Origin: Saprospirales bacterium
GTDB taxonomy: Bacteria > Bacteroidota > Bacteroidia > Chitinophagales > Saprospiraceae
DNA length: 64,000 nt
Direction of reading: 5' to 3'
Assembly (NCBI GenBank): GCA_016703765.1
Contig: JADJBL010000045.1
Location: forward strand, 372,001 to 436,000
Within the stretch, counting starts at the first letter, position 1. Each line of letters opens with the position of its first letter. The notes under the pieces were generated by a model. It was not told the DNA's origin, did not search any database, and saw only the letters and a list, made by a program, of their open reading frames with translations. This document shows, in pieces, positions 1-64,000 of this stretch. A program made the position numbers and the translations under genes.

Positions 1-778
1 CCCACAGCGTCACGCCTTCCACCTCGTGCCCCATGTACACGGCCGGGTATGAAAAATGCACCGTGCCGTTGACCGAGTCCTCGACGGGGGAGGTGTAAAC
101 TTCGCCGGAAGGCATATTGGTCTGTCCGTCGGAGTTGATCCAGGTGCGGCCGGCGGTATTGAACCGAATGTCGATGCCGTCGCCGAGGTATCGGATATCG
201 GTGCGCTGGTTGAGCAGGTCGACGACCTGCTGCTGTGCCTTGCGCACGTTTTTCCAGCTCCTGACGGGGTCTGCTTCCAGCAGCTTACAGGCATCGAAGA
301 CGAAAAACTCGTATTCCTCCAGCGACATGCCCGCCTCCTGCGCGGCCGCCTGGGTGGGAAACTGGCAAAGATTGCGCTTCAGGTCGCGGGTGGCCGTCCG
401 CTCGAAATAGGTCTTGTGCACCGGCGCCATGGCCTGTTGCCTGGCCTTCAGCTTGCCGGGGGCCACGTTCTGGTCTTCTCTCAGGTTAAAGGGCGCCCGG
501 ATATAGAGGTAGGCATTAAAAGTTTCCATGGCCTGCTGGTGGAAGGGGGAAACAGTTCGTATCTGCTCTTCGCCGGCTTCTTCAAGAAAAATCCGTCCAC
601 GCTCGGCAAAGGCCAGGTCGGTCTCTACATGCGCCCCGGCTCGCACGGCCATGCGATACACTTCTTTCACAAGGGGCTCGCCCAGCGTAGTAGAGCTGAT
701 GTATAGCCAGTCGTTTTCCTTGATTTCCAGACAGTAGTGGACCAGCAGGTTAGCGTATTTGGTAAGGATGGATTCCAT
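1..778 (-). CDS. M29-family aminopeptidase (3' end cut by window edge)
   Basis: Reading leftward from the ATG at 776-778 (MESILTKYANLLVHYCLEIK) the frame stays open to the window edge, giving about 259 residues of the N-terminal part. The pattern of an N-terminal helix, then DWLYISSTTLGEPLVKEV, and the later segments RFNTAGRTWINSDGQTNMPSGE and VNGTVHFSYPAVYMG match thermophilic M29 metallo-aminopeptidases (AmpS/PepS type). In that family the NMPSGE-type motif supplies a metal ligand. These enzymes are cytosolic dinuclear-metal peptidases that trim N-terminal residues from peptides. The gene lies 72 bp downstream of hflX on the same strand, separated by a hairpin. The C-terminal metal ligands lie outside the window, so activity cannot be judged. 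Confidence 0.85.
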   Translation of the reverse strand, partial: MESILTKYANLLVHYCLEIKENDWLYISSTTLGEPLVKEVYRMAVRAGAHVETDLAFAERGRIFLEEAGEEQIRTVSPFHQQAMETFNAYLYIRAPFNLREDQNVAPGKLKARQQAMAPVHKTYFERTATRDLKRNLCQFPTQAAAQEAGMSLEEYEFFVFDACKLLEADPVRSWKNVRKAQQQVVDLLNQRTDIRYLGDGIDIRFNTAGRTWINSDGQTNMPSGEVYTSPVEDSVNGTVHFSYPAVYMGHEVEGVTLW

Positions 779-795
779 TTTTTTAGTTTTTAAGC

Positions 796-835
796 TAATA
801 AGTGAATGAGTTATTAAAAACTTATTCACTTATTA
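796..835. repeat. AT-rich octamer-word hairpin
   Basis: Two 17-nt arms (796-812 and 819-835) pair with one G-U-type mismatch around a 6-nt loop. The arms are made of 8-bp words of the AGTGAATG/AGTTATTA type. The hairpin sits between the end of hflX and the start of the aminopeptidase gene, both leftward. It could terminate hflX transcription, although it lacks a clear T-tract. It belongs to the same word family as the hairpins at 12438, 56398 and 63781. Confidence 0.75.
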
Positions 836-850
836 ACTCAATCCCTCTTT

Positions 851-2065
851 CTACCATTTCTTCACTTCGTGAGGGTATCTCACAATGTATTGATCCCGAA
901 CCATTTTTAAAAGCTTTTGGCGCAATTCTTCAATATTTTCGCGGGAAGTGGCGGAAATGTACACATTCTCATAGCCGAACTCCCGGCGAAGCTGCTCCTT
1001 GAGGTTGGTTTCGATCTCTTTTTTGCCCTCTTCTTCCAACAGTGCGTCGTAGTTTAGTTTCCGGTAGAGGTCCATTTTGTTGAAGACCAGAAGGGTTGGT
1101 TTGTTGCGGGCGTCGAGGCTTTCCAGGGTCTCCTCGACGGTGCGGATCTGGTCTGCAAAATAGGGGTGGGCTATATCCACGATGTGGAGAAGGATGTCGC
1201 TTTCCCGCACCTCGTCGAGGGTCGATTTAAAGCTCTCGATGAGGTGGTGAGGCAGCTTGCGGATAAAACCGACGGTGTCGGAAACCAGGAAGGGCGTGTT
1301 TTCCCACGCAATCTTCCGGACGGTGGTGTCGAGCGTGGCGAAGAGCTTGTTTTCGGCGAAGACCTCCGACTTTGCGAGCAGGTTCATCAGCGTAGATTTT
1401 CCTACGTTGGTGTAGCCCACCAGGGAAACCCGGATCATGGCGCCCCGCTGCTTGCGCATGGTCACGTTTTGCTGGTCGATCTTCTCGAGCTTTTTCTTGA
1501 GGAGGGAGATCTTGTCGCGCACGATCCGGCGGTCGGTTTCGATCTCCTTTTCCCCCGGACCTCTCATGCCGATTCCGCCCCGTTGGCGTTCGAGGTGGGT
1601 CCACAAACCGCGGAGGCGGGGGAGGAGGTATTGCATCTGAGCCAGTTCGACCTGGGTCTTGGCCTGTGCCGTTTGTGCGCGCGAGGCGAAAATATCCAGG
1701 ATGAGGCTGCTTCGGTCGACGATCTTGACCTTGAGTTCTTTTTCGAGGAGGTTGACCTGCTTGCCCGAGAGGTCGTCGTCAAAAATCACGAGGTTGATCT
1801 CCTCGTGGCGTTCGAGAAATTGTCCGATCAGGGCCACTTTCCCGCTGCCGATGAAGGTCTTGGGGTCGGGGTGGGTCAGTTTTTGCACAAAACGCTCCAG
1901 GGTGGCAGCGCCCGCGGTGAGGGCGAGGAATTCCAGTTCGTCGAGGTATTCGTTTACCTGGTCTTCGGTTTGTTCCTGGGTGATGACACCCACCAGCACG
2001 GCATATTCAGCGGCTTTTTTGATCCCGTTTTGCGGGCGCTCCCCCATTTTCCAATCGTTCCCCAT
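851..2065 (-). CDS. hflX: GTPase HflX
   Basis: 404 residues, normal for HflX, a ribosome-associated GTPase that splits stalled or stressed 70S particles. The N-terminal HflX domain (about residues 20-200) contains the glycine-rich GGIGMRGPGEKEIETDRR stretch. The G domain follows with G1 GYTNVGKST (about 217-225), LDTTVR (245-250), G3 DTVG (263-266) and G4 NKMD (329-332). The start is the ATG at 2063-2065, 18 bp from the end of the EnvC-like gene, so the two may be co-transcribed. No lesion is visible. Confidence 0.97.
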   Translation of the reverse strand: MGNDWKMGERPQNGIKKAAEYAVLVGVITQEQTEDQVNEYLDELEFLALTAGAATLERFVQKLTHPDPKTFIGSGKVALIGQFLERHEEINLVIFDDDLSGKQVNLLEKELKVKIVDRSSLILDIFASRAQTAQAKTQVELAQMQYLLPRLRGLWTHLERQRGGIGMRGPGEKEIETDRRIVRDKISLLKKKLEKIDQQNVTMRKQRGAMIRVSLVGYTNVGKSTLMNLLAKSEVFAENKLFATLDTTVRKIAWENTPFLVSDTVGFIRKLPHHLIESFKSTLDEVRESDILLHIVDIAHPYFADQIRTVEETLESLDARNKPTLLVFNKMDLYRKLNYDALLEEEGKKEIETNLKEQLRREFGYENVYISATSRENIEELRQKLLKMVRDQYIVRYPHEVKKW

Positions 2066-2083
2066 AGTGTTTTTTCGTAAAAA

Positions 2084-3292
2084 TTATCTCGGCGCGAGCC
2101 AGTCGAGCGGGTTCATTCGGTTTTTTTCCTGCCAGACTTCAAAATGCACCTCTGCGGCGCTGGTCTTTGGGTCGGTACGCACCTTGCCGATCACTTCCTT
2201 TGCTTTTACGGTCTGGCCGCGTTTCACGGAAACCTCTTCCAGGTTGGAATACACCGTGTAGTAGGAGCCGTGCCGGATGATGGCCATATAACTGCTATAT
2301 CCCGGTATGAATTGCACCCCGACCACTTCGCCCTGGAAAATACAGAGCACGGAAGCGTCGAGCTCGGTGCGGATATCGATGCCGTTGTTTGTAAGATAAA
2401 CCCCCGAGAGCGAGGGATGTTCTTGCCGGCCGAAATATCCGGTGATAGTACCGTTCTGCACCGGCCAACCCAGGCGGCCCTTTACCCCTTCAAAACCGGA
2501 GGACGCCTCGGCGGCCGCGTTGCTGACGGTATTGGTTTCGTCCTTTCGCTCCGCCTTGCGGGCCTTGGCCATTTCGTCCCGAATCACTTTTTCAATGGCC
2601 GAATTGAGTTGTTCGTGCGCCTGCCGTTTTTTCTTCAACTCGGCCATCAGGCTGTCTTCGTAGGTCTTCAAGCTTTTGAGCAATTTGTCCTTTTCGTCGA
2701 GCTCGGTGGCCAGTCGTCCGGTTTGCCAGTTGGCGTTTTCCAGCAGGCTTTGCTTTTCCTTCTTTCGGGTTTCCAGTTCGTGCAACTGGGAAATGAGCGT
2801 GGACTGGGTTTCGGAGATCAGGTGGGCCTGCTTTTCGCGGTAATGGTCGTATTGCTTGAGGTACTGCCAGCGGCGAAAGGCATCGTTGAGGCTATGCGCG
2901 GAAAAAAGAAACAGGATGCGCCCGAGGGTGAGCTTTTGGCGGTATGCCACGCGGGCCATCTGGCCGTATTCGCGATACAATTTATCGATGTCGCTCTGGA
3001 GGGACTGGATGACGGAATGCAATTGGGTAAGGCTCCCATCTGCCAGGTTCACCTCCTCTTGCAGGGTGCGGATAAGCTCTTTGCGTTTTTTGATTTGTCC
3101 CTGGAGGGTATTGTAGCGAAGGAGCGTCGTTTCCTTATTCTTTTTGGTATCGGTGAGCAATTCCTCCGCTTTCTGGATGTCCAGAATGAGTTTTTTTCTT
3201 CTCTCTTCCAGCAATTGGCGCTCCTGCGAAAAGCAGAGCAGCGGCGCCAGAAGAAAAAGGGCCAGAAAAACCTTAGGGGCGATTGATCTCAT
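2084..3292 (-). CDS. EnvC-like coiled-coil protein with degenerate LytM/M23 domain
   Basis: A signal peptide (MRSIAPKVFLALFLLAPLLC) is followed by a long coiled coil (roughly residues 20-260) and a C-terminal M23/LytM domain (about 275-400). This is the plan of EnvC/NlpD-type activators of cell-wall amidases at division. The LytM metal ligands are partly lost: the usual H-x-G-x-D reads NNGIDI and the HLS histidine reads SNLEEV, while HFEVW is kept. This points to a non-catalytic regulator rather than a peptidase. I chose the ATG at 3290-3292 because it starts directly at the signal peptide; an in-frame upstream start at 3313 would add seven residues. It overlaps the end of the DUF4292 gene by 20 bp, typical of a translationally coupled operon. 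Confidence 0.9.
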   Translation of the reverse strand: MRSIAPKVFLALFLLAPLLCFSQERQLLEERRKKLILDIQKAEELLTDTKKNKETTLLRYNTLQGQIKKRKELIRTLQEEVNLADGSLTQLHSVIQSLQSDIDKLYREYGQMARVAYRQKLTLGRILFLFSAHSLNDAFRRWQYLKQYDHYREKQAHLISETQSTLISQLHELETRKKEKQSLLENANWQTGRLATELDEKDKLLKSLKTYEDSLMAELKKKRQAHEQLNSAIEKVIRDEMAKARKAERKDETNTVSNAAAEASSGFEGVKGRLGWPVQNGTITGYFGRQEHPSLSGVYLTNNGIDIRTELDASVLCIFQGEVVGVQFIPGYSSYMAIIRHGSYYTVYSNLEEVSVKRGQTVKAKEVIGKVRTDPKTSAAEVHFEVWQEKNRMNPLDWLAPR

Positions 3293-4052
3293 CGTATCGG
3301 CTGGGAATCTCAAATTCTATGCTCTTTGGTATGTCGATCTCTACTTTTGAAAACTCGATCTCCACGGAAACCGGGCCCGATTCGGGGCTTTCCATTCTCA
3401 TCGTACGAAAATAAGAAAATTTTTGCTTCTTTCCCAGCGCTTCATAGCCCTTGAGCTCCATGCTGACCAGCCTTTTTTCCTGTTTTTCGGAAATGGAGAA
3501 CCTCCGCAGGGAAAAATCCTTTCCATCGAGGTGGTAAGTCACGGCAAATCGCTTGTCTTCGCCCTTCAGGGTGTAAAAGCCTTCTTCCACGCCCGATTCC
3601 AGTTCGGCGTTGAGGAAAAAGGGATTGCCGAGGAGGATCGACTCGAGGATTTGGAAATTGGCCGGAACCTGGAGCATTTGCGCAATTTCTTCCACCGACT
3701 TCCTCGAATATTGGCGGTTGATTCGGTCTACTACGAAGAAGGAGTCGGGCCGGATCAGGGCGCGGCCCATTTCCAGGTTGAGTTTTTTGACATTGGCCCA
3801 GATGACGCTGTCATTTCGCATCCGGAGGTTGGCGGTAGCCGAAACGGAATAGTTGTCATCCTTAAAGTCGATGCGGGCCCGGGCGCTGAACCAGTCGCAT
3901 TGCACCTGGTTTTGCGCCATTTTTTTCACGAGAAATTTGGCGCTGCGCCCCGGCAAATCGCCCGTGTCGCCCGCGGCGGGGCGAAAGATGCCGCAACCGG
4001 CGCTCAGCAGGACCAGAAGCAGGAGGGAGAGGCCTGGGGAGGTTTTATTCAT
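3273..4052 (-). CDS. DUF4292 family lipoprotein
   Basis: 259 residues starting with a lipoprotein signal (LLLLVLLSAGCGIF; lipobox LSAGC), so the mature protein should be lipid-anchored. The rest is beta-rich, with stretches such as DWFSARARIDFKDDNYSVSA and NADSVIWANVKK-like segments typical of DUF4292, a Bacteroidota family distantly like LolB/LolA lipoprotein carriers. From the gene order (nucleotidyltransferase, TPR, DUF4292, M23) a role in envelope biogenesis is inferred. It overlaps both neighbours by a few bases. No precise function is known. Confidence 0.85.
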   Translation of the reverse strand: MNKTSPGLSLLLLVLLSAGCGIFRPAAGDTGDLPGRSAKFLVKKMAQNQVQCDWFSARARIDFKDDNYSVSATANLRMRNDSVIWANVKKLNLEMGRALIRPDSFFVVDRINRQYSRKSVEEIAQMLQVPANFQILESILLGNPFFLNAELESGVEEGFYTLKGEDKRFAVTYHLDGKDFSLRRFSISEKQEKRLVSMELKGYEALGKKQKFSYFRTMRMESPESGPVSVEIEFSKVEIDIPKSIEFEIPSRYDEINRP

Positions 4053-5767
4053 AAGGTTTTCGCTCGGCTATTTTTTTCAGCAGGCGCGGGGAGGCGAAGC
4101 CTTTGTCGAGGGCTTTCTGCCAATATTCCACGGCCTGATTGGGGTCGTTTTTTTGAAAAAGGAGGTCGCCGTAGTGCTCCAGCGCGATGGGGTCTTCGTC
4201 CGCGCCGTGCTGGAAAGCCTTTTGGAACCATTCCTGGGCTTCACTGTAGGATTTCTTTTTGCTGAGCACCCAGGCGTAGGTGGATTCGATGCGGGCATTG
4301 CCGGGAGAGAGCTCATTGGCCTTGCGAATCATTTCCATTGCCTTTTCCGGGGTTTCTCCCCTCAACGTCAACGCGAAGCTGAATCCATCCAGGACCATGG
4401 CGTTTTCGGGGTTCAGGGTCAGGGCTTGCTGGAAAGCCTGTTCGCTCTTGGCCGTGTTGCCCGGCGTATTGTTGTGCCAGACCCAGTTGGGTGAGGACCT
4501 GGGCCTTCAATCCGGCATTCTTGCCGGTCATCAGGAGGGCCTGTTCCAGGGAGGGGATGCCTTTGGCGTAATTTTCCTGTCGGCAATAGCCCAGTCCGTT
4601 GTAAAAAAAGACGGAGACCTGGTTGGGGAAAAGGTCCATCGCTTTTTCGGTATAAAAGACCAGGGATGTATAGTCGGCGGTTTGTACGGCGAGCTGGAAG
4701 AGTTGTTCCCAGACCGAAAAAACGCTGTCGTCGAGTTCGATGGCCTGGCGATAGCGCTCCAGTGCCTTTTCTTTTTCGCCGGTGAGGTAGAGCAGGTCGC
4801 CGTTGAGCGCGCAGACCTTTGCCTGTGCGGGGTGGATGCGGTCGAGGATGGAGGCCAGGCGGAGCAGTTCGCGGGCGAGGATATCGTCGTTTGTCGCGGC
4901 CGCTTTTTCCACCAGGGGGAGGATCTGTTTGATCTTTTCGTCGAGGTCCACCTGCGGATTGAGGAAGATCGGGTCGAGGCTCTGAAGGAAAGCGGCGTCG
5001 CCAGCGGCGGGGGAGTCGATGGAGGAAAGGGCAAAAAAGGCCTTGGTGTCGTTGGGGTCGGTTTCAATTATCTTTTGGTACACGGCTTTCGCGCCGGGGA
5101 TATTTTCCATCTGGCGGTAAAAGCCCGCCAGCAGGTGGAGGTAGTCGGTATTGGCCGGGAATGCTTCGCATAGGCGCAGCAGCTCGAGCTCGGCTTTTTG
5201 GGTGTCGCCCGAGCCCAGGTAGAGCGCGTGTTTGCGGCGGCTCAGCTCTTCATGGATGCCGATGCGGCCTTCGAGGCTTTCATAGACCTGGAGCGCTTTG
5301 ACGGGTTGGCCGGCCTGCACGAGGAAATAGGCCCACTTGTAGTAATTGTTCTCGTCGGAAGGGGAGGCAGTGACTAGTTCTTCGTACAGGAGGGCGGCTT
5401 CGGCGAAGAGGTTGTTGCGCTGGTAGATGTCGGCCAGAAATTTTTTATACCATTGATTTTCGGGATCGATTCCGGCAGCCTGTTTGGCGAGGTTGAGGGC
5501 GTCGGCGTTGCGGTTCTGGTCGGCGTAGATGCGCGCCAGCTCGTAGGCGGCGGCATGGTTTTGGCGATCCTTTTTGAGCAGCTCCTGCAAGAGTTCTGCG
5601 GCCTTTTCGTGGTTGCCGAGCAGGCGATATTTATTGGCTTCGATGTAGAGCTCCTGGTCCTTTATTTTCTTTTCGGAAAAACGGCCGTCCTCCTGGGCCA
5701 TCAAGGGCAGGCATAGTAGGAGGAATGCGGCTAAAGTGGAGAAGCAGTATTTTGTTGAAAGTATCAT
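4045..5767 (-). CDS. Secreted TPR-repeat protein, apparent frameshift
   Basis: A signal peptide (MILSTKYCFSTLAAFLLL...LMAQ) leads into a continuous series of TPR-like helical pairs, about 570 residues in total. The first part reads in one frame from 5767 to about 4485. There the TPR pattern (QVLTQLG) breaks into a low-complexity proline/glycine tail, while another frame resumes at once with TAKSEQAFQQALTLNPENA and runs to 4045. A single indel near 4480-4490 therefore splits the gene. The downstream frame is still clean TPR, which favours a sequence error over old decay. TPR proteins of this operon position probably act as periplasmic scaffolds. It lies 8 bp after the nucleotidyltransferase gene and overlaps the DUF4292 start by 8 bp. 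Confidence 0.85.
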
Positions 5768-5775
5768 TATGTCTT

Positions 5776-6783
5776 TTACTGTATAAGGGTCGAAAAGTCG
5801 CCCACGCTGAGATCGGAAGGCGAGCCTTTGTATTCGACCTGATTGCCGATCATCGACCCGGAGAAGTTGGCTCCCGAGATGCTGGAACGGCTTTGAATAA
5901 TGCTGTTTTTAATAACGGAGTTCTCTATCCTCGAATTGTCGCCAATGGAAACAAAGGGGCCAATAACCGAGTCGCGGATGATCGTGCCCGCGCCGATATA
6001 GCAGGGAGGGACAACTATCGCGTTTTCGAGTTGCGCCTGTGCCGAGATGGAGTTGACGTTGTGATGTTTGATGGAGAGGATGCGCTGGTTGGTGTCGATG
6101 ATATTCTGCTTGTTTCCGCAATCCAGCCATTCTTCGATAGCGCCTGCGCGGAAGCGGGTCCCTTTTTGTTTCATGTTTTCCAGGGCGGAGGTGAGTTGGT
6201 ATTCTCCTTTGTCCCGGATATCGTTATCGAGCAGGTATTGGAGTTCCTTGCGGAGGTTTTCGCCATCGCGGAAGTAATAGATCCCTACGATGGCCAGGTC
6301 GGAGACAAAGACGGGCGATTTTTCGACAAACTCGGTGATGATCCCGGCCTCATCGGTTTTTACCACGCCGTATGCGGAGGGGTCTTTGACCTGTTTGACC
6401 CAAATGACCCCATCTTCATTGGGGTCGACGGAGAAATCGGCCTGGAACAGGGTATCGGCAAAGGCCACCAGGCAGTGGTCTTTCAGGCAATCCTTCGCGC
6501 AGAGTATGGCATGCGCCGTGCCGAGGGGCTGGTCCTGGTAGAAGATATGTCCCTTGGCGCCCAATTGTCCGGCGACGGAGATGAGGTGGGCTTCGACCTC
6601 CTTGCCGAAGTCGCCTATGATGAAGGCAATTTCATCGATCTTTTCGGTCATGGAGTCCGCCAGGTCTTCCACGATGCGCTGTACCATCGTTTTGCCGGCG
6701 ATCGGGAGCAGGGGCTTTGGAACGGTCAGGGTGTGGGGGCGCAGTCTCGAGCCGCGGCCGGCCATGGGGATGATGATTCTCAT
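5776..6783 (-). CDS. Sugar-phosphate nucleotidyltransferase
   Basis: 335 residues. The N-terminus carries the nucleotide-binding signature MAGRGSRLRPHTLTVPKPLL, with the G-x-G-x-R and PKP motifs of NDP-sugar pyrophosphorylases. The C-terminal third has repeated hydrophobic hexapeptides (ENAIVVPPCYIGAGTIIRDS, SIGDNSRIENSVI), predicting a left-handed beta-helix as in RmlA-long, GlmU and related enzymes. It should transfer a nucleotidyl group to a sugar-1-phosphate in the cytosol, but the sugar and base cannot be told from sequence. It is first in the leftward envelope operon. The ATG at 6781-6783 is only 5 bp from the start of the 7-bp repeat array. Confidence 0.93.
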   Translation of the reverse strand: MRIIIPMAGRGSRLRPHTLTVPKPLLPIAGKTMVQRIVEDLADSMTEKIDEIAFIIGDFGKEVEAHLISVAGQLGAKGHIFYQDQPLGTAHAILCAKDCLKDHCLVAFADTLFQADFSVDPNEDGVIWVKQVKDPSAYGVVKTDEAGIITEFVEKSPVFVSDLAIVGIYYFRDGENLRKELQYLLDNDIRDKGEYQLTSALENMKQKGTRFRAGAIEEWLDCGNKQNIIDTNQRILSIKHHNVNSISAQAQLENAIVVPPCYIGAGTIIRDSVIGPFVSIGDNSRIENSVIKNSIIQSRSSISGANFSGSMIGNQVEYKGSPSDLSVGDFSTLIQ

Positions 6784-6788
6784 TGTTT

Positions 6789-6840
6789 AGTGACTGGTGA
6801 CTGGTGATTAGTGACTGGTGATTGGTGACTGGTTACTGGG
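6789..6840. repeat. Seven-copy 7-bp repeat array (right-reading arm)
   Basis: 6789-6837 is exactly seven tandem 7-mers of consensus RGTGAYT (AGTGACT, GGTGACT, GGTGATT, AGTGACT, GGTGATT, GGTGACT, GGTTACT), followed by GGG. It is complementary to the array at 7315-7367, not to itself, so the two arrays can only form a long stem with each other, enclosing the four-helix-bundle gene. Confidence 0.92.
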
Positions 6841-6846
6841 TTAGGA

Positions 6847-7293
6847 CTAGGTAGGGGGGATTTTCTTTTCGAGGGAATTGATGAGGCCGTTTAACAGTTT
6901 GCCGGTTTGGTCCAATTTTTCTTTTAAAGAAGAAAATTCAGCCGGGGGCAAAAATGCCAAATCTTTGGCAAGGATCAAATAGTAATGGCATTCCTGCACA
7001 GAACCTCTTGAAATAATAAAGAATCGGATAATATCCCGAATCGATTTTTTCCCCGACCCTTCAGCAATATTGGCTGCGATGGAAACCGCCGCTCTTCTGA
7101 GCTGACTTACGAGGCCAAACTTTTCTTCAGAAGGAAATTTGACAGTCAGCCTATAAACTTCCAAGACAAAACTATGCGCGTTTTGCCAAGCCTGCAAACC
7201 TTCAAAACTCCTGTTTTTTTCATTTTTCGAAGAATAAGGAAATTCCTTCTCTTCAAAAAACAATGGATAAACACCCTCCTCCGTGATATACAT
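6847..7293 (-). CDS. Four-helix-bundle protein (23S rRNA-IVS-protein/Avd-like family)
   Basis: 148 residues. From about residue 27 it shows the family pattern FEGLQAWQNAHSFVLEVYRL, FGLVSQLRRAAVSIAANIAE, GSGKKSIRDIIRFFIISRGS and a C-terminal helix ending INSLEKKIPPT. This is the four-helix-bundle family first known from proteins encoded in 23S rRNA intervening sequences and related in fold to Avd of diversity-generating retroelements. Members bind nucleic acid in some cases; no general role is known. The gene is visibly AT-richer than its neighbours and is framed by inverted 7-bp repeat arrays with its own predicted promoter at 7367-7374, so it looks like an inserted cassette between pyk and the nucleotidyltransferase. 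The first 26 residues are unusual for the family, so a later start is possible. Confidence 0.9.
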   Translation of the reverse strand: MYITEEGVYPLFFEEKEFPYSSKNEKNRSFEGLQAWQNAHSFVLEVYRLTVKFPSEEKFGLVSQLRRAAVSIAANIAEGSGKKSIRDIIRFFIISRGSVQECHYYLILAKDLAFLPPAEFSSLKEKLDQTGKLLNGLINSLEKKIPPT

Positions 7294-7314
7294 ATCCCAC
7301 TTATTTTGCGTCTT

Positions 7315-7367
7315 TCACCAGTCACCAGTCACCAGTCACCAGTCACCAGTCACCAGTCACCAGTCAC
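7315..7367. repeat. Seven-copy perfect 7-bp repeat array (left-reading arm)
   Basis: Seven perfect copies of TCACCAG (7315-7363) plus TCAC. The reverse complement (CTGGTGA) is the word of the array at 6789-6840. Copies here are identical while those in the other arm vary. The array covers nearly the whole 5' untranslated region predicted for the four-helix-bundle gene. Confidence 0.95.
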
Positions 7368-7374
7368 AAATATA
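7367..7374 (-). promoter_or_regulatory. Predicted -7 box (TATATTTG) for the four-helix-bundle gene
   Basis: On the minus strand this reads TATATTTG, matching the Bacteroidota TAnnTTTG -7 element. Transcription would start near 7360, inside the repeat array, so the RNA would begin with CTGGTGA repeats and end past 6847 in their complement. No convincing -33 TTTG was seen. Confidence 0.5.
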
Positions 7375-7390
7375 AAGTTTTTCGCAACGC

Positions 7391-8824
7391 TTATTCCACC
7401 AGCGTAATCTTGAGCATATTGGTGCGGAAGCGGCGATGAAGGGGCATGGAGCCGACGTTGACGAGGTAGTCGCCGGGGAGGGCATGGCCGAGTCGTTTGA
7501 GGATGTCGGTGGCGTCCTGGATGGTTTCGTCGGTGGTGGTAAATTTATCGTAATAGAAGCCGCGCACGCCCCAGACCAGGTTGAGGGTGGCCAGCATGTG
7601 CATGCGGTCGGAGAAAATGATGATATCTGTTTGGGGGCGGTAGCTCGACACCTTGAAGGCCGTATAGCCGGAGCTCGTCATCCCGATGATGGCCTTGGCT
7701 TTGATCAGTTGGGCCGTGCGGGCCGCGTTGTAGCACACCACGTCGGAGAGGTAGGTGCGCGACTTGTCGGAGGGCTCTGCGTGGAAGCTCATGAAATGGT
7801 AATTCTTTTCCGCTTCCTCGATGATCTTGTTCATGGCCTCCACCACCTTGACCGGGTGCTTGCCCACGGAGGTTTCCCCGCTGAGCATGACGGCGTCGGC
7901 GCCATCGAGCACGGCGTTGGCCACATCGGTGACCTCTGCGCGGGAAGGAGTGAGCTGTTCGATCATGCTCTCCATCATCTGGGTGGCGACGATGACGGGC
8001 CGGGCGCGCTGCATACATTTGCGCACGATCTGCTTTTGGATGACGGGCAGTTGTTCGATCGGCATCTCGATGCCCAGGTCGCCTCGCGCGATCATGATCC
8101 CGTTGGTGGTTTTGATGATCTCGTCGATATTTTTGATGGCCTCCGGCTTTTCAATCTTGGCGATGACTTTAGCGGGGTGGTTTTTCGCCTCTATCCGCTT
8201 GATCAGGTCGCGAAGGTCTTTTGCGGAGCGCACGAAGGAGAGGGCGATCCAGTTGACCGGCTGGGTGAGGATGAAATCGAGGTCTATGAGGTCCTTTTTG
8301 GTGAGGCAGGGCAGGGAGACCTTGGTATTGGGGAGGTTGACGCCTTTATTGGAGGAGAGAATACCGCCGAAAACCACGCGGAGCACCACCTGGTCGGTTT
8401 TGTTGGTCTCCACCACTTCGAAGATCAGCTTCCCGTCGTCGAGGAGTACGCGTTCGCCGGGTTTGACGTCTCTGGCGAACTGGGGATAGCTCATATATAT
8501 GGCCTCCTTGGTGCCGATACATTCCTTGTTGATGAAGCGGACCAGATCGCCTTCTACCAGTTTGAGGGCGTTGTCTTTGATCTTGCCCACCCGGAGCTTG
8601 GGCCCCTGCAGGTCGGCCAGGATGCCGACGTGGAAGCCATGTTGATCGTTGATGCGGGTGATATGGTTGATCACCTCCTGGTGATCGGCGTGGGTACCGT
8701 GGGAAAAATTGAGGCGAAAAACGTCTACTCCCGCTTTGGCTAAATCGAACAAATTCTGGAAACTGCTGGAAGAGGGGCCTACGGTGGCTACGATCTTGGT
8801 ATTTTGATGTTTGAAAGCCTTCAT
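7391..8824 (-). CDS. pyk: Pyruvate kinase
   Basis: 477 residues from the ATG at 8822-8824 (MKAFKHQNTKIVATVGPSS). A further upstream start at 8866 would add a non-conserved 14-residue leader. Pyruvate kinase makes pyruvate and ATP from PEP and ADP in glycolysis. Family landmarks are IVATVGPSS, VFRLNFSHG, the catalytic Mg-binding segment MIARGDLGIEM, and VATQMMESMI. Length and motifs are normal. The gene is divergent from fabF across a 510-bp intergenic region that contains several hairpins. Confidence 0.97.
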   Translation of the reverse strand: MKAFKHQNTKIVATVGPSSSSFQNLFDLAKAGVDVFRLNFSHGTHADHQEVINHITRINDQHGFHVGILADLQGPKLRVGKIKDNALKLVEGDLVRFINKECIGTKEAIYMSYPQFARDVKPGERVLLDDGKLIFEVVETNKTDQVVLRVVFGGILSSNKGVNLPNTKVSLPCLTKKDLIDLDFILTQPVNWIALSFVRSAKDLRDLIKRIEAKNHPAKVIAKIEKPEAIKNIDEIIKTTNGIMIARGDLGIEMPIEQLPVIQKQIVRKCMQRARPVIVATQMMESMIEQLTPSRAEVTDVANAVLDGADAVMLSGETSVGKHPVKVVEAMNKIIEEAEKNYHFMSFHAEPSDKSRTYLSDVVCYNAARTAQLIKAKAIIGMTSSGYTAFKVSSYRPQTDIIIFSDRMHMLATLNLVWGVRGFYYDKFTTTDETIQDATDILKRLGHALPGDYLVNVGSMPLHRRFRTNMLKITLVE

Positions 8825-8859
8825 TAATAATGGGTCTGAACTAAGAATTAAATATATTT

Positions 8860-8900
8860 GAAGCAAGGACGGGCGGGCGAAGCCCGCCCGTCCTTGCTTC
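8860..8900. repeat. 41-bp perfect palindrome, 19-bp arms, GAA loop
   Basis: Arms 8860-8878 and 8882-8900 are perfectly complementary over 19 bp around the 3-nt loop GAA. The core is GGGCGGGC. It lies between the divergent pyk and fabF genes, so it is not placed to terminate either. Same dimensions as the palindromes at 21812 and 21853, and a related core to 35478. Confidence 0.9.
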
Positions 8901-9221
8901 TTGAAAGAAACCTTGTTTGAAAAACACTAAGTGTACTTTTTACATTAAATAAGAGGTAAATGTACGCCGATACCCGGTAATAACCAACAAGAAAGAGGAG
9001 ATAGTGGACCAAACGTCGCGAAAATGGCGGTCGGTGGCAAGTCCCGGCGTGGAAACAGGGGTAAAAAAGTTAAAAAATACTTTGGTTATCCTATGACTTA
9101 TCAGTTTCTTTGCGTGTTCGATTTTTTATAAGATCCAGACGGTTGGCGATGCCACAGCTTATCTGGAAGGACATTTCCAAGGTTGATTTTCCCAAGAATT
9201 GCCGGAAGGCAATTTCCCTTT

Positions 9222-9252
9222 CCACAAATTAGAGCAGGGCTCTAATTTGTGG
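9222..9252 (+). terminator. 14-bp hairpin upstream of fabF
   Basis: Perfect 14-bp arms (9222-9235 and 9239-9252) with loop AGG, followed by GTTTTTAATTT-like DNA. It resembles an intrinsic terminator or attenuator 83 bp before the fabF start. A smaller hairpin with loop GGAA sits just upstream at 9197-9214. Confidence 0.5.
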
Positions 9253-9334
9253 TTTTTAATTTATAGGGTATCTTGGAACGGATTTTGTCTGGCACATTAT
9301 TTGGTGGCCGTAAACCTGAAAACAACTGCAACGT

Positions 9335-10582
9335 ATGAAAAGGGTCGTCATTACTGGTTTGGGAGCTTTGACACCGATTGGAAACAACGTTCCTGCCTAT
9401 TTGAAAGGATTGCAGGAAGGGCTGAGCGGGGCCGGATGGATCACCAAATTTGACACAGCCCTATTCAAAACCAAGTTTGCCTGCGAGGTAAAAAATTTCG
9501 ACCCCGAGCAATTTATGGACCGCAAGGAGGTCCGCCACATGGACTATTTTACGGTGCTCGGTGTAGTAGCGGCGGATGAAGCCGTCAGGGACGCCGGTAT
9601 CGATCCCGAAAAAATAAACCCCGACCGGGTCGGCGTGATCCTCGGCACAGGTATCGGGGGGCTCAGAACCCTCGAGAACGAATATGAAGCTTACCTGAAA
9701 GGAGACGGCACGCCTAGGTTCAGCCCTTTCCTGATCCCCAAAATGATCGCCGATATTGCTCCCGGCCATATTTCCATAAAATACGGCTTCCGGGGCATAA
9801 ACTATACGACCGTCTCGGCCTGCGCCTCTTCCACCCATGCGCTGATGAACGCCTTCGACTACATCCGCCTCGGCCGCAACGACATCATCCTGGCCGGAGG
9901 GGCGGAGAGCACTATCACGCCGATGGGCGTGGGCGGGTTTAGCTCGATGAAAGCCCTTTCCACACGCAACGACGATATGAAAACCGCCTCCCGCCCCTTT
10001 GACCGCGACCGCGACGGCTTTGTGGTCGGGGAAGGCGCCGGCGTGCTCGTGCTCGAAGAACTGGAACACGCCATCCGGCGTGGCGCAAAAATCTATGGAG
10101 AGATCGTCGGCGCCGCCGCTACCGCAGACGCCCACCACATCACCGCCCCGCACCCCGAAGGGCTCGGCGCCCGCAAGGTGATGGAACTGGCCCTCCAGGA
10201 CGCCAAAATGAACCCGGAAGATATCGATTACATCAACGTTCACGGAACCTCTACCACGTTGGGGGATATTGCGGAAACCAAGGCCATCAAGCACATTTTT
10301 GGCGACAAAGCCTACGGTCTCCACATCAGCTCCACCAAATCCATGACCGGGCACTTGCTCGGGGCTGCCGGAGCGATAGAGGCCATTGCCGGCGTGCTGG
10401 CCATCAACCACAGTTTTGTGCCGCCGACTATCAACCATTTTACCGACGATCCGGATATCGACCCGAGGTTGAACCTGACCTTTAACGAAGCTCAGGGTAA
10501 AAAAGTCCGGGCCTTCCTCAGCAACACGTTCGGCTTTGGAGGTCATAACTCGTCGATCATTGTGAAAAAGTTTGAAGGTTAA
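9335..10582 (+). CDS. fabF: Beta-ketoacyl-ACP synthase II
   Basis: 415 residues, the normal FabF length. It condenses malonyl-ACP with acyl-ACP in fatty acid elongation. The N-terminus MKRVVITGLGALTPIGNNV is typical. The catalytic triad is visible: Cys in VSACASSTHALMNA, His in NVHGTSTTLGD, and His in KSMTGHLLGAAGAIEA. The C-terminal NTFGFGGHNSS motif is intact. The rnc gene follows 181 bp downstream in the same direction, an arrangement common in bacteria. Confidence 0.97.
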   Translation: MKRVVITGLGALTPIGNNVPAYLKGLQEGLSGAGWITKFDTALFKTKFACEVKNFDPEQFMDRKEVRHMDYFTVLGVVAADEAVRDAGIDPEKINPDRVGVILGTGIGGLRTLENEYEAYLKGDGTPRFSPFLIPKMIADIAPGHISIKYGFRGINYTTVSACASSTHALMNAFDYIRLGRNDIILAGGAESTITPMGVGGFSSMKALSTRNDDMKTASRPFDRDRDGFVVGEGAGVLVLEELEHAIRRGAKIYGEIVGAAATADAHHITAPHPEGLGARKVMELALQDAKMNPEDIDYINVHGTSTTLGDIAETKAIKHIFGDKAYGLHISSTKSMTGHLLGAAGAIEAIAGVLAINHSFVPPTINHFTDDPDIDPRLNLTFNEAQGKKVRAFLSNTFGFGGHNSSIIVKKFEG

Positions 10583-10614
10583 GGAAGAAGACCCTTTCAA
10601 AACTCCCCTTACGA

Positions 10615-10644
10615 GTTGGAAATGCCGCTTTTAACATTTCCAAC
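10615..10644 (+). terminator. Hairpin in fabF-rnc gap
   Basis: A 10-bp perfect stem (10615-10624 with 10635-10644) encloses a 10-nt loop. A second, GC-rich hairpin-forming stretch (about 10709-10730) lies closer to rnc. The first may end fabF transcription; no long T-run follows it. Confidence 0.4.
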
Positions 10645-10751
10645 CCGCAAACGAGCCGGATATCCTCCCTCCTTTTTCTTTCAAACTTGCTTTATACCTG
10701 TCGGATACAACCCGCTCCTGTCGCAGGAGGGGCCTTGTGTTGTTTCAAAAA

Positions 10752-10758
10752 AAGGAGG
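10752..10758 (+). promoter_or_regulatory. Shine-Dalgarno of rnc
   Basis: AAGGAGG lies 5 nt before the TTG at 10764. Bacteroidota genes rarely show so full a Shine-Dalgarno, so it strongly marks the start. Confidence 0.7.
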
Positions 10759-10763
10759 TTATC

Positions 10764-11510
10764 TTGAACGCAGTCTTTAAGATCTACAACTACTACATTT
10801 CCAAAGACAAAGACCTGGCCAAGCAATTGAGGCCCCTGCTGGGATTTGTCCCGTCCAATCTCTCCGTCTTCAAACTCGCTTTCGCCCACAAGTCCACCCA
10901 ATCGGAAAAAGCCTTTCCGCTCCAAAACAACGAGCGTCTGGAATACCTGGGCGATGCGGTGTTGGGCACGATCGTCGCAGAATACCTGTTCAAGAAATAC
11001 CCAAACGCCGACGAGGGTTTTCTGACGAAGATGCGCTCGAAGATCGTCAAACGCAAATCCCTCAACAAAGTCGGAGAGAAAATGGGCCTGGACCACTTCC
11101 TCGGCGAATACAACCCGACCCGGCTGAGCCGCTCCATGCTGGGAAATGCGGTCGAGGCGCTGGTCGGCGCCGTCTACCTCGATCTGGGCTACGAACCAAC
11201 CCAGCGCTTCGTCATCCGCAAGATCCTGCGCAACTATGTGGATGTCCACGAGCTGGAAAGCTTCGACGACAACTACAAGAGCCAGCTCCTCGAATGGTGC
11301 CAGAAGAATGGACAAACCGTCAATTACAAGCTCATCGCCCGATATAAGTTCGATAAACGCGACCGCTTCAAGGTCGCCGTCATGATCGACGGCAACAAGG
11401 TCGCCATGGCCGAGGACTTCAACAAGAAAAGCGCCGAACAGCTGGCGTCCGAAAAAGCCATGCAGTTATTGGGCATTTTGGCGGAAGAGCCGGACGAGGA
11501 AGAAGACTAG
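10764..11510 (+). CDS. rnc: Ribonuclease III
   Basis: 248 residues from a TTG at 10764. RNase III cleaves double-stranded RNA in rRNA and mRNA processing. The catalytic signature NNERLEYLGDAVLGTIVAEY and the second acidic region MLGNAVEALVGAVYLDLGY are present. The C-terminal dsRNA-binding domain (from about residue 170) includes DNYKSQLLEWCQKNG and SAEQLASEKAMQLL. An unusually good Shine-Dalgarno AAGGAGG (10752-10758) sits 5 nt before the TTG, which decides this start over the upstream GTG at 10737. The N-terminus LNAVFKIYNYYISKDKDL then fits Bacteroidota RNase III proteins. Confidence 0.94.
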   Translation: MNAVFKIYNYYISKDKDLAKQLRPLLGFVPSNLSVFKLAFAHKSTQSEKAFPLQNNERLEYLGDAVLGTIVAEYLFKKYPNADEGFLTKMRSKIVKRKSLNKVGEKMGLDHFLGEYNPTRLSRSMLGNAVEALVGAVYLDLGYEPTQRFVIRKILRNYVDVHELESFDDNYKSQLLEWCQKNGQTVNYKLIARYKFDKRDRFKVAVMIDGNKVAMAEDFNKKSAEQLASEKAMQLLGILAEEPDEEED

Positions 11511-11774
11511 ACAAAAATGTTTCCGGACATCCCCCTTGACCCGTTTGTAAAATATCTGTACTTTGCCCCCGGGTTTGAGATTCGGTAGAAATACCGGATA
11601 CCATTTCCAAAAACCAATCTGAGAAGCACATCGGAATCTTTTTTTCAACCGTGGGGAAATGGTTGGGGAAAAGGTTGCATTTACACCCCCCTGTTTTGAC
11701 AAGCATTGCTGACGGATCCTTCTTGGGCGCCAAGAAGAAGAAAACCGATTTTGTGTTGAACAAATTAGGATCCC

Positions 11775-12437
11775 ATGCAACAAAACTTTACAAAGGTATT
11801 TATCGCAGACGACCATCCGATTGTGGCAATCGGCCTGAAGAGCATTATAGACAGGCTCTCGGGAATGGCTTTTGCCGGACACGCAAATAACGGGGACGAG
11901 CTTTTTAAGGCCCTCCCCGATGTGCGGCCGGATATCCTCCTCCTCGACCTCAATATGCCCGGGAACGACTTTTACAGGAATATTGACCTGATCAAAAGAG
12001 ACCACCCGAAGACGAAGATTATCGTTTTCACAGCCTACGACGCCCCCGAGCTCATTAAATCCCTTTTCGAAACCGGCGTGCATGGGTTCCTGCTCAAAAC
12101 TGCCACCGCCGTCGAAATCGGAAAAGCCATCGAAGCCGTCGTCAACGGCCAGGCCTACTCCCATGTGCGCGACCGCTGCTCCCAACCCCCCTCCGACGAA
12201 TCGCCCGGTCCCACCGACCTCCTCAAAGACAGCTTCCGCAAGCGCCTCCTGCTCTCCCGCCGCGAACAGGAGATCCTCGTGCTCATCAGCAAAGGCCTGA
12301 CGAGCCAGCTCATCGGCAAACACCTCTTTATCAGCAAATTTACCGTCGAAACGCACCGGAAAAACATCCTCCGCAAGCTGGAGCTCAACTCCAGCACGGA
12401 GTTGGTGAAGTTTGCCATTCAGCAAGGACTTGTATAG
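11775..12437 (+). CDS. NarL/LuxR-family response regulator (orphan)
   Basis: 220 residues. The receiver domain (1-120) has FIADDHP, the phospho-acceptor Asp in DILLLDLNMPG, a Thr in IIVFTAYD and the Lys in GFLLKTATAVE. The C-terminal LuxR-type helix-turn-helix (about 155-215) reads LLSRREQEILVLISKGLTSQ and SKFTVETHRKNILRKLEL. It should activate or repress promoters when phosphorylated. No histidine kinase lies nearby. A 264-bp leader precedes it; TTGACC-17 bp-TACTTTG at about 11547-11570 is a possible promoter, implying a 200-nt leader. Confidence 0.93.
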   Translation: MQQNFTKVFIADDHPIVAIGLKSIIDRLSGMAFAGHANNGDELFKALPDVRPDILLLDLNMPGNDFYRNIDLIKRDHPKTKIIVFTAYDAPELIKSLFETGVHGFLLKTATAVEIGKAIEAVVNGQAYSHVRDRCSQPPSDESPGPTDLLKDSFRKRLLLSRREQEILVLISKGLTSQLIGKHLFISKFTVETHRKNILRKLELNSSTELVKFAIQQGLV

Positions 12438-12511
12438 GTTTAAGGTAATGAGTTATTAAGGTAATAAGTTATTGATATTTAATAACTTATTACCTTAATA
12501 ACTTAATAACC
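12438..12511. repeat. AT-rich octamer-word hairpin between convergent genes
   Basis: The arms about 12443-12473 and 12481-12511 pair well around a 7-nt loop (GATATTT), with the inner 15 bp perfect. Each arm is a run of 8-bp words of the AGGTAATR/AGTTATTA type. It begins at the stop of the response regulator and overlaps the last codons of the flavoprotein gene, so it probably acts as a bidirectional terminator. Confidence 0.85.
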
Positions 12512-13737
12512 AGTTTAACCCAAAACATCGGATTCACAAGTTGCTTCCGCAACTCCATATCCGTATACATCCGGGAGATGAGCTCGATCAGCCAACGGTG
12601 GCGGGTGATCCACCTGGCCAGCAGATTGGTGAGCCAGGGGTAGCGAAGCATGCGCTGGAGCTGGTAGCTGAGTTTCATTTCACTGCCCAATACCCTCGCC
12701 ACCCGTTTGTCGTAGTCCTTGAGGAAACCGGCGGAAAAATCTCCTTTTTCCAGACATTTTTGGGCCTGCTCCGCGGCGATGAATCCGCTATACATCGCGT
12801 TTCCAATGCCCTCTCCAGTGAGAGGGTCGATCAGGTGTCCGGCGTCGCCGAGCAGCATGTATCCGTCGCCTGAAATGGGCCGTAGCCGGGAGCCGAGCGG
12901 CAGGCCGTAGCCTTCCAGGCGGCTTTCCATGGTGGCGCCGGCAAAGCGTTGGGCGAGGATGGGGTGTTCTTTCACGATCTGTAGGAAGGCCTCCCGCAGA
13001 TTTACCTTTCTTTTTTTGATGTAATCGCTGCGCAGCCCCAGGCCCACATTGGCGTAGCCGTTAGGAAGGGGGAATATCCAGAAATAACCCGGGTTGACCT
13101 CTTTGATAAAATGCAGCTCGATAAATTGCTCGGGGTGAGGAGGATGCACGTTTTTGAAGTAGGCCCGCACGGCCCCTGCATGGTGGCGCAGGTCTTTCTC
13201 CAGACCCGCATGCTTACGGGAGAATTGCGAGTTTGCTCCATCGGCAACCAAAAGCAGGCGGGCCCGAACCTGGAAGTTCCCCGTCTCGTCGGAGATCAGC
13301 CAGCCTTCCGGAATCCTTTCATAGCGGTCGATCCGGATGCCTTGCTGGAAGGAAATGGAATCCGACCGGAGCACTTTTTCGATGAGCAGGTGGTCGAAAT
13401 CCATGCGCCGGGAGACGAAGCCCGGGGCGGGCTCCTGTTCCTTGTCGTAGGGAAATTTGAAGGGGATGTCGACCATCGTGCCGTTGGGGGCTGAAAACTG
13501 GATTCCCCAGACCCCCGTCTGCCGATCGGTGCTTTCGCGAAACCTATCCATGAACTCCGGATCCAGGCGATTGAGCAGGGTCGCGGCTTTGCCGCTGATG
13601 GCGTCGCCGCAGATCTTGTCGCGCGGGAACACCGCCTGGTCGATCAGCACGCAGGGAATGCCCAGGGAGTGGAGTTTCAGCGCCGCTCCGGCGCCGCCAG
13701 GGCCTGCGCCGACGATGGCAATATCGGTTTGAAGCAT
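12490..13737 (-). CDS. Geranylgeranyl-reductase-family FAD-dependent oxidoreductase
   Basis: 415 residues from the ATG at 13735-13737. The N-terminal Rossmann motif IAIVGAGPGGAGAAL binds FAD. RDKICGDAISGKAATLL and the second FAD motif MLLGDAGHLIDPLTGEGIGN are typical of the geranylgeranyl-reductase/UbiH-like group. Members reduce isoprenoid chains or oxidise small aromatic substrates; the substrate here is unknown. An in-frame upstream GTG (13767) is less likely because a TATATTTG box lies between it and the ATG. The 3' end reads through part of an octamer-word hairpin. Confidence 0.88.
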   Translation of the reverse strand: MLQTDIAIVGAGPGGAGAALKLHSLGIPCVLIDQAVFPRDKICGDAISGKAATLLNRLDPEFMDRFRESTDRQTGVWGIQFSAPNGTMVDIPFKFPYDKEQEPAPGFVSRRMDFDHLLIEKVLRSDSISFQQGIRIDRYERIPEGWLISDETGNFQVRARLLLVADGANSQFSRKHAGLEKDLRHHAGAVRAYFKNVHPPHPEQFIELHFIKEVNPGYFWIFPLPNGYANVGLGLRSDYIKKRKVNLREAFLQIVKEHPILAQRFAGATMESRLEGYGLPLGSRLRPISGDGYMLLGDAGHLIDPLTGEGIGNAMYSGFIAAEQAQKCLEKGDFSAGFLKDYDKRVARVLGSEMKLSYQLQRMLRYPWLTNLLARWITRHRWLIELISRMYTDMELRKQLVNPMFWVKLVIKLLR

Positions 13738-13740
13738 GGG

Positions 13741-13748
13741 CAAATATA
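13741..13748 (-). promoter_or_regulatory. Predicted -7 box directly abutting the flavoprotein ATG
   Basis: Minus strand TATATTTG, 3 nt upstream of the ATG at 13737. If used, the RNA would start at or near the first codon, giving a leaderless or almost leaderless mRNA. Confidence 0.45.
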
Positions 13749-13760
13749 CTCTAAGTTCCT

Positions 13761-13793
13761 TAGTCACCCGGTGACTGAGTCACCGGGTGACTA
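13761..13793. repeat. Nested palindrome of AGTCACC/GGTGACT words
   Basis: A perfect 16-bp inverted repeat (13761-13776, 13778-13793) with a 1-nt spacer. Each arm is itself a 7-bp palindrome around one C. The word GGTGACT is the same as in the arrays around the four-helix-bundle gene. It lies between the divergent flavoprotein and glgE promoters, so it may be an operator or a remnant repeat rather than a terminator. Confidence 0.85.
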
Positions 13794-13819
13794 GTGGGAA
13801 AAAAATTCTACAAAACCTT

Positions 13820-13827
13820 TACCTTTG
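13820..13827 (+). promoter_or_regulatory. Predicted -7 box (TACCTTTG) for glgE
   Basis: An exact TAnnTTTG match. The resulting leader of about 70 nt decides in favour of the glgE ATG at 13903 over an in-frame start at 13825 that overlaps the box. Confidence 0.6.
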
Positions 13828-13902
13828 AGCTTTCCCAACTTTCCTTCATTTCGATATTTTTACTTTCCTACATTTCCGGAACACGAAAAACGGCACACTA
13901 AA

Positions 13903-15849
<1,947 letters not shown>

Positions 15850-15863
15850 AACCATAAATTATT

Positions 15864-18800
15864 ATGTGGTATAAAGACTGCATCATTTACTCCCTTCATA
15901 TCCGGTCCTTTTTCGATAGCAACAACAACGGGATCGGCGATATAAACGGCCTGATCCAAAAACTCGATTACCTGGAAGACCTGGGGGTGAACTGCGTTTC
16001 CCTCCTCCCGTTTTATCCCTCCCCCTCAAAGACGACGGATACGATATTTCGGATTATTGCGATGTGCACCCCGATGTGGGAGTCCTCGACGATTTCAGGC
16101 GCTTCCTCCAGGAGGCCCAAAAGCGCGGCATCCGGGTGATCATCGACCTGATCCTCAACCATACCTCCACTACCCACGAATGGTTTCAAAGGGCGCGGAA
16201 AGCGCCGGCCGGTTCGCCCATCCGCGAATTCTACGTCTGGAGCGATACCCCCGAGAAATTTCCCGAAGCGGAGATCCTCTTCAGCGACTACGAATCCTCC
16301 AACTGGGAATGGGACAACATGGCCAGGGCCTATTACCTGCACCGGTTCTATTCCCATCAGGCCGACCTGAACTACGACAATGAAAGGGTGCGCGACGAGA
16401 TCCGAAAAGTCGTCGATTTTTGGTTCGAACTGGGCGTCGACGGCATGAGGCTGAGCTCGATCCCCTTTCTCTTTCAACGGGAAGGCACCAACTGCGAAAA
16501 CCTCCCGGAGGTGCACGCCTATTTGCGGGAGCTGCGAACATACGTCGACAAGACCCACCCGGGCAAGGTGCTCATCGCCGAGACCAACCTGTGGCCCGAA
16601 GAGGCCGTCACCTATTTCGGAAAGGGCGACGAATGCCAGCTGAACTACTACTTCCCGCTCATGCCCCGCCTCTACATGGCGCTGCAGACGGAAGACCGTT
16701 ATCCGGTCATCGATATCCTGGAACAAACACCCGCCCTGCCCGAAAACAGCCAGTGGCTCCTCTTCCTCCGCAACCACGACGACCTCACCCTGACCATGGT
16801 CACGGAGGAAGAGCGGGACTATCTCAATAAGGTCTTTGCCCAGGATCACGGCGCCAAAGTCAACAAGGGAATCCGCCGCCGCCTGGCGCCCCTGCTCGGC
16901 AACGACCGCCGGAAGATCGAACTGCTCAACAGCCTCCTGTTTTCCCTGCCCGGCACCCCCGTGATCTATTACGGTGACGAGATCGGTATGGGTGACAATA
17001 TCTACCTCGGCGACCGCAACGGGGTGCGCACCCCCATGCAATGGAACGCCGACCGGAATGCCGGTTTCTCGGGCGCCAACCCGCAGAAATTGTTCCTGCC
17101 CGTAATCCGCGACCCCCAGTACCGCTACGAGTCGGTCAACGTAGAGACGCAGCAGCACAACCCCTCCTCCCTGCTCTGGTGGATGAAAAACCTCATCGCC
17201 ATGCGCAAGCGGCTCCAGTCCTTTGCTTTTGGAAATATCCGCTTCCTGGAGTCGACCAACAGCAAAGTGCTGGCCTTCACCCGCTCACATGGGGGGGAGA
17301 CCATCCTGGTCGTGGCCAATTTGTCGAAATACTCCCAGGCCGTCGAGCTGGACCTGAAGAGTTTCCGGGGCGTGCGGCCCACCGAGATCTTCAGCCAAAA
17401 CAAGTTTATGGAGATCGGGGAGCACCCCTACGTATTTACGATGGGGCCCTACGGTTATTACTGGTTTTTGATGGAGGAAAGCGAGGCCGAACAACCCGTT
17501 CTGCGCGACCGGGCCATCGAAGAGCTGGTTGCCGAAGTGGAATGGCCCGAGTTTTTTGACACCTATACCGTCAAACGGGCCTTCGAAAAACGCATCCTCC
17601 CGGACTACCTCATGGCCATCCGCTGGTTTGGAGGGAAATCCAAAAATATCGTGTCGATCGACATCGACCGCTTCCCGTCCACCCAGATCGGAGCGGATAC
17701 GGCTTTTTTCCTCCATGTGGGTGTGCGCTACACCGACGGGCTGCCGGAAACCTATTTCCTCCCGACCCAATTCGTCACCCAGCCGGAGCGCATTCTCCAT
17801 TACCTCAAAAATGCGCCCCAGGGAGTGGTCTGCTATCTGAAAACCCCTACCGCCGAAGGGATCATTGTCGACGCCATTTACGAGGAACCCTTCCGGAACG
17901 ACCTCTTCCTGCGCATGAAGACCAACTCGCTCCTCCCCGTTTCCAACGGCGCCCTCCGCTTCGAAGCGGGCAAGGTGCTGGAGGAATTGAACGCCGAAAG
18001 AGAGGATATCAGCTCCGAGATCCTGAAGGCGGAGCAGAGCAACACCTCCGTGATTTACAACAACCAATTCTTCTTCAAAATCTACCGGAAACTCGATACG
18101 GACATCAACCCCGACCTGGAACTGGTCCGCTTCCTGTCGGAAAAAACCGATTTCCGCAACGCCCCCCGCTACGGCGGAGGCATTCAACTGGAGGACCACC
18201 AGCAGAAGAGCTTTACCATCCTGGGGCTTTTGCAGAACAAAATTCCGAACCAGGGCGAAGCCTGGACCATGATGCTCGAATCGCTCGACCGGTATTACGA
18301 AAAAGTGCTCACCAAAAGCGAGAAGACCGCAAAGGTTCCCGATCTGGTCAGCGCCGACCGGCTCTATTTCGAAAACATCCCGGAAACGCTCCAGAAATAC
18401 ATCAGCAGCGTCACGTATGAACGGGTCGTGTTGCTGGCCCAGCGCACGGCGGAAATGCACATCGCCCTGGCCTCCGACCAGGAGGATCCCGAATTTTGCC
18501 CCGAGCGGTTTACCCAAAACTACCAACGCTCGATCTACGCCGGCAACCGGAAGCTCGTCACCGAAAAGCTGAATGGACTGGCCCAGCGCCTGCCTTCCCT
18601 GCCTGCTCATATCGCCGCGGAGGCCAAACAGGCGCTCGATCTGCGCGACGAGATCATGGAGTGCTTTAGCGAGATCTACCAGAAAAAGATCAACGCCACC
18701 AAGACCCGGGTTCACGGCGACTACCACCTGGGCCAGGTTCTTTTCAACGGAAAGGATTTCTTCATCATCGACTTCGAGGGCGAGCCCCTGCATACCATCA

Positions 18801-19183
18801 GCGAAAGACGCTTGAAAAAAACGCCCTTCAAGGATGTGGCCGGCATGATCCGCTCCTTCCACTACGCGGCATTCGGCCAGTTGGTCCTCAACCAGAACTA
18901 CCGAAAGGAAGACATGCCCTTCCTGGAAAAATGGGCGCACCAATGGTTCCATTACGTCCGGCAGTTCTATCTCACGGCTTACCTCGACGCCACCGAAGGC
19001 CAGAGCTTTATCCCCGACGACCCGGAGGCCCTTCGCCTGTTGCTCCGCAATTACACCCTGGAGAAAGCCATCTACGAGGTGGGCTATGAAATGAACGCTC
19101 GGCCGGATTGGCTGCGGGTGCCGATCCGCGGAGTGCTCCACGCCATGGATGAATACTTCCGGGACAAAGAAAATATCGAATAA
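15864..19183 (+). CDS. Trehalose synthase-maltokinase fusion (TreS-Mak), apparent frameshift
   Basis: About 1106 residues if one base is restored. The frame from MWYKDCIIYSLHIRSFF runs to the C-run at 16021-16025, where adding one C continues it into LKDDGYDISDYCDVHPDVG. The TreS part (about residues 1-545) includes FLFQREGTNCENLPEVHAYL, AETNLWPEE, FLRNHDDLTL and PVIYYGDEIGMGDN. The C-terminal maltokinase part has the kinase motifs HGDYHLGQ and DFEGEP. TreS interconverts trehalose and maltose, and maltokinase makes maltose-1-phosphate for GlgE. The usual nucleophile motif RLDAVP reads RLSSIP (AGC at 16454-16456), so TreS activity is doubtful. The Glu of AETN and Asp of NHDD are present. If the frameshift is real, an ATG at 16064 would give a shortened protein. 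Confidence 0.9.
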
Positions 19184-19347
19184 AAATTATTTTTAAAATT
19201 TTTTATTCTTTTCTCTGCCGAAGTCCGGAAAACCCGATTTGGACAGGGGCCTTCCCGGCTTTACGATCATTTTCCTAAATGCTTGTTTTACTTACAATTA
19301 CGCAAAGGCCCAAATCGGGCCTATTTGCGAGGAAGAGGGTATCGCAG

Positions 19348-19355
19348 TATCTTTG
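19348..19355 (+). promoter_or_regulatory. Predicted -7 box (TATCTTTG) for the CBM48-type gene
   Basis: An exact TAnnTTTG match 25 bp before the ATG at 19380. It supports the short 103-residue product over longer upstream starts. Confidence 0.6.
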
Positions 19356-19379
19356 CGCGAGAATCAACAATCCAAAAGC

Positions 19380-19691
19380 ATGATCACGAAGCAATTCCTG
19401 AAGTCGAAATCCCTTTGCAAGGTGACCTTCACCCTGCCGAAAGAAGCCGTAGAAGCCGCTACCGAGGTAGCTGTAATGGGCGAATTTAACAACTGGGACC
19501 TTGAGAACCCCGTTTCCATGAAGAAGCAGAAAGACGGTAGCTTCAAAACTACCCTCGAGCTGGAAACCGGCAAAGAGTACGCATTCCGTTACCTCCTCGA
19601 CGGAGTGAAATGGGAGAATGACAACGCAGCAGACAAGTACGTAGCCACCCCCTTCGGTTCGGAGAACTCGGTGGTGATCGCGATGAACTAA
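19380..19691 (+). CDS. Stand-alone CBM48/isoamylase-N-like glycogen-binding protein
   Basis: 103 residues (start MITKQFLKSKSLCKVTFTLP). A single beta-sandwich module is visible, with EVAVMGEFNNWDLENPVSMK, DGSFKTTLELETGKEYAFRY and LLDGVKWENDNAADKYV. This is the CBM48/AMPK-glycogen-binding fold found at the N-terminus of GlgB and isoamylases, where the two Trp help bind alpha-glucan. It has no catalytic domain, signal peptide or TM segment. Lying between treS-mak and glgB, it may tether proteins to glycogen; that is inference. A strong terminator follows. Confidence 0.9.
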   Translation: MITKQFLKSKSLCKVTFTLPKEAVEAATEVAVMGEFNNWDLENPVSMKKQKDGSFKTTLELETGKEYAFRYLLDGVKWENDNAADKYVATPFGSENSVVIAMN

Positions 19692-19710
19692 TTACCGTTA
19701 CCGACGAAAG

Positions 19711-19746
19711 AAAGCCGGTCTTCCTTGCAGAAGACCGGCTTTTTTG
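19711..19746 (+). terminator. Intrinsic terminator after the CBM48-type gene
   Basis: A 13-bp stem (19711-19723 with 19730-19742) with loop CTTGCA is followed by a T-run. It is the clearest rho-independent terminator in this cluster and separates the small gene from the glgB promoter. Confidence 0.9.
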
Positions 19747-19762
19747 TTTTCGTCCGTATGTT

Positions 19763-19770
19763 TACCTTTG
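19763..19770 (+). promoter_or_regulatory. Predicted -7 box (TACCTTTG) for glgB
   Basis: An exact TAnnTTTG match 24 bp before the ATG at 19794, directly after a terminator. It supports that start over the in-frame upstream one at 19725. Confidence 0.6.
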
Positions 19771-19793
19771 ATCGGTCCGTCAAAAAACACACC

Positions 19794-21776
19794 ATGAGCC
19801 AGGTTATCCCTTTCAGCCTTTTAACCGATTTCGACACCCAGCTTTTTCAATCGGGGAAACACTTTCGCCTCTACGAAAAACTGGGCAGCCACCCCCTGAG
19901 CGTCGACGGGGTCAAAGGCACGTATTTCGCCGTCTGGGCGCCCAATGCGGTCAAGGTCTCGGTGATCGGGAATTTCAACTACTGGAACAAGGACGAACAT
20001 CCTCTCTCCTCCCGATGGGACGGCTCGGGGATATGGGAAGGCTTCATTCCGGGCGTAGGGAAAGGCGCCCTGTACAAATATTTTATCCTGGCAAAAGACG
20101 GCCGGCCGCTTCAAAAAGGAGATCCCTTTGCGCGGTTTTGGGAAATACCCCCCAACACCGCTTCCATCGTCTGGGAAGACGATTATACATGGAACGATCA
20201 GACCTGGCTGGAAGAGCGCAAAAAACGCGACCTGCTGGCCAGCCCTTATTCCGTCTATGAAGTACACCTGGGCTCCTGGCGAAAGACCCACGGCGGTTCC
20301 GCCTCGCTCAGCTACAAAGAGTTGGCCGAACAACTGGTACCCTACGTCCTGGAGATGGGCTTCACCCACGTCGAATTCATGCCTGTGATGGAGCACCCTT
20401 ACTACCCATCCTGGGGCTATCAGATCACGGGTTATTTCGCCCCCTCCAGCCGCTTCGGCGTTCCGGAGGATTTCAAATACCTCGTCGATGCCTTTCACCA
20501 GGCAGGAGTAGGAGTGATCCTCGACTGGGTGCCTTCGCATTTTCCAAACGACGCCCATGGCCTGGCCGACTTCGACGGCACCCACCTGTACGACCATGCC
20601 GATCCTCGCAAGGGCTTCCACCCCGACTGGAAGAGCTGCATTTTCAACTACAACCGCTACGAGGTCCGGAGCTTTCTGATCTCCAACGCCCTCTACTGGC
20701 TGGATCAATACCACGCCGACGGCCTGCGGGTCGATGCGGTGGCCTCCATGCTCTACCTCGATTACTCCCGGAAAGCGGGGGAGTGGATCCCAAATATTTT
20801 CGGCGGACGCGAGAACCTGGAAGCGACCTCCTTGCTGCGTGAATTCAACGAAACGGTTTACCGCGAATACCCCGATGCCGTGACCATCGCGGAGGAAAGC
20901 ACCGCCTGGACCGGCGTTTCCCGCCCTACCTATACGGGAGGGTTGGGCTTTGCCCAGAAATGGATGATGGGCTGGATGCACGATACGCTGAAGTTTTTCA
21001 TGGAAAATCCCGTCAATCGAAAATACCACCACGATCTGGCCACCTTCAGTCTGGTGTATGCTTTTACGGAAAATTTCATGCTCCCACTGAGCCACGACGA
21101 GGTCGTGCACGGCAAGGGCTCGCTCATTTCCCGGATGCCGGGCGATGAGTGGCAACGGTTTGCCAATCTCCGCCTGCTGTTCAGCTATATGTGGACCCAC
21201 CCGGGCACTCAGCTGCTTTTCATGGGCGGCGAGTTTGGCCAGACCACCGAATGGAACCACGAAAAAGGCCTCGAATGGTGGCTGACCCAGTTCCGCTACC
21301 ACCGCGGCATGATGGACCTGGTGCGCGACCTGAACGCCATGTACCGGAAATATCCCGCCTTTTACCAGAAACAATTCTCCCCCGAAGGATTCGAGTGGAT
21401 CGACCTGAACGACCGCCAAAACAGCGTGCTGGCCTACCTGAGGAAGGGAACTCCGGAAAACCCGCCCTTGGCTGTGATTTGCAATTTTACCCCCGTGCCG
21501 AGAAACAATTACCAGATCGGCGTACCCATCGCAGGCCGGTGGCAGGAAATTTTCAACTCGGATGACACTCCCTATGGCGGCGGGGATTACCCCACGATCA
21601 AGGAAGCCAAAACCAAGGATATTCCCTGGCACGGGCAGCCCTTCGCCATGGATCTGGACCTGCCCCCGCTCTCCGTGCTGGTATTGCTCCCGAGCGACTA
21701 TTCACCGGCAATTCCGGTAGTTGCCGCAACAAAAGAGAAAGCCAAACCCAAGGCCCCTGCCCGCAAGAAAAAATAG
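19794..21776 (+). CDS. glgB: 1,4-alpha-glucan branching enzyme GlgB
   Basis: 660 residues starting MSQVIPFSLLTDFDTQLFQS. It makes alpha-1,6 branches in glycogen. A CBM48 domain (AVWAPNAVKVSVIGNFNYWN) precedes the GH13 barrel. Landmarks are EVHLGSW, the nucleophile Asp in ADGLRVDAVASML, Glu in TIAEESTAW, and Asp in PLSHDEVVHGKGSL. The C-terminus is a lysine/proline-rich tail (KEKAKPKAPARKKK) of unknown meaning. Together with GlgE and maltokinase it gives a complete alpha-glucan synthesis set. Confidence 0.97.
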   Translation: MSQVIPFSLLTDFDTQLFQSGKHFRLYEKLGSHPLSVDGVKGTYFAVWAPNAVKVSVIGNFNYWNKDEHPLSSRWDGSGIWEGFIPGVGKGALYKYFILAKDGRPLQKGDPFARFWEIPPNTASIVWEDDYTWNDQTWLEERKKRDLLASPYSVYEVHLGSWRKTHGGSASLSYKELAEQLVPYVLEMGFTHVEFMPVMEHPYYPSWGYQITGYFAPSSRFGVPEDFKYLVDAFHQAGVGVILDWVPSHFPNDAHGLADFDGTHLYDHADPRKGFHPDWKSCIFNYNRYEVRSFLISNALYWLDQYHADGLRVDAVASMLYLDYSRKAGEWIPNIFGGRENLEATSLLREFNETVYREYPDAVTIAEESTAWTGVSRPTYTGGLGFAQKWMMGWMHDTLKFFMENPVNRKYHHDLATFSLVYAFTENFMLPLSHDEVVHGKGSLISRMPGDEWQRFANLRLLFSYMWTHPGTQLLFMGGEFGQTTEWNHEKGLEWWLTQFRYHRGMMDLVRDLNAMYRKYPAFYQKQFSPEGFEWIDLNDRQNSVLAYLRKGTPENPPLAVICNFTPVPRNNYQIGVPIAGRWQEIFNSDDTPYGGGDYPTIKEAKTKDIPWHGQPFAMDLDLPPLSVLVLLPSDYSPAIPVVAATKEKAKPKAPARKKK

Positions 21777-21811
21777 ATACCCCTGTTAGGATAAAACACG
21801 AAAACAAATTT

Positions 21812-21852
21812 CAAAAGCGGTTTAAACGCCGTAGGCGTTTAAACCGCTTTTG
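21812..21852. repeat. 41-bp perfect palindrome, 19-bp arms, GTA loop
   Basis: Arms 21812-21830 and 21834-21852 are perfectly complementary, with the loop GTA inside GCC-GTA-GGC. It directly abuts a second palindrome of equal size (21853-21893). It lies between convergent glgB and the SprB-repeat gene, so it may serve as a terminator. Confidence 0.92.
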
Positions 21853-21893
21853 ATAATCCATAACTGGCGCCGCAGGCGCCAGTTATGGATTAT
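21853..21893. repeat. 41-bp perfect palindrome, 19-bp arms, GCA loop
   Basis: Arms 21853-21871 and 21875-21893 are perfectly complementary around GCA in a GCC-GCA-GGC centre. Apart from its centre the sequence differs from the adjoining palindrome. It overlaps the stop codon of the leftward SprB-repeat gene. Confidence 0.92.
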
Positions 21894-24496
21894 TTCACGC
21901 GGAAGCGCAAACTGCAGATATTGCCGCCGCGCGGCAATATCTGAATCAGATAGCTACCCGGGCTGGTAGGCGTCTGGAAATACTGAACGGTCGTTCCCCC
22001 CGCCACTTCGATAACCTGTTGGGAGATCAAGCGGCTCCGATCGTCGTACACCTTGAAATGGAGGGTCTGATCCTCGGGGCTCTCAATCTTTACCGGCGCG
22101 AATTCCTCCTCCTGGAACAGGTCTTTTTCCAACAAAGCGGATAATTTTTCGGGAAGGCTCGAGGAGGGTATTTCGAATGAAAATTTATACGCGCATCCCT
22201 CCGCATCCCGGATATTTACCTCATAACTTCCCACGGTCGCCCGGGTCAGCTGGGTGCTCTTCAGGCCGCTGTTCCATTCATAGGTTTGAGGGCCTGGACT
22301 GCCGATCAGGTCGCGGAGTATGACCTCTCCGTCGTTGGTAAAAGGCCCTGTGGCCGGTTTGATCGAGTAATTGAGAAAGATATCCTGCCGGGCCTCGATC
22401 GTAAAAGTTTCTTCTTTCTGGCAGCCGTGCAGGTCCGAAACGGTCACGCCATAAATTCCTTCCGACAGCTGGCCGATCCAGGGGGTGATGGCCCCGTTGC
22501 TCCATTCGTAGCGATAGGGAGGGGCGCCTCCACTGACCTTGAAGGAAATGGCGCCGTCGTTGAATCCCGGGCAGCGGATCTGGTGGATATTGTGACTGTG
22601 CAGGACCAGTTCGGGAGGGCCTGGCACCTGGATGGAGTCTGTCGTCAATGGACAAGCCGCTCCGTCGTAAACGGTAACCTTGTATTTGCCGGGCTGCAAT
22701 CCGTAGAGGGAGGGGGCGGTAGATCCGTTGCTCCATTCGTAGCGATAGGGCGGAAAACCTCCGCCGATCTTGATGGAAATGGCGCCGTCCGGTTTGCCGT
22801 AACAGCTTTGAGGCCGGGTGTTCAGCTCCGCTACGAACATCGGGCTTTCGCCTTCAATCCGAAGGCTCCCCATCGTAAAAAATACGTTGGCGGCGCTCAG
22901 GTTGTCCCTCAGTACCTGCACGGGAGTGGGGTCGTCGACAAAGCGGATGGCGGTGGAACTCTGGTGTTTGCCCACAGCCCGGAAAAGCAGGGTGCAGACC
23001 GCTTCTCCGTCCGGAAGTTTAATGGTGTTGGGCCGCTCGGGGGTGTACCAGGCCAGGGTCAGTTTTCCTTCCCTGACATGGGCGGTCCCGAAATCGGCAA
23101 GGTCGAAAAAGGGGAGATTGAAATTTTTGACCCCGTCAAACACCATGACGCTGGGATCCCATTGGAGGGTGAACTGAAACCCGCGGATGCCCACGAAGTC
23201 GTTTACGACCAGGTCGTAATGCAATAATTCTCCGCCGCCACAGGAATTTTGGTCCGGCAGAGAGAAGGAGGGGTCGAGGATGGAAGGCGGCTCGTTGGGG
23301 AAGTCTTGCTCCCGCCAAACGTTGCCGGTCTTCACGGCTTTGAAATCGACTCCCTGTACATGCTGGGCCAGGGTTTCGACCAGAATGGAACCATCCGGCA
23401 GGCGGGCGGTTCTGCGATCGTTCATTTCCGGGGGGATATAGGCAGCGGGCACAAACTGCCAGGAGCTTCCTTCGGGGAAGGTGGTCTGGTCGCCGAGGAT
23501 CAATTCCTGCAGAAAACTCAGGTCTTGTTCCTCCACGGTGCCCGACTGGTCGGCGTCGGCGGCGATTTGTTTCCAGGCCGTGTCCCATTTTTCCTTTCTG
23601 ACCAAATGCTGCGCCAGGCCGATCAGGTCCAGCACGGTTACCATGCGGGTGGGGCGGTCCTGGGAAAAGGGGATGATCTCGTAATCCCTGCCCCCCTGGA
23701 GGTTGGCCACGGTATATTCCCCTTCCCCGGTGGTGCGGATGGCAGCGCCCTCCACCCTGGATTTTACGTAGACGTCTTCGATGGGGTCGCCGGTGGGACT
23801 GGTGATCTTGCCGGAAATGGAGAAGCGCTGCCCTTCGAGGGGGATGTAAAAGCCGCCGCTACCGCTGCTGGAAAGGTCTTTCAGTTGGAACTCTGCGTAC
23901 ATAAAGGGCCCGAAATTCCCAAGGCTGGCCGTGCTGCCCGTTTCGAGGCGGCGGAGGACGGAGGCGCCGCTGCGCGTGCGGATGGCGAAAGGGTGCAGGG
24001 AGCCTCCTTCCAGTGCGTAAAACTGCACGGATTCCAGATTTTGGAGTTGGTAATCCGTGCGCTGGAGGCCTGCCTTGAGGTCGTCGATATCCTGTTTGTT
24101 GAAATAGAATCGGACCTTGACCGCCTGGGCCAGTGGCCCGGCGCCCTGGATGCGCCAATAGCGGTTAAAGGTGAGCCAAATGGCATTTTGGATATAATCT
24201 GCGCCGGAAAGGTCGTTGGCGCCCTTTCCGTAGTTGTTGAGCAGGCCCGAACTAATGCTCAGCAATTCGTCCAGTTCGCCGATTTGTTGCCCGTTCTTTT
24301 GGATGGAGAGGATGAGCTTGTTTTGTTTGGACTCGTAATAGTGCGTCCAGCCGCTCTCATCGGTTTGGGCTACGTCGGCGCGGAGGAGCTTGCCGGGCGC
24401 GTCTAGCAAGGTCCATTGGGAGTCCTGGCTGAACCCGTGCAAACCGGGCTGCAAAAAAAAAGGAAGGAGCGCTATTATCCGGGCAGATCGTTTCAT
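21890..24496 (-). CDS. T9SS-type secreted protein with dockerin-like, cohesin-like and SprB repeats
   Basis: 868 residues with a signal peptide (MKRSARIIALLPFFLQ...). After a beta-rich N-terminal part comes a carboxypeptidase-regulatory-like module (ISGKITSPTGDPIEDVYVKS, about 230-285). A dockerin-like stretch with Ca-loop pattern follows (DADQSGTVEEQDLSFLQELI, about 315-335), then a cohesin-like segment (GIRGFQFTLQWDPSVMVFDG, about 445). Two clear SprB repeats (SCYGKPDGAISIKIGGGFPP; CPGFNDGAISFKVSGGAPPY) and a weaker third precede an Ig-like C-terminal domain ending LIQILPRGGNICSLRFRVK, like type A sorting domains. It is probably exported by T9SS and anchored or released at the surface. Function unknown. 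Confidence 0.82.
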   Translation of the reverse strand: MKRSARIIALLPFFLQPGLHGFSQDSQWTLLDAPGKLLRADVAQTDESGWTHYYESKQNKLILSIQKNGQQIGELDELLSISSGLLNNYGKGANDLSGADYIQNAIWLTFNRYWRIQGAGPLAQAVKVRFYFNKQDIDDLKAGLQRTDYQLQNLESVQFYALEGGSLHPFAIRTRSGASVLRRLETGSTASLGNFGPFMYAEFQLKDLSSSGSGGFYIPLEGQRFSISGKITSPTGDPIEDVYVKSRVEGAAIRTTGEGEYTVANLQGGRDYEIIPFSQDRPTRMVTVLDLIGLAQHLVRKEKWDTAWKQIAADADQSGTVEEQDLSFLQELILGDQTTFPEGSSWQFVPAAYIPPEMNDRRTARLPDGSILVETLAQHVQGVDFKAVKTGNVWREQDFPNEPPSILDPSFSLPDQNSCGGGELLHYDLVVNDFVGIRGFQFTLQWDPSVMVFDGVKNFNLPFFDLADFGTAHVREGKLTLAWYTPERPNTIKLPDGEAVCTLLFRAVGKHQSSTAIRFVDDPTPVQVLRDNLSAANVFFTMGSLRIEGESPMFVAELNTRPQSCYGKPDGAISIKIGGGFPPYRYEWSNGSTAPSLYGLQPGKYKVTVYDGAACPLTTDSIQVPGPPELVLHSHNIHQIRCPGFNDGAISFKVSGGAPPYRYEWSNGAITPWIGQLSEGIYGVTVSDLHGCQKEETFTIEARQDIFLNYSIKPATGPFTNDGEVILRDLIGSPGPQTYEWNSGLKSTQLTRATVGSYEVNIRDAEGCAYKFSFEIPSSSLPEKLSALLEKDLFQEEEFAPVKIESPEDQTLHFKVYDDRSRLISQQVIEVAGGTTVQYFQTPTSPGSYLIQILPRGGNICSLRFRVK

Positions 24497-24551
24497 ATCC
24501 GAACAAATTTCTTAATTTTTTTGGCACAGCGCTTTGAATATTGCGCGGGAA

Positions 24552-25880
24552 TTACGGAACGGCCTCCTCCGTTTCTACGGAATGCTTGATCCGCACGGTG
24601 ATCAGCAAAACCAGGCCGACCAGGAAGAAAAATACCAGAGCGAGGATACTATTATGCATGCCCCCGGTAATTTGCTCGATGAAGCCAAAGGTAAAGGTGC
24701 CCAACACGATCGCCAATTTTTCGAGGATATCGTAAAAGCTGAAAAACGACGCAGTGTCCTGGGTCCCCTCCGGCATGAGTTTGGAATAGGTAGAACGGGA
24801 GAGCGACTGGATACCTCCCATGACCAGGCCCACGGAGGCGGCGATGACATAAAACTGTTTATCCGTTTCGACGAAATAGGCCCCGATGCATATCACAGAC
24901 CAAATCAGAAGCAGGGTGACGAGCGCAAATTTATTACCTCTTTTTTCCGATAGCCGTGCAAAAGTGAAAGCGCCCGGGATGGCAACCAATTGCAGCACCA
25001 AAATAATGAGGATCAGTCTTTCCGGCTGGAAGTCCAGTTCCTCTTCGGCGAAGGTGGCCGCCAGGAACAACACGGTTTGCACCCCGGCGCTGTAAAAGAA
25101 GAACGAAGCCAGAAAGCCCAGCATATTGGCCTCCTTGCGAACGATTTTCCAGGTCTTCCTCAACTCCCGGTAACCCTTGGTGATCAACTTGGCGATCGGC
25201 TGGTCGGGCTTGTCCGCCGGGAGCTGCCGGAAGGGGATCTGGGCAAAACCCAGCCACCACAAGCCCACCGCCACAAAGGAAAGCCTAACCGCCAGGGCGC
25301 CCTCTTCCGGCAACCCGAACCACTGCGGAAAACTGATAGCCAACAGGCATACGACCAGCAAAATGACGCTCCCGAAATAGCCGAAAGAAAACCCTTTTGC
25401 ACTGACCCGGTCGTATTGGTCCTCCGTGGCGATTTCCGGAAGGAAAGCATTGTAAAAAACCAGTGCCCCGGCAAAGCCGATGGTCGCAAGCATAAACGAG
25501 ATCGTGCCTACCAAAACCTGGCTCAGCGGCTGAATGTTGGGGTCCAGATTGGCATGCGCCGTGAAGAAAAACATCGAAATACAGGCCAGGGAACCCATCG
25601 TGGTAAAAAACCGCATGAACCACTTTTTCTTTCCACCGTAATCTGCAATGCCCGAAAGGAAAGGCGAGAACAGCGCGATCAGCAGGTAGGCTCCCGAAAT
25701 GGAAAAGGCGTGCAATCCGCTGCTGGAGATCGAAAAGGACCCCATGTTGATCTCCGCGCTGGTGATCTGGGAGTAATATGCCGGGAAAATCGCCACGGCG
25801 ATGACCAGGGCGTAGGACGAATTTGCCCAATCGAAAAAAGCCCAGGCTCTAATGGTACGCGGATTATTGAGGGTCGGCAT
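24552..25880 (-). CDS. MFS transporter, UMF1/Atg22-like family
   Basis: 442 residues with about twelve hydrophobic segments. The N-terminus TIRAWAFFDWANSSYALVIA is the hallmark of the UMF1 (unknown major facilitator 1)/Atg22-like group, and GGIQSLSRSTYSKLMPEGTQ with FFSFYDILEKLAIVLGTFTF is its conserved C-terminal part. Relatives of Atg22 export amino acids in yeast; bacterial substrates are unknown. The gene is divergent from the S9 peptidase across 107 bp. Confidence 0.92.
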   Translation of the reverse strand: MPTLNNPRTIRAWAFFDWANSSYALVIAVAIFPAYYSQITSAEINMGSFSISSSGLHAFSISGAYLLIALFSPFLSGIADYGGKKKWFMRFFTTMGSLACISMFFFTAHANLDPNIQPLSQVLVGTISFMLATIGFAGALVFYNAFLPEIATEDQYDRVSAKGFSFGYFGSVILLVVCLLAISFPQWFGLPEEGALAVRLSFVAVGLWWLGFAQIPFRQLPADKPDQPIAKLITKGYRELRKTWKIVRKEANMLGFLASFFFYSAGVQTVLFLAATFAEEELDFQPERLILIILVLQLVAIPGAFTFARLSEKRGNKFALVTLLLIWSVICIGAYFVETDKQFYVIAASVGLVMGGIQSLSRSTYSKLMPEGTQDTASFFSFYDILEKLAIVLGTFTFGFIEQITGGMHNSILALVFFFLVGLVLLITVRIKHSVETEEAVP

Positions 25881-25987
25881 GCAGGGGTTTTTCTTGACTT
25901 TAATCCAAATTTCAGACCTTTGCTTTCAGCGGGAGAGTTAGTCACACCTGCTGAGTCGTTTCAAAACTACACAAAAAGATCACTCCC

Positions 25988-28363
25988 ATGCGCCTCTCCA
26001 TTCTTTTTGCGCTTCTTTTTCAGGCGATCACACTCCTTGGCCAGGCCCCCGGAAACGCTTCCCCCCTCTCTATCGAATCGATCATGCAAGGCGAGCGCTT
26101 CGTGGGCTTCCTCCCCGAAAACCCGTTCTGGTCGGAGGATGGGAAATATGTCTATTTCTCCTGGAACCCCGGCATGGATACACTGCGAAGCCTTTATAAG
26201 GCATCCGTCCAGGGCGGAGAACCACTGCCGGTCTCTCCGGAAGAGCAAATCCTGCTCCCGGTCGCGGGCTATTATTCAGAGGACCGCTCGATGAAGATCT
26301 ATGAGAAATTCGGAGACCTCTTCCTTCTGGATCTCAAAAAAAACGAAACCCGGCGGCTCACGCAGACCCAGGAGGATGAGCGCCGGCCCCAGTTCGGCGG
26401 CGAAGATCGCTTCGTCGTTTTTCAACGGGGCATCAACCTTTTTTCCTGGGAGATCGGCTCCGGCGCACTCGTGCAGCTGACCACCTTCCAGGCCGGTTCT
26501 CCTCCCAGCTCCGCCAAAAAAACGGACCCCGACCTCTGGATCGAATCGGACCAACTGGCTCTTTTCGAGGTGCTTAACAAACGCAAATCGGAGGAGGAAG
26601 CCCGCAAATACCGCAGGGAGTTGAGGGAGCCGAAGAGCCCCAAGGCCATTTACCTGGAAAACCGCAACATGAATAGCTGGCAGACAAGCCCGGATATGCG
26701 CTTCGTCGTTTACAGGCTCCTAACCAGCGCCAATGCCAACCCGACCAAGGTGCCCCATTTCGTCACGGAATCGGGCTATGTGGAGTTTCCCAACGCCCGG
26801 GCCAAGGTGGGCAACGCCCAGGACCGCTTCCAGACCTTCGTGTACGACCGCTTGCGGGATACCTCTTTTGCCCTTCAAATCGAAGGCCTGCCCGGTATTT
26901 TCGACAAACCTGCCTTCCTCGCGGAATACCACTCCGATACCATCCCCTTCGAAACCCTTTTCGGCAACCCGAGAGCCACCATCGTGCATGGCCCCTATTT
27001 TTCGGAAGACGGAAAAGCCCTGGCCGAGGTCAAGTCCATGGATGGTAAAGACCGCTGGATCGTCCTCATCGACCTGGAAAACGGCGCCCTACGCGCCCTC
27101 GACCGGCAGCACGACGACGCCTGGATCGGTGGGCCAGGGATCTCCGGCTGGAAGACCTCTGCGGGAACCCTGGGCTGGGTAGATGATCAAACCCCCTTTT
27201 TTCAATCGGAGGAAAGCGGTTTCTCCCACCTCTATTCAATTGATCTGCAATCGGGGCTGAAAACCGCCCTCACGTCCGGAAACTTCGAAATCCTGGAGCT
27301 TAAATTATCACTCGATAAAAAATGGTTTTACCTCGGCTCCAACAAGGAATCGCCACACGAACGCCATTTTTACCGTATGTCGGTCCGCGGCGGCAAAATG
27401 GAGCGCCTGACCAGGGATGCGGGCTCCCACCAGGTCACCCTTTCCCCCGATGAAAAAAACGCCGCGATACTCTATTCCTTCAGCAATAAGCCCTGGGAGT
27501 TATTCATAAAAACCGGGCTGGACCTGAACAGCCCCCTCCGCCAGGTGACGAACTCCACAACCCCGGACTTTCGCAAATACGCCTGGCGCGTGCCGGAGAT
27601 CGTCCACTTTACCGCCCGCGACGGCGCAAAAGTGCCGGCCCGTTTGTACCGCCCGCCCGGCGCCGCCTTGGGCGGCCCTGCGGTGATCTTCGTACACGGC
27701 GCGTGGTACCTGCAAAACGTCCATCAATGGTGGAGTACCTACTACCGGGAGTATATGTTCCATAACCTGCTGGTGGACAACGGATACACCGTGCTCGATA
27801 TCGACTACCGCGCCAGCGAGGGCTATGGGCGAGACTGGAGAACGGCCATCTACCGCCACATGGGCGGCAAGGACCTCGACGATCATGTCGACGGCGCGGC
27901 TTATCTGGTAAAAGAACTGGGCGTGGACCCCGCAAGGATCGGAATCTACGGCGGTTCCTACGGCGGCTTTATCACCCTGATGGCGCTGTTCAATTCGCCG
28001 GGCACTTTTAAATGCGGCGCAGCGCTCCGCTCCGTCACCGACTGGGCGCACTACAACCATGCCTACACCGCCAATATCCTGAACACTCCGCTGGAAGACT
28101 CCATCGCCTACCGCAAGAGCTCGCCGATCTATTTTGCCGAAGGCTTGCAGGACCGCCTCCTCATCCTTCACGGCATGGTCGACGACAATGTGCAGTTTCA
28201 GGATGTGGTACGGCTAAGCCAGCGCCTGATCGAACTGGGTAAGGAAAATTGGGAATTTGCTGTCTTTCCCGTCGAATCGCACGGATTCGTCGAGCCCAGC
28301 AGTTGGACGGATGAGTACAAGCGGGTTTTTAAGCTTTTTCAGGAGGAACTAGGAGGGAAATAA
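25988..28363 (+). CDS. S9-family (DPP4/prolyl-oligopeptidase-like) serine peptidase
   Basis: 791 residues, start MRLSILFALLFQAITLLGQA with a signal peptide, so secreted or periplasmic. The N-terminal two-thirds has beta-propeller-like repeats (for example FLPENPFWSEDGKYVYFSWN). The C-terminal alpha/beta-hydrolase has the nucleophile Ser in GIYGGSYGGFITLMAL, Asp in HGMVDDNVQFQD and His in FPVESHGFVEPSSW. These enzymes release dipeptides or cleave short proline-containing peptides. It ends 4 bp before the convergent PH-domain gene. Confidence 0.94.
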   Translation: MRLSILFALLFQAITLLGQAPGNASPLSIESIMQGERFVGFLPENPFWSEDGKYVYFSWNPGMDTLRSLYKASVQGGEPLPVSPEEQILLPVAGYYSEDRSMKIYEKFGDLFLLDLKKNETRRLTQTQEDERRPQFGGEDRFVVFQRGINLFSWEIGSGALVQLTTFQAGSPPSSAKKTDPDLWIESDQLALFEVLNKRKSEEEARKYRRELREPKSPKAIYLENRNMNSWQTSPDMRFVVYRLLTSANANPTKVPHFVTESGYVEFPNARAKVGNAQDRFQTFVYDRLRDTSFALQIEGLPGIFDKPAFLAEYHSDTIPFETLFGNPRATIVHGPYFSEDGKALAEVKSMDGKDRWIVLIDLENGALRALDRQHDDAWIGGPGISGWKTSAGTLGWVDDQTPFFQSEESGFSHLYSIDLQSGLKTALTSGNFEILELKLSLDKKWFYLGSNKESPHERHFYRMSVRGGKMERLTRDAGSHQVTLSPDEKNAAILYSFSNKPWELFIKTGLDLNSPLRQVTNSTTPDFRKYAWRVPEIVHFTARDGAKVPARLYRPPGAALGGPAVIFVHGAWYLQNVHQWWSTYYREYMFHNLLVDNGYTVLDIDYRASEGYGRDWRTAIYRHMGGKDLDDHVDGAAYLVKELGVDPARIGIYGGSYGGFITLMALFNSPGTFKCGAALRSVTDWAHYNHAYTANILNTPLEDSIAYRKSSPIYFAEGLQDRLLILHGMVDDNVQFQDVVRLSQRLIELGKENWEFAVFPVESHGFVEPSSWTDEYKRVFKLFQEELGGK

Positions 28364-28366
28364 ACC

Positions 28367-29851
28367 TCATAAACCCTTTCCTTCTACCTTGAAAAGCACG
28401 AAATCTCTTATCAATCGCGCTTTCTCCAAAGGCAGGTACGGCAGGCTGATATCCCCGGACGCAGTGTGGAGGTCCAGGGTGGCGATTTGATGGTTTTGCT
28501 GGTAGGGGCTTTGAACGATGGACACTCCCTGGGTCTTTTCCCAACGCAGGTAGGTCGTTTCGCGGGTGAAAAACCCCTCCTGGAGTTGTAGGCCGCCGGG
28601 ATGAAGGCCTATGTTAAAAGTGCGAAAGATCTGCCTTTGCCAGAAATAGGCCGCGGGGCCCCAGGCCAGGAAGACGGGCAGAAAATGATAATTCCGGGTG
28701 ATCAGCCCCAGCGCGAAGCCCGCGATGGCCGGGAGAATGCCCAGAAATAGAAAACGCCTTCTGAACAAATGAACGCTGGGAGAATGCCACTCCCAGGAGC
28801 CTTCCTCCGAGCCCGGGAAATAAGCCGTATGTACCGCCTCGAGTTGCGGCTGGTAGCACCCCGGCACCTGGATGGTCTTCTGTTTTGCGAGGTTGTAGCC
28901 CGCCGCCTGATACAAGCGCAGGGAATACATGCCCAGCCAGCGCTGGATCGGATGGGCGCCCCAGCGAATGAACTGGATCTTTCGCAGGGAGGCCGATTGC
29001 TCGCGCTTTGCAAAAAGGCCCGATTCGACCTTGAATCCCTGCCCGGTCCGTATAAAGCGAAGGTCGAAATTTCGGATGGCCGTCAGAACCAGGGTTCCAA
29101 AAAAGGAGATCAACAGGAGCACGATCACGAAGACAAGCGTGAGCAGCCATACGGTGTCGAAGAAACTACCCACAGATTTTTCCAGGTCCTTGTACACATT
29201 CTTCCCCAGCACCGATTCCAGATCGTCGAGAAAACCCAGGCCGAGGGCCAGCAGGATGCCCGCCGTTCGAAAGTGGTTTTGGCTGATGCCGATCTTGAAC
29301 AGATCGGAAATGCCCAGTTGGAGCAGCACTTTTTCGCTTTTGCTCTCCACCTCTTCCACTTCCGACACCTGAATGCCCTCCCCCCGCCGGCTCAGCAAAA
29401 AATCGCGCAACGCGTGGGCGCGCTCCTGCGAGAGCGCTTGCAGGGAAAACTCCGAGCCCTTGGAACCTGCGGTGTCGATCTCCACGCTGACCACCTTAAA
29501 CACGCGGTGGATAAAGCTCTGCTGGAAGGAGATGGTCTGTATCCGGTCGAGCGGCACGCTCAGCCGCGTGCGCCTGAGCCAGCCTTTTTCCAGGATGAGC
29601 TCTCCTTCGGATACGTAGAAAAAGGAGTAGAAATAGGACAGAATGGAATTGATCGAGGAAACCAGCGAGAGGATGACGGCCACCCAAACCAGGCTGTAGA
29701 GGGTGGTTCGCTTGGGCCGAAGAACGAAAACCAGAAGGACCGGCCAAAATTGCCGGAACAAAAAACGGAACAAACGCGACAAGATGAGCAAAATCGCCAC
29801 GGGCGATTGTCTGTTTGGCCTGAAAAAATCCAATTCTTCAGACCTCTCCAT
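28367..29851 (-). CDS. YdbT-like membrane protein with bacterial PH domains
   Basis: 494 residues with several hydrophobic segments and three bPH_2 (DUF304)-type modules: one after GELILEKGWLRRTRLSVPLD, one around RFIRTGQGFKVESGLFAKRE, and one at GGLQLQEGFFTRETTYLRWE. This triple plan is that of Bacillus YdbT, which with YdbS helps resist certain bacteriocins; the role elsewhere is unknown. The start overlaps the end of the YdbS-like gene by 14 bp, so the pair is probably co-translated. Confidence 0.85.
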   Translation of the reverse strand: MERSEELDFFRPNRQSPVAILLILSRLFRFLFRQFWPVLLVFVLRPKRTTLYSLVWVAVILSLVSSINSILSYFYSFFYVSEGELILEKGWLRRTRLSVPLDRIQTISFQQSFIHRVFKVVSVEIDTAGSKGSEFSLQALSQERAHALRDFLLSRRGEGIQVSEVEEVESKSEKVLLQLGISDLFKIGISQNHFRTAGILLALGLGFLDDLESVLGKNVYKDLEKSVGSFFDTVWLLTLVFVIVLLLISFFGTLVLTAIRNFDLRFIRTGQGFKVESGLFAKREQSASLRKIQFIRWGAHPIQRWLGMYSLRLYQAAGYNLAKQKTIQVPGCYQPQLEAVHTAYFPGSEEGSWEWHSPSVHLFRRRFLFLGILPAIAGFALGLITRNYHFLPVFLAWGPAAYFWQRQIFRTFNIGLHPGGLQLQEGFFTRETTYLRWEKTQGVSIVQSPYQQNHQIATLDLHTASGDISLPYLPLEKARLIRDFVLFKVEGKGL

Positions 29852-30362
29852 CGACCTCCGTTTTGTGAATGATGTAGGATTTGATCCGGTTGGCCTCCTC
29901 CGGTATGATGCCTGAAATATTGAGGTCGCTGTTGCTGCCTCCGGCGGTAAACACCCGGATCGTGCTGATCCCGAAACGCTTGGCTATGGGGCCCTGGCCG
30001 ATCTCGACGTGCTGCACCCGGGCATAGGGCACCGTGGTCTGTATCCGCCAGAAATAGCCGTGCCGGTGGATGATGTCGTGCGAGCGGAGGGCATATCCCT
30101 CCCACTCAAACCTCTTTTTTATCAGCCATCTGCTTCCTGCGAGAAGGAGCGAAGTTGCAGCCAGTACGATCAATACGCCCAGCCACCAAAGGCCCGAAAA
30201 AACCGGCGGAAGGATGCTCATGCCCAGCAGGGCAAAACCGCCCGATATCAACCCGCTACTCAGAAGCCGCGCCTTGAGGGCGTTGGGCGCCAGGGGATGG
30301 AAGCTCACTTCCTCCACATGTGGGAGCTCCGAAACGGGCACCTGCTGGTTTTCAAATATCAT
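29838..30362 (-). CDS. YdbS-like PH-domain membrane protein
   Basis: 174 residues with two adjacent TM segments (about 45-90) and one bPH_2 module (YALRSHDIIHRHGYFWRIQT, VPYARVQHVEIGQGPIAKRF, GISTIRVFTAGGSNSDLNIS). This is the one-module partner of the YdbT-like protein. It overlaps the end of mfd by 11 bp and the YdbT-like start by 14 bp, so mfd, ydbS and ydbT probably share a transcript. Confidence 0.88.
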   Translation of the reverse strand: MIFENQQVPVSELPHVEEVSFHPLAPNALKARLLSSGLISGGFALLGMSILPPVFSGLWWLGVLIVLAATSLLLAGSRWLIKKRFEWEGYALRSHDIIHRHGYFWRIQTTVPYARVQHVEIGQGPIAKRFGISTIRVFTAGGSNSDLNISGIIPEEANRIKSYIIHKTEVDGEV

Positions 30363-33300
30363 GAATGGAGGTTTGTTGTGCGATGGATTCCAAAATTTCC
30401 TTTGCTTTCTGCAAGTTACGCACTCCGTCCTTTACGAGGATCAAATTCCGGGGCGTTTGTTTGAAACTCAGGCCATGCTTCCCTCCTTCGACGCCCACCC
30501 ATTGGAAAAGCTGCCGGAACACGGCGCTGTCGAAAAAGGGCGACTGCGGATTTTCGATGAAATAACAGCGCAATTTGTCGCTTTTGAGCACGATCCTTTC
30601 GAATCCCAGGCGCTTGCAGATCCAGCGAAGCCGCAAGCCGTCGAACAGCTCCCGCACCTGCGCCGGAAGTTTGCCGAAGCGGTCCTGCATCCGGGCTTCA
30701 AAGCCGGCGAGCTCCTCCTCCGTTTCCACCGAATCCAGCTCGGTGTAGAGGTTGAGGCGCTCCTGGATGCTCTCCACGTATTCGTCGGGGATGAGCATTT
30801 CCACATCGGCGTCGATCACCACGTCCCGGACATAGACATGCCTGGAACCCAGCTCCTCCGTAAAAAGCTCCTTGAATTCATTTTCCTTCAACTCCTGAAT
30901 GGCTTCCTCCAGGATTTTCTGATAGGTCTCAAAACCGATCTCCGTGATGAAGCCGCTCTGTTCTCCCCCGAGCAAGTTGCCCGCCCCGCGGATATCGAGG
31001 TCGCGCATGGCGATCTGAAAACCGCTTCCCAGGTCGCTGAACTCCTCCAGCGTGCGAAGCCGTTTGCGGGCGTCGCTGGTGAGCACGGAAAGCGGGGGAC
31101 TAAAAAGATAGCAATATGCCTTCGTATTCGAACGCCCAACGCGCCCCCTCAACTGGTGCAAGTCGCTCATCCCGTACTGGTGGGCATGGCTGATGATGAT
31201 GGTGTTGGCGTTGGGAATATCCAGCCCGGTTTCGATGATGTTGGTGCAGACCAGCACGTCGAAACGGCCGTCGATAAAGTCCACGAGGGTTTTTTCCAGC
31301 TGGTCGCTTTCCATCTGACCGTGGGCGGTGGCCACCTCGACGTCGGGGCAGAGCCGGTGGACCAACCCGGCCATCTCGGGGAGCGATTTGACCCGGTTGT
31401 GGACAAAAAACACCTGTCCGCCCCGGTTCACCTCGTAATAAATGGCCTCCTTGACCAGCGCCTCGTTGAATACCCTGACTTCGGTATGGATCGGCTGCCG
31501 GTTGGGGGAGGGGGTTCGGATGATGGACAGGTCGCGGGCCGCCATCAGGCTGAATTGCAGGGTACGGGGAATGGGCGTGGCGGTCAGCGTGAGGGTATCG
31601 ACATTGACCCGCAGACTCCGGAGCCGCTCCTTGGCAGTGACCCCGAATTTCTGCTCCTCGTCGACGATGAGCAGGCCCAGGTCCTTGAACGCCACCTCCT
31701 TGTTGAGCAGGGCATGGGTGCCAATGATAATGTCGGTTTTTCCTTCCTTGAGTAAATGGAGCACCTCCTTGCGCTCCTTCGCCGAGCGGAAGCGGTTCAG
31801 GTAATCGACCGTGACGGGAAATTCGGCCAGGCGGTCGCGGAAGGTTTTGTAGTGCTGCAGGGCCAGGATGGTGGTGGGCACGAGCACGGCCACCTGCTTG
31901 CCGTCGGCTACGGCCTTGAAGGCCCCGCGAATGGCCACTTCGGTTTTTCCAAAACCCACGTCCCCGCATATCAGGCGGTCCATGGGGTAGTCTTTCATCA
32001 TGTCCTCCTTGACGTCGTTGGTGGCCTTGAGCTGGTCGGGGGTGTCTTCGTAAATGAAAGAGGCTTCCAGCTCGTTTTGCAGGTACCCGTCGGGCGGGAA
32101 AGCATAGCCTTTGGAGGCCTTGCGCCTGGCATAGAGCTGAATGAGTTCGGTGGCGATGTCCTTGACCTTTTTCTTGGTCTTGGATTTGAGGTTTTTCCAG
32201 GCCTCGGAGCCCAGTTTGCTCAATTGAGGCGCCACCCCCTCCTTGCCTACGTATTTGGCGATCTTATGGAGGGAGTTGATGCTGACGTACAGCACGTCGT
32301 TGTTCTTGTAGATCAGCCGCACGCTTTCCTGGACATGGCCGCTGATGTCGATCTTTTCGAGGCCCGAGTAGCGCCCGATACCGTGGTCGATATGGGTGAC
32401 GAAATCGCCCGCCTGGAGTTCTCTGAGCAGCCGGATATTGAGGGCCTTTTCCTTCGAAAAACCCTGGCGAAGCCGGTACCGGTGAAAACGCTGAAAGATC
32501 TGGTGGTCGGTATAGCAGGAGACCCTGAGCTTTTCATCGATAAACCCCGCGTGGATGGCCACGGGAACGGGGTGAAACGACACGTCCGCCCTGAGGTCTT
32601 CGAAGATGGCGTAAAAGCGCTCTATTTGCTTGTTGTTGTCGGTAAACAGGAAGTTCTCGATCCCCTTGGCCGAATGCTCGTTGAAATGCGCGATGAGCAT
32701 GTTGAAATTCTTGTTGAAGCTCGGCTGAGGCTTGGCATGGTAGGCCACGGTGTAGTGAACCGGAACGCTTTGTTTTTGGTCGTTCAGGATCGCCATGGAA
32801 AACTTCTGAAGGTCTTCCATCACCTCCCCGGGGCGGATAAAGGCCCGGTCGCGGAGGATCTCGGCCAGTTCGCTCTCGTCCAGGGCGGAGACCTTTTCGG
32901 CGAAATCGGCCGCTTTTTCAAAGCACTGCTGCACCTTGTCCAGGCAGAGCTGGATATCCCTTATCCACACCAGCGTTTCGGGCGGCAGGATTTGCAGGAA
33001 GGAAATTTTTTGCTCCCGGTTGAAACGGGTATTGATGTTGGGTATGATCGAAACCCGGCTGATATTCCGGTTGGAAAGCTGGGTGAGCGGATCGAAGGTG
33101 CGGATACCCTCCACCTGGTCGTCGAACAACTCCACCCGGTAGGGGAATTCGTTTCCGTAGGAGAAAATATCGATGATCCCTCCCCGGATAGAGAACTGGC
33201 CCGGTTCATAGATGAACTCCTCCCGCTTGAATCCGTATTCCACAAGCACGCTGGTGAGGAAATCCAAGTCCACCCTTTCGCTGGTTTGCAGGTCGATCCT

Positions 33301-33732
33301 GCTTTTTTGCAGAATGGCCGGGTCGACTACTTTTTCAAAAAGCGCTTCGGGGTAGGTGACCACCCATTCTTTCTGGTCCTTCGACCTGCTGAGCTGGGAT
33401 ACGGTTTCGGTGCGCAGCAGGACGTTGTTGGAGTTGAGCTCCTCAAAAAACTGGGGTCTTTTGAAGGAATCCGGGAGGAAATGGACCTGGTTTTTGTCCA
33501 GCAGGCCTTGCAGGGTATTTTGCAGGTAGGCGGCCTCCTCTTTGTCTGCCGCGATGAACAACATCGGGCCGGGCCGTTCGAGCCAGGTGGCTGCCATGAC
33601 AAAGGCCTCCAATGCGCCGCTGAGGCCCGTGAGATGGAGCCTTATGGGCGGTTCGGAAGCCAGTTGTGCAAGGATCTGTTGGGTCCTTGGGTCTGATTGA
33701 TATCGTTGGAGCAGCCGCTCGAGGTTCTTCAC
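30352..33732 (-). CDS. mfd: Transcription-repair coupling factor Mfd
   Basis: 1126 residues, normal for Mfd, the translocase that removes stalled RNA polymerase and recruits UvrA. Landmarks are the RNAP-interacting CarD-like region (LQAGDFVTHIDHGIGRYSGL), Walker A in CGDVGFGKTEVAIRGAF (about residue 589), Walker B DEEQ (about 690), the RecG-like motifs TATPIPRTLQFSLMAARDLS, and the C-terminal TRCF domain. It starts 4 bp inside the end of the acyl-CoA ligase gene. No lesion was seen. Confidence 0.97.
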   Translation of the reverse strand: MKNLERLLQRYQSDPRTQQILAQLASEPPIRLHLTGLSGALEAFVMAATWLERPGPMLFIAADKEEAAYLQNTLQGLLDKNQVHFLPDSFKRPQFFEELNSNNVLLRTETVSQLSRSKDQKEWVVTYPEALFEKVVDPAILQKSRIDLQTSERVDLDFLTSVLVEYGFKREEFIYEPGQFSIRGGIIDIFSYGNEFPYRVELFDDQVEGIRTFDPLTQLSNRNISRVSIIPNINTRFNREQKISFLQILPPETLVWIRDIQLCLDKVQQCFEKAADFAEKVSALDESELAEILRDRAFIRPGEVMEDLQKFSMAILNDQKQSVPVHYTVAYHAKPQPSFNKNFNMLIAHFNEHSAKGIENFLFTDNNKQIERFYAIFEDLRADVSFHPVPVAIHAGFIDEKLRVSCYTDHQIFQRFHRYRLRQGFSKEKALNIRLLRELQAGDFVTHIDHGIGRYSGLEKIDISGHVQESVRLIYKNNDVLYVSINSLHKIAKYVGKEGVAPQLSKLGSEAWKNLKSKTKKKVKDIATELIQLYARRKASKGYAFPPDGYLQNELEASFIYEDTPDQLKATNDVKEDMMKDYPMDRLICGDVGFGKTEVAIRGAFKAVADGKQVAVLVPTTILALQHYKTFRDRLAEFPVTVDYLNRFRSAKERKEVLHLLKEGKTDIIIGTHALLNKEVAFKDLGLLIVDEEQKFGVTAKERLRSLRVNVDTLTLTATPIPRTLQFSLMAARDLSIIRTPSPNRQPIHTEVRVFNEALVKEAIYYEVNRGGQVFFVHNRVKSLPEMAGLVHRLCPDVEVATAHGQMESDQLEKTLVDFIDGRFDVLVCTNIIETGLDIPNANTIIISHAHQYGMSDLHQLRGRVGRSNTKAYCYLFSPPLSVLTSDARKRLRTLEEFSDLGSGFQIAMRDLDIRGAGNLLGGEQSGFITEIGFETYQKILEEAIQELKENEFKELFTEELGSRHVYVRDVVIDADVEMLIPDEYVESIQERLNLYTELDSVETEEELAGFEARMQDRFGKLPAQVRELFDGLRLRWICKRLGFERIVLKSDKLRCYFIENPQSPFFDSAVFRQLFQWVGVEGGKHGLSFKQTPRNLILVKDGVRNLQKAKEILESIAQQTSIHDI

Positions 33733-35408
33733 TGTAGCTTTTTCAATTCTTCGTCCCGAAGCTCCCTGCGCAGGATCTTGCCTACGTTGGTCTTGGGCAA
33801 CTCCTTGCGGAATTCCACGTGCTTGGGCACTTTATAGTTGGTGAGGTTCTCCCTGCAATAGGCGAGCACTTCTTCCGTTGTGAGCGAATCATCTTTTTTG
33901 ACGATAAAGACTTTGACCACCTCGTCCGATTTGGGGTCGGGCACGCCGATGGCAGCCACCTCCAACACTTTCGGATGGCCAACCAGCACTTCTTCGATCT
34001 CGTTGGGATATACGTTGAAGCCCGAGACGAGGATCATGTCTTTTTTGCGGTCGACGATCTGGAAATACCCGTCCTCGTGCATGAAACCGATGTCGCCGGT
34101 GGAGAGCCATCCGTCCTTGAGGATCTTGTCGGTTTCATCCGGGCGGTTGTAATACCCCTTCATCACCTGGGGTCCCTTGATCTGGATCTCGCCCACCTCG
34201 GTGACTTTGAGCGGGTTGCCCATTTCGTCTACGATCCGCATATCGGTAGAGGGCGCCGGCAGGCCAATGGTGCCCAGCTTTCCGCTCCCGTCCACCGGGT
34301 TGACGCTCGCCACCGGGGATGTTTCGGTAAGCCCATAGCCCTCCGTCAGGGGGCATCCGGTGACTTTATGCCATTTTTCCGCCACGGCTCTCTGTACCGC
34401 CATCCCACCGCCGACGACGAGTTTCAGTTTGGAAAAATTGCAGGAGGCAAAATCCGGGTGGTTGAGCAGGGCATTGAACAGGGTATTGACCCCCGTCATG
34501 AGGGTGATATTGTATTTTTTGAAAGGCTCCATGACCGATTTCAAGTCGCGAGGATTGGTGATCAGCACCGATAAGGAGCCGATGCTCATGAGGGCCAGGC
34601 AGTTGACCGTAAAGGCAAAACTGTGGTAGAGGGGGAGGGGGGACAGCACGACCTCTTCTCCCTCTTTCAGGACCGGGCTCATGATGGCCCTGATCTGAAG
34701 CAAATTGGCCACCAGGTTGCGGTTGCTCAGCATGGCGCCTTTGGAAACGCCCGTGGTGCCACCTGTATATTGGAGGGCGATGACATCGTCGGGATGGCCC
34801 GCATGGTCCGTCAGGCTAAATTTCTTTCCCTGCCGGATGGCGTCCAGAAAAGAAGCTGTGTTGGGGATATGGTATTTCGGTACCATGCGCTTGATCCGGC
34901 GCACCACGAAATTGACGATGGCGCCCTTGACAGGCCCCAGCATTTCTCCTATGCTGGTCACGATGACCGTCTTGATCGGGGTTTCATGCAGCACCTTCTC
35001 CAGGCTGGAGGCGAAATTCTCGCAAATGACGATGGCTTTTACCCCGGAATCGGTGAACTGGTGCAGCATTTCCCGGGGCTTATAGAGCGGGTTGGTGTTG
35101 ACCAGAACCAGCCCGGCGCGCAGGGCGCCGAACAGGGCGATGGGATATTGCAGCAGGTTGGGCATCATCAGGGCGATCCGGTCGCCGGGCTCGAGGCCCC
35201 GGGAGCGCAAATAAGCGCCAAACTGCCGGGAATAGCGGTCTACCTCGCCGAAGGTGACCTCCTTGCCCATGTTGGAAAAGGCGGGCTTTTTGGCATATTT
35301 CTTAAGGATTTCGTCCAGCAACGCCACTACGGATGGGTAGGCTTCGACATCGATGTTCGCGGGCACTCCTTTCGGATAAGTAGCCAGCCAGGGCCTTGGA
35401 TCGCTCAT
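33729..35408 (-). CDS. fadD: Long-chain acyl-CoA ligase
   Basis: 559 residues with the AMP-forming ligase P-loop LQYTGGTTGVSKGAMLSN (about residue 217), EGYGLTETSPVA, the hinge/adenylate motif DGWLSTGDIGFMHEDGYFQI, and C-terminal KVPKHVEFRKELPKTNVGKI with the catalytic Lys. It activates fatty acids to acyl-CoA. Overall it matches FadD more than acetyl- or aryl-ligases, but chain length is inferred. It overlaps mfd by 4 bp. Confidence 0.9.
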   Translation of the reverse strand: MSDPRPWLATYPKGVPANIDVEAYPSVVALLDEILKKYAKKPAFSNMGKEVTFGEVDRYSRQFGAYLRSRGLEPGDRIALMMPNLLQYPIALFGALRAGLVLVNTNPLYKPREMLHQFTDSGVKAIVICENFASSLEKVLHETPIKTVIVTSIGEMLGPVKGAIVNFVVRRIKRMVPKYHIPNTASFLDAIRQGKKFSLTDHAGHPDDVIALQYTGGTTGVSKGAMLSNRNLVANLLQIRAIMSPVLKEGEEVVLSPLPLYHSFAFTVNCLALMSIGSLSVLITNPRDLKSVMEPFKKYNITLMTGVNTLFNALLNHPDFASCNFSKLKLVVGGGMAVQRAVAEKWHKVTGCPLTEGYGLTETSPVASVNPVDGSGKLGTIGLPAPSTDMRIVDEMGNPLKVTEVGEIQIKGPQVMKGYYNRPDETDKILKDGWLSTGDIGFMHEDGYFQIVDRKKDMILVSGFNVYPNEIEEVLVGHPKVLEVAAIGVPDPKSDEVVKVFIVKKDDSLTTEEVLAYCRENLTNYKVPKHVEFRKELPKTNVGKILRRELRDEELKKLQ

Positions 35409-35477
35409 AATGAATCAAATTTGTGTTCGCGAATTTATCTCAACTTGGAAGAATTATCGGCTAAACCCAATAAATCT

Positions 35478-35514
35478 ATAAAACTAGGGCGGGCGCAGCC
35501 CGTCCTAGTTTTAT
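35478..35514. repeat. 17-bp hairpin with GCA loop in divergent region
   Basis: Arms 35478-35494 and 35498-35514 pair over 17 bp with one wobble around GCA. The core TAGGGCGGGCGC recurs at about 40938. A T-rich run follows on the plus strand, but both flanking genes (fadD leftward, rpmH rightward) start away from it, so termination is not its obvious role. Confidence 0.85.
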
Positions 35515-35527
35515 TTTTTCCAGACTC

Positions 35528-35559
35528 TTTGCCATTTTATAAAAATCACATTACCTTTG
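35528..35559 (+). promoter_or_regulatory. Predicted rpmH promoter (TTTG / TACCTTTG)
   Basis: TTTG at 35528-35531 and TACCTTTG at 35552-35559 are 20 bp apart, a full match to the Bacteroidota -33/-7 consensus, 51 bp before the rpmH ATG. Confidence 0.75.
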
Positions 35560-35610
35560 TCGCACTTTTCCCGAAGCGGATGCCGCTGGAGAGATAAAAG
35601 CTAGAAAAAA

Positions 35611-35766
35611 ATGAAAAGGACATACCAACCGTCGAGAAGAAAACGGGCCAACAAACATGGTTTCCGCGCCCGCATGAGCAGCAAGAACGGCCGTAAGACG
35701 CTGGCCCGTCGCCGCGCCAGAGGTCGTGGACGACTCACCGTTTCGGATGAAAGGCGTTTGAAATAA
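35611..35766 (+). CDS. rpmH: 50S ribosomal protein L34
   Basis: 51 residues: [20 protein letters not shown] followed by the lysine/arginine-rich [19 protein letters not shown] stretch and ending DERRLK. This is the full-length, highly basic L34 of the large ribosomal subunit. A TTTG-20-TACCTTTG promoter precedes it and a strong hairpin follows at 35794. No rnpA, dnaA or other origin-associated gene is adjacent, as is usual in this phylum. Confidence 0.97.
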
Positions 35767-35793
35767 ACACCGCTTTACCCCGGTGAATCCATC

Positions 35794-35838
35794 AATAAGG
35801 CAGGGAGGGCGGCTGCAGGCCGCCCTCCCTGCCTTATT
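35794..35838. terminator. 20-bp perfect hairpin between convergent genes
   Basis: Arms 35794-35813 and 35819-35838 pair perfectly over 20 bp with a 5-nt loop (TGCAG), with A/T-rich outer ends on both sides. It lies between rpmH and the leftward TPR gene, suited as a bidirectional terminator. Confidence 0.9.
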
Positions 35839-35840
35839 TG

Positions 35841-37646
35841 TCAGATATCGTCCCCTCTCAATATGCGGAAGCGTTTCCGCGCCTCTACGGCAAAGGTGCT
35901 GTTGGAAAAATCGAGGAACAGTTTCTCGTATAGCTCCTTGGCCTTTTCCGGGTTGCCCAGATAAAGTTCGTGCAGGGTGGCCAGTTCAAACAGGGCGTTG
36001 TCGGCCCGAATCTCTTCCTTATGTTCGTCCACGATCGTCTGCAGCAGGGCTGCGGCGGAGGGATAATCCCGTTTTTTCCTGAACACCTGGGCCTTGGCAT
36101 AGAGCACATCGTCTTGCAGGGAATGTTCCGGAAACTGGCTCAGCAGGCTGTCCAGCTTGGCAAAGGCCTCATCAAACCGGTTCTGGAAAATGAGCAGGTC
36201 CGCTTCGGCGTACAAGGTCAGAGAAGTGGTGGTGGAGTCGAGGCCGAGGTTATCCATGATAAAGACGGACAGGTCGAGCGCATCGTTGGCGATGAGCTTG
36301 GAGGTCGAGGCCTTCAGGACTTCAAATTGTGCCTGCGCCCATTCGAAATCCCCAAAATAATAGGACAGTTTTGCATTCCGGAACCGGGCTTCGTGCCCTA
36401 GCACATCGTCTTCAAAGGCTTTGTCGACCTGGGAGTAGAGCAAGGTAGCGTCCCAACGCTCGCCCCGGATGAGATAGTAGTCGGCCAGCGCGATCTTTCC
36501 CCGGGCCTGCACGGCCTGCTGAATGCCAGGCATGGCCACCATCTCCTGAAGCAGGAGGATGGCCTTTTCCAAATCGTTCAGGTAATAGGCGTCGAGCTCG
36601 GAAAGCTCCAGGATGATCGGGGCCGTATTGCGGTTGCGGCCAAACTCATCGAGAAAGACGAGGTATTCCTGTTCCAGTTGGAGGAGTTCTTCCTGGGTAT
36701 AGACATAATCCTGCACCAGTTTTTCCCGCTTGCAGCGGAGCAGCTGGCGTTTGGATTCCACGTAGATCGGAGTGCTGGGGCCTTTCTCGGTGATAATGTA
36801 GGAATAAGCGTCGATCGCTACGTCGTAGTATTTGTCGTTGGCCACAGTTTCGGCGAATTGGAACACCCGGAACCCATTCTCCTTGAGCCGGCGGTCGAGC
36901 GATTTGACCTGTCGCAGCGCGTTGGCATAATCTTTTCGCTGGATAAACACCCAGCCGAGGAGTTCGACGTAGAAAATAGCGTCCTCTTCTTCCTGGATGC
37001 GGGTATAGAGCTGGGTTTGCAGTTCGTCGAAGTCTGCGTTTGAAAAATAGCGCTGGAAGATGGTCTGAAGAGAGGTCAGTATCCCTGGGTTGTCGCGCAG
37101 GCTGTTGAGGTAGCTTTCGATCATGCGGGGCGAATCGCCCTGTCTGCGGTACAGCTCGCCCAGGTTGTAGGAAAAGGTGCCGTCGTCGGCCAGCAGGCGG
37201 GCGCCTTTTTCATAGGTGGCGATCGCCAGATCGTATTTTGCCAGTTGGGTAAAGGACTGGGCCAGCTTGATGACGGCGCCGCGATCGGCGGGGAGATTTT
37301 TGACAGCCCTTTCGTATTCCTCGTTGGCTTCCTCGATGCGCAACTGGCGCTCGTACAGGTTGCCCAGCCCCACGCTAAAGGATAGTCTTTCCGGATATTT
37401 CTTCAACTCCTTTTTGAGCGATTTCTCCGCCTCTTCGTATTGCTGAAGGGAGAGCAGGCATTCGATATAGCGGTCGTAATAGAAATCCTGCGTTTCATTG
37501 GCGCGGTACAGCCGCTCAAACATCACGGCTGCCTTCTCGTATTCGCCGTTTTGGTAATACTGCTGTGCCAGCCGCGCATCCTGGGCGGAGGTAGATAAGG
37601 GGAGCAGAAAGAGCAGGGTCAGGATAGCAAAGACCAAAGTGCGCAT
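35841..37646 (-). CDS. Secreted TPR-repeat protein
   Basis: 601 residues from the ATG at 37644-37646, which begins a signal peptide (MRTLVFAILTLLFLLPLSTS). The mature part is helical with repeated TPR-like units (YYQNGEYEKAAVMFERLYRA; KYDLAIATYEKGARLLADDG; RFDEAFAKLDSLLSQFPEHS; NPEKAKELYEKLFLDFSNST). Similar Bacteroidota proteins are periplasmic scaffolds of unknown role. It lies upstream in the direction opposite to rpmH and is separated from tonB by 119 bp. An in-frame upstream start (37676) is less likely as it puts charged residues before the signal peptide. Confidence 0.88.
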   Translation of the reverse strand: MRTLVFAILTLLFLLPLSTSAQDARLAQQYYQNGEYEKAAVMFERLYRANETQDFYYDRYIECLLSLQQYEEAEKSLKKELKKYPERLSFSVGLGNLYERQLRIEEANEEYERAVKNLPADRGAVIKLAQSFTQLAKYDLAIATYEKGARLLADDGTFSYNLGELYRRQGDSPRMIESYLNSLRDNPGILTSLQTIFQRYFSNADFDELQTQLYTRIQEEEDAIFYVELLGWVFIQRKDYANALRQVKSLDRRLKENGFRVFQFAETVANDKYYDVAIDAYSYIITEKGPSTPIYVESKRQLLRCKREKLVQDYVYTQEELLQLEQEYLVFLDEFGRNRNTAPIILELSELDAYYLNDLEKAILLLQEMVAMPGIQQAVQARGKIALADYYLIRGERWDATLLYSQVDKAFEDDVLGHEARFRNAKLSYYFGDFEWAQAQFEVLKASTSKLIANDALDLSVFIMDNLGLDSTTTSLTLYAEADLLIFQNRFDEAFAKLDSLLSQFPEHSLQDDVLYAKAQVFRKKRDYPSAAALLQTIVDEHKEEIRADNALFELATLHELYLGNPEKAKELYEKLFLDFSNSTFAVEARKRFRILRGDDI

Positions 37647-37765
37647 AGCGTATAATTTTTCCCGTGTTTTTGTCAAACGCGGAGGAGCCTTGAAAAGTTG
37701 TCAAACGGAAAGCGGCTGCCCGGGATACCCCGGCAGCCGCTTTCACGATATCGGATCGGATCCGT

Positions 37766-38662
37766 TTATTCGAGTTTGAATTTAACCGGCAGGTTGAACT
37801 GTACGCGAACGGCGCGTCCGCGCTGCTTGCCCGGAACCCAGGTAGGCATATCGTTCACCACCCGGAGGGCTTCCTGTCCGCACTGGGCGCCGATGTCGCG
37901 GGCCACTTTCGCGTCGGTGATGGAGCCGTCTTTTTCCACCACGAATTGTATCACCACAGTCCCTTCCACGCCGTTTTCACGGGCAATAGCGGGGTACTTG
38001 ATGTTTTTGTAGATATACTCCAGCATTTTCTGCTCGGCGCATTTTTTCCGGTCGTCCTTGTTGGATTTGTCTTCGCAACCCGGGAAACGGGGCATGTCTT
38101 CCACGACTTTGAAGATCTCATCCACTTTGGGCGCTGGCGGCGGCGGCGGGGGAGGAGGAGGAGGAGGGTCGTTTTTCGGCTGCGGTTCCAACTTGGTATC
38201 GTCGTCGATGGAGTTGTCGGTAAATTCGACCTGATCTTCTTCTTCGATCAACTCTTCCGGCACTTCCACGATGGTAGGAGGCGGGGGAGGAGGCGGGGGA
38301 GGGGGCGGTTCGGCAGTCCGCGGCGGTTCGATCTCGATTTCTTCGTCGAGCTCCATAGCGCCGGCGGGGATGACCACTTTTTCTTCGTAGGTGGTCCAGC
38401 TGAAAGCCAGGATGGTCAGGCCGATGGCGAGCACGAGGCCGAAATTAAAAATGGTGTTGCTGAATTGGAACACATCCACGTCGGGATACTTGTTCCGAAC
38501 ATCCAGCACCGACTTCTCGGGTCCGCTCTCGTACTTTTTCGACAGGTTTTGGCTCGACTTTCCGGCAAAAACCGTCCGGAGGACGTAGATCAAAGCAAGG
38601 ATCAGCACGATGGCGACCCCTGTGGCGATGCCAACCCAGTTACCTGTTACTGAAAAATCCAT
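37766..38662 (-). CDS. TonB-family energy transducer with two TM segments
   Basis: 298 residues from the ATG at 38660-38662. Two hydrophobic helices lie near the N-terminus (GIATGVAIVLILALIYVL; IFNFGLVLAIGLTILAFSW), then two uninterrupted proline tracts of ten or eleven residues, and a C-terminal TonB domain (PRFPGCEDKSNKDD, EYIYKNIKYPAIARENGVEG, WVPGKQRGRAVRVQFNLPVK). It passes proton-motive energy to outer-membrane receptors. Canonical TonB has one TM helix, so the extra helix is notable. The proline tracts are encoded by near-pure GGN/GGC-type repeats on the plus strand (about 38133-38165, 38278-38305) and could slip. VanZ lies 2 bp upstream. Confidence 0.9.
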   Translation of the reverse strand: MDFSVTGNWVGIATGVAIVLILALIYVLRTVFAGKSSQNLSKKYESGPEKSVLDVRNKYPDVDVFQFSNTIFNFGLVLAIGLTILAFSWTTYEEKVVIPAGAMELDEEIEIEPPRTAEPPPPPPPPPPPTIVEVPEELIEEEDQVEFTDNSIDDDTKLEPQPKNDPPPPPPPPPPPAPKVDEIFKVVEDMPRFPGCEDKSNKDDRKKCAEQKMLEYIYKNIKYPAIARENGVEGTVVIQFVVEKDGSITDAKVARDIGAQCGQEALRVVNDMPTWVPGKQRGRAVRVQFNLPVKFKLE

Positions 38663-38664
38663 GT

Positions 38665-39024
38665 TCAAAAATTTAAATGATAAATAAGTCTTCTAAACAC
38701 GCCGTATCCCGTAATAGCCCCCAGAATATTGGCCAGCATATCGGCCCATTCAAAGTGCCTGTAAGGGAAGAAAGTCAGTTGCAACACCTCCATGGACAAG
38801 CCGAAGAGGATCGCAAGCAATATTGCGGGCAGCGGATGGTGCCAGCCGATTCGGTAGAAGCCCCACAGAAGGAGGAATACCAGCACGACGTATGCGCCAA
38901 AATGCCCGGCTTTGTCCCAGGAAATTTCATCCCAAAACCCGGAGGGCAACTGTATGCCTGGCCCCGCAGAAAGGGCAAGGATCACAATGCTCCAAATAAT
39001 GGCCGGGAAAAAAGCTTTCAACAT
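38665..39024 (-). CDS. VanZ-family membrane protein
   Basis: 119 residues with four hydrophobic segments and the VanZ-like motifs FWDEISWDKAGHFGAYVVLV (Asp-Lys-x-x-H) and LFGLSMEVLQLTFFPYRHFE, then WADMLANILGAITGYGVF. VanZ-like proteins are of unclear function; VanZ itself gives low-level teicoplanin resistance in enterococci, but most homologues are not resistance genes. It appears to be in an operon with gcvH upstream (70 bp) and tonB downstream. Confidence 0.9.
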   Translation of the reverse strand: MLKAFFPAIIWSIVILALSAGPGIQLPSGFWDEISWDKAGHFGAYVVLVFLLLWGFYRIGWHHPLPAILLAILFGLSMEVLQLTFFPYRHFEWADMLANILGAITGYGVFRRLIYHLNF

Positions 39025-39093
39025 TCAAATAACTGCCTCAGCGGTACTTAGATGCAAGGGTCCTTCATTTTGGCGCAGACCGGGTAAAAAAAA

Positions 39094-39486
39094 TTACCCG
39101 ATCAAGGCCTGGTAAGCGGAAGCGTCCATCAGACCTGCTAACTCAGCAGGGTCGCGGATCTCCATTTTGATGATCCAGCCCTCTCCGTAAGCGTCCGAAT
39201 TGATGATCCCGGGGTTATCTCCCTTGGATTCATCCAGAGCAGGGTTGAACTCGAGTATCTTCCCGCTAACCGGGAGGAACAGTTCGGCCGTTGTTTTGAC
39301 GGCTTCCACGGTGCCGAACACATCTTCGGCATTCAGATCATCGCCCACGGTGTCTACTTCGATGTAAACCAGTTCGCCAAGTTCGCCCTGGGCAAAATCG
39401 GTGATACCCACATACGCGATGTTTCCCGATTCAATCCGGATCCACTCGTGGTCTTTCGTATATTTCAGATTAGATGGCACTCCCAT
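39094..39486 (-). CDS. gcvH: Glycine cleavage system H protein
   Basis: 130 residues from the ATG at 39484-39486 (MGVPSNLKYTKDHEWIRIES). H protein carries the aminomethyl group on a lipoyl-lysine between the P, T and L proteins. The lipoylation site is the Lys in GTVEAVKTTAELFLPVSG. The C-terminal GEGWIIKMEIRDPAELAGLM is typical. No other gcv gene is adjacent. Confidence 0.96.
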   Translation of the reverse strand: MGVPSNLKYTKDHEWIRIESGNIAYVGITDFAQGELGELVYIEVDTVGDDLNAEDVFGTVEAVKTTAELFLPVSGKILEFNPALDESKGDNPGIINSDAYGEGWIIKMEIRDPAELAGLMDASAYQALIG

Positions 39487-39586
39487 AAACCTGTGCTGTA
39501 TAAAAAGATGAATGAAAATTGGTTCTCGATTGCTGGCCAAAAATAATTTATTTTTTGGGAACCAGGCCTTTGACCGGCTTTAATTT

Positions 39587-40915
39587 TCAGGAATTGGACG
39601 CTACTTTCGGGGTTTTAGCCAGGAAGTTCTTCACCCAATCCGTCGTCATCGACTTAGGCCGTTCCAGCGGGAATCCCAGCGCGCGCGACCAGCAGGTCGA
39701 CGCCATGACCCCAAGAGCCCGGGAAACGCCGAACAACACGGTATAAAAATCGTATTCCTTCATCCCGTAATGCACCAGCAAAGCCCCCGAGTGGGCGTCC
39801 ACATTGGGCCAGGGGTTTTTGACCTTGCCCATGGTTTCCAGAATGGGCGGCACCAGCTCGTAAATTTTCCATACCACGTTCACGATCGGGTCGTCCTTGA
39901 TATATTGTTTGGCGAACTCCATCTGGGCGATAAACCGGGGGTCGGGCTTCCGGAGCACGGCGTGTCCGTAACCGGGCACGATCTTGCCCGCTGCGATGGT
40001 CGTATGAACATATTCTTTGATATCGTCGTCGGTGGGCCGGTCGGTGCCGATGGCGTCGATCATGTTGAATATCCAGCGGATCACCTCCTGGTTGGCGAGC
40101 CCGTGCAGGGGGCCGGCCAGAGCCGCCATCCCTCCGGCGAAGGAGAGGTAGGGATCGCTCAGCGTGGAGCCAATCAGGTGGACCGTATGCGCCGATGCGT
40201 TGCCTCCCTCGTGATCCGCATGGATGGTGAGGTAGAGGCGGATGAGGTTCATGAAGTCGCTGCCCGGAATGCCGAGCATGTGCGCAAAGTTGCCCCCCCA
40301 GTCCAGGTGGATGTTGGGGGCGATATGTTGCCCATTGTGATAGGATCGCCGGTAGATATAGGCCGCCAGGCGGGGTAGGCGGGCAATGAGGTTCATGGCA
40401 TCCTCATAAGCTGCATCCCAGTATTCCTCCTTGCTCATTCCGTCTTCATAACGGTGCGCGAATACGCTGCCGCTCTGAAGGGCCGTGATGCCCATGATAA
40501 ACTGGGTCATCGGATGCGTCGTGACGGGCAGGAGGTCCAGCAGTTTGAATACGTGTTCGGGGATATTGCAGCGTTGGATCCACTGTTCGGTGAGCCAATG
40601 GACCTCTTTTTCGGTGGGGATTTCTCCGACGAGCATGAGCCAGAAAAGCCCTTCGGGAAGCGGTTCTTTTCCGTCGGGTCCTTTCGGAAGGCGCTTTTTC
40701 AGCTCCGGGATCGAATACCCCCGAAAGCGGATGCCCTCCATAGGGTCCAGTTCGGATGTTTCCCAGACCATCATTTGAATATTGCGGGCGCCGCCGTAAA
40801 CCTGACTGAGTGTGATGTTTTCCACTACGGTTTCTCCGTGCTCCCGCAGAATCTCCTTGACCTCTGCCTTTAGTTCGGCAGCTTTTTTCTGAAATTTTTG
40901 CTTGAGGATATCCAT
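39587..40915 (-). CDS. gltA: Citrate synthase, eukaryotic type
   Basis: 442 residues beginning MDILKQKFQKKAAELKAEVK. It condenses acetyl-CoA and oxaloacetate in the TCA cycle. The catalytic residues are visible: His in AALAGPLHGLANQEVIRW, His in IVPGYGHAVLRKPDPRF, and Asp in NVDAHSGALLVHYGM. Features such as VYGGARNIQMMVWETSELDP fit the eukaryotic/mitochondrial-like type found in Bacteroidota rather than the E. coli type II enzyme. A hairpin (40930-40962) lies just upstream. Confidence 0.95.
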   Translation of the reverse strand: MDILKQKFQKKAAELKAEVKEILREHGETVVENITLSQVYGGARNIQMMVWETSELDPMEGIRFRGYSIPELKKRLPKGPDGKEPLPEGLFWLMLVGEIPTEKEVHWLTEQWIQRCNIPEHVFKLLDLLPVTTHPMTQFIMGITALQSGSVFAHRYEDGMSKEEYWDAAYEDAMNLIARLPRLAAYIYRRSYHNGQHIAPNIHLDWGGNFAHMLGIPGSDFMNLIRLYLTIHADHEGGNASAHTVHLIGSTLSDPYLSFAGGMAALAGPLHGLANQEVIRWIFNMIDAIGTDRPTDDDIKEYVHTTIAAGKIVPGYGHAVLRKPDPRFIAQMEFAKQYIKDDPIVNVVWKIYELVPPILETMGKVKNPWPNVDAHSGALLVHYGMKEYDFYTVLFGVSRALGVMASTCWSRALGFPLERPKSMTTDWVKNFLAKTPKVASNS

Positions 40916-40929
40916 TGATATTGATTAAT

Positions 40930-40962
40930 AGGCCGGGTAGGGCGGGCGCGTACCCGACCTAA
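40930..40962. repeat. Imperfect hairpin sharing the GGGCGGGC core
   Basis: Arms of about 11 bp (TAGGCCGGGTA / TACCCGACCTA, one mismatch) enclose GGGCGGGCGCG. The string TAGGGCGGGCGC is shared with the hairpin at 35478. It lies between the small secreted-protein gene and citrate synthase, both leftward. Confidence 0.65.
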
Positions 40963-40983
40963 AGTTACTTTAGTTCCGAGGTT

Positions 40984-41397
40984 TTACTCCAACTCGAGCA
41001 CAGCCATTTCTACCTGATCGATCGGAACGCCTTTGGACAACAAGGCCGATGCGACTTCGGCCCGTTTTTCCCGGCGCTCGATGGAAAATGCGCGGTAGAA
41101 AGGGGTTTGAGCTTCGCTCAGCATTAACTGCACGGAAATGTCCGCACCGTATTCGATAGCCTTAAGCTGCTCCAGATAGAGAGACTGGTCGCTGGTCTTA
41201 TTGGGGGTGATCAGTTCGCGGTCGCGGAAGCGCCGGGCCTGAATCTGGTAGATTTTTTCCTGCTGGATGTCGCTCAGCTGGTATTTCTTGGTCAGGAGTT
41301 CCGCCATGCCTTTCGCTTTTTCCTCGGGCGTACCGGACTGGGCGGATAAAACCCCCGCCACGCTTATAAAAAGGAATCCAAACAACAATTGTTTCAT
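40984..41397 (-). CDS. Small secreted helical protein, function unknown
   Basis: 137 residues with a signal peptide (MKQLLFGFLFISVAGVLSAQ). The mature part is helical and charged (GTPEEKAKGMAELLTKKYQL; QQEKIYQIQARRFRDRELIT; YRAFSIERREKRAEVASALL). The pattern of a short periplasmic helical hairpin recalls CpxP/heavy-metal-sensor-like proteins found in Bacteroidota, but I cannot assign it. A possible weak -7 box TATCTTTA lies near 41428-41435. Confidence 0.75.
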   Translation of the reverse strand: MKQLLFGFLFISVAGVLSAQSGTPEEKAKGMAELLTKKYQLSDIQQEKIYQIQARRFRDRELITPNKTSDQSLYLEQLKAIEYGADISVQLMLSEAQTPFYRAFSIERREKRAEVASALLSKGVPIDQVEMAVLELE

Positions 41398-41514
41398 GGA
41401 TAATGCTTTGTGGTAAAAATGGTTCTGTAAAGATACAATATTACGTCAAAATCGCCTTTCCGGCCATTTTTTCCCGCCTAAAGTAGAAAAGCAGACAGAT
41501 AGGGGACTTTTCCT

Positions 41515-41522
41515 TAGATTTG
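41515..41522 (+). promoter_or_regulatory. Predicted -7 box (TAGATTTG) for the DUF3109 gene
   Basis: An exact TAnnTTTG match 25 bp before the ATG at 41547, supporting that start. Confidence 0.55.
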
Positions 41523-41546
41523 CGGGGCCTTTTTGCCGGCATTCCT

Positions 41547-42137
41547 ATGGTAATCGTACAGGACAAGTTAATCAGCGAGGACGTTTTGGAACAGGCTTTT
41601 GTCTGCAACCTGCAGGCCTGTAAGGGCGCGTGTTGCTGGGAAGGCGATTTCGGGGCGCCTCTGGAAAAGGGCGAGCTCGACATCCTGGTCGATATCTTCG
41701 ACCGGGTCAAGCCCTTTTTACTGCCCGAAGCAGTCGATCACCTTCAAAAGGAAGGGCTGTATACCTTTTACGAAGACGAGGGTTTCGGCACGACCCTCAT
41801 GCCCAACGGCGCCTGCGCCTATATGACCCTCGACCCAAGCGGCATCGCCCAATGCGGGATCGAAAAGGCTTTCAAGGCCGGCGCCATTGAGTTTCAAAAG
41901 CCCATCTCTTGTCATTTATACCCCATACGGGTCAAAAAAGACGAAAAAGAGCGCTTCGAAGCCCTGAACTACGATCGCTGGGAAATCTGCAATCCCGCCT
42001 GCCAGCTTGGAAAAAAATTAAAAATGCCGGTTTACCGCTTCCTCAAGGAGGCCCTTGTGCGCAAGTACGGCCCTGACTTTTACGAGGAATTGGACGAGGT
42101 GGCAGCCTGGCTCGAAAACGGAGGCAAAGAGGCTTAA
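41547..42137 (+). CDS. DUF3109 family protein
   Basis: 196 residues (start MVIVQDKLISEDVLEQAFVC). A cysteine set is seen: FVCNLQACKGACCWEGDFGA, NGACAYMTLDPSGIAQCGIE, PISCHLYPIR and EICNPACQLGKK. Eight or more conserved Cys in this pattern are typical of DUF3109/UPF0153-like proteins, suggesting a zinc or Fe-S site. The biochemical role is unknown. It has its own predicted promoter and precedes ppiD by 139 bp. Confidence 0.92.
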   Translation: MVIVQDKLISEDVLEQAFVCNLQACKGACCWEGDFGAPLEKGELDILVDIFDRVKPFLLPEAVDHLQKEGLYTFYEDEGFGTTLMPNGACAYMTLDPSGIAQCGIEKAFKAGAIEFQKPISCHLYPIRVKKDEKERFEALNYDRWEICNPACQLGKKLKMPVYRFLKEALVRKYGPDFYEELDEVAAWLENGGKEA

Positions 42138-42181
42138 TCCCCTACTTCCGCATTTTTTTTTGCAAAACACAGCAAAGACAT

Positions 42182-42189
42182 TACTTTTG
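42182..42189 (+). promoter_or_regulatory. Predicted -7 box (TACTTTTG) for ppiD
   Basis: An exact TAnnTTTG match 87 bp before the ATG at 42277, implying a leader of about 80 nt. Confidence 0.6.
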
Positions 42190-42276
42190 CAGGGATTTTT
42201 GCCGACCCTCCTGCGAGAATGGCAATTCCGGTGGCTTTCCACCCTTACTTGAAAGATTGAAAAATATAGTTGCAGA

Positions 42277-44553
42277 ATGGCTTTGATCAGTAAAATTCGC
42301 AAGCACAGCTGGATCCTCATAGTAATGATCGCCCTTGGTTTGGGCGGATTCATCATGATGGACGTGACCAACAACCAAGGACTGCTGGGGAGCAACCGGA
42401 CCATCATGGCGGAGGTTGCCGATGAAAAAATCGATATCAATGAATTCAATGTGCTGGAGCAAACCGTTTACGGGAACTCCAGCGGCGACCCCTACGCACG
42501 CCGCAGCGCACTCTGGAATTTCTACCTGGAAAAGATACTCCTCGAACAGGAAGCCGAGGCCATGGGTATCGGAGTGGGCAAGGAAGAACTCCTCGACCTC
42601 CAGTTCGGCAACAACCTCAGCCCGGTGATGACCAGGAATTTCATGGACCCGAACACCGGACAAGTTGACCGCAACCGGATCCAGCAATTCAAGACCGCCA
42701 TTGAAAACAATACCCTGGAAGCTTCCCTCCGTCCTTTCTGGGCCTATCAGGAAAAAGACATTATCCGCGAGCGGCTCAAGGATAAAATGGTCAACATGAT
42801 CTCCAAAGGCCTGTACGTGCCTACCTGGATGGCGGAAATGGTCGCCAACGAGCAAAACAGCAAGGTGGACTTCCAGTATGCCCGCATCCCCTTCGACGCC
42901 GTCCCCAACGAAGACGTGACCCTCACCGATGCAGACTACCAGGCCTTTCTCGATGAAAACTCCAAAGAGTTTGCCCAGAAAGAACCGGTTCGCAAACTGG
43001 AATATATCGTTTTTGATGTAAAGCCCAGCCTCGCCGACTCCCAGAGCATTTACAAAAAGATGGAGGAATTGACCGCTGCCTTTGCCGCTACCGAAGACGA
43101 CTCCCTTTTTGTCCAGAATAATTTCGGAACCATCGACGGAGTCTATTACAAGAAAAGCGAGGTATCCTCCGTCATTGCAGATAGTATTTTCAAAGTTCTG
43201 GAAGGCGCCGTGATCGGACCTTACTACGATACCGACGCCTACCGGGCTGTCAAATTGCTCGAGAAGAAAATCATGCCCGACAGCGTGCGCTCGCGGCATA
43301 TCCTGCTTCGCGCCGATATGGCCAACCAGGCCGAGGTACAGCAAGCGTATTTTACCCTCGACAGCTTGCGCCTGCTCGTCAACAACAACATCCAAACCTT
43401 CGACTCCCTGGCTGCCCAATACGGCCAGGACGGAACGGCAGCCAAAGGCGGAGACCTGGGGTTTGCCGCGCAAAACAGAATGGTCAAGCCCTTCAATGAC
43501 CTGATTTTTTATCAGGCCGAACCCGACTCACTCTATATTATTGGCACCGAATTCGGTGTGCACCTGGTGGAAGTAACGGATCGGAAGTATATTAATAACG
43601 AGGTGGGCGTTCGCCTTGGCTTTATCTCCCAGGAGATCATACCCAGCGAAGAAACAGAACGCAATATCGAACAGGAAGCCATCGTGCTGGCCGCCGAAAA
43701 CAACACCCTCGAAGAACTCCGGGCCGCTGTGGCCGCCCGCCCCGAACTGACTTTCCAAAGTTCCGAGCCGCTTACCCGCAATGCCTACTCCATCACCGGC
43801 CTCGGCGCCGGCCAATCGGTGCGCAACATGGTGCGTTGGGCCTATGGAGACGACCCCAGCTACGATGCGCCGGAAGTAGGGGACATTTGCAAAGATGTGT
43901 TCTCCGTCCAGGATCCCGATAAATTTTACGCAAGCCAGTTTGTCATCGCAGGCCTGAAATCCATCCAGAAAGCCGGCCCGCCGACCCTTGCCGCCTTCAA
44001 GGAAGATATCGAACCCGCCGTGATGAACAGGAAAAAAGCCCAGATGATCATCGAACAACTGGGCAAGCCGGCCTCCCTGGCCGAAGCCGCTTCCAAATAT
44101 AAGGTAGCAGTGGACACCGCCAGGAACGTCGCCTTCGCCACCAGTTCCATTCCCAATATGGGGAGCGAACCTAAAGTGGTTGCCACGGCTTTCAAACTGG
44201 ATATCAACAATATTTCCGCGCCCATCGAAGGCAACAGCGGGGTGTTTGTGATCGTACCGGTAGCCAAACCGGCCGTCTCCAGCGCGCCAAACCTTCAGCT
44301 GACCCGCAGGACTATGGGCGCCACCCTCAAGTCGCAGGTGCAGGGCAGACTCATTTCCTTCCTGGAGGAACAGGAGGATGTCAAAGACCAGCGTTCGAAG
44401 TTTTATGTGGGGGGTGAGGGGCGGGGGGGGGGGGGTCCCCCCTCGGAGCATTTTATTTGTGCCTTATTGATCAGAAGAAGAGATGAGCACCCGGACGGTT
44501 TCGATCTTCGTATCGCTTACCGAATCCAGGATGAATTTGAGGCCGTGGAGTAA
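42277..44553 (+). CDS. PpiD/SurA-type periplasmic peptidyl-prolyl isomerase, doubtful C-terminus
   Basis: The protein starts MALISKIRKHSWILIVMIAL with one N-terminal TM anchor, followed by a SurA_N-like domain (about 40-230), a PPIC parvulin domain (about 345-435, with SRHILLRADMANQAEV and GTAAKGGDLGFAAQNRMVKP) and a second helical domain. It should fold outer-membrane proteins at the inner-membrane periplasmic face. The real protein probably ends near KDQRSKFY (about 44406): after that the frame runs through a poly-G tract (44409-44445) and then antisense into the CNNM gene to 44553. One extra G in the run at 44409-44414 would bring the TGA at 44415-44417 into frame. Confidence 0.9.
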   Translation: MALISKIRKHSWILIVMIALGLGGFIMMDVTNNQGLLGSNRTIMAEVADEKIDINEFNVLEQTVYGNSSGDPYARRSALWNFYLEKILLEQEAEAMGIGVGKEELLDLQFGNNLSPVMTRNFMDPNTGQVDRNRIQQFKTAIENNTLEASLRPFWAYQEKDIIRERLKDKMVNMISKGLYVPTWMAEMVANEQNSKVDFQYARIPFDAVPNEDVTLTDADYQAFLDENSKEFAQKEPVRKLEYIVFDVKPSLADSQSIYKKMEELTAAFAATEDDSLFVQNNFGTIDGVYYKKSEVSSVIADSIFKVLEGAVIGPYYDTDAYRAVKLLEKKIMPDSVRSRHILLRADMANQAEVQQAYFTLDSLRLLVNNNIQTFDSLAAQYGQDGTAAKGGDLGFAAQNRMVKPFNDLIFYQAEPDSLYIIGTEFGVHLVEVTDRKYINNEVGVRLGFISQEIIPSEETERNIEQEAIVLAAENNTLEELRAAVAARPELTFQSSEPLTRNAYSITGLGAGQSVRNMVRWAYGDDPSYDAPEVGDICKDVFSVQDPDKFYASQFVIAGLKSIQKAGPPTLAAFKEDIEPAVMNRKKAQMIIEQLGKPASLAEAASKYKVAVDTARNVAFATSSIPNMGSEPKVVATAFKLDINNISAPIEGNSGVFVIVPVAKPAVSSAPNLQLTRRTMGATLKSQVQGRLISFLEEQEDVKDQRSKFYVGGEGRGGGGPPSEHFICALLIRRRDEHPDGFDLRIAYRIQDEFEAVE

Positions 44554-45717
44554 GATCTCCTCGCCCAGTGCGGGGATATGACCAACCGTCATAACCAGAT
44601 ACCCGGACAGCGTGTGGTAATCCCCTTCGGGAAACCGCAACTGCGGGTATTTTTCGTTCAGGTATGCGATCTCCAGCCTTCCGGAGAACAGGAATTCGTT
44701 GTCCGATAGCGGCTTTTCGATGTATTCTTCCTCGTCGTGCTCGTCTTCGATCTCCCCGAATATCTCCTCAAGGATGTCTTCCATGGTGATAATGCCGGCC
44801 GTCCCTCCGTATTCATCGACTACGCAGGCGATGTTTTTTCTGATTTTGATAAATTGATTCATCAGATCGCCGACCCTCATGGTTTCCGGCACAAAGGGCA
44901 GATCCATGGCCATGTTGCGGATCGACCTGCCCGGCTTGAGCAATTGCTGGTGGTGCACATACCCCAACACATTGTCGATCTCGTTTTCAAATACGATAAT
45001 CCTCGACAGATTGGTCTCCCTGAACAGGAGGATCAACTCCTGGATCGTGGCGTCTGCTTCGATGGCCTCGATCTCCGGCCTGGGAACCATGCTTTCCTTG
45101 ACCCTCACTTCCCGCAAGTGAAGCGCTTTTTCAAACAATTCCGTATCGATCTCGTCGCTCGATTCCGTGCGGGTGCTCTTGATGAAATTCTCCAGGTCGA
45201 GGCGCGTGTACACGTCGTGAACCTCCTCGATGGGCGAGCGCAGCAGGCGGACCAGGATAAACCTGGACAAACGGGTCATGACCCAGGAAAGCGGCAGCAG
45301 CAACCAATAAAATACGACCAATGGGTAGGCGAGCAGGTAAAGCGCTTCTTCTGAAAATTGGCGGAACAGGGTCTTGGGAATGAAATCGCTCAGGAGCAAC
45401 AGGATGAGGGTAATAATGACCACATAAATGAGCATCAGCAGCCCGTTGTTGGTCAAACCCAGCTCAACCCTGAACAGTTGGTCTAGTGGTATAGTCATTA
45501 GCACGGTGAAGATCACCAGGGCGATGTTGGCGCCCACCAGCATGGTGCTGATAAAGGCGGAGGGCTTTTCGTAGAACCTGGTCAGGATGGCGCTGCGCAC
45601 CGAGCCCTTTTTCTTCTTGAGCTCGATCATGAGCTTGTTGGCCGACAGGAAGGCGATTTCCGCTCCCGAAAAAAGAGCCGACAACAGCAGAAAAAGAATG
45701 ATCCATATCCAAATCAT
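44464..45717 (-). CDS. CNNM/CBS-domain (CorC/HlyC-type) membrane protein
   Basis: 417 residues. The N-terminal CNNM (DUF21) domain has four hydrophobic segments with [13 protein letters not shown]. Two CBS domains follow ([40 protein letters not shown]), then [20 protein letters not shown] and a C-terminal CorC_HlyC domain. Such proteins are linked to Mg/Co ion transport or to gliding (GldE) in Bacteroidota; which applies here is not clear. LptC lies 22 bp upstream, a typical Bacteroidota pairing. Its 3' end overlaps the doubtful tail of ppiD. Confidence 0.92.
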
Positions 45718-45739
45718 AGATCGAAGATAGGAAAAAACC

Positions 45740-46309
45740 TCATTCGGGCCCCCGGGCGCCGGGTTGGTCGACCTTGATCCGCCCTTCGATGGCCTTTACC
45801 CTGGAGCGGGAAAACTCCTGGTCGGATTCAAAACCATGCCCCCAGATAATCTCGTCGTTCCGGCGAACGACGACGAACTTATTCGTATAGACCTTTTTGG
45901 TGTTCTCGTCCCAAATGAGCTCTTCCGTTTCCAGGCGCTCGTTGTTCGTGCCGGTCCAGATGACGCTGTCGCGCACCACGATCTGCTTTTCGTTTTCGAG
46001 CCGGACGGCGTAAAGGGAAGTGAGCCGGCTGGTAACCCGGAAAAAGGGGTCGAAGAATTCGACCTCCACACCCTCGGGGAACTCCTGCCGGGGATTCTTC
46101 TCGTCGAGATGCCTCCACATCACCGGGCCCCGGATGCGCACCCGCACCCTGGCGGAATCGCTGTACAGCATTTCAAAATCCTTGACATCCTCGATGAACA
46201 TGGCTTCGGGAGGGAATACCTCCTGAATGGAGGACAGCTCATTTCGGCAGGAGGAAAGAAAGAGGCCTGAGAAGAAAAGGGCGCTGAGCACGAAAAGCGG
46301 TTTTGACAT
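45740..46309 (-). CDS. lptC: LPS export periplasmic lipoprotein LptC
   Basis: 189 residues from the ATG at 46307-46309. The lipoprotein signal SALFFSGLFLSSCRNE has a Cys at position 21 or so. The beta-jellyroll pattern VEFFDPFFRVTSRLTSLYAV, VVRDSVIWTGTNNERLETEE and VYTNKFVVVRRNDEIIWGHG is typical of Bacteroidota LptC, which takes LPS from LptBFG and passes it toward LptA/LptD. It is between a lipoprotein gene (upstream, 10 bp) and the CNNM gene. Confidence 0.92.
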   Translation of the reverse strand: MSKPLFVLSALFFSGLFLSSCRNELSSIQEVFPPEAMFIEDVKDFEMLYSDSARVRVRIRGPVMWRHLDEKNPRQEFPEGVEVEFFDPFFRVTSRLTSLYAVRLENEKQIVVRDSVIWTGTNNERLETEELIWDENTKKVYTNKFVVVRRNDEIIWGHGFESDQEFSRSRVKAIEGRIKVDQPGARGPE

Positions 46310-46319
46310 AATGGGCAAC

Positions 46320-47231
46320 TCAATAAGACAGCTTTAGCGAATCGCGCAAGGGCTGAGATTTGCCGGAGGTTTTGGTCCAATACTCTTCCTGGATCGTCTT
46401 CCGGAGTTTGCCCTCGACGACGACGCGCTGGTCTTGCTCTTCGGTCCAGGAAATGATCCTGTGCGGGAAATTGGTTTCGAAATTGATCCGGAGGGTCCTG
46501 TCGAGGTGAAGATACTCCACCAGGCATTGGGTGGTAGCTTCGCTTTCGAGGAACTGGATCCGTGCGCGTTTGGGCTTGACGGGTTCGCGGGCCAGGCTCA
46601 GGAAAAAGTCGCCCGGCACCATTTCCAGTTCGCCGCTCGGCACGCTGGCCGGGTTGATCCGGATGCGGTTAAAAAGCTCGTCCTCCAGCAGGTCGGGATC
46701 GATGGAAAAGGATTGGTCTCCCTTCGGATCGAGGTGGGAAAACAGGTGCACCTTATAGCCGTCTTCCAGGCGGTTGAGTTGGTGGAAGCTCAGGCCTTCC
46801 CAGTCCTGTACCGTGCTGTGTTGTTTTATGGAAAAGGGGTGCTCTATCAGGTCGAGGGGCGTGAAGACCGATTCCATCAGGGAATAGTCGGAGATGCCCG
46901 TCCCGAATCTCCAGACCTTATTGAGCTTCATCACCGCGATCCGGTCGTCGTCCGGGGCCTGGTTGGGGTCCGGCTTGATTTGCCTGGCGCCGGAAAGGTC
47001 TTCGGTCGCAAAGATCATCAAGGCCTCGCCCTGGCGCATTTCACCGTGACGAAGAATCAGAAGGTCGTAGCTCGATAGCTCGGCTTCCCCCTGAAACCAG
47101 TAGGCCCCAAATTCATTGGGGCCCGTGTAGTTGGCAAAAGTGGTATAGGCAGCTTGCCGTTGCGGCAACTGACAGCCAGGTAACAGGGGAAGAGAAGCGC
47201 ACAGAACCAAATTTGTAAAGGAGATGCGCAT
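46320..47231 (-). CDS. Bacteroidota lipoprotein of unknown function
   Basis: 303 residues from the ATG at 47229-47231. The lipobox is LPLLPGCQLP. Conserved-looking stretches are YWFQGEAELSSYDLLILRHG, GEALMIFATEDLSGARQIKP, FGTGISDYSLMESVFTPLDL and HPFSIKQHSTVQDWEGLSFH. I recognise this as a family often labelled septum-formation inhibitor Maf in Bacteroidota databases; it does not resemble true Maf pyrophosphatases, so that label seems wrong. It is co-oriented with lptC. Confidence 0.8.
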   Translation of the reverse strand: MRISFTNLVLCASLPLLPGCQLPQRQAAYTTFANYTGPNEFGAYWFQGEAELSSYDLLILRHGEMRQGEALMIFATEDLSGARQIKPDPNQAPDDDRIAVMKLNKVWRFGTGISDYSLMESVFTPLDLIEHPFSIKQHSTVQDWEGLSFHQLNRLEDGYKVHLFSHLDPKGDQSFSIDPDLLEDELFNRIRINPASVPSGELEMVPGDFFLSLAREPVKPKRARIQFLESEATTQCLVEYLHLDRTLRINFETNFPHRIISWTEEQDQRVVVEGKLRKTIQEEYWTKTSGKSQPLRDSLKLSY

Positions 47232-47366
47232 AGAAAAGATTTTAGGTAAAAAAACGTATCTAATAAAGGATAAATGTACCATCTGAGTTTAACGTTCAAA
47301 TGTATATTTATTTTAATGGTGTTTCCTCTGCCAAAGATTTTCAGGGTTGGAAGCCCTAAAACTTTT

Positions 47367-47374
47367 TACCTTTG
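47367..47374 (+). promoter_or_regulatory. Predicted -7 box (TACCTTTG) for prs
   Basis: An exact TAnnTTTG match with a TTG about 17 bp upstream (47347-47349), 62 bp before the prs ATG. Confidence 0.6.
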
Positions 47375-47435
47375 AAGCAAGGAAAAGCAACAAGTCCCAG
47401 GGCAATTTTTGCGGTAAGAACAAAACCAGGCAGTC

Positions 47436-48366
47436 ATGTTGGAGGTCAAGCTATTCTCGGGTACCCAATCGCTGTACCTGGCTGAAAAGATTGCAGATTA
47501 TTACGGAGACTCATTGGGGGATATCTCCCTTCAGCGTTTCAGCGACGGGGAGATGCAGCCGGTGATCAACGAATCTGTGAGAGGCGCCTATGTGTTTTTT
47601 ATCCAGTCGACCTTCGCGCCGGCGGAAAATCTCATGGAGCTCCTCCTCATGATCGACGCAGCCAAGCGCGCTTCTGCCGGGTATATTACCGCAGTCATCC
47701 CCTATTTCGGATACGCCAGGCAGGACCGCAAAGACAAGCCCCGCGTACCCATCTCCAGCCGCATGATCGCCAACCTGCTCGAAGCCACCGGCGCCAGCAG
47801 GGTCATGACCATGGATTTCCACGCAGACCAGATCCAGGGCTTCTTCGATATCCCCGTCGATCACCTTAAAAGCGAGGCCATCTACATGCCTTACCTCCAG
47901 GAGCAGGATCTTTCCAACGTGATCTTTGCCTCTCCGGATGTCGGTGGCGTAAAACGGGCCCGCATCTACTCCATGTACTTCGACCGCAGCCTCGTCATCT
48001 GCGACAAGTACCGAAAAAAAGCCAACGAAATAGCCGGTATGACCGTGATCGGGGATGTGGCCGGGGCAGACGTCATCCTCGTCGACGACCTGGTGGACAC
48101 CGCCGGAACCCTCTGCAGGGCCGCGGATGTGCTCATCCAGAAAGGCGCCCGTAGCGCGCGCCCTCTGCACCCACCCGGTGCTCTCCGGCAATGCCTACAA
48201 GAATATCGAATCCTCCCAATTGACGGAGTTGATCGTCTGCGATACCATCCCCCTCCGCAAACATTCGGAGAAGATCAAAGTGCTCACCACCGCAAAATTG
48301 TTTGCCAGGGCTATCCGCAATACCCACGAACACCGCTCCATTTCGGCGCTCTTCGTAGAGGGATAA
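47436..48366 (+). CDS. prs: Ribose-phosphate pyrophosphokinase, apparent frameshift
   Basis: About 310 residues if read across one indel. PRPP synthase makes the precursor of purines, pyrimidines, His and Trp. Landmarks are VKLFSGTQSLYLAEKIADYY, FSDGEMQPVINESVRGAYVF, GYARQDRKDKPRVPISSRMI, and the PRPP-binding loop VILVDDLVDTAGTLCRAADV. At about 48150-48160 the frame leaves the family pattern; the next frame continues with ALCTHPVLSGNAYKNIESSQ to a stop at 48364-48366. One missing base in the AGCGCGCGCC stretch explains it. Without correction the frame runs on into rplY, giving a false fusion. prs is normally essential, so a sequence error is more likely than a real lesion. Confidence 0.93.
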
Positions 48367-48379
48367 TAAAAAAGCAAAA

Positions 48380-48403
48380 AAGCGCTTTGCATTTAAAGCG
48401 CTT
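48380..48403 (+). terminator. Hairpin after prs
   Basis: A 9-bp stem (AAGCGCTTT / AAAGCGCTT) with a 6-nt loop lies directly before the rplY -7 box, suited to end prs transcription. Confidence 0.6.
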
Positions 48404-48408
48404 ATTAC

Positions 48409-48416
48409 TATCTTTG
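48409..48416 (+). promoter_or_regulatory. Predicted -7 box (TATCTTTG) for rplY
   Basis: An exact TAnnTTTG match 46 bp before the ATG at 48462. Confidence 0.6.
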
Positions 48417-48461
48417 CGAGCCTTTTTAAAAGGTATTGAAAAGAATCAAAAGACAGGCGAC

Positions 48462-49049
48462 ATGAAGACCGTTGCAATTAACGGAACGATCCGTACAGAA
48501 CTGGGAAAAAAAGCGGCCGGCGCCATTCGCAGGAGCGAAATGGTTCCCTGTGTATTATATGGAGGCGATGAAGTAGTTCATTTTACGACTACCCTCGGCG
48601 ATCTCCGCACCCTGGTGTATACCCCCGAATTCAAAACCGCCGAAATTACGGTCGACGGGAAAAAATATTCTGCCATCCTCAAGGAAGTGCAGTTTTATCC
48701 GGTCACCGACGCGGTGGTCCACGTGGATTTTCTCCGTCTGATCGAAGGACACCCCATCAAGGTGCAACTGCCGATCCGTTTTGTCGGCGTTTCTCCCGGT
48801 GTGAAAAGCGGTGGAAAATTGATCCCCCAACTGCGCAAGGTATTGGTGAAGACCAAACCTGAGCAACTGGTCGACGAACTCCTGGTCGATATTTCGGCAA
48901 TGGAACTGGGACAATCTATCCGGATCCGCGATATCAAAGTGGAGAAAGGCATCGAGATCCTGATGTCCCCCAGCGTGCCCGTCGCCATGATCGAAATACC
49001 TCGCGCCCGTCGCTCGGCAGCGCCCGGAACCGAACCTACGACAGCCTGA
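48462..49049 (+). CDS. rplY: 50S ribosomal protein L25/general stress protein Ctc
   Basis: 195 residues starting MKTVAINGTIRTELGKKAAG. The N-terminal L25 domain (about 1-90) binds 5S rRNA, with RRSEMVPCVLYGGDEVVHFT and KEVQFYPVTDAVVHVDFLRL. The C-terminal TL5/CTC domain has PIRFVGVSPGVKSGGKLIPQ. Length fits the long CTC form. It has its own promoter and start, so its apparent continuity with prs comes only from the prs frameshift. Confidence 0.95.
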   Translation: MKTVAINGTIRTELGKKAAGAIRRSEMVPCVLYGGDEVVHFTTTLGDLRTLVYTPEFKTAEITVDGKKYSAILKEVQFYPVTDAVVHVDFLRLIEGHPIKVQLPIRFVGVSPGVKSGGKLIPQLRKVLVKTKPEQLVDELLVDISAMELGQSIRIRDIKVEKGIEILMSPSVPVAMIEIPRARRSAAPGTEPTTA

Positions 49050-49123
49050 TATATTTCATCATCGACATAGCAAAGGGGCGCACCGGAATGATCTGATGCG
49101 CCCCTTTCTGATATTTGTACCGC

Positions 49124-49897
49124 ATGGAACCTCTTCGCGTAAGCCTGATTCAAGCCTCCCTGGCCTGGGAGGACGCAATGGCCAACCGCCAAAACCTGGA
49201 ATACCTATTGGCGCCCCTGGCCGGAACCACCGATCTGGTCGTGTTGCCGGAAATGTTCTCCACGGGCTTTTCGATGCGCTCGGAGTCCCTGGCCGAGGAA
49301 ATGAACGGCCCAAGCGTCCGGTGGATGCAATCCATGGCCCAAAAACTGGATGCCGTATTGACCGGTAGCCTCATCATCAGGGAACGGGGGGTCTATTATA
49401 ACCGCCTGCTCTGGGTCAGGCCGGATGGGTCCTTTGCCATATACGACAAGCGGCATTTGTTCGGACTGGCCGGCGAACGCGAGCACTATACAGCCGGCGA
49501 ACACAGGCTCCTGGTCCAGCTCAAGGGATGGTCCATCTGTCCATTGATCTGCTACGATCTGCGCTTTCCCGTTTGGAGCCGGAATACCGGCGCCTACGAT
49601 CTGTTGATCTACGTGGCCAACTGGCCCAAACCCCGCCGCAATGCCTGGCAGTCCCTGCTGGTAGCCCGGGCTATCGAAAATCAGTCATATACTATAGGTG
49701 TAAACCGGGTAGGCTTCGATGGCAACGGACACGAATACACGGGCGATTCTATGGCGCTGAGCTTTACCGGAGAAGTGCTGTATCATGCCGCCCATATAGA
49801 GCAGTGCGCGTCCCTCACCCTGGATCCGGCCCTTCAAAAGGCGTTCCGGGCCAAGTTTCCTTTTTTGGGAGATGGGGACGACTTTATTTTGAAGTAG
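49124..49897 (+). CDS. Nitrilase-superfamily amidohydrolase (omega-amidase-like)
   Basis: 257 residues from the ATG at 49124 (MEPLRVSLIQASLAWEDAMA). The nitrilase triad is visible: Glu in LVVLPEMFSTGFSM, Lys in IYDKRHLFGLAGE, and Cys in SICPLICYDLRFPVWSRN. It resembles YafV/Nit2-type omega-amidases, which hydrolyse alpha-ketoglutaramate and help methionine salvage and metabolite repair; substrate is inferred. It is convergent with the DUF937 gene across an array-type hairpin. Confidence 0.92.
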   Translation: MEPLRVSLIQASLAWEDAMANRQNLEYLLAPLAGTTDLVVLPEMFSTGFSMRSESLAEEMNGPSVRWMQSMAQKLDAVLTGSLIIRERGVYYNRLLWVRPDGSFAIYDKRHLFGLAGEREHYTAGEHRLLVQLKGWSICPLICYDLRFPVWSRNTGAYDLLIYVANWPKPRRNAWQSLLVARAIENQSYTIGVNRVGFDGNGHEYTGDSMALSFTGEVLYHAAHIEQCASLTLDPALQKAFRAKFPFLGDGDDFILK

Positions 49898-49970
49898 TTT
49901 AGGAGGTTTAGGGCGTTTAGCAGGTTTAGAAAAAAAACTAAACCTGCTAAACTCCCTAAACCTCCTAAAC
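49897..49970. repeat. GTTTAGNNN nonamer-array hairpin
   Basis: The left arm (49897-49929) is GTTTAG repeated four times with 3-nt spacers GAG, GGC, CAG. The right arm (49938-49970) is its complement with one mismatch, giving a stem of about 33 bp around eight A residues. It lies between convergent genes, suited as a bidirectional terminator. Confidence 0.95.
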
Positions 49971-49977
49971 CAATCTA

Positions 49978-50601
49978 CTACCGTTTCTTAAACAGGTTCC
50001 CCAAAAACCGCATCCCCATATTGGCCACATCGTCGGTGATGCTGCCGTCTTTATCGGCATCGAGGAATTGGGTGATCATAGACATGGCGGGGTTGTTGGA
50101 TTGGCGTTGCTGCGTGGCCTCGCCGTTGAGCAGGTCGCTCAGGCCGCCCACGTCGAGCCCTTGTTCGCGTTTTTGTTTGCCGATCATGCCCATGACGACC
50201 GGGGCGAGCATAGTCAACAGGTTGCCGGTTTTGCCCTGATCCAGGCCGCTCATTTGGCTGATCATATCGATCACGCCTCCCTGGCGATCTCCCAGAATAT
50301 GTTTGATGATGCCTGCGCCGTTCAGGGTCCCGGTTTGGGCCTGGCGGGTAGCTCCGCCTCCGATCACATCCATCAGGTTATCCAGTACGCTTCCGTCGTG
50401 GTCGCGATACAGGGCGTTGGCCAGATTGCTGGCGCCTTCCGGGGAGGATGCATTGCGGGCCAACTGGCTCACAAGGGTAGAAATGACGCCGTTGGCAGCC
50501 GTAACGGTTTGCTCTCTTCCTGCGCCGCCGAGTTGTTGGCTCAGTTGGTTTATGAGGTCATCCGACAGATGGCCTTGGAGTTGATCGAGTAAATTTGCCA
50601 T
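49978..50601 (-). CDS. DUF937 family protein
   Basis: 207 residues beginning MANLLDQLQGHLSDDLINQL. It has helical repeats rich in Gln/Asn and a Gly-rich middle (LMDVIGGGATRQAQTGTLNG) typical of DUF937. The C-terminal FLDADKDGSITDDVANMGMR resembles an EF-hand-like DxDxDG loop. Function unknown; some relatives are annotated YidB-like. A TATCTTTG box lies 13 bp upstream, so the leader is very short. Confidence 0.9.
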   Translation of the reverse strand: MANLLDQLQGHLSDDLINQLSQQLGGAGREQTVTAANGVISTLVSQLARNASSPEGASNLANALYRDHDGSVLDNLMDVIGGGATRQAQTGTLNGAGIIKHILGDRQGGVIDMISQMSGLDQGKTGNLLTMLAPVVMGMIGKQKREQGLDVGGLSDLLNGEATQQRQSNNPAMSMITQFLDADKDGSITDDVANMGMRFLGNLFKKR

Positions 50602-50614
50602 GGTTTGTTTTTTT

Positions 50615-50622
50615 CAAAGATA
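50615..50622 (-). promoter_or_regulatory. Predicted -7 box (TATCTTTG) for the DUF937 gene
   Basis: Minus strand TATCTTTG, 13 bp from the ATG at 50601, predicting a leader of about ten nucleotides or fewer. Confidence 0.6.
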
Positions 50623-50676
50623 GGAATGTAATTTCACAAATTGGTATCTTGTCCAGGTGCTAAAAAGAAGCGGCCC

Positions 50677-51882
50677 ATGTCCCTCCTTACTAAACAGGAA
50701 ATATCCCCTTTCGTTCTGGAAGCCAGGCAATATGCCCTGCGGTGGTTCAACGAACGCAACGACCCCCGTCTGGTTTTTCATACCTACCAGCAGGCCGCGG
50801 ACACCGCCCGGCTGGTGGAAGAGATCGGCCAGGGCAATGAGGCGACGCCCCAGCAGGTGGAGTCGGCCGTCGTCGCCGCCTGGCTGCACAACCTCGGCTT
50901 TGTGGTTCAGTACGACCAGGGCTGGGATGAGAGCAGGCAGCTGGCCATCGCCTTTTTAAAGCGGGAGCAAACCCCCGAGCCTCTGATCCAGCGGGTTTAC
51001 AACGCCCTGTCGGGCCTTTTGAGCAAGGAGATCCCGGTAACCCTGGAGGCGCAAATTTTGGCCGACGCCGTCCATGCCCAGCAATACGGACCCCGGTTTT
51101 TCGACCAAAGCCCCTTGCTCCAACTGGAGATGGAGCTCAAAGGCCAGGCCTTTCCTCCGGCCGCCTGGGGGCAGTACCAGCTCCAGCAATTGCTGAACGT
51201 CACCTATTACACGCCCTATGCCAAGGAACATTTTGCCCCTTTGCTGGGACAACACCTCCTGGAGCAGAAAAACCTCGTCGAAAAACTTCAGCGAAAGCAG
51301 GACGAAGACGATCCCGACCAGATGCTGCGGAAATTTCAGCAACTGGAGCGCAAAATGCCCTCCAGCGGCATCCAGACCTTCTTCCGAACCAGCTACCGCA
51401 ACCACATCAACCTCAGCGCCATCGCCGACAGCAAGGCCAATATCATGATCAGCGTCAACGCCATCCTGATCTCAGTGATCATCTCCGCCGTTTCCTACAA
51501 GAATATTACGGAGACCAACCCCATGATCCTGATGCCCGCCGTGATCTTCGTCGTCACCGGCCTGACCTCCCTGACCTTCGCCGTGCTCTCCGCCCGCCCC
51601 AAAGTCACGGCCCTAAACAAGGAGATCCACGACCGGGAGAAGGTCAAACAAAACCTGTTCTTCTTCGGAAACTTCGTCAACCTCCGCCTCGACGAATACG
51701 AAGAGGCCATGGACTCCATCTTCCGCGACGGCGAGCTCCTCTACGGCAACCTCGTGCGAGACCTCTACCACCTGGGCCAGGTGCTCGACAAGAAATACCG
51801 ATACCTCACCCTGTCCTATAATATCTTCATCGTGGGATTTATCGCTACCGTGGTGTTTTTTATGATAGCGGTGTTCTTTTAG
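50677..51882 (+). CDS. Degenerate HD domain fused to Pycsar-effector-type TM domain (PycTM)
   Basis: 401 residues, start MSLLTKQEISPFVLEARQYA. Residues about 1-200 follow an HD-type phosphohydrolase pattern, but the usual metal-binding histidines are changed: the H-x-x-x-H-T region reads FHTYQQAAD and the HD doublet reads WLHNLGF (HN). Residues about 235-401 are a PycTM/DUF5706-type membrane module (RTSYRNHINLSAIADSKANI, MISVNAILISVIISAVS, LFFFGNFVNLRLDEYEEAMD, VLDKKYRYLTLSYNIFIVGF) with three or so TM helices. PycTM proteins are membrane effectors gated by cyclic nucleotides in Pycsar antiphage defence. No cyclase lies nearby, so defence is not shown. It may sense a nucleotide with a non-catalytic HD domain; that is inference. 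Confidence 0.85.
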   Translation: MSLLTKQEISPFVLEARQYALRWFNERNDPRLVFHTYQQAADTARLVEEIGQGNEATPQQVESAVVAAWLHNLGFVVQYDQGWDESRQLAIAFLKREQTPEPLIQRVYNALSGLLSKEIPVTLEAQILADAVHAQQYGPRFFDQSPLLQLEMELKGQAFPPAAWGQYQLQQLLNVTYYTPYAKEHFAPLLGQHLLEQKNLVEKLQRKQDEDDPDQMLRKFQQLERKMPSSGIQTFFRTSYRNHINLSAIADSKANIMISVNAILISVIISAVSYKNITETNPMILMPAVIFVVTGLTSLTFAVLSARPKVTALNKEIHDREKVKQNLFFFGNFVNLRLDEYEEAMDSIFRDGELLYGNLVRDLYHLGQVLDKKYRYLTLSYNIFIVGFIATVVFFMIAVFF

Positions 51883-51948
51883 TTTAGAAAGTTTAGGAGG
51901 TTTAGAGGGTTTAGTCTAAACTTCCTAAACCCTCTAAACTTCCTAAAC
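51882..51948. repeat. GTTTAGNNN nonamer-array hairpin
   Basis: The left arm has four GTTTAG words with spacers AAA, GAG, AGG (51882-51914). The right arm has four complements with spacers whose reverse complements are GAA, AGG, GAA (51916-51948), after a 1-nt centre. The hexamers pair but most spacers do not, unlike the hairpin at 49897. It lies between convergent genes, overlapping both ends. Confidence 0.92.
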
Positions 51949-52695
51949 CAGACGTTGTCTCACCGCCTCATACAGTATGATCCCCGCCGCCACCGAGACG
52001 TTGAAGGAGTCTGTCAACCCCAGCTGGGGGATGCGGAGGTGCTGATCTGCGGCACGGAGCAATGGCGGCTGGATGCCTTTCCCCTCCGAGCCGAGGATGA
52101 TGGCGGAGGGCTTTTTCAGGTCGATTTCGTATAAAGGAAGGCTGTTTTCCATTCGGCTGGCCAGGATTTGGATGCCGTAGGAGCGTATCAGGTCGATGGC
52201 GCTGAGCAAACTGCTCGAGCGGCAGACGGGTATCCTTGTCAGGGCGCCGGCGGAGGCCTTAACGGCTTCGGCATTCAGGGCGGCGCTGCCCTGTAGGGGC
52301 ACGACGAGGGCATGGGCGCCGCAGATCTCCGCCGAGCGGGCAATGGCGCCGAAGTTTCGCACATCCGTGATGCCGTCCAATAATATAAGGAGTGCCGCAT
52401 CGTCTTTCTCGGCCAGAGAGGCGAGCAACTCGTCCAGATTGTGGTAGGAAAGCGGAGCGATCAGAGCCACTACCCCCTGGTGGTTGTTGCCTTTTGAGAG
52501 GTGGCTGAGTTTTTCCTTGGGCACGTACTGGAGCGGAATGCCCTGCTCCTTGCACAGATGCCGGAGCGTGGTTTCGAGCTCGCCGCGCGTGCCGAGCTGG
52601 AGGAGCACCTTGTCGATGGCCAGGCCGCCCTGGATGGCTTCCACCACCGGATGGCGGCCAAACAGGAGATGGACGGGATCGGAGCTTTCTGTCAT
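51943..52695 (-). CDS. rlmB: 23S rRNA (guanosine-2'-O-)-methyltransferase RlmB-like (TrmH/SPOUT family)
   Basis: 250 residues from the ATG at 52693-52695 (MTESSDPVHLLFGRHPVVEA). The N-terminal substrate-binding domain is followed by the SPOUT knot motifs ILLDGITDVRNFGAIARSAE, IILGSEGKGIQPPLL and LGLTDSFNVSVAAGIILYE. It probably methylates G2251 of 23S rRNA or a related RNA site; the target is inferred from family. A longer in-frame start at 52884 would add 63 non-conserved residues. Confidence 0.92.
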   Translation of the reverse strand: MTESSDPVHLLFGRHPVVEAIQGGLAIDKVLLQLGTRGELETTLRHLCKEQGIPLQYVPKEKLSHLSKGNNHQGVVALIAPLSYHNLDELLASLAEKDDAALLILLDGITDVRNFGAIARSAEICGAHALVVPLQGSAALNAEAVKASAGALTRIPVCRSSSLLSAIDLIRSYGIQILASRMENSLPLYEIDLKKPSAIILGSEGKGIQPPLLRAADQHLRIPQLGLTDSFNVSVAAGIILYEAVRQRLV

Positions 52696-52763
52696 TTTTT
52701 GTCGTGTAAGTAATAAAACGGCAATCTTTTTAGCGGCGTAACGGGCTTGGCTCGAAATTTGGT

Positions 52764-52771
52764 TAAATTTG
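52764..52771 (+). promoter_or_regulatory. Predicted -7 box (TAAATTTG) for the M36 peptidase gene
   Basis: An exact TAnnTTTG match 54 bp before the ATG at 52826. Confidence 0.55.
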
Positions 52772-52825
52772 CACGCCCCACGAAAGACAAAAATCACCCT
52801 TTTCTTCCTAAAAAATTGGTCCTGT

Positions 52826-55800
52826 ATGAAAAACTTCAATTCCCAACGGAATTTATTCGCACTGCTTTGCTGGTTTCTGGCCATCCCGCTCGGATGGAGT
52901 CAGATCCAAACCCCTCTGGATATCGCCCTGCGGCACATCGAACAAAACCACAAGGCCTGGGGCCTTACGGAACGGGATGTGGCCGATATGGGGGTAAACT
53001 ATCAATATATGAGCAAACACAACGGGGTCTCACATATTTACTTTATTCAGCGCCATGGCGGCCTCGAAGTGTACAACGCCATCATGAACGTCAATATCCT
53101 TCCCGACGGGAAGGTCCTCTCCGTCGGAAAGCGCTTCCACCCGGATTTGGCCTCCCGCGTCAACGCGACCCAGCCTGCCCTGACTCCCTGGGACGCCATC
53201 CAGCAAGCTGCCGCCCAGCTCGGATACAGCGGCTGGTCGGACGTGCGGCTGATGGAAAAAACCGGCGACCAAGCCTACCGCTATTCCGGCGGTACGCTTT
53301 CCCGCTCGGATATCAAAATAACCCTGCGCTACCAGGCTATGAGCGACGGGAAGGTCCGGCTCGCCTGGGACCTCGCGATCGAAAATTTCGGAAACAGCGA
53401 CTACTGGAGCGTGCGCGTGGACGCCTTGACGGGATCGATCCTGAATAAGATCAACTGGACGGTTTCCTGCAAACTGGACGGCGACCTGTACCACAACCAC
53501 GACCGCCAGTGCCGCGATGAGGAAAACGAATATGTCTCCGTCCGGGAAGCCTTGGAGAAAAACTCCTTTTTCCTCAGCGACGGATCGGCCTACCGGGTAT
53601 TTCCGCTTCCGGTGGAAAGCCCCAACTTCGGGCCGCGGCAATTGCTGAACGACCCGGCAGACCCGACCGCATCCCCCTTCGGGTGGCACGACACCGATGG
53701 TGCGGCCGGCCCCGAATACACCTTTACCAGGGGAAACAACGTGCACGCCTACCCGGACCTGGACGGCAACTCCATGTCCGATTTTAATGTGTCGGGAGGC
53801 GCCACCCTGTTGTTCGACTTCCCCTATAACGCGGATTGGGAGCCCGATCAGATGGTGCCTGCTTCGGTGACGAACCTGTTCTATATGAACAACATGATTC
53901 ACGACATCACCTACCATTACGGCTTCGACGAGGAGGCGGGCAATTTTCAGGCTAACAATTACGGCAACGAAGGCCAGGAGGACGACTATGTCAACGCCCG
54001 CGGACAGTTTAGCGGCGATGCTCCGGTCGGAGACTTATTAAACAATGCCGATTTTTCGACCCCGCCGGACGGCCAAAACGGCACGATGCGGATGTTTTAC
54101 TGGAGCCTCGGATCCAGTCTGCTGGAGGTGACCTCCCCGGCTATTATTGCGGGCTTGTACAGCACGGGGGAAGCCGAATTCGGTCCCAGCGTAGCAGAAG
54201 AGCCGGTGAGTGGCCCCGTGGTGGAGGTGAACGACGGAATAGCCAATGAACAACTGACCGATAGCTGCGAGGACCCATTCGTAAACGCTGCGGACCTGGA
54301 AGGCAAAATCGCCTTGATCGATCGAGGCGGTTGCGCCTTTGAACTTAAAGTGCTTCTGGCAGAACAAAACGGGGCTATCGGAGCGATCATTTGCAATTTT
54401 GAGGATGCCGTATTGGGTATGGGCGGGGTTGCGAATGTAGACGAGCCCTCTATCCCTTCTATTTCTGTTTCTTCCAGCACCTGCGCCATTATCCGGCAAT
54501 ACGCCGGGACTGGCCTGGTCGTAAAACTGGCCGTCCCGACGGATGGGGGCCCCGAATTCCTGTCCGGTGATTTTGACAACGGCGTGATCGCGCACGAATA
54601 CGGCCATGGAATCTCTACCCGCCTCACCGGCGGCCCTCAGCAATCGGGCTGCCTCGGAGGAGACGAGCAGATGGGAGAGGGTTGGAGCGATTTTTTCGCC
54701 CTGATCACCTCCGTGGAAGCCGGCGATGTAGCTTCGGACATCAGGGGAATTGGCACCTATGTCATGCGCCAGTTCACAGAAGGGAAGGGTTTTCGCACCT
54801 ACCCCTATTCCACCGACTTCAACATCAACCCATTCACCTATAAAAATATCATCAGCGAAACCGTGCCCCACGGGGTTGGCGCAGTATGGAGCACCATGCT
54901 GTGGGACCTTTACTGGGCTTTTGTCGACGCCTACGGCTGGGATCCCAACCTGATCGGCGGCACGGGCGGCAACAATATGGCGATACAGCTCGTCATGGAC
55001 GGCATGAAAATGCAGCCCTGCGATCCGGGCTTTGTCGACGGGCGGGATGCCATTCTGGACGCAGACCAGGCGCTTTTCGGGGGGGCTAACCAATGCCTGA
55101 TCTGGGAGGTTTTTGCCCGCCGGGGCCTGGGCTACTTCGCCGACCAGGGCTCTTCTTTCAGCCGGGGCGATGGGAAGGAAAACTTCGACCCCCTCCCGAC
55201 CTGCATCCCGGAATTGAAGATCTCCAAGACGGCTACGGGTTTTATACAGCCGGGCGACGACATCAATTACACAATAAAAGTCGTCAACCACAAACCGGAA
55301 GCGGTGACCAATGTGGTGGTGACCGACGAACTGCCCGCCGGGGTTTCTTACAAAGCGGGTTCCGGCAGTATTACCCCAACGGTGAACGGTAACCTGCTCA
55401 GCTTCGAATTGGGTACCATGGTTTACGGAGACGAGGTGACCATCACGTTCAAAGGGGAATCCGATCCGGGGCAATACTCCATTCAACATTACCTCGAAGA
55501 ATTTGAAGAATCGACCTTCGGCATTTGGGTAGATTATCCCGCCGGAACCGTGGAGGCAAATAACGAGTGGGTCATTCAAAGCCAGGTTTCCTTCAGCCCG
55601 ACCAAGGCGTTTTTTGTGCCAAGCCTGGGGACGGAGAGCCAGCAAATCCTCCAGCTCGTTCAGGCCCAGCCCGTGCAGGGAGATGTGCCTGTCCTGCGTT
55701 TTTACCACAGGTACCAAACCCAGCCGGGAGCGGACGGGGGTTATGTACAGGTGTCCGTCGATGAAGGAAACAACTGGGTCGGGGTCGCCAACAAGTTTCT

Positions 55801-56389
55801 ACAAAATGGTTATCCCGGACCTATTACCTATACGACCTTTGTCGTGCCCAACCTGAGCGCTTTTACGGGCAACAGCAACGGGTTTATTGCTTCCTATGTG
55901 GACTTGAGCGAATACGCGGGCGAAGACATCCAGTTCCGCTTCAAATTCGGCACCGATGAGTCGATCGCAGAGGGCGCCGGATGGTATGTGGACGATGTGG
56001 AAATGATGGACCTGCTCAGCTACAACAGCGAAGCTTGCGTGAGCTCCGATGAAGGCGACCAGGCTTGCGCCTCGGCGCCTTCCCTGGGTACCATCGTCGA
56101 TTCTCAGCTTCCCGATGCCGTGGAGGAAGTTGCTCTCGATGGCCTTACCTTCTCCGTTTTCCCCAACCCGGCCCGGGATATTCTGAACATCCGTTTTACG
56201 GCCGATCATCCGACGGACATCAGCCTGAAAGTCATCACCCTCGACGGCAAAGAAATGCTCGCCCTCAGCGGCTCGCTAGCTGGAACTGAAATCCTCCCGC
56301 TCGATGTGTCGCAATTGCCCAAAGGCATGTATGTGATGTATGTAATTATGGAAGGAGGGAGCGCAATAGAGAAGGTATTTGTGGACTAG
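52826..56389 (+). CDS. T9SS-secreted M36 (fungalysin-like) metallopeptidase
   Basis: 1187 residues. A signal peptide (MKNFNSQRNLFALLCWFLAI) and an FTP-like propeptide (about 30-210) precede the M36 core. A PA domain is inserted (GKIALIDRGGCAFELKVLLA, about 490-560). The zinc site is HEYGHG at about 588-593 with the third ligand Glu in GEGWSDFFAL (about 616). After the peptidase come a DUF11-type beta domain (LKISKTATGFIQPGDDINYT, about 795-875), a jelly-roll/MAM-like region, and a type A C-terminal sorting domain (FSVFPNPARDILNIRF...). It is probably exported by T9SS to digest extracellular protein. Confidence 0.93.
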   Translation: MKNFNSQRNLFALLCWFLAIPLGWSQIQTPLDIALRHIEQNHKAWGLTERDVADMGVNYQYMSKHNGVSHIYFIQRHGGLEVYNAIMNVNILPDGKVLSVGKRFHPDLASRVNATQPALTPWDAIQQAAAQLGYSGWSDVRLMEKTGDQAYRYSGGTLSRSDIKITLRYQAMSDGKVRLAWDLAIENFGNSDYWSVRVDALTGSILNKINWTVSCKLDGDLYHNHDRQCRDEENEYVSVREALEKNSFFLSDGSAYRVFPLPVESPNFGPRQLLNDPADPTASPFGWHDTDGAAGPEYTFTRGNNVHAYPDLDGNSMSDFNVSGGATLLFDFPYNADWEPDQMVPASVTNLFYMNNMIHDITYHYGFDEEAGNFQANNYGNEGQEDDYVNARGQFSGDAPVGDLLNNADFSTPPDGQNGTMRMFYWSLGSSLLEVTSPAIIAGLYSTGEAEFGPSVAEEPVSGPVVEVNDGIANEQLTDSCEDPFVNAADLEGKIALIDRGGCAFELKVLLAEQNGAIGAIICNFEDAVLGMGGVANVDEPSIPSISVSSSTCAIIRQYAGTGLVVKLAVPTDGGPEFLSGDFDNGVIAHEYGHGISTRLTGGPQQSGCLGGDEQMGEGWSDFFALITSVEAGDVASDIRGIGTYVMRQFTEGKGFRTYPYSTDFNINPFTYKNIISETVPHGVGAVWSTMLWDLYWAFVDAYGWDPNLIGGTGGNNMAIQLVMDGMKMQPCDPGFVDGRDAILDADQALFGGANQCLIWEVFARRGLGYFADQGSSFSRGDGKENFDPLPTCIPELKISKTATGFIQPGDDINYTIKVVNHKPEAVTNVVVTDELPAGVSYKAGSGSITPTVNGNLLSFELGTMVYGDEVTITFKGESDPGQYSIQHYLEEFEESTFGIWVDYPAGTVEANNEWVIQSQVSFSPTKAFFVPSLGTESQQILQLVQAQPVQGDVPVLRFYHRYQTQPGADGGYVQVSVDEGNNWVGVANKFLQNGYPGPITYTTFVVPNLSAFTGNSNGFIASYVDLSEYAGEDIQFRFKFGTDESIAEGAGWYVDDVEMMDLLSYNSEACVSSDEGDQACASAPSLGTIVDSQLPDAVEEVALDGLTFSVFPNPARDILNIRFTADHPTDISLKVITLDGKEMLALSGSLAGTEILPLDVSQLPKGMYVMYVIMEGGSAIEKVFVD

Positions 56390-56397
56390 GGCTTGCG

Positions 56398-56467
56398 AGT
56401 TAATAAGTTGATAAGGGTATAAGTTATTAACAATCAAAAACTTATACCCTTATTAACTTATTAACTT
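56398..56467. repeat. Octamer-word hairpin between convergent genes
   Basis: A 28-bp stem (about 56398-56425 with 56439-56467) with one mismatch and a 13-nt loop, made of AGTTAATA/AGGGTATA words. Both genes converge on it, so bidirectional termination is likely. Confidence 0.9.
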
Positions 56468-57878
56468 ACGAAATGCTTTCTACCTGCGCCAACAGCCACC
56501 GTCTTTCGGTGAGCGGGTTGGCGTTTTCTATATCGGCCTGGAGCTGTTTGGTCTGTTTGGGATCGTAGGGGTTGACATTGGCCAGTTTCTTGGTGAGGCG
56601 GATGATGTTTTTGAAGTTGAGCTTGTGGTAGCCGATGAATTTTTTCCGGCGCATATACATCCGCATGCTTTCCAGCAGGGAATCCAGGGCATTGAACTCG
56701 TTGAGCTCGTAGTACATCTTCATGAGCATCGTGCGCGCGTTGAGGGTCATGAGGGTATCGTCGTATTCGACCTGGTGGAGCAGGGGCATGGCCTTGTCGT
56801 AGTCTTTTTTCTCGAAATGAAGCCTGGCCTTGCTGTAGTGGACAATGCTCTCGCGGTATTGCTCTTCGAGATATTGCTGAAACTCGTCGATGAAGTGCTC
56901 GGTCCATTCGAACTCCTCCAGCAGGGTGCCGTTGGTGACGACGTTGCGGAAGGTGACGCGCGAGAGGTAGCCGTCCTGAAGGAGGATCTTTTTTTCCAGC
57001 CCCCGCTTGTACAGGTCGAAAGCCGGGCGGGCGTATTGCTGCTCTCCGGCGTTCATCCGGCCGATGTAATAATTGATCGCCAGGAGGTAGAAGTCGCGGA
57101 TATCCGAATCGGCAAAGAGGCCCTCGTATTGCAGGAGGGCTTGTTTGAGTTGCTGGAAATGCGCTTCGCTGTCCTTCCCCTTGAGGGCTTTGTAACTGTG
57201 ATAATATATGGAGATGGCGGGGTTGTCCAAAAAGGTTCGTTCCTCCACGAACTGAAGCACGCCGTCGAGGAGCCCCAGGTCGTATTCGACCTTGAAGACC
57301 GTTTGGTGGGCGAGCATGAGACAGGCCTGGCGGAGTTTGGTGGAAATAAAATGGATATCGAGCGAGTTGGAGACCTCCTGCAGGTTGAGGGGCACGGTGC
57401 GGCGCAATCCACTGAGGTAATTGTATTCTTCCTGTTCGAGGAAGTAGACGTTCTCCAAATAGTTGAGGCCCCGCAGCGGCTGTTTTTCCTGTAATTCGCG
57501 GGCCGATTCCAGGGTGCGCTGGAACAATCGGCCCAATTGCCGGCGGCGGTAAACCTTTGCCAGGATGATCCTGGCCTTGACCGGGTCCTCGATCCATTCC
57601 TGGTAAACGAGGAATTCTTCCACGCTTTTGAGCAAAAAGTGCATGACCTGGCGCATTTGCGCATCGTCGTATCCGGTTCCCGGATAAATCTTTTGATAAA
57701 CTTCTTCCTTGGGCAAGGCATTCTCCTGCTTCGGATCGTCGTTCTCTATTAGGTACTCGAACAAAAGCTGCACATCCTCGCGCTGATTATGGCTCGGAGA
57801 TTGTAGCCACTTGCGCAGATCCCGGTTTTCCTTCCGGGAAAAAGTGCGCAAAATCTGGATCAAACGACTTTTTTCCAT
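56466..57878 (-). CDS. Helical protein, function unknown
   Basis: 470 residues, no signal peptide or TM segment, starting MEKSRLIQILRTFSRKENRD. It is helical throughout, with TPR-like units (HYSKARLHFEKKDYDKAMPL, about 345-365; MYYELNEFNALDSLLESMRM). I do not recognise a named family, but similar long helical proteins starting with a Leu-x-x-x-L-R-x-F-S-x-K-E motif occur in Saprospiria. It is single-gene, divergent from the T9SS exoprotein downstream. Confidence 0.75.
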   Translation of the reverse strand: MEKSRLIQILRTFSRKENRDLRKWLQSPSHNQREDVQLLFEYLIENDDPKQENALPKEEVYQKIYPGTGYDDAQMRQVMHFLLKSVEEFLVYQEWIEDPVKARIILAKVYRRRQLGRLFQRTLESARELQEKQPLRGLNYLENVYFLEQEEYNYLSGLRRTVPLNLQEVSNSLDIHFISTKLRQACLMLAHQTVFKVEYDLGLLDGVLQFVEERTFLDNPAISIYYHSYKALKGKDSEAHFQQLKQALLQYEGLFADSDIRDFYLLAINYYIGRMNAGEQQYARPAFDLYKRGLEKKILLQDGYLSRVTFRNVVTNGTLLEEFEWTEHFIDEFQQYLEEQYRESIVHYSKARLHFEKKDYDKAMPLLHQVEYDDTLMTLNARTMLMKMYYELNEFNALDSLLESMRMYMRRKKFIGYHKLNFKNIIRLTKKLANVNPYDPKQTKQLQADIENANPLTERRWLLAQVESIS

Positions 57879-58091
57879 GCCTTTAAAAAGTGTTTTTCAA
57901 CAAAACGGGTTTTGTGGCACAAAAGTTGGATAACAGGAAAGATTAGTAAAATCAACAACTTTAAAAAAATGAACCTGCCAGACCCGAAGCAAATTTCCAA
58001 AAAATCTATCAACAAAGGCCTTTTTTTGTCATTGGCTAGGATAAGTTTTTCCTACACTTTTGTATCGTCTTCGATTGTAAACGAATTGCGC

Positions 58092-61022
58092 ATGAAACTC
58101 ATGAAAAATAAAACACACACTTCCTCCTTAGCAGGGATTCTCTGCGGGATGTGTGTTTTTATGAGCAGCATGCAAATGAACGCCCAGGGTTTTGAATACA
58201 ACTTCGGCGGCAACAGTGAAGATCAAGGACAGGCTATCTTACAAACCGATGACAGAGGCTACCTAATAGCCGGTTACAGCGAATCTTTCGGAACGGACGG
58301 CGATCTGGACGTATATGTAGTACGCACGGACGTCGATGGTCAGGAAATCTGGTCCAACAATTTCGACGAAGGGTTCATCGAGCACGCTTACGGCATGGAT
58401 GCCACTCAAGATGGTGGTTTTATCATCGTGGGTGACATCCGCCAAACAGCGCTCGATTCTTTCAAAGTTTATCTGCTCAAAATCAGCCCGCAAGGCGACC
58501 TTCTTTGGAGCAACAGCTTCGGAAGCGGTTTTGAGCAAGGGTTTGACGTTCAGGCTACCGCCGATGGCGGGTATATCCTGGTAGGACGCAAACTCATCCT
58601 GCCCAACGGCGACCTAAACATCTACGTAATTAAGGCCGACGCCAACGGCGACCTGGTCTGGGAGAAAAACTTCGGCGGTTCCGGCGATGATGAAGGCTGG
58701 AGCGTGGAAGAACTCAGCGATGGCTACCTGATCGGCGGAAACGCCATCAACCCAAACACCAGCAGTTCGGACATCTACGCGCTGAAGCTCGACTTCGACG
58801 GAAACCAGGTGTGGGACTACTACTTCGACCTCCCCGCTACCTTCGAACAAAGTTTCGGGATGACCCTTGCCAGCGATGGCGCCTATGTACTGGCAGGCCA
58901 CAGCGGCTTTTCCCAGATCTTCGTAGGCAAGTTGAGCGCAGACGGATCTAGCGACCTCTGGACCCAAACCTTCAGCCAGGGCGTGGGCGGACAAGGAAAC
59001 GACGTAGTAGAGACTGACGATGGCAACTACGTGATCGGAGGGATCGTAGAAACCGATGCAACCAACATCGACCTGTTCATCGCCAAGGTGAATGCCACCG
59101 ACGGCGCCCCGATATGGACACATTCTTATGGGAGAACTCAAATTATCGACTGGGCAGAATCGCTCGTAGAAAGAGCAGATGGAGGTTTTGCCCTGGCAGG
59201 ATGGAACGGCCAAAGCGCTCAGATCTTCATCAACGATGTGAAGCTGATCAAAGCGGACGCAGATGGCCGCATCCGCACCAACTACATCGCCGGTAATGTC
59301 TTCTACGACGTCAACGGCGACACCAACCAGGACCCGGGCGAACCCGGCCTGAACGACTGGGTGATCGAAGCAAACGGAGACAATGGCTCCTCCTGGTTCG
59401 GCTCCTCCGATGAGAACGGCTTTTTCTCCGTACTCGTCGACACAGGGACCTACGATGTAAAAGCGCATGTAAGAGGGACTATCTGGGAATCTACTTTCCC
59501 GATTATCAATAACCTCTCCTTCCCGCTTACATACGATACCATCGAGGTGGAATTCCCGATGACCCCGACTTACACCTGTCCCTACCTGTTCATTGACTTA
59601 GCGACTGACGCAGTAATAGCTTGCGAAAACAGCACCTTCAAAGTGACTTATCGCAACGAAGGAACTGCCCCCGCGACCGGTGTGAATGTGGTGCTCGAAA
59701 TCGACCCCGACTGGACTTATGTCAGCTCGACGCTCCCGGTTTCAAGCCAGATCGGCGACAGCCTTTTCTTCGACATCAACGACCTGGCCCTCGGCGCCGG
59801 CGGCGATTTTGAAGTGACCTTTACCGCAAATTGCGATGCACTGACCGGAACGAACTTCTTCGTTCGGGCAGACATCTCCTCCGATGAAAATTGCGTTCCT
59901 CCTCCGTCCGGTTGGGATGGCTCCAGCCTTCTCGCCACCGCACGGTGCGACGGAGACAGCGTGGTCTTCGAACTGCGCAACATCGGCGAGGATATGGACC
60001 AGCCCTCGGGCTACATCGTGATCGAGGACGAGATCATGGGCAAAGCAGAACCCACTCCTGTTGATCCCCTTCCTGCGGGCAACTCGATGCTGGTGAAACG
60101 CGAAGCCAACGGAAGCACCTGGCGGATCGTGGCGGCTCAAAGCCCCAACCACCCCGGCAAAAGCATCCCGACCATCGCGATCGAAGGTTGTGTGGACGGC
60201 GGCGGAACGGATTTCTCCAGAGGCATGGTCACCATGTTCCCGGAAGACGAAGCCGATGTGTTTACCGCCATCGACGTACAGGAAAGCGTAGAAGGAATTG
60301 CCACGATCGACCTCAGAGGCTATCCCAAAGGATACGGCCCCGCGGGCAACGACACCATCGCGGCGAATGTAGATATCGAATACCACGTTCTCTTTCAAAA
60401 TACCACCGAAGATACCCTTTACTGGGTAGCCGTTCGGGACTCCCTCGCACTGGAACACTTGAATATTGCGACCATCCAGCCGGGCGCAGGCAGCCATCCT
60501 TACAACTTCCAGGCCTATGACAACGGCATCGTGAAGTTTGTCTTCGAAAACATCGTGCTGCCGCCCGCCAGCGCAAACCCGGATGCTTCCAAAGGGTTCA
60601 TCCAGTTCAGGATCTCGCAACAAGCCGACCTCGAAGAAGGTACGGTGATCTTCAACAAAGCCCTGCTGTTTGTAGGGTACGATGAAATTCCGGTCACAAG
60701 CGCGCTCGAACGCCACGTAATAGGCGGCGCCACATTGGGAGACTTCGTCGTCTCCGCAGACGGAGAAGTACTGATCCCGGGTGTGTTGGTGAAAATCTTC
60801 CCCAACCCGATGGGCGGCCAGTCGACCATCCTGGTAGAAGGAAAAGCCTTCAACCAACTTGAAGTGAAAGTTTACGACGCCGCCGGGCGCCTGGTTCGCC
60901 AGGAAAAATCGGCGGGCGATCAAATAGCGATGACAAAAGGCGACCTGAAAGCAGGTTCCTATTTCTTTGTTCTCGAAGCCGACGGACAGAAACTTAAAAC
61001 TGGCAAGATAATTGTTCAGTAG
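58092..61022 (+). CDS. T9SS cargo exoprotein with beta-propeller-like repeats
   Basis: 976 residues from the ATG at 58092 (MKLMKNKTHTSSLAGILCGM), with an N-terminal signal ending near MQMNAQ. Six or more repeats of about 50 residues follow (QAILQTDDRGYLIAGYSESF; YGMDATQDGGFIIVGDIRQT; FDVQATADGGYILVGRKLIL), a pattern of secreted beta-propellers. An SdrD-like B domain (GNVFYDVNGDTNQDPGEPGL), DUF11/DUF7619-type domains and a C-terminal sorting domain (VKIFPNPMGGQSTILVEGKA) complete it. It should be secreted by T9SS. Ligand or function unknown. Further upstream in-frame starts lack a signal peptide. Confidence 0.9.
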   Translation: MKLMKNKTHTSSLAGILCGMCVFMSSMQMNAQGFEYNFGGNSEDQGQAILQTDDRGYLIAGYSESFGTDGDLDVYVVRTDVDGQEIWSNNFDEGFIEHAYGMDATQDGGFIIVGDIRQTALDSFKVYLLKISPQGDLLWSNSFGSGFEQGFDVQATADGGYILVGRKLILPNGDLNIYVIKADANGDLVWEKNFGGSGDDEGWSVEELSDGYLIGGNAINPNTSSSDIYALKLDFDGNQVWDYYFDLPATFEQSFGMTLASDGAYVLAGHSGFSQIFVGKLSADGSSDLWTQTFSQGVGGQGNDVVETDDGNYVIGGIVETDATNIDLFIAKVNATDGAPIWTHSYGRTQIIDWAESLVERADGGFALAGWNGQSAQIFINDVKLIKADADGRIRTNYIAGNVFYDVNGDTNQDPGEPGLNDWVIEANGDNGSSWFGSSDENGFFSVLVDTGTYDVKAHVRGTIWESTFPIINNLSFPLTYDTIEVEFPMTPTYTCPYLFIDLATDAVIACENSTFKVTYRNEGTAPATGVNVVLEIDPDWTYVSSTLPVSSQIGDSLFFDINDLALGAGGDFEVTFTANCDALTGTNFFVRADISSDENCVPPPSGWDGSSLLATARCDGDSVVFELRNIGEDMDQPSGYIVIEDEIMGKAEPTPVDPLPAGNSMLVKREANGSTWRIVAAQSPNHPGKSIPTIAIEGCVDGGGTDFSRGMVTMFPEDEADVFTAIDVQESVEGIATIDLRGYPKGYGPAGNDTIAANVDIEYHVLFQNTTEDTLYWVAVRDSLALEHLNIATIQPGAGSHPYNFQAYDNGIVKFVFENIVLPPASANPDASKGFIQFRISQQADLEEGTVIFNKALLFVGYDEIPVTSALERHVIGGATLGDFVVSADGEVLIPGVLVKIFPNPMGGQSTILVEGKAFNQLEVKVYDAAGRLVRQEKSAGDQIAMTKGDLKAGSYFFVLEADGQKLKTGKIIVQ

Positions 61023-61092
61023 GGTAGAAGGCCCGTCAAAAGTGCTCTTTGAAATCCATTTCAAAAACCGATTACATACTTGAAACTTCGGA

Positions 61093-61123
61093 GAGGAAGG
61101 GTGCAAAAAAAGCCCCCTTCCTC
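61093..61123 (+). terminator. Terminator of the T9SS exoprotein gene
   Basis: A 9-bp GC-rich stem (GAGGAAGGG / CCCTTCCTC) with a 13-nt loop, 71 bp after the stop codon. No long T-run follows. Confidence 0.5.
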
Positions 61124-61315
61124 GAAGAAAACCCCAAAACCGGAAAGTACCCAAAACCAACCCCGAATACGATCGGGGAATTAACCCAAGTCCGATTTAA
61201 GTTGTTCTCAAGACCGATTTAAAAAAATTCCCAAAACCGACCAGGTCTTTCAAAAGAGAAAGGCCAACCCAAAAACCGGACATTAGTTAATGATGCGTGT
61301 GTAATGATGTACTCC

Positions 61316-61339
61316 CAAAGGGCCTTTTTTGGCCCTTTG
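61316..61339 (+). terminator. Hairpin with T6 loop
   Basis: A 9-bp stem CAAAGGGCC / GGCCCTTTG around TTTTTT. It is the first of three hairpins in a row before asnS. Confidence 0.5.
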
Positions 61340-61357
61340 GAACATCCTCTCAAACTT

Positions 61358-61393
61358 GGACATTTTCATGAGATTATAATTTGTTAGTAGCGC
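61358..61393 (+). repeat. Direct repeat unit, copy 1 (promoter-like)
   Basis: The 36-bp unit starts GGACATTTTCATGAG and ends ATTTGTTAGTAGCGC. It differs from copy 2 by one T. TATAATTTG within it resembles a -7/-10 element. It is followed within 5 bp by a 10-bp GC hairpin and T-run (61398-61425), as if it made a very short RNA. Confidence 0.85.
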
Positions 61394-61397
61394 AACT

Positions 61398-61425
61398 GTC
61401 CCACCCCTCCGGGGTGGGACCTTTT
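61398..61425 (+). terminator. Terminator after repeat copy 1
   Basis: A 10-bp perfect GC stem (61398-61407 with 61411-61420) with loop TCC, then CTTTTT. Confidence 0.75.
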
Positions 61426-61535
61426 TAACCCTCGCGCAGGGACAAAAACTCCGAAAGCAGAACGTTAAGAAATGATTAACAATTGATTGTGTGGAAATTG
61501 TGAACGTTTTGCCTCTTAGAGGAGTTATTTAGGTA

Positions 61536-61572
61536 GGACATTTTTCATGAGATTATAATTTGTTAGTAGCGC
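61536..61572 (+). repeat. Direct repeat unit, copy 2 (promoter-like)
   Basis: The same unit as 61358-61393 with one more T (37 bp), 178 bp downstream, again directly followed by a terminator hairpin with unrelated sequence. Confidence 0.85.
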
Positions 61573-61608
61573 GAGGGCCCGTCACCAGATGGGCCCTCTT
61601 TTTTTTTA
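61573..61608 (+). terminator. Terminator after repeat copy 2
   Basis: An 8-bp stem GAGGGCCC / GGGCCCTC with a 10-nt loop and ten T residues, a textbook intrinsic terminator. Confidence 0.9.
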
Positions 61609-61703
61609 GGTTTGTTGGGGGGGGGGTGGGGGTTTTAAGGTTTTAAAAAGAGGGGGGGGTGAGGCAGCGGGGGGGGGAGTGTTTGGGGGGGGGGGGGGGG
61701 GCG

Positions 61704-63140
<1,437 letters not shown>

Positions 63141-63194
63141 GTTTTTCAGGTTGCGGTTGCTAAGGATTATTTCTTCCCAATTTTAATGAAACTA

Positions 63195-63260
63195 CTTCTT
63201 AGCGTTCTTAGCGCCTTAGCGGTTTTGAAATTTTAACCGCAAAGACGCAAGAACGCGAAG
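63195..63260. repeat. CGCNAAG-word inverted array
   Basis: The left arm (63195-63224) is built of CTTAGCG-type words; the right arm (63235-63260) of CGCAAAG/CGCGAAG words, imperfectly complementary, around a short A/T loop. It lies between the DCC-family gene and asnS, both leftward. It is another locus-specific word hairpin in this window. Confidence 0.75.
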
Positions 63261-63333
63261 AGGCCCCCCCTCAAATCCGGAAATTATTTTCATTACGATC
63301 CTAAAAAGTTGCGAAAATATGGATTATTAACTA

Positions 63334-63753
63334 TTAGTCCAAAAACAGGCTTTTTAGTTCCGGAGTCGGCACCATACAGGATTCCCGTTTGCCGAACCAC
63401 CTGTATCGATTCCTGGCTACCCAGTTGTAGATGGCGTCCCGGATAAACTTTGGCAACAGATAGAATACCTGAAACAGCGGCCACAAAGCCCCCATGTGCG
63501 CGGAAACCCGCAGCGCCACATCGGAATGGGTATAGGCCTTCCCCCCTTCGATCAAAATGACCGAGTCGATTTGCACCAGGGAAAGTCCCACTTCCTCCAT
63601 CAACTTCTTTCCCGTCTCCGATTGCAGGGAGGCATAGCGATACCTCCGCTTCGGATCGCGCAGGATGAGGAATTGCACAAACCCGTTGCAGAGGTTGCAC
63701 ACGCCGTCGAAGAGAATAACCGAGGGGCTTGAGACACTATCTGTGGTTGTCAT
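63334..63753 (-). CDS. DCC-family thiol-disulfide oxidoreductase-like protein (DUF393)
   Basis: 139 residues. The defining D-x-x-C-x-x-C motif is in VILFDGVCNLCNGFVQFLIL, a thioredoxin-like fold. The C-terminal part YLLPKFIRDAIYNWVARNRY is typical. Biological role is unknown; many sit near DNA-repair or membrane genes. An octamer-word hairpin separates it from guaB. Confidence 0.92.
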   Translation of the reverse strand: MTTTDSVSSPSVILFDGVCNLCNGFVQFLILRDPKRRYRYASLQSETGKKLMEEVGLSLVQIDSVILIEGGKAYTHSDVALRVSAHMGALWPLFQVFYLLPKFIRDAIYNWVARNRYRWFGKRESCMVPTPELKSLFLD

Positions 63754-63780
63754 GGAATAGGAACATGATAGAAAGGACTT

Positions 63781-63850
63781 AGTTAATGAGTTAATAAGTT
63801 AATGAGTTATTGACTTACAATAACTCATTAACTTATTAACTCATTAACTT
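63781..63850. repeat. 31-bp perfect octamer-word hairpin
   Basis: Arms 63781-63811 and 63819-63850 pair perfectly over 31 bp around GACTTAC. Each arm is a run of 8-mers AGTTAATG/AGTTAATA. It lies 13 bp after the guaB stop, suited to terminate guaB, and is the most perfect member of the octamer family. Confidence 0.95.
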
Positions 63851-63862
63851 TAGAAAAATAAC

Positions 63863-64000
<138 letters not shown>

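Follow-up and report, generated by a model that had tools for sequence, protein, structure and literature searches.

Why does a single small gene fill the loop between two inverted arrays of a 7-nt word, in the gap between two co-directional genes, and is this arrangement a genetic unit that recurs elsewhere? The locus lies in a 64-kb stretch of Saprospiraceae DNA, which was the whole stretch analyzed (hereafter, the window). An earlier note on this DNA had described inverted 7-mer arrays enclosing one four-helix-bundle gene, a description that was confirmed by tandem-array calls with TRF, by alignment of the arms, and by ORF and profile matches.

The S23 locus and its empty counterparts

The features of the locus, all on the minus strand, are as follows.

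5776..6783 (-): nucleotidyltransferase gene, co-directional downstream neighbor (Saprospiraceae synteny)
6787..6839 (-): 3' arm in the S23 sense, a degenerate complementary array (inverted-repeat match and TRF)
6847..7293 (-): gene for an S23 / 23S rRNA intervening-sequence protein, a four helix bundle of 148 aa, which fills the loop
7318..7370 (-): 5' arm in the S23 sense, tandem GTGACTG (inverted-repeat match and TRF)
7367..7374 (-): TATATTTG box, earlier proposed as a promoter (motif near chance frequency in the window)
7391..8866 (-): pyk (pyruvate kinase), co-directional upstream neighbor (Saprospiraceae synteny)

TRF placed one array at 6790-6839 (period 7, 7.1 copies, 83% matches, GTGACTG) and another at 7315-7367 (period 7, 7.6 copies, 100% matches, TCACCAG), and besides these two S23 arms the window contained no period-7 array at the threshold used. 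The arms (6787-6839 and 7318-7370) form an inverted pair of 53 nt, 91% complementary and spaced by 478 nt. Matches to GGTGACTGGTGA with at most 2 mismatches numbered 16 in the window, compared to 3.25 expected, and 13 of the 16 fell inside the two arrays. The 5' arm starts ~20 nt past the pyk stop codon, and the 3' arm ends a few nucleotides ahead of the nucleotidyltransferase ATG. The only ORF of 80 aa or longer that the arms enclose, at 6847-7293(-), is the S23 gene; its product matched PF05635 (23S_rRNA_IVP; E 4e-37, 127 bits against a curated cut-off of 33.8) and TIGR02436 (E 5e-36, 123.2 bits against a curated cut-off of 24), with PDB sequence matches to 2gsc and 2rld. Anti-phage defence profiles from PADLOC gave matches in 0 families.

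The gene order pyk, nucleotidyltransferase, TPR gene is conserved in Saprospiraceae, which made it possible to compare this gap among relatives, as the earlier note had suggested. We fetched 30 Saprospiraceae nucleotidyltransferase loci and dropped nine that had no readable pyk. None of the 21 readable gaps contained an S23 match or a word array, and the best period score in these gaps was 9, compared with 22 and 46 for the window arrays. Since S23 gene and arrays are lacking in 21/21 gaps, gene and arms are missing together, and the cassette is absent as a whole.

Inverted arms are frequent at S23 genes

We collected S23 genes from 45 loci that belong to named genomes and from 12 genomes of which such loci are part. 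We locally aligned the 300-nt upstream flank of each gene to the reverse complement of its downstream flank and called arms at a score of at least 16; genes with less than 300 nt of flank were left out, identical gene sequences were counted as one, and the window's own S23 gene is included in the sets of 119 and 171 below and stands outside the set of 226. Inverted arms enclosed 78 of the 119 S23 genes of a controlled subset, compared to 7 of 262 non-S23 ORFs from these loci and 49 of 2000 pairs in which upstream and downstream flanks came from different S23 loci, and same-strand similarity between the flanks was found for 17/119 S23 genes versus 12/262 control ORFs. Periodicity was significant in 74 of these 78 arm pairs, with a period of 7 in 54, 8 in 8, and 9 in 7. 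Neutral slippage of microsatellites, with a gene lying between them in intergenic space by chance, would be one alternative explanation; tandem arrays can indeed lengthen by slippage, and the perfect 7.6-copy arm of the window looks recently homogenized. We nevertheless find this explanation scarcely credible, given that slippage cannot yield complementarity that is inverted and specific to the locus, as in the counts just given, nor the coupling of word to lineage described below.

The search of S23 genes for flanking inverted word arrays that the earlier note had called for was carried further in an extended set, in which arms were found at 163 of 226 distinct S23 genes; because loci were picked by S23 similarity, genomes were partly picked for S23, and kinship links them, this and the other arm counts are not population prevalences. 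By group, the counts were 27/48, 53/69, 20/24, 24/28 and 26/27, with the lowest in Flavobacteriaceae (13/30). The same note had regarded related genomes with the gene and no arrays as evidence against its proposal, and such genes exist: at this threshold 63 of the 226 had no arms, including 17 of 30 in Flavobacteriaceae, so that the association is frequent and not universal. Taken with the 21 empty gaps, the frequency of arms at other S23 genes upholds the view of the locus as a cassette in which gene and both arms act as one unit. Arm-bearing loci were found in Bacteroidota, Patescibacteria (L006, L030, L041), and Ignavibacteriales (L039), and S23/IVP matches, often in many copies, were present in 126 of the 150 Saprospiraceae genomes examined and in 145 of the 199 from Flavobacteriaceae.

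Seven control genes reached the arm threshold (in L016, L023, L038, L044, L058, L082, and L103). Two of them have word-like arms (L103 5306-5681 and L082 519-951) and may be passenger genes or may lie between gene-free hairpins; the arms in L103 are similar to the ones around the S23 gene in L118, from the same genome. A search for cargo other than S23 in word-array loops of 120-3000 nt, which covered the window, 600 kb of the genome G137, three further samples of 20 kb from genomes with S23, and 529 kb from Saprospiraceae without it, returned only a 179-nt S23-free loop in G137 besides the window cassette. Since the window alone among these samples holds an S23 gene, this result is hardly informative on how often the cargo is S23.

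The word follows the S23 lineage

Words vary from locus to locus but stay with the S23 lineage, even where the sites are not orthologous. In a comparison of 171 elements, 120 of them with arms, we counted arms as similar at a score of at least 16. At non-orthologous sites, arms were shared by all four pairs with 70-80% S23 amino acid identity and by 6 of 21 at 60-70%, and sharing fell to 4.3% of 257 pairs at 50-60%, 1.9% of 1204 at 40-50%, and 0.7-0.9% of the 5402 pairs under 40%. Where the sites were orthologous, 19/19 pairs with S23 identity of at least 80% shared arms, compared to 2.5% of 79 pairs at 40-50% and 1.4% of 71 at 50-60%. The word is thus tied to the protein and not to the place. 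The 120 armed elements included no pair at least 80% identical at non-orthologous sites, and therefore no recent jump was caught. One S23 lineage occupies neighboring junctions in different species (L163/L170 versus L176), and L117 is an array-free, gene-free counterpart of L172; pairs of filled and empty sites had no clear target-site duplication.

Turnover is visible at two neighboring operon junctions in Salinimicrobium, the genus of G008. An S23 cassette is present at junction 1 in 11 genomes, with arm scores of at least 16 in 10 of them (L061/L034 scored 14), and four gene-plus-word types replace one another there: type A (GAGTATT; L053, L061), type A' (GAGATTT; L160, L162), type B (GTATAAT; L158, L159, L161), and type C (TCTAGAG; L164, L165, L166, L169). 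Within types, S23 proteins were 85-98% identical and the word, read by eye, was common, while between types identities were 35-73% and words differed; the S23 genes of L160, L162, and L173 contain an in-frame stop, so that their identities rest on shorter pieces of 65, 93, and 95 aa. Between L053 and L166, the flanks are 93% and 90% identical, the S23 proteins are 36% identical, and the cassettes gave no alignment over 150 nt.

At junction 2, a further type D (CAAGAGR; L168, L173, L177) has weak arms, the three filled cassettes scoring 14, 16, and 12. By inspection, six genomes have word arrays and no S23 gene at this junction, the gene-free words resemble words of the cassette types at junction 1, and the two sides bear different words in L164 and L165. 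The gene-free arrays of four of these six loci (L160, L164-L166) fell below the hairpin criterion of our automatic scan.

Gene-free hairpins share words with S23 genes in some genomes

The earlier note had regarded the locus as a cargo-bearing version of gene-free word hairpins elsewhere in the window. Our hairpin scan of the window returned six such hairpins, none with an assigned strand.

Four of them, at 790..841, 12446..12508, 56398..56466, and 63781..63849, have a period of 8; in the last of these, by inspection, the word variants of the two arms are in register. The other two, at 49897..49970 and 51882..51948, have a period of 9 with the word GTTTAGnnn, and each lies between convergent ORFs.

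Within the 64 kb, none of the six carries the window's S23 word (0/6); they are made of other words, of 8-9 nt. The proposed kinship of cassette and hairpin holds in related genomes, where hairpins and S23 genes share words. Six Saprospiraceae genomes showed gene-free hairpins, and we followed four of them, reading 30 of their 38 S23 matches. In these four genomes, which were chosen for their gene-free hairpins, 30 of 40 hairpins matched a same-genome S23 word (G137, 20/24; G075, 7/7; G105, 3/7; G128, 0/2), compared to a random expectation with a mean of 2.8 and a maximum of 14 in 2000 draws, each of equally many arms, from 154 arms of other genomes. The word GGGTTCGG of the S23 gene L281 recurs in 11 gene-free hairpins in the sampled part of G137. 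Unlike the products of ordinary transposition, these 11 hairpins are not mutual copies: the similarity between them was 20.0, compared with 19.8 after word shuffling (45 pairs), and their left and right arms were only slightly in register (23.0 vs 21.8; 10 hairpins).

In first, unselected samples, gene-free hairpins numbered 19 in 564 kb of S23-bearing and 2 in 529 kb of S23-less Saprospiraceae, and the density of all hairpins alike was 27.7 and 29.1 per 100 kb, respectively. An extra 400 kb, taken from G137 once the first sample had been analyzed, brought the S23-bearing total to 35 in 964 kb, 22 of the 35 coming from G137, and any gene-free hairpin was present in 6 of 21 S23-bearing versus 1 of 15 S23-less Saprospiraceae genomes. 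In Flavobacteriaceae, we found 1 in 120 kb of S23-rich and 1 in 369 kb of S23-less DNA, and a hairpin dosage rising with S23 number was not upheld there. With few genomes holding hairpins, and few hairpins in S23-rich Flavobacteriaceae, dispersal is a property of some genomes.

Cyanobacterial plasmids and known heptamer arrays

Searches with tblastn found S23 on 22 plasmid records, and 19 of 20 among the matches listed are cyanobacterial. In the 13 records that we opened, inverted arms scored at least 16 in 12, mostly with period 7; the exception was the plasmid S23 gene of Nostoc HK-01 (L397), which had no arms (score 10). In Pseudanabaena (L392), the direct score exceeded the inverted score (73 vs 38.5) because the flanks hold arrays in both orientations. 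Pieces of 49-50 kb from six of these plasmids contained 28 period-7 arrays besides the S23 arms. Of these, 19 matched the plasmid's own S23 word (score of at least 14), and, because words are partly shared, 13 of the 28 also matched the S23 arms of another plasmid. Three plasmid S23 genes sit between cas genes.

The plasmid S23 arms and arrays look like the STRR heptamers of filamentous cyanobacteria, the function of which is described as not known (passages of PMC2670836), and the GGGNATC heptamer arrays of Xanthomonas and Nostoc, which in Xanthomonas often form convergent inverted pairs, with 70 and 75 cases in two genomes, and for which likewise no function is explained (passages of PMC4692102). 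STRR, GGGNATC, and TAACTGA arrays and S23 arms are alike in being intergenic 7-bp tandem arrays with some constant and some variable positions, and such arrays, with the capacity to fold into hairpins, are found both in the window and on the cyanobacterial plasmids. The published works on heptamer arrays treat the arrays alone: PMC4692102 contains neither 'four helix' nor 'S23', and PMC4679880 neither '23S' nor 'four helix'. The solved S23 structure 2gsc (XCC0516) is from Xanthomonas campestris, a species with GGGAATC arrays.

These arrays bear on the possibility that hairpins arise independently and that S23 genes insert into their loops, as in the stem-loops of 23S rRNA, where the Coxiella intervening sequence sits in helix 45 (passages of PMC4990558). 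Inverted heptamer arrays of Xanthomonas and Nostoc described without S23 (passages of PMC4692102) would be such landing sites, as would the gene-free word arrays at a junction where related species have a cassette. We judge this possibility improbable, because the word follows the S23 lineage both at unrelated sites and at one junction, and because gene-free hairpins are rare in S23-less genomes, with the 2 in 529 kb and 1 in 369 kb given above.

Position, selection, and arm composition

Most S23 genes read in the same direction as their neighbors: both neighbors were sense in 118, both antisense in 10, and mixed in 45 of 173 cases, with ORFs called mechanically. In an earlier subset, 89 S23 genes were sense, 4 antisense, and 13 mixed (n = 106), compared with 57, 10, and 51 control genes (n = 118). 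In 78 co-directional armed cassettes, the arms start at a median of -2.5 nt from the upstream stop codon and end at a median of 4 nt ahead of the next start codon, and the median element length is 499 nt. Judging from dN/dS values of 0.02-0.08 in 7 of 10 chosen pairs (two were saturated and one was missing), S23 in Salinimicrobium is under strong purifying selection.

G exceeded C in the 5' arm of S23 genes (G/C 2.59; G>C in 145 of 163) and equally in gene-free hairpins (2.60; 42 of 50). As the bias is common to both, it is no marker of the S23 sense strand, and we rejected it as such. Copying of S23 arms in register was partial, being significant in 27 of 87. Words with a constant core and a variable spacer were significant in 40 (p<0.05) and 23 (p<0.01) of the 108 S23 arm pairs, and in 11 of 49 gene-free hairpins (p<0.05).

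Several of these properties would also be expected if S23 were a word-specific regulator, with autoregulatory arms and the gene-free arrays as its regulon, and if the turnover at junctions were due to ordinary recombination. The arrays adjoin the start and stop codons of co-directional genes, part of the words in both arms and gene-free hairpins have a core and a variable spacer, the protein is under strong purifying selection, and a regulatory role has been suggested for TAACTGA arrays (passages of PMC4679880). Gene and arms are replaced as a unit between otherwise similar flanks, however, S23 lineages with one word occupy unrelated sites, and the window's gene-free hairpins also lie between convergent ORFs, and on balance we consider the regulatory explanation unlikely.

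Signals at the RNA level

The earlier note had proposed that the RNA folds into a stem closing around the gene, and structure prediction agrees with this proposal. For the minus-strand RNA 6784-7375, the predicted fold has a free energy of -222.4 kcal/mol (z = -9.15; 0/100 shuffles as stable) and contains a long stem, built on arms that are 91% complementary, which encloses the S23 gene. The claim that the cassette has its own promoter did not stand up. TAnnTTTG is a box of Bacteroidota, and TATATTTG is indeed present at 7367-7374(-), but the window contains 32 copies of TANNTTTG versus 22.3 expected, and 3 of 100 shuffles reach 32. With TANNTTTG near chance frequency, TATATTTG is weak evidence for a promoter, and we rejected this candidate.

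The note had further raised the possibility of an RNA-borne element, for which we obtained no specific support. Mismatches in S23 arms were of the G-U type in 121 cases and of the A-C type in 154, and as G-U mismatches were not in excess, selection acting on the arms as RNA was rejected. RVT_1 gave no match in 8 of 15 S23-bearing draft genomes tested, including four with 11 S23 copies, which leaves a need for a host reverse transcriptase (RT) unsupported. The window S23 protein is homologous to Avd of diversity-generating retroelements (DGRs), with matches to NF033474 (E 4.6e-6) and bAvd (E 2e-5) that are both below cut-off, and in the Avd equivalog comparison it scored 26.9 bits against a cut-off of 80. 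Unlike that of a DGR Avd, its two immediate neighbors are not RTs. A retroelement in which excised hairpin RNA is copied back by an RT acting in trans, with S23 acting like Avd, would fit this homology, the sense orientation between co-directional genes, and the strong predicted RNA stem. It is hard to reconcile with the draft genomes that have no RVT_1 match, with the mismatch counts, and with the one DGR Avd gene examined, on a plasmid, which had no word arms, and we regard it as very improbable.

Discussion

The cassettes resemble two known systems and belong to neither. In the 23S rRNA intervening sequences (IVS) of Coxiella, Leptospira, and others, an S23 family gene is likewise enclosed by complementary ends, which pair into a long stem, and the Coxiella IVS, at 428 nt, is similar in size to S23 cassettes (passages of PMC4990558). 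The same passages state that S23 is a homopentamer and cite a proposal by Ralph and McClelland (1993) that IVS are mobile, with the ORF as a needed component; the function of the S23 protein is called unknown there and in a passage of PMC11270868. The window cassette is unlike an rRNA IVS in that it lies outside rRNA, with no Rfam match at gathering threshold across the window, and is flanked by pyk and the nucleotidyltransferase gene. S23 cassettes differ further in that their arms are lineage-specific word arrays and that same-word, gene-free hairpins exist in some genomes.

RAYT proteins are tyrosine (Y1) transposases. Like S23 cassettes, REP/REPIN sequences with their RAYT genes have a gene linked to inverted repeats, hairpins of one sequence class scattered over the genome, and several gene-repeat pairs per genome (PMC3116915). 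Dispersed hairpins of the gene's word were found in the four Saprospiraceae genomes (30/40) and, for the window's word, were not found within its 64 kb. Unlike REP/RAYT, S23 cassettes encode a four-helix bundle and not a tyrosine transposase, their words are tandem and ~7-10 nt long, and their hairpins that share a word are not mutual copies. The gene between the window arms is S23 and not a Y1 transposase, and a transposase may act from elsewhere in the genome. As to a possible kinship with MITE or IS elements, whose copies share conserved terminal inverted repeats and have target-site duplications, the same-word hairpins do not share word order, and filled and empty sites show no clear duplication. 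Lying outside rRNA, the window cassette falls outside the IVS class; with no transposase between its arms it falls outside REP/RAYT; and with a score below cut-off its protein is not a DGR Avd. It works in part like an rRNA IVS and in part like REP/RAYT. A four helix bundle protein gene has been described between a guanylate kinase and a nucleotide adenylyltransferase gene (passages of PMC5524665), and no report joining S23/IVP genes with word arrays was found among the matches listed in the open-access literature. S23 genes and inverted heptamer arrays are each known; within that literature, their coupling is new.

The comparisons above establish the unit, the coupling of word to S23 lineage, turnover at operon junctions and, in some genomes, cognate gene-free hairpins. 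We propose, with a probability of roughly 0.55, that these are small selfish cassettes in which S23 acts as a word-recognition factor and gene-free hairpins are its partners, a system similar to RAYT/REP that operates without a transposase. The window locus is a member of a widespread class that comprises, in ~0.5 kb between co-directional genes and from stop codon to start codon, a 5' word array, an S23/IVP gene, and a complementary 3' array, and each S23 lineage owns a word and takes it along. The S23 pentamer, a relative of Avd, may recognize its word in nucleic acid that is single-stranded or folded into a hairpin; 2gsc and 2rld, the solved S23 relatives, have five chains each, and the constant core and variable spacer in part of the arms fits recognition of the core by S23. 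We know of no catalytic site in S23, and host enzymes, which we assume, would act with it to spread or build both cassettes and gene-free hairpins, the cassette being the autonomous and the hairpin the non-autonomous unit, as in REP/RAYT. In an operon mRNA, the long stem might let RNase III excise the cassette, a step that we infer solely from the rRNA IVS case.

More tentatively, and at somewhat less than even odds, S23/IVP genes may be the autonomous units of an unrecognized, very widespread mobile or array-building class that uses private words of ~7-10 nt and host enzymes and acts both around its own gene and at other intergenic sites. Since same-word hairpins are not mutual copies, the array at each site may be built afresh from the word. 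If this broader proposal is true, it would explain the origin of the STRR-like heptamer arrays of cyanobacteria, Bacteroidota, and perhaps Xanthomonas, and rRNA intervening sequences would be an S23 branch that entered rRNA. A cognate link between gene and word would thus join S23 function, the origin of heptamer arrays, and rRNA intervening sequences, each of them testable; it would offer many natural protein-word pairs and would give a hairpin element whose partner protein has no known catalytic domain.

Related words and palindromes in the window, and RVT_1 matches in G137

A double palindrome, TAGTCACCCGGTGACTGAGTCACCGGGTGACTA, at 13761-13793 of the window contains GGTGACT, the 7-mer word of the arrays flanking the window's S23 four-helix-bundle gene, and may be a derivative of that word. 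Two inverted word arrays without a gene in the loop, separated by 2 kb, share another word, GTTTAGnnn, with which no S23 gene was seen within the window:

49897-49970, gene-free hairpin, word GTTTAGnnn, period 9, flanked by convergent ORFs
51882-51948, gene-free hairpin, word GTTTAGnnn, period 9, flanked by convergent ORFs

G137, a Saprospiraceae genome rich in gene-free word hairpins, has nine RVT_1 matches of near-equal score, mostly in 480-aa frames and scattered along the chromosome, which probably represent a multicopy group II intron.

Cassettes and remnants in other genomes

In cyanobacterial plasmid loci L390, L392 and L398, cas genes lie on both sides of the S23 cassette (the gene with its two complementary arrays); the pairs are cas10-cmr3 and cas6-cas4, and the cassettes are in sense orientation.

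At L175 (G163), the second junction of the L163/L176 cluster, where a relative carries a cassette, the broken pieces of an S23 gene are the product of in-place decay of the cassette. The pyk-nucleotidyltransferase gap of L148 (G103), 1039 nt long, holds a long imperfect palindrome (score 58) that does not look like an array of words and may be left over from some other element.

At L103 (5306-5681), inverted arms close to those of the L118 S23 gene in the same genome enclose a small gene whose CxxC-containing product is possibly a membrane protein; this gene could be a cargo other than S23.
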